Source: Priapulus caudatus
Lineage: Eukaryota; Priapulida; Priapulimorpha; Priapulimorphida; Priapulidae
Direction of reading: 5' to 3'
Assembly (NCBI RefSeq): GCF_000485595.1
Contig: NW_014579373.1
Coordinates: forward strand, 5,896 to 35,830
Length of the DNA stretch: 29,935 nt
Shown here piece after piece: positions 1-29,935 of this stretch; positions within the stretch are counted from its first letter, which is position 1, and each line of letters starts with the position of its first letter. The notes below the pieces were generated by a model. It saw only the letters and a list, made by a program, of their open reading frames with translations, was not told the DNA's origin and ran no database searches. The position numbers and the translations under genes were made by a program.

Positions 1-510
1 GCCAGATTTCGAAATAACGCCTTGGGAAATAAATTCACGATTTGAGAGTTTAGATGAGCTAGAACCCTAACCCTAGTCTAGATTTTGACAATTCCCCCCT
101 CCCCCGTGACGCCGCCCCTGCTAGTAGTGCTACACTGCCCCTAAATATATCCTTACTGAATTTTGTTTAAATTTTTACATCATTTTAGAATCCTTGCAGA
201 TCTTTTTTAACATTAGTGCTGCATAATGCTTTGTAGACACTTTACTCTTTAGGCTTTAGCATTAATAAAGTTTTGAATTATATTTAATTGTAAGTGACAC
301 AAGCCGGCAATAAAATGACTACTTACCATTCATTGCAAGTCTCAGCGCTATTTCTGTAATAGCGACCTCCTTCGCTACACGATCCCGGTATTCAGGGATC
401 GTAATGTCAAAAAGGCATGGCCTTTCCGACCACAGAAATACCAATTCGCCTTCCTTTTCGCGAGTCCACCCTACTGTAGAAAAGTGATGTTAAAATGGCT
501 GCCTCCATCA
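1..510. other. No gene recognised
   Basis: AT-rich non-coding sequence. I see no supported ORF, RNA gene or transposon boundary. Minor features are two CCCTAA units near 65-75 and a GATCCCGGTATTCAGGGATC hairpin near 382-401. Confidence 0.5.
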
Positions 511-941
511 GGGTTCTCCCCAGGATGAAATTCAAACAGGGGGGAGGGGGAGGGGGGAGGGGGGTCCGGGGGGGGGCGTGTATTTTTACCGTACGACTAA
601 TTAATGCGTAAAATCGCCACCACACGTGTATAGACGGTATTTGGGGTTCTTGTATATATAAGATAGCCGAGTCGGTGTACAGTTAGTTACAGGTTAACTG
701 TGCATTGTCAGGTTAACTTGTTGACTGTCTGCAGTGCATGCGTTGTACGGTAAAAATACACGCGTCGGGTGTCCTGGTCGAACGGCAATTCTTGACGGTC
801 GATTCCCGCGCTGGCAAACTTTTATTGTGGTGGAATTTAAACGGGGCGGAGGTAATTCAAACGGGGCGCAACGATTCAAACAGGGGGGAGTTTTCCCAAA
901 CGGGGCGCGCGCGCCCCGTTTGCGCAACGTAGGGAGAACCC
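511..941 (+). repeat. GGGTTCTCC inverted-repeat element, copy 1
   Basis: The stretch starts GGGTTCTCCCC and ends GGGGAGAACCC-like (AGGGAGAACCC), so its ends are inverted. Inside are G-runs, the subterminal module 'aacggggcgcaacgattcaa', and an internal inverted pair (gtgtatttttaccgtac near 578 and gtacggtaaaaatacac near 746). Two more copies lie at 8068-8494 (opposite orientation) and 26155-26319 (short). I find no clear target-site duplication, so the superfamily is unassigned. ORFs across it on both strands follow from the repeat structure and are not genes. Confidence 0.7.
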
Positions 942-954
942 TGCACATGATATC

Positions 955-1199
955 AACAACACGTCCGATTGGTTTAGAAAAATCGATCGGGCGACAAAAT
1001 ACGCCGGTCACGGGCACACGAGCGATAATAATCGCCCGGCGTAAATAATCGCCCGAAAATATATAACATTTTGGATACGGGCGATTCGATCGGGCGATTA
1101 AAATCGGCGTCGACGTGAACGGGCACACGGGCGAATTTTTCGAGCGATTTTAGAATTCGCGGCGATCGGGCGATAAAAATTGCTCGTGTGCCCCTACCT
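955..1199 (+). mobile_element. MITE fragment, PIF/Harbinger-like
   Basis: Rich in ATCGGGCGAT-type words. Its right end reads, on the minus strand, AGGTAGGGGCACACGAGC. The core (tccGATTGGTT...ATCGGGCGAC...CGCCGGTCACGGGCACAC) matches, word by word and in order, the core of the complete MITE at 18393-18715 (GATTGGCT...ATCGGGCGAT...CGCCGGTCGCGGACACAC). The right end abuts TAA and then LINE sequence. I cannot locate a matching left end, so this copy is probably truncated. Confidence 0.5.
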
Positions 1200-1634
1200 T
1201 AACCAATATCTTCAACAGGTGCCTGGAAGAGGGGATCTTTCCCACCTGTCTAAAAATAGCCAATATTATCCCAATCTACAAGAGTGACTCTCCCAATATG
1301 GCAGTAAATTACAGACCTATTTCCCTGCTGTCCCACTTTTCAAAAATATTTACAATTTACTACTTTATAACAGATTATACAAATTCTTAATTCGCTGTAA
1401 TACCTTAAGCCCTAACCAATTTGGATTTAGGAAAAATCACTCATCTATGCTAGCAATCTCTGATATTTATGACCATCTCCTTTCAGCAATGGATGAAGGG
1501 AAATCTACATGCGGTATTTTCCTGGACCTTTCAAAGGCATTTGACACTGTGCAGCATGATATTCTTTTTCATAAAATGTGCCACTACATGGCATCAGAGG
1601 AACCGCCTTACATTTATTTAAAAGCTACTTTTAA

Positions 1635-2547
1635 AGGCATAATAGGCCCATCGATTATGCAATTTTAACGAATGCTAGAGTAACTGGCACCTTGTGTAGT
1701 TAATAAGTACATTACCTTATAGCCAAACATGTATTAGTTGGTCCAATATCACTGCTGGTTACTAAGAAATGTCTAATTGAAATCCGCAGTCCACGAAATC
1801 AGTTGACTGACTTGTTTACAGTTTCGAAACCGCATACTTCGAAACGAGTGTGATACAGATTTATAGTCCACCGGACATTTTCGCACGCATGCAAAAACGC
1901 ACGCACGCATGCATTTCCGCTCGGCCGTACGCAATGCTAGCGATAGTACAGTACCGTAACTGTATACGTAACAGTAGCTCTGATTGTAATGAACGTGGAA
2001 TCCACGTACGAATCACGGACGCTCGTGATAATGAAGTAGGCTGTGTTGGGGGCCAACGCTATGGGAGGATCGCGGACTAACCACGGCCACAGACTAAACA
2101 TGGAAAGCAGACGGCACTACGCGTATTTACGTATATTGGTCAAACGAACAATACACCTGTGTCTGAAATTAAAGACATGTGGGTACCCGTTCATTAGCAC
2201 CCGCGGTTATTTACTTGTGCCTCAATACTGATAATACACCCAGAGATACATTCTACTAGCTCATCAGTCGTATATAAGCATGCCGGGACAAACAACTCTC
2301 TGCTAAACACCCGTAGCAACATATGTGACGTTGCCTAACCGAATTCGAGGCTATTTTGCTTGGCAACCAATTTAGCGTTGGCGCCAGATTACCAGATTTA
2401 CGGATTTCAATTAGACATTTCTTAGTAATTAGCAGTGATATTGGACAAACTAATACGCGTTTGACTATAAGGTAATGTACTTATTAACTACAGAAGGTGC
2501 CAGTTACTGTAGCATTCGTCAACTTTGTATAATCAATTATTATGCCT
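1635..2547. mobile_element. TTAA-flanked non-autonomous transposon in LINE
   Basis: Starts AGGCATAATAGG and ends ATTATGCCT, flanked by TTAA on both sides (1631-1634 and 2548-2551). The terminal inverted repeats extend about 150 bp with scattered mismatches, for example AATTGAAATCCG near 1776 against CGGATTTCAATT near 2400. No transposase ORF is visible in the centre. TTAA target duplication is the hallmark of piggyBac-type elements, so this is inferred to be a piggyBac-like MITE. The insertion splits the reverse transcriptase between catalytic motifs. Confidence 0.85.
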
Positions 2548-3127
2548 TTAACAAACAGGTCGCAGTTTACAAGTATTGGCACTTCATCTTCATCCCATTT
2601 ACATGTCTCATATGGGGTACCACAAGGGTCAACTCTTGGTCCCTTGCTATTCTTAATATATATAAATGATCTCCCTAATGCTTCAAATTTTATAACTAGA
2701 TTTGCTGATGATACCAACTTATTCATGTCAGGAAGTAATATTAATAATTTAAACAGTATTGTAAATGAAGAACTTGCCGGCATTGATGATTGGATGGCAT
2801 CCAATAAATTATCTATTAACTATAAAAACAACAAATTTATGATAATCAGCAACAAGTCCGAATTTCCGACATTTAATATTAAAATGGGAAACTCCACTCT
2901 TGAACAAACTAGTCACATAAAATACTTGGGCATCTATCTTGATAATCACCTGAAATGGAATCAACACATCAAACATATATCTGGTAAACTTGCAAGAACT
3001 ACTGGCATCATCTCAAAGTTAAGACACTATGTAAATACTCAGACAGTATATTACTCACTTGCATTTCCATATCTCCAATATGCTAATCTAAGTTGGGGAA
3101 CAGCTTCTTCAACAGCTTTAAACTATT

Positions 3128-3321
3128 AATATCTATACAAAACAGAATCATTAGGCTAATTAAATTTGCACCTAGAAGGACCAAAGTAAGCCCACTATAT
3201 CGTGAGCTGAAGCTCTTATAAAAAAAGCTGAATATCTATACAAAACAGAATCATTAGGCTAATTAAATTTGCACCTAGAAGGACCAAAGTAAGCCCACTA
3301 TATCGTGAGCTGAAGCTCTTA
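3128..3321 (+). repeat. 103-bp tandem duplication in LINE
   Basis: About 91 bp beginning AATATCTATACAAAACAG at 3128 recurs almost exactly at 3231, separated by a 12-bp A-rich spacer. It duplicates the codons for the RIIRLIKFAPRR segment of the LINE polyprotein. Near identity of the two units suggests the duplication is recent relative to the decay of the rest. Confidence 0.85.
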
Positions 3322-3622
3322 AAACTAAACGATATCTACAACATTGAACTAGCGAAATTCGTGTACAAGTTCAATTCGAACTTATTGCCTACGATGTTTA
3401 AAAATTATTTTCGAAGAACAGACAAGTGTACACAATTATTCTACTTGCTATTCTCAAAACGTCTCGCTGTACCTTCCAAGATTCTCTACTAACATGGGAA
3501 CAAAAACATTAAAATTCAGAGGTGTCCAATTATGGGCTACACTTCCTTCAAGCATAAAGACATTGACTTTCAAAACCTTTGTTAAAGCCTACAGAGATAC
3601 TCTCATATCCAAATACGAATAA

Positions 3623-4115
3623 GCACAGCTTATTCAGGTTCATATAAATAGAATCTTCTTCTTCTTTTTCTTATATTTTTGGTTATGATAACAATGCAAA
3701 TTGTGTTTCTTGTTCTCCCTGCATGGGCATTGCGCCTTGTAACGCAGTTACGTTTTTTTGTTTTTGTTTTATTTAATTGATTTGTGAATTGTTTGTTATG
3801 GTTTTGTTTGCATGTTTACAAGTGTAATGAGTGATGTGCGGTAGCTGTTGTCCAGTTGGTGTAGAATCTATATTCCTTATATATATATTTTTTATTTTGT
3901 TCAAATAAAATTGTATTTCTTGTTCTATGGGCATGCATGTGCCTTGTAATGCAGTTGTTTTGTTTCCTGTTTTTTGTTTTGTTTTTGTTTTGATTAATTG
4001 GTTTGTGAATTGCTTTTTTTGGTTTTGTTTGCATGTTTACAAGTGTACTGAGTATGTGCAATGACTGTTGTCCAATTGGTTCTATATATTTTTTACTTAT
4101 ATTCTTTTTTTTGCG
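3623..4115 (+). repeat. LINE 3' region with ~210-bp tandem repeat
   Basis: After the LINE stop codon there are two imperfect units of about 205 bp, starting near 3701 and 3911. Both carry, in order, TTTCTTGTTCT, GCATG, GCCTTGTAA(C/T)GCAGTT, a T/G-rich run, GTTTGCATGTTTACAAGTGTA and CTGTTGTCCA(G/A)TTGGT. This is presumably the 3' UTR of the LINE or an internally duplicated tail. Confidence 0.7.
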
Positions 4116-4699
4116 GCTTCAACGTGTGATGGTAGTTGATGGATTGTATTTGCGGTGATTTTTTTCCCAGGTTGTGGAGTTTCTGGTTTCGTGATGCGGC
4201 CTTTATGTTGGATTTTCGTTGTGTGTGATTTGTTGCCTGTACTGAATGTTGTGTGATCTTCAATTGTTGTGCTTTAATTTTTTCTTTCCCTGTCAATTAT
4301 TGTTCAGCTATGCGTCTGTGAGCGCTTTTTCTTTTCTGATAGTCTATATATATATATATAACTATATTTCGACCTGGGCATGTATATTTTTGATTGTATC
4401 TTTACACTCAATGTGACTCATATGTAATTGGCCATGTAGCTTACTTCATTAATTATTTATTTTTCATAACAACGCTCATATATTTTTATTTTCCAATCTA
4501 TGTATCATTAATGTTCAAGTCTTGAACACTTATAGTAACTTACTGTAATTACGCGAAGTGGTGACTTGAAGACTGTACTAGTCAATTCAGCCTCGCTCTG
4601 CTCTGTATTTATGTTTAAAAAACTTTTTTTATATAGTAAAAATGTTAACTACTAATATCCGTATTAAAAATTGTCTCTATAAATCTTATAAAAAAATTT

Positions 4700-4738
4700 A
4701 AAATCAAAATCTAAATTCTAAAATCTAAAATTCTAAAT
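4700..4738 (+). repeat. Short A-rich direct repeats, possible LINE tail
   Basis: Units of the form AAAATCTAAATTCT are iterated here. Many CR1-group LINEs end in short tandem repeats, so this could be the true 3' end of the LINE at 1205-3622. The link is inferred; 4116-4700 holds no recognised feature. Confidence 0.3.
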
Positions 4739-6597
4739 CTTTGGACATAGACTACGGACCTAAAAGCCCTCGCACGTCCTCCTTCAGTTCGCTTATGTCA
4801 AATACCCCTGGCCTCCTACACGACGTAAAATAGTGATAAACCATGTATGGGTGGCAAAAGCTACCATTATTCAAAACGACAGCAAGCTACGATGTTGTAA
4901 TGACCGGAAAGTAAACAAACCAATGAACAAAAAAGCTCATTGTCTTACACGTTTATACATTGTATATTTTATTTCACACTCTGAACTCAACAATATCATA
5001 CAAAGTTATGAAATTCGTACCAACATACCTGTCAAACTCTTTGCTTATTAACTCCTAATTATATTAGTAATAATATATTAGTAGTATATATATATCATGG
5101 CTAAATAATAGGAAGGAGTGTCCTGACATCAATATAAACAAAGCAGGAAATTCGTCATTACTAATCCTTTATAATACTACATTTCTAAAGTACCAAATTC
5201 ATCAACTTGAACTCAAATCGAACAGTACATCGCCTAGCAATCGTGCAAATCTTGCCTCGTAGTCTACACCAAGCAAATCCGGATGATACAGACTAAAGGT
5301 CACAACATCACTGCAGCGACAACGAACGACCTTACTAACTACAAACGACTTTCAGAAAAATTAGAAACTTTTGTTTCTATTTGCCATTTCACAACTGACC
5401 GATCGATCGACCAGGCGTACAACCTTGACGACAAAAATATTTAGAAAGTTCTTATTTCCCAGCGGACTGTTCGCCGCCGACACTTACAGATGGCATATCT
5501 ATCAGCGTTTCCATCGGAGTGACATCGATCCATTACATCATAAAATATAAACAAATGCTACCCAGACGTAGACTGTCCCAGCACTAAATCTCAATCCGCT
5601 TCAAAACAGTGGGGCGTAACATCTAATACAAAACGTTGGCAAACTCGGTCAGCCATCAGACGTTCGTAATAGTATTGCTGCGTATATTCGCTTTAAATCT
5701 TTTATTATCGGTATACATAAGCTTTTTTACAGCCAAGTTATTAAATAGTAGCAGCAGAGTTTTTATCCGTTGTGCGTCATCTTGCATCCTGAGGCACTTT
5801 GACTTACGGTCGGTCGTAGAGGTCGCGCTGCCGTTTTTCTGGGCGATATATGTGGCTTCCAGCTCCCCCGACTTGTCGATTGCCTTTATAGGTCACGACA
5901 CTGTCGCCTGCAGCTCGTTTTGCGACTTAAAATGTAAGACCACACATCTATCCATTTCTCTCGCCATCAATCCAAACAGTATTCCCGAATCTCCAACAAA
6001 AGGCAGTACTAACCATCTGTCGCTTCACGGCGAGCCGCTGGCTCGCTGGAGAATACATCATGCAACACTCGCGACGCTAACCCCCTCAAAAACCCGTGAC
6101 CACGGCACACAGCTGCATACCTGCATACGGCATTACAATTGGTATGGCCCCACTCACGCACGCCACACGTCCATCTCCTGCGAGAGCCACACCGCCCGCA
6201 CGATCATTCGATTCTATCTCGCTCCTGACGACAGGCGTGTAGCTGACTTTTGTTTGCAATTCGGTCGGTGAACTACTTTTTATTGATGGCCAAAGAATGG
6301 ATAATCGTTGTATCGTTTTAGTCTTCTTATCTCCCAGCTTGCCTTGTATTTTACGGATGGAGATAACTATGTCGCACAGCTAGGGCGAATTCTGACTGCT
6401 GCTACGATGGCTATCATGTTGGATCGAGTACGCGTTAGTAAGCGTAGTTTTATTTAAGGCTAAAGTAAATGTACGAATTTTCGCTGTCATGAATTTCATC
6501 CGTTTCCCTAATATATCTACTCATGATTATATATATTATATAATATATATATATCGTATATATATAATGATAGTATATGCTTGACGTTCACGGAGTT
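4739..6597. other. No gene recognised
   Basis: Non-coding as far as I can tell. The longest open stretch (5636-6271, plus strand) opens with TTG and shows no family motif. At 6530-6568 is a self-complementary (TA)n tract. An 11-bp sequence ACTCCTAATTA at 5051 is inverted near 7141-7151. Confidence 0.4.
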
Positions 6598-6599
6598 TA

Positions 6600-6944
6600 G
6601 TTGCGTTCACACGCTAAAATATATGCGGCTTGCTTAGCCACGGCTTGCTTAGCCGCGATTGCTCCGGCTTGCTTAGCGCGGAATCATATTCCGCGCCAAC
6701 TAAGCCGCGTATATTCGGCACCACGCTGGCCGCGTATTGATTGTCGTGTGAACCTAGACTGCTACCCGTTCGCTGCACGACAGTAGGGTAACGTGTGGAA
6801 CTGTCGACCGGATACCAGTCTATATTATACCTAGCTAGATACTAAGCCTCGAATCTCGTGTATCTCGTGTAAACGCATTTTATCCCGAACTTAGCACCAA
6901 CTAAGTACGGTACCAGCTAGGCCGTGTATACGTGTGAACGCAGC
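6600..6944. mobile_element. TA-flanked MITE with GTTGCGTTCACACG ends
   Basis: Left end GTTGCGTTCACACG, right end CGTGTGAACGCAGC (inverted, one mismatch), flanked by TA (6598-6599 and 6945-6946). The interior has three direct copies of CGGCTTGCTTAGC near 6627-6682 and a diverged inverted region (ACTAAGCCGCGTATA). There is no coding capacity. TA target duplication fits Tc1/mariner-type or related transposition, but the terminal sequence alone does not fix the family. Confidence 0.65.
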
Positions 6945-6946
6945 TA

Positions 6947-8067
6947 TACAAGGCTATCATTTTTTAATAATGCAAATTATTTTTGATCCCGATTGTTTCT
7001 TCACGCACTGCAACTGATTTAGATACATAGATAATAGATAATATATATTTAGTAACTAGTACAGCTACTATAGTGTACCATTAAATACACTAGTAAATTA
7101 CTAACTGTATACATTGTAGTCACACTATGGTGAACTAATACTAATTAGGAGTATTTATTCGTGGTTCCGCGGTCTAACACAGCAAAAAATTTGTCGTCAT
7201 TCGCTATGTGTAGATCTCACAGGAAATTGACTTTTATTTACGTAGCCCAAAATTTTGACAGGCAATGGATTGTAAAACGAATGACAACCTTGGATTAAAC
7301 TTAAAGCGGATTAGTGTTACTAGCGGTTGTGCTGAAAAGTACATATCATTCCGTCAGCGCTTCGTAAGCTCACCACCAAAGCTCTTTTGAGAGGTCACAC
7401 AGCATTTACTTGTGGCCATGCAGAGCGGAAAACAACTGCTAAATCGTAACAGTGTCGTAATCCTAGTGCGGCTGTACGATTACTGTGATAATTGTTTATC
7501 CTGTCTGGTATGCACTAGAATCGCGTGCCGGAACTATGCCCATCTATGAATCCGCTATATATATACCAAACTTTTGCGTTGATATTTACCAAGTACCAAC
7601 GCTAACGAGTTTATGTGTATCCCAGCGTACACAGCTCGTGTTTATATATTTACGACATCGTACATTGAGCTTTAATATATATATGTGGCTGGCCTTCGCC
7701 GAAGTGGCCTATTTTAGCCGGCGCGCGTGCATTTACTCGCTGCTCATTCTACGCAACTCGCACACGATTCTTACAACTGCGGAACACCCTGCCACCAGCA
7801 GATCTACACATTCCTGCATGAAGAGAATCGGGGCATAGCGACGCACTACTCGTTGTCTGTAGAGCACACCCCGGTGGTGGTGATGAGGCGCGCAGAAATC
7901 AGCCGGGCAAGGAATATATATATATACAGGGGGCAAGCTGCATGCAACAGAAGCACTCTGGCATTTTTCGTATTTCTCGTGGAACAATATTTGGCACTAA
8001 ATAGCACGTACTTTATGATACACGTATATATATATACGTAACATATAATATATATATATACGTATCA
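6947..8067. other. No gene recognised
   Basis: AT-rich non-coding sequence with several short (TA)n tracts, notably 7914-7925 and 8022-8062. Open frames here are short and have no recognisable domain. Confidence 0.4.
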
Positions 8068-8494
8068 GGGTTCTCACTACGTTGCGCAAACCGGGCGCGC
8101 CCGTCCCGTTTGGAAAAACTCCCCCCACGTTTCAATCGTTGCGCCCCGTTTAAATTACCTCCGCCCCGATTAAATTCCACCACAATAAAAGTTTGACAGC
8201 GGGGGAATCGATCGTCAAGAATTCCCATTCGACCAGGGACGCGTGTATTTTTACGGTACCACTAATGAGTAAACGTACTATGCACTGCAGACTACACACA
8301 AGTACAAACAGTTAGCCTGTCCCAAACCTTAACACAAAGTGTACCGACTCGGCTGTCTTATATACAAGTACCCCAAATACCGTCTATGGTGTGGTGGCGA
8401 TTTTACGCATTACGGTAAAAAAACACGCCCCCCGGACCCTCCTGGTTTTGCCTCCCCCCTCCCCCCTGTTTCAATTTCATCCTGAGAAGAACCC
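8068..8494 (-). repeat. GGGTTCTCC inverted-repeat element, copy 2
   Basis: Opposite orientation to the copy at 511-941. It begins GGGTTCTCACTACGTTGCGC and ends TTTCATCCTGAGAAGAACCC, with the same internal modules (AATTCCCATTCGACCAGG, cgtgtatttttacggtac, gtgtggtggcgattttacgc). The (TA)n tract ends immediately at its left boundary. Confidence 0.7.
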
Positions 8495-9350
8495 AGCGTA
8501 TATATACGCCCTATAGACGTCTAGAAATCATGAACAGTAAGATTGCACCTGCAGAGAAATCGTGCTGTTCTCTCAAGTGACGTAGCTATTGTGACAGCTC
8601 CGCTGTGTCCGGTGTAAAAACGGGATCCGACTACTTACTGGAAATATGCATCACATAAACTGCCAGGCAAGTTTCTAGTGGAGTAATCTGTGATTATTTA
8701 GCATGATTGATATATATGCATGTTGTGTACGTGCTGAAATATATACATGTATGTACTTTTCATTATTTTTTGTTTCATTCTTATTCATGGATGCTGACCG
8801 TGGACGCCTTCTACTGTTGCAAAACACCACGTTCACGCGCGCAACGCGCCTTCTCGCACTTGCCTTGACGGCTCGCCACAAATCGGGGTTACAGATTCAA
8901 CAATGGCAATGGCGTGGCGCGTTCGCGCCTGGAATTACACTCGGCTGCCAGATTCGCGTTCACGCATTCCATTGGGAGAAAAAATGTCAGCACGTATGAA
9001 ACTAGCTAGTCAGAGTGGACTGTTTGGAACAACAGAATAGAAGACAACCGTACAGCCACACGCGCAGGACACCACAGAGAGTGGGCGAATACAAGGGGTC
9101 ACTGCCCTAATGTATCCGCAGTCCCATTTACCTAGTGAGACCGTGTTAATCTTAACAATGTTCAGCAGGTCAGAGGTTCATCAACTGCTGATTGCTAATA
9201 TCGCGCTACATAGTGGACAGCATTGGTGCGCAGTTACATTCCACTATCTGCTCTGCGTAATCCAGCATAGTGATGACGGCCCGGTGGTAGACATAACCCA
9301 CAGATGATAGTCCGGGAGCTAGAAGGGTCCACCGTGCACCCCCCCCCCCA
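8495..9350. other. No gene recognised
   Basis: Contains a CG-richer patch (8800-8990) with no supported exon. It ends in an 11-C homopolymer (9339-9349) that sits exactly at the left breakpoint of the 2-kb duplicated block. Confidence 0.4.
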
Positions 9351-9603
9351 CTACAACTTATGGCCCGCGTATGCGGGACGTATGGGCATACGCTGGCATA
9401 CGTCGGAAAATTTTGAGCATGCTCAAAATTTTTTGAAGACCTTGCCGTACTACGACGTATACCAGCGTGCTTCAGCGTGCTTCAGCGTGCTTTTAACTTA
9501 TACAAAGCTTACCCATAACTTATTCGACGTACGCCAGCGTATTCACCAAATTTTTTATACGTCCGGCATACGCTGGCTAAATCGTCAATGTGTGACAGGG
9601 CCA
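9351..9603 (+). mobile_element. Right-end fragment of a B-type transposon
   Basis: Matches the right end of element B (19474-19724). It includes the phased AACTTAT/ACGTAT words, the terminal GTGTGACAGGGCCA and the following TTA. There is no left terminal repeat. The fragment arrived with the 2-kb block rather than by its own insertion. Confidence 0.8.
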
Positions 9604-10417
9604 TTACGGACGTTACATTTTAGTGTTGTTACGGACGTTACATGTATGAAAATATAATGAAAAACAACTGTAAAGAGCTACATCTACGCTGTTTATGTAC
9701 GCATAACCTCAAACAACAATATAATTATAAGAAGTGTATCTATAGTGCTATCTTCTCATGCCCACATTCCTAAATCATAGGTTCATCATGCATGGTTAGG
9801 TCTATAAGTATAACTGACAGACCAGTTTACTAATTAAAATGTATTGATATTCATGAATGTTTCTGGCCCAAACGCCTATGATGAGCTATTTCGTTCACCT
9901 ACTTGTTTCAAGTCTGTTTCTGTTGACTTTGTTTTTAATTTGTTTTGCATACATTAGTTGTTCCTACGTCAGGCAAGCTTCAGGCAAAACTCAGGCAAGC
10001 ATTGGGGTTGTGTCATGGGTAACTTTTGTGAAGGAAGTATGCATAAAAATGAAATACATTAGTAAAGTGGTCTATTCTAAGTACAGATCTATACAAAACA
10101 ATGAGTGTAGTAAATGAAATGAAAAACAGTTCTAGATAGGTCATGTTCAATTCTGCTCCATAGCAACTACCGTATACATTAGGCTGAAGCTTTATGGAAA
10201 TCCACTTCATCCTTCTTCATATCTATATCAAACAATAGCCTGCTCCCCATCATCACAATTTTGGGTGAATCCAATTTAGCAATTACATCTTCTTTGGGGT
10301 GAATAAAGACTTGTTCTTCTCAATATACTCTACCCATACAAAGACCTCTCATAATGTGGTTTATTTCATGAAATTTATCATTTTTACCAAGTTAATGTTT
10401 CCCTTTAATAATTTTAG

Positions 10418-10501
10418 ACAAGTGCTTTGGGCTTGTTGGCAACCAAATTTATGAGTCACTTGCTCGACCTGGCAAGCGAGGGGAAAAATTGTAGCACCCT
10501 G
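10418..10501 (+). repeat. CAAGTG...TAGCACCCTG dispersed repeat, copy 1
   Basis: Carries ACAAGTGCTTTGGGCTTGTTGGCAACC, split here as ACAAGTGC, then GGCAACCA, then CACTTGCTCGACCTGGCAAG, A-rich, then GTAGCACCCTGG. The same order of words recurs at 20533-20617 (the duplicated copy) and in a better preserved form at 22603-22690. Superfamily unknown. Confidence 0.6.
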
Positions 10502-11213
10502 GTGCATGCATGCATGCTCTTATTCACAATCAGAACTCTTGCTCAAAGGATTGTACACAATTATTGTGCTTAGGCTAAAATGTCATTACCCTTTGACATC
10601 TACATACTAACCAAAAGGCCTTCCTATATATTTAAGAATAAACTGCTGGATGACATTCATGTGTTCATAGTGTGTAGCCGCCCAGGACAAAACCATTTTT
10701 GAAGAGGGGTCATATAGCTCATGTAAGAGCAGGCTTTCATTTTTAAGGGGCGCGATCGCGCTCGCGCTCCACCGCGCACCCGAAATTATGCCATGGTGCG
10801 CGCATCATCGCGCCTCATAAAAGTGGTTGAAATCGCGCACCAAAAGTATGTCTATTATGTTGAAATAGCGCTCCATAGAGTTCTCAATGTAGGGGGGTAC
10901 AAAAAGGTTAGCAACAAACAACAATTTGTGGTGTGTAAGTAACTGAACGTATGGCAGAGGTACAGGTCTGGTTACTACCCTCTGGTTTATATATATATAT
11001 AAATACAACTAAACAACAGCATCCAAATACAGGTACCTACACGGTATAGCCACAAGTTACCTGCTCGTTTTCTACTATACGTGGCGAGAAGTGGTTTTCT
11101 GCCGACGTGAAACAGTCGTAGGGCTGGAGGGGCTACATACGTGGCTATTACGTACAAGTAATTTGGCTAGTTTGTTGATGGATTGTGATGATATTTTGTG
11201 CTGAAATATGCAG

Positions 11214-11447
11214 GTACATGGATTAGAATCTCTAAGGATGGAAATCAGACTAAATAAAACAAGTTTATTTTTACATCCGATCAACTCTTTTATTAATCTG
11301 TGTGCTAGTGTTGGGTTGTTGGATGAAAAAGACCCTCCTAGCTCCCGGCCTATGACGCCCAATAACGCCACCTCTGACACAATAAACAAATTCTGGCAAT
11401 ATGATTCGTACGATTTTAAAAGCTCATTCAACACACGTTCATTGCAA
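11214..11447 (+). CDS. Candidate internal exon, 78 codons, unknown protein
   Basis: An open stretch of exactly 234 nt lies between a plausible 3' splice site (AAATATGCAG|GTACATGG) and 5' splice site (TTGCAA|GTTAGT). It is phase 0 at both ends. The peptide starts VHGLESLRMEIRLNKT and continues SLFLHPINSFINLCASVGLL, then a polar stretch DEKDPPSSRPMTPNNATSDT, then NKFWQYDSYDFKSSFNTRSLQ. A helical half followed by a Pro/Ser/Asn-rich half looks protein-like. I do not recognise the family and see no neighbouring exon with confidence. A 119-codon minus-strand frame overlaps it (11075-11434), which lowers certainty. The first half of the exon is duplicated at 21331-21447, where one extra A shifts the frame. 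Confidence 0.4.
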
Positions 11448-11546
11448 GTTAGTTTCTGCTAGTGAACACGAGCATGAGTGATTATTGATATTTAGAATGA
11501 AATTCATATGGCAGCTATTTTAAATGAAAGTGTCAATGACACTATT

Positions 11547-11629
11547 AGCTCTAGTACTATAGCCCGCTTACATTAACTGCCGCTGGCCGCTAAGCGGCGG
11601 TTATTGTAAGCGGCTATAGTACTAGAGCT
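11547..11629. mobile_element. 83-bp foldback element with 10-bp direct repeats
   Basis: The arms AGCTCTAGTACTATAGC... and ...GCTATAGTACTAGAGCT pair over about 37 nt with few mismatches, leaving a loop of about 8 nt. The sequence ATGACACTAT occurs on both sides (11536-11545 and 11630-11639), as expected of a target-site duplication. It is almost pure hairpin with no unique interior. Confidence 0.75.
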
Positions 11630-11640
11630 ATGACACTATA

Positions 11641-12549
11641 AGCTCACCTTGGGTGTGATAGAAGAGGGAGATGATATTTAAAATTTGGTAAGTGTTTCAT
11701 TTATGACGGACCAAAATGTGATCAAATGTCCTTATTCCCTGTTTTATACGTTTTGTTTCAGGGTTAGTTTTGATGGAAAAATAAATGTTTCAGATCTGAA
11801 AGTCTGAAATCTGGGCGAGCGATGGCGCTACGCTTAAATGATCGCAATTTTGGTTTTCGATTATCGCGCAAATAAAAGCAATAAAATATTCCAGTCAGAT
11901 TACTGTACATAACGAAGAATCTAAAACTCAATATTACAATTAGCCTAGGTATGATTAGGTAAGTAGGTAGGTAGGTAAATTTAACAAAATCGAATGAATC
12001 TAGATGGCTATTTTCATTTTTGCCAAAAAGTGAGCGTGGCTCGAAAGTAGGTCGACTGGCGTGCTCCAAAATAGGACGGTCAAATCTCTCCCATAGGAGT
12101 AAACAACTGTATGCAATTCGAAACATGTGGGTCAAACGGTTCTTGAGTTATCGTTGACCGTAGGCAGACACTGAAATGCATCTAGTGAAATTGGCAAAAT
12201 CTACCTAATTTGCATAATTTAAAAAAAATATTAAAACTTGTAAACCCCTGTGATATGGTTTGGGACCAGTCCTTATTAATTCACATACCAAACAGCAAAA
12301 TCCGTTGAACCTGAACTATGGCCATTTCCATTTTTGCCAAAAAGTGGGCGAGGCTCAAAAGTACGTCAACTGGCGTGCTCCAAAATAGGACGTTCACATC
12401 TCTCCCATAGGAGTAACAACTGTATGCAATTTGAAACATGTGGGTCAAATGATTCTCCAGTTATCGTTGACCGTAGCCAAATGTTGACGGACGGACGGAC
12501 AGACGACACCCCATGGCAATAGCTCATCTTGACGATGTTAAGGTGAGCT
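11641..12549. mobile_element. AGCTCACCTT-ended repeat element
   Basis: Ends are AGCTCACCTT (11641) and AAGGTGAGCT (12540-12549), inverted. The interior has a direct repeat of about 160 bp, near 12004 and 12318. Both units read ATGGC-ATTT-CATTTTTGCCAAAAAGTG, then GCGTGCTCCAAAATAGGACG, CTCTCCCATAGGAGTAA, GAAACATGTGGGTCAAA and GTTATCGTTGACCGTAG. A (GACG)n run (12487-12506) precedes the right end. No coding sequence is present. The right end directly follows the foldback at 11547-11629. Confidence 0.6.
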
Positions 12550-12830
12550 AAAAACACTATAACAAACAATTGGTTATAATATTATACCATCAAAAACAAA
12601 GCTACGACTAACTGACGCAAACCTCCATTTAGCAAATGTTGACATTTGACTGCATTATTTTATTAATATATTAGGTAGTTTTTTACTACATAAAACAGCA
12701 TAAGGGGTAGGTTGGATTATGAAAATACCTTTTAAATCATGTTTGCACTTTACTGTTCTGATCACTGCATGTACATGTATAAAATTTTGATACAATAATG
12801 TAACCAAACAGAGTAGATGATTAGGAATTA

Positions 12831-13040
12831 GCACAAACTTGGATTCACTCCGCCACAGCGAACAATAAACACCGAAACACTGGAATCTCCTGCGTATAGC
12901 CGACGAGACTTGATAGCGATTCGAATGTGGTTGATTTCTCCACGCTAGCATAGAGACGGTCACCAATGTCATTGGAAGCACATATTTTAAGCTGGGTTTA
13001 TGCTGTTAACTTTTTGCTGAAAAGTTGACGAGCTGATAAC
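12831..13040 (+). repeat. ~205-bp dispersed repeat, copy 1
   Basis: Starts GCACAAACTTGGATTCACTC and aligns with 27368-27568 at roughly 90% identity by eye. The match runs into the first ~50 bp of the inverted-repeat element at 12989-13428, so the two sites share a larger repeat that is truncated at one or both places. Confidence 0.75.
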
Positions 13041-13428
13041 CTTTTTACCTAATCGACCGAAAGTCGGCAGTGTAAACGGAGAAGTTTATAGCGCTCAACT
13101 GGTTGAGAGATTAGAACATGTTATATTTTCTCAACTTTTGGTCAGCGAGTTGATCAATTCTTGCCACTCAGCCACTCGAATAATAGCAATCAGTAGGTGT
13201 GTCCCTCTCCACCTAGGGGGTTCTGCTATCGGCACCACAACGGCGAGAATTAATACGCGTAAAAATTCGTATCCACGTCGCCCCGCGCTCGGATCAAATG
13301 TGGAAACGTTTGTCGACTCGTGGTCGATATTAAAAACGTAAAAACTTTGAACATCTGACACAAACGTTGATAGAACGTTGTAAAGTTGATCAACTCGTCG
13401 ACTTTTCCATGTAGTGTAAGCCCAGCTT
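12989..13428. mobile_element. MITE with AAGCTGGG ends
   Basis: The left end AAGCTGGGTTTATGCTGTTA and the right end (minus strand) AAGCTGGGCTTACACTACAT are inverted. The following AAAAGTTGACGAGCTGAT / AAAAGTCGACGAGTTGAT subterminal segments also match. Flanks are TTTT and TCAA, so no intact target duplication is seen. Open frames on both strands (13131-13432) follow from the inverted structure. Confidence 0.6.
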
Positions 13429-13718
13429 TCAAATGTTTTACGGAGAATTAATTACACGGAAATCACATCAACATCAAAATTAATACGCGTCACAGATACT
13501 GAGATATATGATTATATCCACACTTACGCACGATGGCATGCTGTAGTTACATGATGGCTTCGTACATGCACAAGTCACTACCAAGGCCGCAGGGTCTCCA
13601 ACCATTCTGCGGAATAATTACGATTTCTAGGCTGCTGATGCAGTAGAGATGCAGCAAGTTATTAATAGGCGTCACTGCACGAGTCGTTTCTTGGAAATGC
13701 ACGTTCTGCCATTACCTA

Positions 13719-13961
13719 AAGGGGGGATTATGTCGGGCCTGCGAGCCGACTCGACTGGAAGCAACTGGCTGCAATTCACTGCGACTGCAGTGCTTAGGTC
13801 GGTCGACTGCGACGCGACTGCCTGCGACTGGCCGCCACTAGTTTCCCGGAATAGAACAGTGGGCAACTGGACGCAACTAGTCGCTGCCGATCGCTTCCAG
13901 TTGCTCGAAATCCAGTTGCTTCCAGTCGAGTCGGCTCGCAAGCCCGACATAAGCCCCCCTT
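13719..13961. mobile_element. TA-flanked palindromic MITE (AAGGGGGG ends)
   Basis: The left end AAGGGGGGATTATGTCGGGC and the right end, read on the minus strand, AAGGGGGGCTTATGTCGGGC continue as inverted repeats through GCGAGCCGACTCGACTGGAA (about 50 bp with two or three mismatches). TA flanks both sides (13717-13718 and 13962-13963). The interior is dense in CAACTGG/CGACTGC words in both orientations. ORFs on both strands here are shadows of the palindrome. Confidence 0.8.
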
Positions 13962-14588
13962 TAGTTTTGCACCCCCCCGCCCCTACCATCGCTCAGTGTT
14001 ATACTTATAATGTGCTTCTAATTCTATGCATTTTGTATCTGGCATGTCTACGGTCAATGGAACATCCTAGTCAGACAGGCGCTGTCTGCACGGTGTCGCG
14101 TAGTTTGTCTGCTAATCAGATTAACACGTGGGGAGAATGGCGTCCAATTGCCATTGCCATCCAAAAAACCTTTTACAGAAATTCAGGAACGAATATACAC
14201 AGATGTGGCCGGTACTTGTGAAGTCAAAACTCAGTGTTAATCATGGCTATTGTATCATATGGTATTCAAGACAGACTTTCAAGTGGGGCACGGAAAAAGG
14301 AGTGACTGCCAGAGGCATATATAGTCTCTCAACAGCATAAACTTATTGATAATTAGGCTTATTATCAATTATTGATAATTGATAATTATAAAATTAGGCA
14401 CATTGTGTTCAATTAAACAATCCGTAAATCTCACTTCTGCGTCAAGACAGACAATTCTCTATCTGCTGCAAAGAAGCTTGATATATTGGGTGTAGATTCC
14501 ACTGCACCCGCATAGCACTTGTGTTATGTGTTCAGGTCAGCCTACATTTTTCCTTACAATTTTTTTTAATGAAATATGTGGATGCCCG

Positions 14589-14636
14589 TGGTTGTGGTGG
14601 CCCCTGGTTGTGGAGGCCCCTGGTTGTGGAGGCCCC
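14589..14636 (+). repeat. 16-bp tandem repeat, 3 units
   Basis: Unit TGGTTGTGGAGGCCCC, three copies, the first with one substitution. Non-coding surroundings. Confidence 0.9.
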
Positions 14637-14973
14637 TGGGCCAGTCCCTCGCCCCTGGCTGGCTGCCAATTGTTCCTGGTTCCTTCTTTTCTGCATGCAT
14701 GCTAGAGGCAGCTAGGTTGTCTTCAACAGTTTGATGCAACTAATGCAGTGGCTCGTTGGTTGAGGGATGGCAATCACCATGTAGCGACAAACAAACAAAA
14801 CTAGTCTCAAGCTGCCATTCTCTTAATGCATAAAGCACTCATGCAGGCCTGCACTCATGGCTCTCATCTAAAGTGTACCATTTGGCATTTCTTTTTTTAT
14901 GCTGTGATGTTGAGTAGAGTGAGGTGATATTTGTATTGACATACCACTACATGCTATATATGGCCAGTTCCAC

Positions 14974-15168
14974 CGTTACGGACGTTACGTTTACATGCAA
15001 ATTGCAACTTTCAATTGATAAACAAACTTATTTGCAGTTGAAAGAACAGTTTATTTTCTATTATACTTGTAGTATACACTCTAGTGTTTAACATAGTAAA
15101 ACAACTTTGTTTTAGATTAATTGATTAATTAGCCACAATCATAAGAAATGAGCGTTACGGATGTTACG
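14974..15168. repeat. Element bounded by CGTTACGGAYGTTACG
   Basis: CGTTACGGACGTTACG (14974-14989) and CGTTACGGATGTTACG (15153-15168) bracket an AT-rich, non-coding 163 bp. The same 14-mer core occurs at 9605, 9629, 19726, 19749, 21859-21894 (minus) and 22034. Probably a MITE terminus. Confidence 0.45.
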
Positions 15169-15309
15169 CGTTGTGACATGACTTTTTTTACATTTGGTAC
15201 ATATTAGTAAAACTCTGTGAAGTTACTTCCTTTAGTTTTTTTTTACTAACTATGTTGATGTAGGTCTGCCCCCATTATATATAGACATGAATAGCAAGTT
15301 TGCAATTAA

Positions 15310-16467
15310 GGATACTCTCCACGTTGTGCATGAAATTTCATCGATTTTTCGTTTTCAACTTTATTCGATGGCTAACACTATGCGCCACCTGTAAACATGC
15401 TCATTTCTCAATATAACGGCCGGCCGGTATAGTACATGTGAACTGTCAGAGCGTTTTTGCTTGCCCGCGTACATGTGTAGTAAGCAGCGGCTGATGTCAT
15501 TATGACGTCAGTGACATGATACAACCACGATATTAACTAAGCTGGTATCATTAAGCATCAACCCTGCTACAGCTGTCATTATATGTATTCGTGTACATCT
15601 GCTAGTGATCCAACAAGTATCCCACGCTCAAAATAGTTCTAACACCTCGCAACACACCTTACTATAGTGCGGTACATCGCTCGCGTTTGTAGACATATTA
15701 GTTTTGTGACGTCAGGATGAGCGGAGTTCGCGCATTCTGCGATGGTAACCTCGTAATTTCTCAGAATTTCTCAAGGTGCATGGAACATTTTACCAATTTA
15801 GTGGTGTCAGTTAGTCATGGATATGTCGCAGTAAGTACTAACAATAGATATATCACATACGTTCACCCATTTTGCACACAGGCGGCCACTCATTGTGAAA
15901 AATAGAAAAACGCTGATTTCTCCGTTTCGATTTCTGACATAGTAGCCGATGTATAAATGGCTATTTCTCTGTGATTACAACTCGGATTAATTTAATTTTA
16001 TACTCGTTTTAATGGTAACATATTGTGGTAAAAAAGCGCGTCAGGGATTGTTATTAAGTGCCGTACTTTATTAGTTATGCCTCTTTATTCGCTAAAATTT
16101 TCTATTTTAACACACAACTTGATTTTTAAGCAGTTTTTTCGAGTCTTCTCGGTAAATATGAAAATTAAAGAAAAATCCTGACACGCTATTTTGGTCCATG
16201 GATATTGTGCTTAACATGTGGCGAAAATTTTGTATCCTCGATCACTCTTTCTGGTAGTTGAGAAATATCCAAAATACCATTTTTACATGAAAATTCAAAA
16301 TTTGTGTGGTAACATAATTTAGGTGCTGGAAATTTTATGAAATTTTTTGACTTGAGCATAGAGATATATCTCCTCTATAAATAAAACAAGTGATTGATTC
16401 GATTCATTTGCCAATAAACGTTTAATCTTCACTAGAGCAATACCCGTGCACAACGTGGAGAGTATCC
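15310..16467. mobile_element. Element C: TTAA-flanked transposon
   Basis: Perfect 21-bp inverted ends beginning GGATACTCTCCACGTTGTGC, flanked by TTAA (15306-15309 and 16468-16471). The length is 1158 bp, with only short open frames (for example 15717-15905) and no transposase motif, so it is non-autonomous. The interior contains TGACGTCA at 15504-15511 and TGACGTCAGG near 15708. The right TTAA is also the left TTAA of element D. Inferred piggyBac-like from the target duplication. Confidence 0.85.
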
Positions 16468-16471
16468 TTAA

Positions 16472-17066
16472 AGGGACAGTAGCCTCTAGGATTTTACTGC
16501 ATACAACTGTACTTACTGTATAACAAATCGTGCTATACCCACATGTATTTGTCACACAGATACTTAATTAATTATTTACACATCAACGCTACGAAATTTG
16601 AACGCGCGCCATGAACCCGACGCGACGTGCTGCACCACTGAAAAAGTTGCGTATTTGCATTTTTATTTTGGCAGTAACATGCCCCGAGGGCTTATCACAA
16701 AAGTGCAATTATATTTATACCTAATGCTATTAACCGAACGATATTCATTTTAGGGCAAATTTATCGCATATTATAATGAAACTATATGTCGTTTATAAGA
16801 TATTACAATCCTTTTGCTTTTAATTGAATAAATAAGAAATACCCTCGGTCTATAGCCCTTGGCTGGAAAGTGTTTTGCGCAACTCTTCTCAGATCGTGTG
16901 CTTTGAGTGGCGCCACCGTCGTTTGTAATCAAACTGTAGTCGTTAGTGTTTTAAAACATTTAAAAAAATATTTCTAATGGTGATTGAACCATGAAACTTT
17001 TTATGTAGCGCAATTATAACCTAAATTAGCTGAAAATAACCCTAGAACCTAGAGGCTACTGTTCCT
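16472..17066. mobile_element. Element D: TTAA-flanked MITE
   Basis: The left end AGGGACAGTAGCCTCTAGG and the right end (minus strand) AGGAACAGTAGCCTCTAGG match over 19 bp with one mismatch. TTAA flanks at 16468-16471 and 17067-17070. The length is 595 bp with no coding capacity. It sits directly against element C, sharing one TTAA. Confidence 0.85.
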
Positions 17067-17248
17067 TTAACACTCCTGTATTGTCTGATTACCTTAATTA
17101 AAGTTGTTATGGCCCTGTCACACTAGAGCGTATAGCCTTACGTATGCGAGCGAATGAATATTTTTTGGAAAAAGCCATCATACGCTGGCATACGTCGACC
17201 CGGGCACCTAAAAAAATCTGGATTTTTGTGGATTGGTCGTATACATAA

Positions 17249-17319
17249 CGTATACACAATGAATTGAACGTATACACAACGAATTGAACGTATACACAAC
17301 GAATTGAACGTATACACAA
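17249..17319 (+). repeat. 20-bp tandem repeat within element A array
   Basis: Unit CGTATACACAACGAATTGAA, three full copies (17249, 17269, 17289) plus a half unit at 17309. The next CGTAT words follow at 17320 and 17331, so a 20-bp period merges into an 11-bp period. Confidence 0.9.
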
Positions 17320-17485
17320 CGTATGTCCAACGTATGTTATAGCGTATCATTAACATTATAAATAACTTATGGGAGCGTATCCGAGCGTATGGTGACACGA
17401 GTGCCTGGCGTTCTCCACGAATGGCCAGCGTATGGGCAGCGTATGAGTAGCGCATGGTGCAGCGTGATCGGCGTTCACGAACGAT

Positions 17486-17508
17486 CACGTGACGTACCAG
17501 GATAAATA
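17486..17508 (+). promoter_or_regulatory. Putative core promoter of element A
   Basis: ATCACGTGACGTA (E-box CACGTG at 17486-17491) is followed 9 bp later by GATAAATA (17501-17508). The equivalent place in element B has ATCACGTGTCGTA and TATAAAAA. The position, just before the coding remnant and after the left array, suggests the element's own promoter. This is inference from sequence only. Confidence 0.5.
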
Positions 17509-17563
17509 CCGTGCCGGCGGTGGCCGCTCTCGTCATAAATAACAAAGCATCTACCAAGCGATT

Positions 17564-17986
17564 GTATGCCCCTTCCAGTGGCAGACGGAGAGCAAAAGAT
17601 AACCCATTGCACAACCAAAACCATCACCACCACCTGCAGAATAGCCAGACCAGCCTGACCAGCCTGACCAGCGTGACAAACCTGACCAACCAGACCAACC
17701 TGACCAGCCTAACCCTCATCCTACCGGCCATACACAGTCCATGTCAAGATCCAGAGAACCTCGCTCACCCCACTCCTCCGTCCGCGCAAAGGTTCTGTCG
17801 TTTCTGTTGCTCTAACTCTAGGAAGCCCAATGACCAGGCAAAGGAGAAGAGGCTACGAAGATTGTCTTTTCACTTACAGTAGAACAGGAGGAGAGTATGC
17901 TGGAGTTCTTGCAAGCAAATCCAATTATCTGGGACTCACCCGCAACGCGCCCGCAACACGCTTACAGTACGCCAAATGAACGCTAG
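17564..17986 (+). pseudogene. Decayed ORF with MADF-like motif in element A
   Basis: PIF/Harbinger elements commonly encode a transposase plus a Myb/MADF-type DNA-binding partner. Downstream of the putative promoter, an ATG at about 17559 opens only ~30 codons. Another frame then reads a Pro-Asp-Gln repeat made of 9-nt units. A third frame, open from 17834 to a TAG at 17984-17986 (50 codons), reads SLTVEQEESMLEFLQANPI then IWDS. The pattern LxFLxxNPxxWD is typical of the start of MADF domains. The domain is cut short after about 17 residues and the frames do not connect, so the gene is dead. The assignment rests on one short motif. Confidence 0.4.
17648..17719 (+). repeat. 9-bp tandem repeat (GACCAGCCT)n, 8 units
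   Basis: Eight 9-nt units with small variations (GACCAGCCT, GACCAGCGT, GACAAACCT, GACCAACCA). The period is a multiple of three and the frames stay open through it, which fits a low-complexity coding linker in the decayed protein. Confidence 0.85.
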
Positions 17987-18392
17987 CTGTACGGTAGAAA
18001 CACGTTAAATACGTTATTCCGTCGCCAGGCCATACGTACAATACGTCTGAATACGTCAAGATACGTTGCAAATACGTCCAATATAGGTTAGAAGTAAGTT
18101 ACTCAATCGTTGTCAATACGCTAGGGTGTACGTTACACCCTCAGCGCGACGTATCTCGACGTATGATACACGTACCTCTAACATACCTCTAGCGTATGTC
18201 AACGTATATGCCTAACGTACTCACAACGTATCTATAAGCGTATGCCTAACCTAATGAATTATACGTTGTCTATACGCCTGAAAGTTTTTGAACAACCCAA
18301 AACATTTTTTCTGTCTCGGCGTACCTCGAAGTACGACAGCGTATCACAGCGTGCTGTTAACGAATACAACTTATTCCTAAGCGTACTCCTAA

Positions 18393-18715
18393 AGGGCCGG
18401 ACACACCAGGCGATTGCATCGGGCGATGGCATCGCCCGATTCTTGCGCGTGCAGTGCGCTTGGCTGATGAACTCTGATTGGCTGATGAATTGTAATCGGG
18501 CGATGTTATCGCCGGTCGCGGACACACCAGGCGATTGCATCGGGCGATGGCATCGGCCGATGGCATCGGGCGATAATTCAAAACGTTTTGATCTGTGCGA
18601 TGGCATCGGCCGATGGCATCGGGCGATGAAATCGGCGGCGATTGAGTGGACACACCAGGCGATTTTCACGCCGATGCCATCGGCCGATGCCATATCGCCT
18701 GGTGTATCCGGCCCT
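18393..18715. mobile_element. TAA-flanked MITE nested in element A
   Basis: The left end AGGGCCGGACACACCAGGCG and the right end (minus strand) AGGGCCGGATACACCAGGCG are inverted, flanked by TAA (18390-18392 and 18716-18718). The length is 323 bp. The interior repeats GCATCGGGCGATGGCATCGG-type words and an internal GGACACACCAGGCGAT copy at 18531. The TIR and 3-bp TAA duplication fit PIF/Harbinger MITEs. Open frames on both strands across it are artefacts of the repeats. Confidence 0.85.
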
Positions 18716-18807
18716 TAACGTATATCAACGTACACCAACGTATTAGCAAAAAATCTCATACGCTGGCATACGTTAAGGCTATACGCTCTAGTGTGACAGG
18801 GCTATTA

Positions 18808-19724
18808 TGGCCCTGTCACACATTGACGATTTAGCCAGCGTATGCCGGACGTATCAAAATTTCTCTAAAACGCTGGCTATCGGCTGAACTATCGATGTTT
18901 TTTTCAATTTTGAGCGTATACATAGCGTATTCATAACGAGTTGGACGCATACTTAACGTATTAGTAACGTATATATAGAACGTTTCGATAACTTATAGAT
19001 AACTTATACCAACGAATGCTTAGCGTGTGCTGGGCGTTCACAACTTATGCCAACGATAGTCTAACTTATGCATAGCGCGCGGCAGCGTATCGCCGACGAT
19101 CACGTGTCGTAGCCTATAAAAAGGCTCCGCTCGACGATTCAATCATAACGCGCACTAGACATCGCGTATCAACATCACCGTCGCAGTATCAACATGCAAT
19201 ACCATTTTTATATACCAATTCCCCTAAACGCTGCCAATACGCCATTATACGGTAGCTGTAAGTTAGAAACACGTTCAGTAAGTTCTGTGGTCGTCCGGAA
19301 CACGTCAAATACGTCAATATGCGTTGGAGACAAGTTACACATAGGTTCAAAGCACGTTACTCATAAGTTAGAAATAAGTTTTGGGTACGCTAGACATTAT
19401 CTCGACGTATTTCGACTTATGAGTAACTTACAAGTAACGTGTGTGAACGTGTGTCAACGATTGAATAACTTATCTACAACTTATGGCCCGCGTATGCGGG
19501 ACGTATGGGCATACGCTGGCATACGTCGGAAAATTTGAGATGCTCAAAATTTTTTGAAGACCTTGCCGTCTACGACGTATACCAGCGTGCTTCAGCGTGC
19601 TTCAGCGTGCTTTTAACTTATACAAAGCTTACCCATAACTTATTGACGTATACGCCAGCGTATTCACCAAATTTTTTATACGTCCGGCATACGCTGGCTA
19701 AATCGTCAATGTGTGACAGGGCCA
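18808..19724. mobile_element. Element B: A-related MITE with phased arrays
   Basis: Left end TGGCCCTGTCACACATTGAC and right end (minus strand) identical, continuing GATTTAGCCAGCGTATGCCG. TTA flanks at 18805-18807 and 19725-19727; the left TTA is shared with element A. Order inside: TIR, 18 plus-oriented AAC(G/T)TAT-like sites (18915-19097), CACGTG and TATAAAAA (19101-19122), a leader-like stretch, 12 minus-oriented sites (19262-19378), 10 plus-oriented sites (19406-19502), GCGTGCTTCA x3, TIR. It has no coding remnant, so it looks like an internal-deletion derivative of an A-type element. Confidence 0.85.
19101..19122 (+). promoter_or_regulatory. Putative core promoter of element B
   Basis: CACGTG (19101-19106) followed by TATAAAAA (19115-19122), with an ATG at 19194. 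Matches the arrangement at 17486-17508 in element A. The open frame from 19194 to 19535 has no recognisable domain and overlaps the phased arrays, so I do not call it a gene. Confidence 0.5.
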
Positions 19725-20532
19725 TTACGGACGTTACATTTTAGTGTTGTTACGGACGTTACATGTTGAAAATATAATGAAAAACAACTGTAAAGAGCTA
19801 CATCTACGCTGTTTATGTACGCATAACCTCAAACAACAATATAATTATAAGAAGTGTATCTATAGTGTATCTTCTCATGCCCACATTCCTAAATCATAGG
19901 TTCATCATGCATGGTTAGGTCTATAAGTATAACTGACAGACCAGTTTACTAATTAAAATGTATTGATATTCATGAAATGTTTCTGGCCCAAACGCCTATG
20001 ATGAGCTATTTCGTTCACCTACTTGTTTCAAGTCTGTTTCTGTTGACTTTGTTTTTAATTGTTTTGCATACATTAGTTGTTCCTACGTCAGGCAAGCTTC
20101 AGGCAAACTCAGGCAAGCATTGGGGTTGTGTCATGGGTAACTTTTGTGAAGGAAGTATGCATAAAAATGAAATACATTAGTAAAGTGGTCTATTCTAAGT
20201 ACAGATCTATACAAAACAATGAGTGTAGTAAATGAAATGAAAAACAGTTCTAGATAGGTCATGTTCAATTCTGCTCCATAGCAACTACCGTATACATTAG
20301 GCTGAAGCTTTATGGAAATCCACTTCATCCTTCTTCATATCTATATCAAACAATAGCCTGCTCCCCATCATCACAATTTTGGGTGAATCCAATTTAGCAA
20401 TTACATCTCTTTGGGGTGAATAAAGACTTGTTCTTCTCAATATACTCTACCCATACAAAGACCTCTCATAACGTGGTTTATTTCATGAAATTTATCATTT
20501 TTACCAAGTTAATGTTTCCCTTTAATAATTTT

Positions 20533-20617
20533 AGACAAGTGCTTTGGGCTTGTTGGCAACCAAATTTATGAGTCACTTGCTCGACTGGCAAGCGAGGGGA
20601 AAAATTGTAGCACCCTG
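20533..20617 (+). repeat. CAAGTG...TAGCACCCTG dispersed repeat, copy 2
   Basis: The copy inside the second 2-kb block, differing from 10418-10501 by one deleted C in GCTCGA(C)CTGG. Confidence 0.6.
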
Positions 20618-21330
20618 GTGCATGCATGCATGCTCTTATTCACAATCAGAACTCTTGCTCAAAGGATTGTACACAATTATTGTGCTTAGGCTAAAATGTC
20701 ATTACCCTTTGACATCTACATACTAACAAAAGGCTTCCTATATATTTAAGAATAAACTGCTGGATGACATTCATGTGTTCATAGTGTGTAGCCGCCCAGG
20801 ACAAAACCATTTTTGAAGAGGGGTCATATAGCTCATGTAAGAGCAGGCTTTCATTTTTAAGGGCGCGATCGCGCTCGCGCTCCCACCGCGCACGCCGAAA
20901 TTATGCCATGGTGCGCGCATCACATCGCGCCTCATAAAAGTGGTTGAAATCGCGCACCAAAAGTATGTCTATTATGTTGAAATAGCGCTCCATAGAGTTC
21001 TCAATGTAGGGGGGTACAAAAAGGTTAGCAACAACAACAATTTGTGTGGTGTAAGTAACTGAACGTATGGCAGAGGTACAGGTCTGGTTACTACCCTCTG
21101 GTTTAATATATATATTAATACAACTAAACAACAGCATCCAAAATACAGGTACCTACACGGTATAGCCACAAGTTACCTGCTCGTTTTCTACTATACGTGG
21201 CGAGAAGTGGTTTTCTGGCCGACGTGAAACAGTCGTAGGGCTGGAGGGGCTACATACGTGGCTATTACGTACAAGTAATTTGGCTAGTTTGTTGATGGAT
21301 TGTGATGATATTTTGTGCTGAAATATGCAG

Positions 21331-21447
21331 GTACATGGATTAGAATCTCTAAGGATGGAAATCAGACTAAATAAAAACAAGTTTATTTTTACATCCGATC
21401 AACTCTTTTATTAATTGTGTGCTAGTGTTGGGTTGTTGATGAAAAGA
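21331..21447 (+). pseudogene. Truncated copy of the exon candidate
   Basis: The same acceptor (AAATATGCAG) and first ~117 nt as the exon at 11214-11447, but with an extra A in the A-run after CTAAATA, a lost C in TTAAT(C)TGTG, and no second half. Sequence after about 21447 is unrelated. Confidence 0.6.
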
Positions 21448-21562
21448 ATGTAATCCCGACGAAGCCATTGAATGAATGAAGGTGAAGATGAATGATAATC
21501 AGTGATTGACATGACATCCCAATTTTCGTTTTGGATTTCACTCTAGACTGAGGATTGGTCAT

Positions 21563-21730
21563 GATTCCATCATCACACCCCAAGAGGCATGATGGAGAGC
21601 CCTCAAGGAGCAGCTCTCCATCATCCCTTTTAAAGGTGTGATTTTTAGTGAGCTCTCCATCATGCTTTCTTAAGGGTGTGATTTTTTAGTGGAGCTCTGC
21701 ATCATGCCTCTTAAGGGTGTGATTATGGAG
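21563..21730. mobile_element. Small inverted-repeat element with ~40-bp tandem units
   Basis: The left segment CATCACACCCCAAGAGGCAT is inverted relative to ATGCCTCTTAAGGGTGTGAT near 21705. Three direct units start AGCTCTCCATCATC (21612), AGCTCTCCATCATG (21651) and AGCTCTGCATCATG (21693). The TIRs are about 37 bp. Probably a MITE whose right half expanded in tandem. Confidence 0.6.
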
Positions 21731-21858
21731 CGTGAAAAGACCCCCTATGGTGTCCTAGGGGAGTCATTAGTAGTCCTCCTGTACTTTTCAAATCTGAAAG
21801 CCTGTAACTTGTAAGAGGGAAGTGGCAAAAGCTCTCCAGTGCCTCAAGTATAGAAGCC

Positions 21859-22047
21859 GTAACGTCCGTAACACTTTTATGTAACGTCCGTAACGCTCGT
21901 TAGCCTATTTCTAATTATCATAATTATAAATTTTCTGCTCTATAATTTAACCCATCATAAGTTTGCAGTAAATATGTGGTAATATAAAAGTCAGTCAATT
22001 ATTTTTCTTTGCAGCTAAAAAAATGCACAAAATGTTACGGACGTTAC
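21859..22047. mobile_element. GTAACGTCCGTAAC-ended MITE
   Basis: The left end GTAACGTCCGTAACA (21859) is repeated at 21881, and the inverted right end is TGTTACGGACGTTAC (22033-22047). The interior is AT-rich and non-coding. The doubled motif with spacer ACTTTTAT resembles the doubled motif after element B (ACATTTTAGTGTT). Confidence 0.55.
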
Positions 22048-22602
22048 ACAGTCCAATGGAAAAATGGAGCGGGAAAATAATTACTCGTATTGCGCTTCGG
22101 GCAACGGATATAAAAAAAATCTTCTTCTTTTCATTAGAAGCTTTATTTGTCATAACTAAATATCTAAAGTAGCATTCCCAAAGTACAATTTTATGTGAAA
22201 AATGAAGCACTTTCATAACCTACTTTTTTAATGCCAAATTAGCAATAAATTGTCCTTTTGCGCATCCATATTCAAATGATGATATAACAACTAAAACAAA
22301 CGTATTGAGATGATATTATATCATACTTATTAAATATAGATATACCCCTTACCAACAATAGAGGAGAAGGGTTTTGGCAGTCACGTCACAGTTGGTGTGG
22401 AATTGGCCATATGGCCTTTTCAGGCTTTTCATTGCCTTTGTCTTTCAGCAATATTTTTTTTAATAAAGTGTTTATACCTGTTTGGTGCTTAAAGGGAATC
22501 AAGTTTTGTGTGCTGTTTCTTGTATTCTGACTACCTTTGAACAGGGCTCTTGAAACCATTTAAATTCATAATAGAAAAAATCGTATGTATTTCTTTGTTT
22601 TT

Positions 22603-22690
22603 CAGGCAAGTGACTTTTGCCTTCGGGCAACCAGTTTCATAACCCACTTGCCCGACCGGGCAAGTGGGAAAAAAAATTTTGTAGCACCCT
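22603..22690 (+). repeat. CAAGTG...TAGCACCCTG dispersed repeat, best copy
   Basis: Begins CAGGCAAGTGACTTTTGCC and ends GTAGCACCCTG. It contains a perfect hairpin with 11-bp arms, CCCACTTGCCC (22643-22653) and GGGCAAGTGGG (22658-22668), 4-nt loop. Related to 10418-10501 and 20533-20617. Confidence 0.65.
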
Positions 22691-23012
22691 GAATTCGAAC
22701 AAATATATATCAGCTACAGTTTCGCACCCACCTAATCTCTATGGGCTAATTCTAATAACAAGAACAATAATAACAATTCAAATTTATACAAGTTAATGAA
22801 TGACATTGACGTTGACATAAAAGATTTCAACATATGAGCATGGATCTCCAAGTTTAATTAGAGGGGGCGGGGGGTCCTTTGCTCCCACCTCCCTCCCCCT
22901 GCCTCCCACCTCCCATCCCCTTGCACACCATCTCGCACGACCTAATTGTACCCCGTTTCCCGCTCGCATACACACCGTATCACCGTTTTCCTATCCCCGT
23001 CTCAATTTACTA

Positions 23013-23052
23013 TTCTCTCTCTCTCTCTCTTTATCTTAGACTTTCTCTCGCT
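23013..23052 (+). repeat. (CT)n microsatellite
   Basis: CT dinucleotide run and CTCT-rich continuation, following C-rich low-complexity sequence at 22880-22920. Confidence 0.8.
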
Positions 23053-23064
23053 CTTAAAAGTTAA

Positions 23065-23193
23065 AGGCTCACAATGCGCATCCAAACGCTAATTTCTCCA
23101 GTACTAGACTAGCAAATACTTCGTGTCATGCATAATCACACTACCTTATGACAAAATAAACTCTAGTTGCTCCTGGATGCGCATTGTGAGCCT
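23065..23193. mobile_element. 129-bp TTAA-flanked MITE
   Basis: Perfect 20-bp inverted ends AGGCTCACAATGCGCATCCA, flanked by TTAA (23061-23064 and 23194-23197). At 129 bp it is among the smallest complete elements of this type that I would expect. Its AGGC start resembles AGGCATAATA of the element at 1635. Confidence 0.9.
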
Positions 23194-23283
23194 TTAATTA
23201 TATTTAAAAAAATTTTTAACAGCGATGATGCCTTTTACTGGCCCCTCAATAATACTTCGTTCCTATGCCCCTGAGTGTAACAG

Positions 23284-23329
23284 CCATAGAAATAATAATA
23301 TATATATAGTGTCTCTAATATTTCTATGG
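23284..23329. repeat. Inverted repeat, 11-bp arms
   Basis: CCATAGAAATA (23284-23294) and TATTTCTATGG (23319-23329) around an AT-rich loop with (TA)n. Confidence 0.7.
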
Positions 23330-23452
23330 TACCAGCTTATGTTCGCATAACTGGTAAATGGATATGCACGGCCATAGCTACATGATATATGTTAAAACGA
23401 TCATTGCGAGAATTTTGCTCAAAAAAATAAATATAGCTGAATATAGTCTCAC

Positions 23453-23595
23453 CTGACAGCGAAAATATCACTGATTACACCAACATTCAAAACACCAATA
23501 TTTTTTGCAGTTATAGCATAGAAAAATTGATTTGACCACATCATACCAGCAATAACTTTTTTCGAGTCCGGACTTTCAAAAATCACAAATGGCGT
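23453..23595 (-). CDS. Candidate internal exon, unknown protein
   Basis: On the minus strand a 143-nt open stretch runs from a plausible acceptor (pyrimidine-rich, ...GCTTGTTTGAG|ACGCC) to a strong donor (GCTGTCAG|GTGAGA). The phase is 0 at the start and 2 at the end. The peptide reads TPFVIFESPDSKKVIAGMMW then SNQFFYAITAKNIGVLNVGV then ISDIFAV. The alternation of short hydrophobic beta-like segments would suit a beta-propeller blade, but no diagnostic WD pair is present, so I do not assign a family. The frame extends open upstream to an ATG at 23631, so a first-exon reading is possible. No flanking exon is recognised in the window. Confidence 0.35.
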
Positions 23596-24715
23596 CTCAA
23601 ACAAGCAAACATAATTAAAACAAAGGGGCATCTATTTGTGTGTGATAAGTATTCTCGCTGGCCGTAACGCAACGAGGCGCAGCGGAGAGTGTGTGAGCGG
23701 GTGAGCACAAATCAAACAACTTTTGAAGACTAATATTTATGAAGTTACAACTTACACTCCTATTTGTGTTATTAAGTACTGTTATGCTACTAATTACTAT
23801 GCACCTCTGTGTTTACATCTGACCAAAAATATTGCCGGTGAAATTTTTGCATTACTGCATCCTTGTTGACGTCTCGCGGTACCACGAGAAAGTGCGAGAC
23901 ATGACAGCGAAAATCAACAAGAGAACGCAAAATTTTAATCGTGCATGATTTTGTCTTTGCATGAGGTTCTAGCCAATACATTTTATTGGTATTTGAAACA
24001 ATTACTGTTACTCAAGCAACAACGGTAGGCATCATGAGAGTGAGCATAAACACTAAAAAACGCTGAAAAAAACTCGAAATGATCGCTTTAAGAATCAAGA
24101 TGAAAAGTAAACATATATTATATGGTACTAGTTATTATTTATTCGTTTAACAAAGTTACACATGAGAATAAAATCTAATTTAAACTAGGCCTATAGTTGC
24201 TGCGAGAACGATGGCATCGCCCTTCTTGAGATACAGTAAAAACATAGATTTTTCCAAGTTAGCCTCAACATGTTCTTATATAAATGGTGCTTACTGAAAA
24301 ATTAGGCTCAAAAGGTTCTTTTAAAAATAGGTTCTTAATTGTTTCTACTTTTAATATGTACTAGCTGAAACCCGCGCTACGCGCGGGCTTAGTATCTGTG
24401 ATGCATGTGTTACCAGTACAGTAGTGTTATGTGTAAGGTGTTATATGGAGAGTTTAGTTGTTGCACATGTTTGTTTTTTTATGCTTGATGATGTCAATAC
24501 AAATACATGTACAATCATGCTTACACGTAACACATTAACCATTTGTTTGCAAGTACACAGTGAAATACAGACACACGCACACACACACACACACAAATGT
24601 TTTATTGTATGCTATGTAGAAACTACTGGTTGATGATACGGACTCCAAAGTTAGAATATAGATAGATCTGAATGGGCTGGTAGGTCGGGCGACTCATTAA
24701 CCACTTGGCTGCGTA

Positions 24716-24733
24716 GCACGTAATATTACGTGC
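24716..24733. repeat. 18-bp perfect palindrome
   Basis: GCACGTAATATTACGTGC reads the same on both strands; the flanks TGCGTA and TTCGCA extend the symmetry with one mismatch. Confidence 0.85.
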
Positions 24734-24824
24734 TTCGCATGTTTCCACTGTGTGCGGAATATGTAAATAATGCAGTACTGTGTCTCAATAACAATGCCAG
24801 GGTGCTGGCATTGTTATTGTTGAG

Positions 24825-24859
24825 CATTGGCATTGGCATTGGCATTGGCATTGGCATTG
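24825..24859 (+). repeat. (GGCATT)n microsatellite
   Basis: Five to six hexamer units of CATTGG inside the TA-flanked element. Confidence 0.9.
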
Positions 24860-25056
24860 TTATTGCATCGATATTGTTGAGCTCGTCTTTTTTATTTTAC
24901 CTGTGTTTCTTTTTAAGTCTTCATCTGCATGGAAAATTAAGAACCTACTTTAAAATCTTAGCCTAAAACAGGTTCTTATGTAAAGGGGTCTAAATGGGAA
25001 ATTTTAGCCTAACATGTTCTTAAAATCTATGTTCTTATACGCGGGTTTTTACTGTA

Positions 25057-26154
25057 CCCTAACTAGCTCCCTGGGGAGTTGCTGAAATCCAACAGGCTAA
25101 AATCCAAGTAAGTATATTCAGGCAGGCGATAATTTCGCTCAGCTGTGAGATAACACATGTGCATTGCAGGTTGGCAGGCAACAATTATGATTAGAAAAGT
25201 GCCATCCATGGGCTGCCCCATGTTTTTGCCTACCCACGCGAGCATTCACTGATTCAGCCTTCAGGGTGCTATAGACAGACTGAGCATTTTAGAAAATAAT
25301 ATAATTTAAGGAGAGTAAACCTTGTTCAACAAACATTTGCCTTTGCAATTAAACTGTGCAACTGTAGCCTCACAGTCTGTTGACACTATTCTGCTTCATT
25401 ATATTTCATTATCTCGCGAATTATCTCTACTACCGCGCCGCAACGGTAGTTGACGAACCCGGCGATCACAAACAACACCGCTAATACAGAAAACATCAGG
25501 ATTTCTGGCGGTAATGTCCTTCTTTTCACAGTAGTGTACCTTTGTGCTTTGTATAGCCCCAATTTGGTCGAAGCTTGCCGTCATGACCAGCAGAGACCAG
25601 GGATTCCAATGGACGAGTGATAAACCATGATTGTCTGTTGAGTATCAGACGCCATTCGTGAGGTATATCTCGTCATCGGCTCACTCAAAATTAAGCGCTA
25701 AATTGGTCCGGCTTGTTGTTTTAAAAGGACAAATTCAGCAAGTGATATATATACGCTAGCCATTTCATGGTAAATGCACACACAAGCGCACGCACACACG
25801 AACACGCGTTGTCTTTGGGTTGTCTTACAGTTACATCGGCTCACGTTCAGGTAGATGGCGCACATACATGTATACAGGAGCAGCCCGGGTAGAAACTAAC
25901 TTTTGAACACGAGAGTCCAACGGACTCCCTACCCTTAAAAAGAGGGTGTCCGCAGCAAAATGATGGAGTCCGCAGTCTGAAGTTCAAAATTAAAAACATT
26001 AACAATAACGCATGTGCTTATTTTAAAGATTTGTGCAGTGGCATATCTACCCAATTTTCTTTGGACAGCTGAAAAAATGCGGTAATTCGGCGAGGCCGTG
26101 CTCTGTTCAGAACGAACTAGTTAGTATGGCAGAATTTTCAGGGAGTCACATGCA
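25057..26154. other. No gene supported
   Basis: A minus-strand frame at 25399-25584 (61 codons, in a GC-richer patch) could be a first exon but has no motif or splice support. At 25908-26160 GAGTCC/GGACTC words recur in both orientations. Confidence 0.35.
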
Positions 26155-26319
26155 GGGTTCTCCCTACGTTGCGCAAACGGGGCGCGCGCGCCCCGTTTGG
26201 GAAAACTCCCCCCTGTTTGAATCGTTGCGCACCGTTTGGGAAAACTCCCCCCTGTTTGAATCGTTGCGCCCCGTTTGAAAAAACTCCCCCCTGTTTGAAT
26301 TTCATCCTGGGGAGAACCC
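26155..26319 (-). repeat. GGGTTCTCC element, short copy 3
   Basis: Begins GGGTTCTCCCTACGTTGCGC and ends GGGGAGAACCC. It lacks the middle of copies 1 and 2 and instead carries tandem ~39-bp units (CCCCCCTGTTTGAATCGTTG spaced by CGCxCCGTTTGGGAAAACT). A deletion derivative with both ends intact. Confidence 0.75.
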
Positions 26320-26389
26320 TGACATGGACTCCTGCGTATGTCAAATCAGGGAGTATTTGACTCCGGACCCGCGTTAATTTCGCACCCTG

Positions 26390-26426
26390 CAGGAGTGAAT
26401 AATAGAGTCTCTATTATTCACTCCTG
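26390..26426. repeat. Perfect 18-bp-arm hairpin
   Basis: CAGGAGTGAATAATAGAG, one T, then its exact reverse complement. No unique interior; outside sequence also carries GGAGT/ACTCC words. Confidence 0.9.
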
Positions 26427-26519
26427 ATATATTTATATGCACTCTACGTTTCTCGCCAATTTCTGGGGGAAAGGGGGCAAGCGTGCAACCTAAGGAATCT
26501 CCTCTCTGTATATTTACAG

Positions 26520-27367
26520 CGATGTCGCAAGATTTTTCTTATGTCGGCCTTACGACCTAGTCGCCGACAAGAATCGAATATCGTACGTCAAAAACCGGCC
26601 AGATCGCTGATAAAAACATCGGCCACCAAACTCGACATGAGTTCTCTTACGATCGAAAATACGGTCGCCGACTGCGATCGCAAGAATAGAACATGTTCTA
26701 TTTCTATGCGGCTGTCGGCGACAAATCGTGAGTGGCAGCCAATCACCGCAGCGTGTCGAGTCACATGATTATCAAAAGTCACGTGATTAATAAAATGGCA
26801 GCCTACACAGCACTCGTCAGCAGTTTACAAGATTGCACAAACCCTTTCTCAATTAATATATATTAAGTTTTCCGTATATCACATTAATTTTTTTCTGCAC
26901 ATGATTATAACGATGTTCAGATAATTGAGGATAGATTTACGAAGTTACCTGATGTTTACTGGTAAGCGCCATTTTGTTGGTCACGTACGTGACCTGTTTT
27001 ATGTAGACTGGTTCCGGTGTCAAGCTTGCTCTGTTTGTGCTAAAGAACTGCTTGTGCTAGTACAAATACTGGGGCCGCGAACCCGTCTACGTTTTCTGCG
27101 AGAACGCTACAATCTGATTGGCGATGTATAGCGTGAAGGCACTTCAAGTCAACGTGAGTGTTGCTACGCTGCTAATCGGCGATAAAGTAGTCGCCGATAG
27201 TCAAATCGTAGGGCGACCTGAGCGAGCCTTTAGTGCTCAGCCGCATTCCTGCTCGGACTTGCATGTTTATCTCCGATGGAAATCGCCACGTAGACCAAAC
27301 ATGAAGACACGCGGCATAAAAACTTGCACACCAGCGTGAAAGACGGCAACAAACAGCACAACCCTCA
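26520..27367. other. No gene supported; CG-rich repeat-like DNA
   Basis: Contains GTCGCCGAC/ATCGGC-type words (26540-26740 and 27175-27215) reminiscent of the interiors of the PIF-like MITEs elsewhere, but I cannot define boundaries. Open frames of 60-75 codons show no family motif. Confidence 0.35.
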
Positions 27368-27568
27368 GCACAAACTTGGATTCACTCCGCGACAGTGAAC
27401 AATGAACACCGAAACCTCCTGCGTATAGGCGACGAGACTTGATAGCGATTCAAATGTTATATATTTCTCCACACTAGCGTAGAGACGGTCCCCAATGTCA
27501 TTGGAAGCACATATTTAAAGCTGGGTTTATGCTGTCAACTTTTTGCTGAAAATTTGACTAGCTGATAA
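27368..27568 (+). repeat. ~205-bp dispersed repeat, copy 2
   Basis: Counterpart of 12831-13040. It ends ~45 bp inside the AAGCTGGG element; the rest of that element is missing here. Confidence 0.75.
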
Positions 27569-27667
27569 TCTTGCAGATGGGGTCGTTGTCGTATCAGGTA
27601 CTACAGATATGTACCCGAGGTAGTTTTAGGTTGTTTAGTATTGTTTATATTTTTATATGAGGTATGT

Positions 27668-27697
27668 TTAGGGTTAGGGTTAGGGTTAGGGTTAGGG
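27668..27697 (+). repeat. Interstitial telomeric repeat (TTAGGG)5
   Basis: Five perfect TTAGGG units, flanked on both sides by unique sequence. Confidence 0.95.
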
Positions 27698-27832
27698 TAC
27701 ACTTCTGTAGTACAAGTCTGGTACACTTTGTGCATACATATATGTATGTACTAGGGGCCAACAGCCACTCCGTGGCAGCCATGAAGGGGCCCACGATGAA
27801 GGGCCATGATGGGGGAATTGGTTTTCAGTTGA

Positions 27833-28011
27833 ATTTGACTTGGATTTTTTGGATTTTTTGATTGTTTGATTTTTTTGGTTTTTGATTTTTTTTGATTTTT
27901 TGTTTGTTTTTGATTTTGTGGATTTTTTGTATTTTTTGTATTTTTTGTTTTTTTGGGACTTTTGTGTTGTTGTTTTTTTTTTTTTTTTTTTTTTGGGGTT
28001 TTTTTTTTTTT
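27833..28011 (+). repeat. T-rich low-complexity tract
   Basis: Iterated GGATTTTTTG/TTTGATTTTTT words grading into poly-T. The same word style recurs at 28276-28340, and as the reverse complement (CCAAAAAATCC) at 29190-29345. Confidence 0.85.
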
Positions 28012-28130
28012 ATGATGGGTATTAGAGATGGTAGAGAGTTACGTCCATTTTTATAGTGGTTGTAAGTGTAAGTTAAAGCTTCGGCAAAGTTGGAATGCAC
28101 AGATCGGCGTCGCGGCACATGGAAACAGCA

Positions 28131-28165
28131 AATGAAAATGAAAATGAAAGTGAAAATGAAAATAG
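28131..28165 (+). repeat. (TGAAAA)n short tandem repeat
   Basis: About five units of TGAAAA with one G substitution. Confidence 0.85.
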
Positions 28166-28359
28166 AAATTTAAATCATCATTATTCAACTCACCTAGGTG
28201 GGTACTCTGGAAATGGGCCTTGAAAGGCTTCATTAACCTTGGTGCATGATTGTGATGTGGCGTGGTGCATCTATATCTTTGATTTTGTGGGTTTTTTTGG
28301 TTGTTGTTTTTTGGTTTTTGGATTTTTTTGGTTTTTGGGATCACAGAAAAGGAATAAAT

Positions 28360-29160
28360 TTCATCATTTTTTTATTATGACAATTGTTTGCCTTCGAAAC
28401 TCTCATCGCGCTTCGCGTTCATTTTACATACGCTTCCAGCAGTACTCTGCAGACAGGCGTATTGTCTAGACGCATTGTCTGTTTCGCTGATACAATGTAA
28501 TCACATGTATTCGCTTGCAAATATGCTATGGCCTGCGCCCAGCGTCAGATTTTGACCCTCTGGCTAGACTGGTTTGCGGGCCGCACTGTTCGTCGCAGAG
28601 GCGTGTACATTGTCTAGCAGAGCGTGAGGCCGGATTACTAGTCTAACACAATAACGTGGCTTGTTGCAGCCCCAGTAGACGATCGATAAACCGTGCGCGC
28701 GTGTATGCCCGTGGTAGAATGCTGGCAGCGTGCGTACGTGTGCCGCTCGCTCCGCGAATTGCTCGCTCTCTTTGAATGAGATTAGCACGTAAGAACAATT
28801 ATTTTATCACATAGTCAGACACTTTGAAATTTCAGTGGCCCGATCGGGCACCAATTTTAACTTTTGGAAATTTTGGTGCCGCGACATCAAGTTTGGTGGC
28901 CCCGGGCCACCGGGCCACCGCTAGTGTCGAGCCTTGTCTTAACTCTTCTATGCAATCTGACTGTGCCAGGTTAGGAATGAATTCACAATAACACAGACAT
29001 TTCGGATTTTGGATTTTTTAGATTTCCCATTTTTTTGCTTTTTTTTTATTTATACGCAATATCATGTCTCTCTTATTCTCAATTCATTTCTAACTGGCAC
29101 AGTCACATTGCATACAAACAGTTCAATCACGATGGGCATATAGAGCGCAGGTCCACAGAG
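28360..29160. other. No gene recognised
   Basis: Non-coding; a near-palindromic GGTGGCCCCGGGCCACC lies at about 28891-28907, with CAGTGGCCCGATCGGGC upstream at 28836. Confidence 0.4.
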
Positions 29161-29189
29161 AGAGGAGGGAGGGAGGGAGAGAGATCGTA

Positions 29190-29470
29190 GTATATATCCA
29201 AAATCCAAAAAAAACAAAAAAATCCAAAAAAAGCAAAAAAACGCAAAAATTACAAAAAATCCAAAACAATCCAAAAACCCCAAAAATACAAAACCCCAAA
29301 AAACAAAAACAAAAAAACCCACAAACCCCCCCCCCCCCAAAAAAAACCNGAGGGAGAGAGGGAGAGAGGGAGAGAGGGAGAGAGAGAGAGGGGGAGGAGA
29401 TAGAAAAGGGGAGAGAGTGAGAGAGGGAGCTCGAGAGAGAAGGAGAGAGAGAGAGAGCGACGAGAAAGTG
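29190..29470. repeat. A-rich then GA-rich low complexity with one N
   Basis: CCAAAAAA-type repeats to 29345, an undetermined base at 29349, then (GA)n/GGGAGA repeats. Long frames on the minus strand here are compositional artefacts. Confidence 0.9.
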
Positions 29471-29735
29471 CGAGTGAGATGCAATAACAGATCTTGTGCA
29501 TAAAACATTTTTTAAGTAAAACTGAAAGATACATTCACATAAATGAGGTTTCACGTAGAAGAAAAAAACTGGCACCTACAATAAACAAAACTCGACCACG
29601 GACCACCAATCTATTTTGGGACAAAAATCTGGCTCGAGCCTATTTTTTGACACAGCCACTAGCAGTTTCCAACTAGTTCTCCCAGTTACTTGTTGTTGCC
29701 CTTAAACCTCCTTCGAACGTGCACGCTGGTGCACG

Positions 29736-29760
29736 CACGCACGCACGCACGCACGCACGT
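29736..29760 (+). repeat. (GCAC)n microsatellite
   Basis: Five to six tetramer units of GCAC. Confidence 0.9.
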
Positions 29761-29799
29761 ACAGGAGTAAATGGGTTGTGTATAGGCTACTGTATTGAT

Positions 29800-29869
29800 C
29801 AGAGAGAGAGAAAGAGAGAGAGAGAGAGGAGGGAGAGAGGAGGGAGGAGAGGAGAGGAGAGAGGAGGGA

Positions 29870-29935
<66 letters not shown>
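29800..29935 (+). repeat. (GA)n microsatellite at window end
   Basis: GA and GGA repeats continuing to the last base of the window. Confidence 0.95.

What the first reader, a model, noticed from the sequence alone, without database searches (positions are those of the whole stretch)
18915..19502. Helically phased arrays of a degenerate AAC(G/T)TAT motif inside a transposon
Reading element B, I marked the C of each AACGTAT/AACTTAT-like word. Plus-oriented sites fall at 18915, 926, 937, 946, 957, 968, 981, 992, 19003, 013, 024, 035, 044, 054, 065, 075, 086 and 097 (mean spacing 10.7 bp). After the TATA-like box, minus-oriented sites (G of ACGT/AAGT) fall at 19262, 273, 282, 293, 304, 313, 323, 334, 345, 356, 367 and 378 (mean about 10.5). 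Then plus-oriented sites follow at 19406, 416, 427, 438, 448, 458, 469, 480, 491 and 502 (mean about 10.7). This is one site per helical turn, with the letters between sites highly variable. The period is not a multiple of three, so it is not coding. I infer a surface for cooperative protein binding on one face of the DNA, possibly by a transposon-encoded MADF/Myb-type protein. Phased curvature or nucleosome positioning is the alternative.
Basis: partly seen in the sequence, partly recalled or inferred. Interest (0 to 1): 0.9.

Follow-up and report, generated by a model that had tools for sequence, protein, structure and literature searches.

The report
Helically phased transposon binding-site arrays
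A mobile DNA element in a marine worm carries dozens of short, similar DNA words placed about once per turn of the double helix beside its two gene switches, most likely docking sites for the element's own DNA-binding protein, and related elements keep the layout while changing the word.

Summary
In element B (18808-19724, TTA target duplications) a 7-bp directional word, AACGTAT/AACTTAT, recurs about every 10.6 bp: 35 phased same-strand neighbours against at most 4 in 500 shuffles; the 11-bp peak also appears without any motif. The genome is Priapulus caudatus. B is a non-autonomous PIF/Harbinger element. A fuller copy (C130) has array, TATA box and a MADF (Myb/SANT-like) gene, convergent with a transposase. 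Neighbouring element A has the same plan at ~75% identity; word positions are 84% identical, spacers 61%. Upstream of 30 transposase matches (query's own included), 27 regions carry phased 11-bp units above all 180 nulls; about 24 lack confounders. Families differ in word around a shared CG. Motifs learned separately from inverted blocks agree better within families (mean 0.85) than between them (0.48), with some overlap. Simple tandem-repeat ancestry is disfavoured, nucleosome phasing less so. Best reading: sites for one element-encoded protein, most likely MADF, on one helical face, for end recognition and probably promoter control, much as TnpA uses En/Spm subterminal repeats. Binding, identity of the protein and cooperativity are inferred. 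New variant of a known kind.

The parts
18808..19724 (+). Element B: non-autonomous PIF/Harbinger element with TTA target duplications at 18805-18807 and 19725-19727; 56-nt TIR arms (18807-18862, 19670-19725) 96% complementary
18915..19097 (+). Plus array 1, upstream of the MADF-side TATA box; word AACGTAT/AACTTAT
   Evidence: homologous array upstream of the MADF gene in L099
19101..19106 (+). CACGTG between array and TATA box, shared with element A (17487-17492)
19115..19122 (+). TATA box TATAAAAA of the former MADF gene promoter
   Evidence: same box precedes the MADF ATG in L099
19205..19214 (-). TATA box TATATAAAAA (minus strand) on the transposase side
   Evidence: position relative to the transposase ATG by homology with L056
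19230..19389 (-). Minus array, words pointing toward the transposase-side TATA box
19406..19502 (+). Plus array 2, inverted relative to the minus array
19515..19693 (.). Outer blocks toward the right TIR: minus pair 19515/19525, plus run 19576-19659, minus pair 19682/19693
17110..18804 (+). Element A: sister Harbinger element with the same array plan, TTA duplications at 17107-17109 and 18805-18807; a deletion joins a truncated MADF exon to the right array and removes the transposase; a separate element is nested at ~18394-18714
17249..17493 (+). Element A plus array upstream of and up to CACGTG and ATAAATA
17960..18382 (.). Element A right-hand arrays (minus block then mixed plus/minus blocks)
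9350..9606 (+). Second copy of the right end of B inside a direct duplication (~10.1 kb away)

Best explanation
[quoted passage not shown] Shown: the words, the ~10.6-bp spacing, the orientation blocks, the position beside the two promoters, and family-specific words in related elements at the same spacing. Inferred: MADF monomers sit on successive turns on one face of the DNA and form an oriented, probably cooperative assembly along each subterminal region; that assembly recruits the transposase and marks the ends, including those of non-autonomous copies such as A and B; and because the same arrays abut the TATA boxes of the two convergent genes, occupancy also regulates them, perhaps as autorepression. 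When the protein's specificity shifts, the whole array is rewritten while its spacing is kept.
For: Directional word at ~10.6 bp far above shuffles. A against B: 48 of 55 mapped B sites have an A site at the homologous base on the same strand. Word identity 298/354 against spacer 124/202, Fisher p 3e-9; in an ungapped register control 80/112 against 33/64, p 0.009. Upstream of 30 transposase matches, lag 11 is the highest of lags 4-40 in 22, and a phased-unit HMM exceeds every one of 180 Markov nulls (maximum 41.3) in 27; transposase coding sequence of the same 30 loci gives 24-40. Family words differ around a common CG, and CG dinucleotides peak at 10.4-10.7 bp in all 10 arrays tested (z 1.9-5.5). 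Motifs learned separately in inverted blocks and, for A and B, at both ends: 25 same-family pairs mean cosine 0.85 (minimum 0.68), 128 different-family pairs mean 0.48 (maximum 0.77). The family encodes MADF (PF10545, E 1.4e-6, 29 bits against a cut-off of 22), and my splice equals the NCBI prediction LOC106805847. An AlphaFold2 model gives helices 82-94, 106-123 and 127-149, mostly pLDDT above 90, in a model of mean pLDDT 69.5. The 11 MADF loci with a transposase match within 6 kb are all convergent with the nearest one (my reading). A has lost the transposase and its TATA box yet keeps the arrays. Precedent: the Harbinger3_DR Myb-like protein recognises a 9-bp subterminal motif (PMC9710019, passages).
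Against: No binding data. Spacing order shows no phase compensation (mean z 0.03 over 34 runs). Some words are very degenerate. Same-family and different-family motif similarities overlap (from 0.68 up against up to 0.77). Distance from last site to TATA box varies, and the TATA scan had no chance control. Within B copies, cores are hardly more conserved than spacers. Three of 30 loci lack the signal, and L077, L080 (simple repeats) and L078 (a B copy inside the tested stretch) are confounded.
Confidence: 0.6

Rival explanations
1. The same arrays are bound by the transposase itself (arginine-rich N-terminus) or by a host transcription factor, not by MADF.
For: The transposase starts with an arginine-rich stretch. 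A CACGTG E-box next to the MADF TATA box is conserved between A and B, so host factors probably act at the promoter. The MADF third helix does not obviously track the word.
Against: A host factor would not be expected to have a different specificity for each transposon family. In characterised PIF/Harbinger elements the Myb-like protein is the one shown to bind DNA (PMC9710019 and PMC2836001, passages).
Confidence: 0.2
2. Minisatellite ancestry: an 11-bp tandem repeat that expanded by slippage and decayed, with no function.
For: TRF calls parts of A as tandem repeats. Gaps of 2 bp or more among B copies in arrays are often one unit long (22 of 36 are 9-11 bp, against 0 of 8 outside arrays; counted per copy, not per event). 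Core and spacer change almost alike within the B family.
Against: Cores exceed spacers between A and B. Inverted blocks share one word within a family, which slippage alone does not produce. The same layout recurs in several families with different words. Pooled autocorrelation is higher at 31, 42 and 53 (+3.8, +2.5, +2.3 points) than at 33, 44 and 55 (+2.5, +0.8, -0.4). Slippage may still supply the unit turnover.
Confidence: 0.08
3. Rotational nucleosome positioning or intrinsic curvature from phased dinucleotides.
For: Period near 10.5 bp; WW dinucleotides peak at 10.2-10.6 bp in 6 of 10 arrays and lie 2.4-4.9 bp from CG in all 10.
Against: Nucleosome signals do not depend on strand or on a 7-bp word, but these words are directional, arranged in inverted blocks and family-specific. 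The WW peak is off-period in L070, L075, L079 and L087 (9.5, 11.5, 11.5, 11.3 bp) while CG stays at 10.5-10.6.
Confidence: 0.1

Closest known systems
PIF/Harbinger elements with Myb/SANT/MADF ORF (zebrafish Harbinger3_DR, rice Ping/mPing)
   Same: 3-bp duplications, DDE_Tnp_4 transposase, separate MADF gene, subterminal recognition; the Harbinger3_DR Myb-like protein recognises a 9-bp subterminal motif (PMC9710019 passages)
   Different: Here ~55 sites fill the element at one per helical turn in ordered inverted blocks beside both promoters; the passages I saw describe nothing of the kind
En/Spm (CACTA) TnpA with subterminal repeats
   Same: Element-encoded DNA-binding protein, subterminal repeats as cis-determinants that non-autonomous copies must keep, repeat words that diverge between families, TnpA binding also blocks transcription (PMC2613891 passages)
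   Different: Unrelated transposon superfamily and protein; helical phasing of those repeats was not tested here and I recall none
Galileo/Foldback elements with tandem repeats in long TIRs
   Same: Repeated binding sites in terminal regions (PMC3688188 passages)
   Different: Three THAP sites, at about 70, 570 and 710 bp from the end; no one-per-turn array in the passages seen
hAT Hermes subterminal repeats bound by BED domains
   Same: Short subterminal words with position-sensitive, cooperative binding (PMC10368747 passages)
   Different: [quoted passage not shown] the binding domain is part of the transposase

Membership tests
PIF/Harbinger superfamily | 3-bp TWA target site duplication | tested here: met
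   TTA on both sides of A and B in the window. By my reading, of 20 copies matched from base 1 to base 919 with readable ends (window copy included), 15 show matching duplications, 14 TWA and 1 TCA; the other 5 have TAA on one side and TTA on the other
PIF/Harbinger superfamily | DDE_Tnp_4 transposase in a related full element | tested here: met
   PF13359 in L056, E 2.7e-6, 27.5 bits against a cut-off of 24.8; 80% identical relative beside the B arrays at C130
PIF/Harbinger superfamily | Second gene with Myb/SANT/MADF domain | tested here: met
   PF10545, E 1.4e-6, in the C130 B-type element; truncated MADF exon in A
PIF/Harbinger superfamily | Demonstrated mobilisation by both proteins | not testable with these tools
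   Needs an assay
En/Spm-type (CACTA) element | CACTA termini | tested here: not met
   Termini are TGGCCCTGTCACAC; resemblance is functional only
Neutral minisatellite | Spacers as conserved as cores between families | tested here: not met
   298/354 against 124/202 identical between A and B
Nucleosome rotational signal | Strand-symmetric WW/SS phasing common to all arrays | tested here: inconclusive
   WW near 10.5 bp in 6 of 10 arrays, less consistent than CG (10 of 10)

The most novel reading that the evidence does not exclude
A clade of Harbinger transposons uses an oriented, one-subunit-per-turn MADF assembly of tens of protomers along each end as both its end-recognition scaffold and its gene switch. 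The 7-bp code is rewritten in concert at dozens of sites as the protein evolves, while helical spacing and block order are inherited.
Probability: 0.3. Interest if true: 0.87.

Novelty: new variant of a known kind. Interest (0 to 1): 0.72.

Why it matters
If right, each family is a natural record of a DNA-binding protein and dozens of its sites evolving together, with helical spacing as the invariant. That gives an animal test system for how specificity changes across a whole array, how arrays of weak sites give specificity in a large genome, and how a transposon couples end recognition to control of its own genes. It also gives a new signature for finding Harbinger families whose proteins have decayed.

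Tried and rejected
Coding explanation: an ORF in element A (17511-17882) found no protein relatives; a truncated MADF exon overlaps it in another frame. Phase compensation of successive spacings: tested, absent. Constant distance from last site to TATA box: not found. Third-helix differences as the cause of word change: not testable from the proteins found. A sequence search of solved structures with the MADF protein gave only weak, unrelated-looking hits, best E 0.005. Elements with TIRs but without arrays: 114 TIR matches (54 forward, 60 reverse; reversed-pattern control 0), 100 listed; 20 pair within 6 kb with lengths 730-2297 bp, none shorter than 700, so no array-free miniature was seen. 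The 60 unpaired listed places are uninformative, and the 730-bp copy (L043) lacks about 217 bp of the right-hand arrays. The 30 transposase loci are relatives, one of them (L069) the query's own locus: upstream DNA falls into 7 clusters, one of 18 loci possibly joined by simple repeats. In one search I gave 14 of the 30 loci, picked for strong signal, plus two consensuses, 6 of the 30 plus A and B, with block limits chosen. The reverse-then-forward block layout is visible by eye in 13 of those 16; L093, L096 and L097 do not show it. L097 gave different motifs and is unreliable. Rows dropped: L077, L080, L088, L094, L095 from the pooled autocorrelation; from the 39 fetched B places, 9 that were outside 840-1030 bp or held N (leaving 30 plus the window copy).

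Full report
WHAT IS THERE. The window lies in a 385-Mb animal genome. A MADF protein spliced from contig C130 equals NCBI LOC106805847 of Priapulus caudatus, on a contig of the same length, 569578 bp, so the genome is very probably Priapulus. Element B spans 18808-19724, flanked by TTA on both sides, with 56-nt terminal arms 96% complementary. Element A spans 17110-18804, also flanked by TTA, directly to its left. The period does not depend on the motif: letter autocorrelation peaks at lag 11 in each of the three arrays (z 6.8, 4.1, 3.8) and over B as a whole (7.2). The Fourier test was significant for arrays 1 and 3 but not for the minus array. B has 55 sites and 35 phased same-strand neighbours against a maximum of 4 in 500 shuffles; A has 56 and 33 against 3.

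WHAT THE ELEMENT IS. One search found 114 matching pieces to B with 40 of 167 candidates scored, a lower bound; I fetched 39 places and aligned 30 with the window copy, 87-99% identical to their consensus. By my reading, 15 of 20 copies matched end to end show matching 3-bp duplications, 14 of them TTA or TAA. A decayed longer relative (L056) carries a transposase with PF13359. A B-type element at C130 (L099) shows the full plan on the left: TIR, plus array, CACGTG, TATA box, 5' leader, then a two-exon MADF gene (PF10545, E 1.4e-6). In L056 the transposase runs the opposite way from the other end, with a TATA-like box between the minus array and its start codon. The C130 element is interrupted on the transposase side, next to its TATA box, by another B copy, and about 100 bp of its minus array is missing there. 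Counting C391 once, one search gives 21 MADF loci; 11 have a transposase match (a capped list) within 6 kb, and at all 11 the nearest one is convergent; 10 have none listed. So in A and B the arrays sit immediately upstream of the two promoters of a two-gene Harbinger element, with the innermost words of each end pointing toward the TATA box. Element A has lost the transposase and its TATA box by a deletion that stops just inside the right array, and retains a truncated MADF exon; the arrays remain.

SELECTION ON THE WORD. A and B are about 75% identical where aligned. At B's sites, A agrees at 87, 71, 98, 71, 86, 84 and 92% of the seven word positions and 54-67% of spacer positions. Pooled, 298/354 against 124/202 (p 3e-9). 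Because a misregistered alignment could mimic this, I repeated it gap-free on the transposase-side inner array at its best register (65% identity against 45% for the next shift): 80/112 against 33/64 (p 0.009), with nearly the same spacing series in A and B. Against this, within the B family cores and spacers change at almost the same rate (0.031 and 0.036 per site outside CpG; 0.042 and 0.042 within), as expected for dead copies of one recent master.

A CONSERVED ARCHITECTURE WITH CHANGING WORDS. One search cut out 30 transposase loci: the query's own (L069) and 29 relatives 56-80% identical where aligned. I tested 600 bp upstream of the match start. Motif-blind, lag 11 is the highest of lags 4-40 in 22 of 30 (680-bp stretches). 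A phased-unit HMM exceeded all 180 Markov nulls in 27 of 30 (misses L088, L094, L095); coding sequence of the same loci stayed within the null range in all 30, and unit lengths 8 and 14 both fitted worse than 11 in 28 of 30 (exceptions L094, L095; L077 nearly as well at 14). L077 and L080 are confounded by simple repeats and L078 by a B copy in the tested stretch, leaving about 24 clean. The loci are not independent (7 upstream-DNA clusters), but each cluster holds at least one positive, that of L078 through the B copy. Learned words differ: AACGTAT (A, B, L069), AGCGnac (L070), GTTGCGT (L075, L079, L086; ACGCAAc, its reverse, in L074), TGCGnTc (L084, related forms in L083 and L090), TAcgGCG (L085), TcCCGAc (L087), taCGCTC (L093); nearly all share a CG. 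In the 16 sequences chosen for strong signal, 402 same-strand neighbours 9-12 bp apart average 10.57 bp (272 at 11, 67 at 10, 56 at 9, 7 at 12), and 13 of 16 show by eye a reverse block followed by a forward block. A TATA-like box follows in 12 of 16, at varying distance and without a chance control. Autocorrelation pooled over 25 loci and the B consensus is highest at 11 and 22, and higher at 31, 42 and 53 than at 33, 44 and 55, that is at multiples of about 10.5-10.6. The strongest test: words learned independently in inverted blocks, and at both ends for A and B, agree within a family (25 pairs, mean 0.85, minimum 0.68) better than between families (128 pairs, mean 0.48, maximum 0.77). The ranges overlap slightly; 0.76-0.77 was reached by the sister families L084 and L085 and by A against L079, among others. 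Inverted blocks are not homogenised by slippage, so a common recognition requirement is the simplest cause.

HOW IT MOST LIKELY WORKS. A short word repeated once per turn puts the same groove face toward one side of the DNA, so a protein binding each word would line up on that side. The family encodes a suitable protein: MADF, a three-helix Myb/SANT-like domain (model helices 82-94, 106-123 and 127-149, mostly pLDDT above 90, whole model mean 69.5, pTM 0.39), with further helices at 230-297 that could serve self-association. In Harbinger3_DR the Myb-like protein recognises a 9-bp subterminal motif and is needed to bring the transposase into the nucleus (PMC9710019, passages; PMC2836001, passages). 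I infer an oriented MADF assembly on each end that recruits the transposase, and, since the same arrays abut both promoters, regulation of both genes by their own product. A fish MADF protein derived from Harbinger is reported to bind its own promoter region in ChIP and to regulate it, although an EMSA on a candidate motif there was negative (PMC11893794, passages); TnpA of En/Spm blocks transcription from its subterminal sites (PMC2613891, passages). Either sign is possible here. I put 0.6 on the MADF version and about 0.8 on some sequence-specific protein.

WHAT SPEAKS AGAINST. No binding data exist. Spacings are not ordered so as to compensate phase (mean z 0.03 over 34 runs), so the case for one face rests on the mean period and its persistence. 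WW dinucleotides share the period in 6 of 10 arrays, so a contribution to rotational nucleosome setting is open. The MADF third helix is similar in the relatives compared.

NOVELTY. Element-encoded proteins on subterminal repeats are known (CACTA, Galileo, Hermes, Harbinger3_DR). My searches showed no title or abstract start that joins Harbinger or MADF with helical phasing; several listings were capped (for example 12 of 38, 20 of 43), and the library is open-access only. One-per-turn arrays of this length with conserved block order and family-specific words look like a new variant of a known kind.

Noticed in passing
L099:1544-2645 against P0003 and P0006: The Priapulus MADF protein is 85% identical (79% coverage) to one in the pipefish Dunckerocampus and 84% (77%) to one in the hagfish Myxine, far above expectation for a fast-evolving transposon protein; this suggests horizontal transfer.
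   Followed up: partly
window ~18394-18714: A separate element with GGCCGGACACACCAGGCGAT-type ends and a 13-bp CGATGGCATCGG repeat is nested in the right array of element A.
   Followed up: partly
window ~9350-11272 and ~19475-21389: A direct duplication of about 2 kb, 97-100% identical in its listed pieces and ~10.1 kb apart, includes the right end of B; tandem duplication or assembly of two haplotypes.
   Followed up: no
L013 and L078 (C130): A B copy lies next to the transposase-side TATA box of a fuller B-type element, with about 100 bp of the host element's minus array missing, so the nearest array is that of the inserted copy.
   Followed up: partly
G000 C105:423478-423613 and C268:319001-319136: Two TIRs in the same orientation 106 bp apart on each of two contigs, possibly one element inserted beside another end.
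   Followed up: no
window 19101-19106 and 17487-17492: ACGATCACGTG between array and MADF-side TATA box is conserved in A and B although CACGTG is no word of the array; a host bHLH or bZIP factor may act there.
   Followed up: no
upstream regions of 25 loci among L069-L098: Spacings of 11 and 9 bp are favoured over 10 in the pooled autocorrelation (lag 9 +2.2, lag 10 -0.7, lag 11 +9.6 percentage points), although A and B themselves use 10 often; unexplained.
   Followed up: no
window 27668-27698: Five TTAGGG repeats inside the contig.
   Followed up: no
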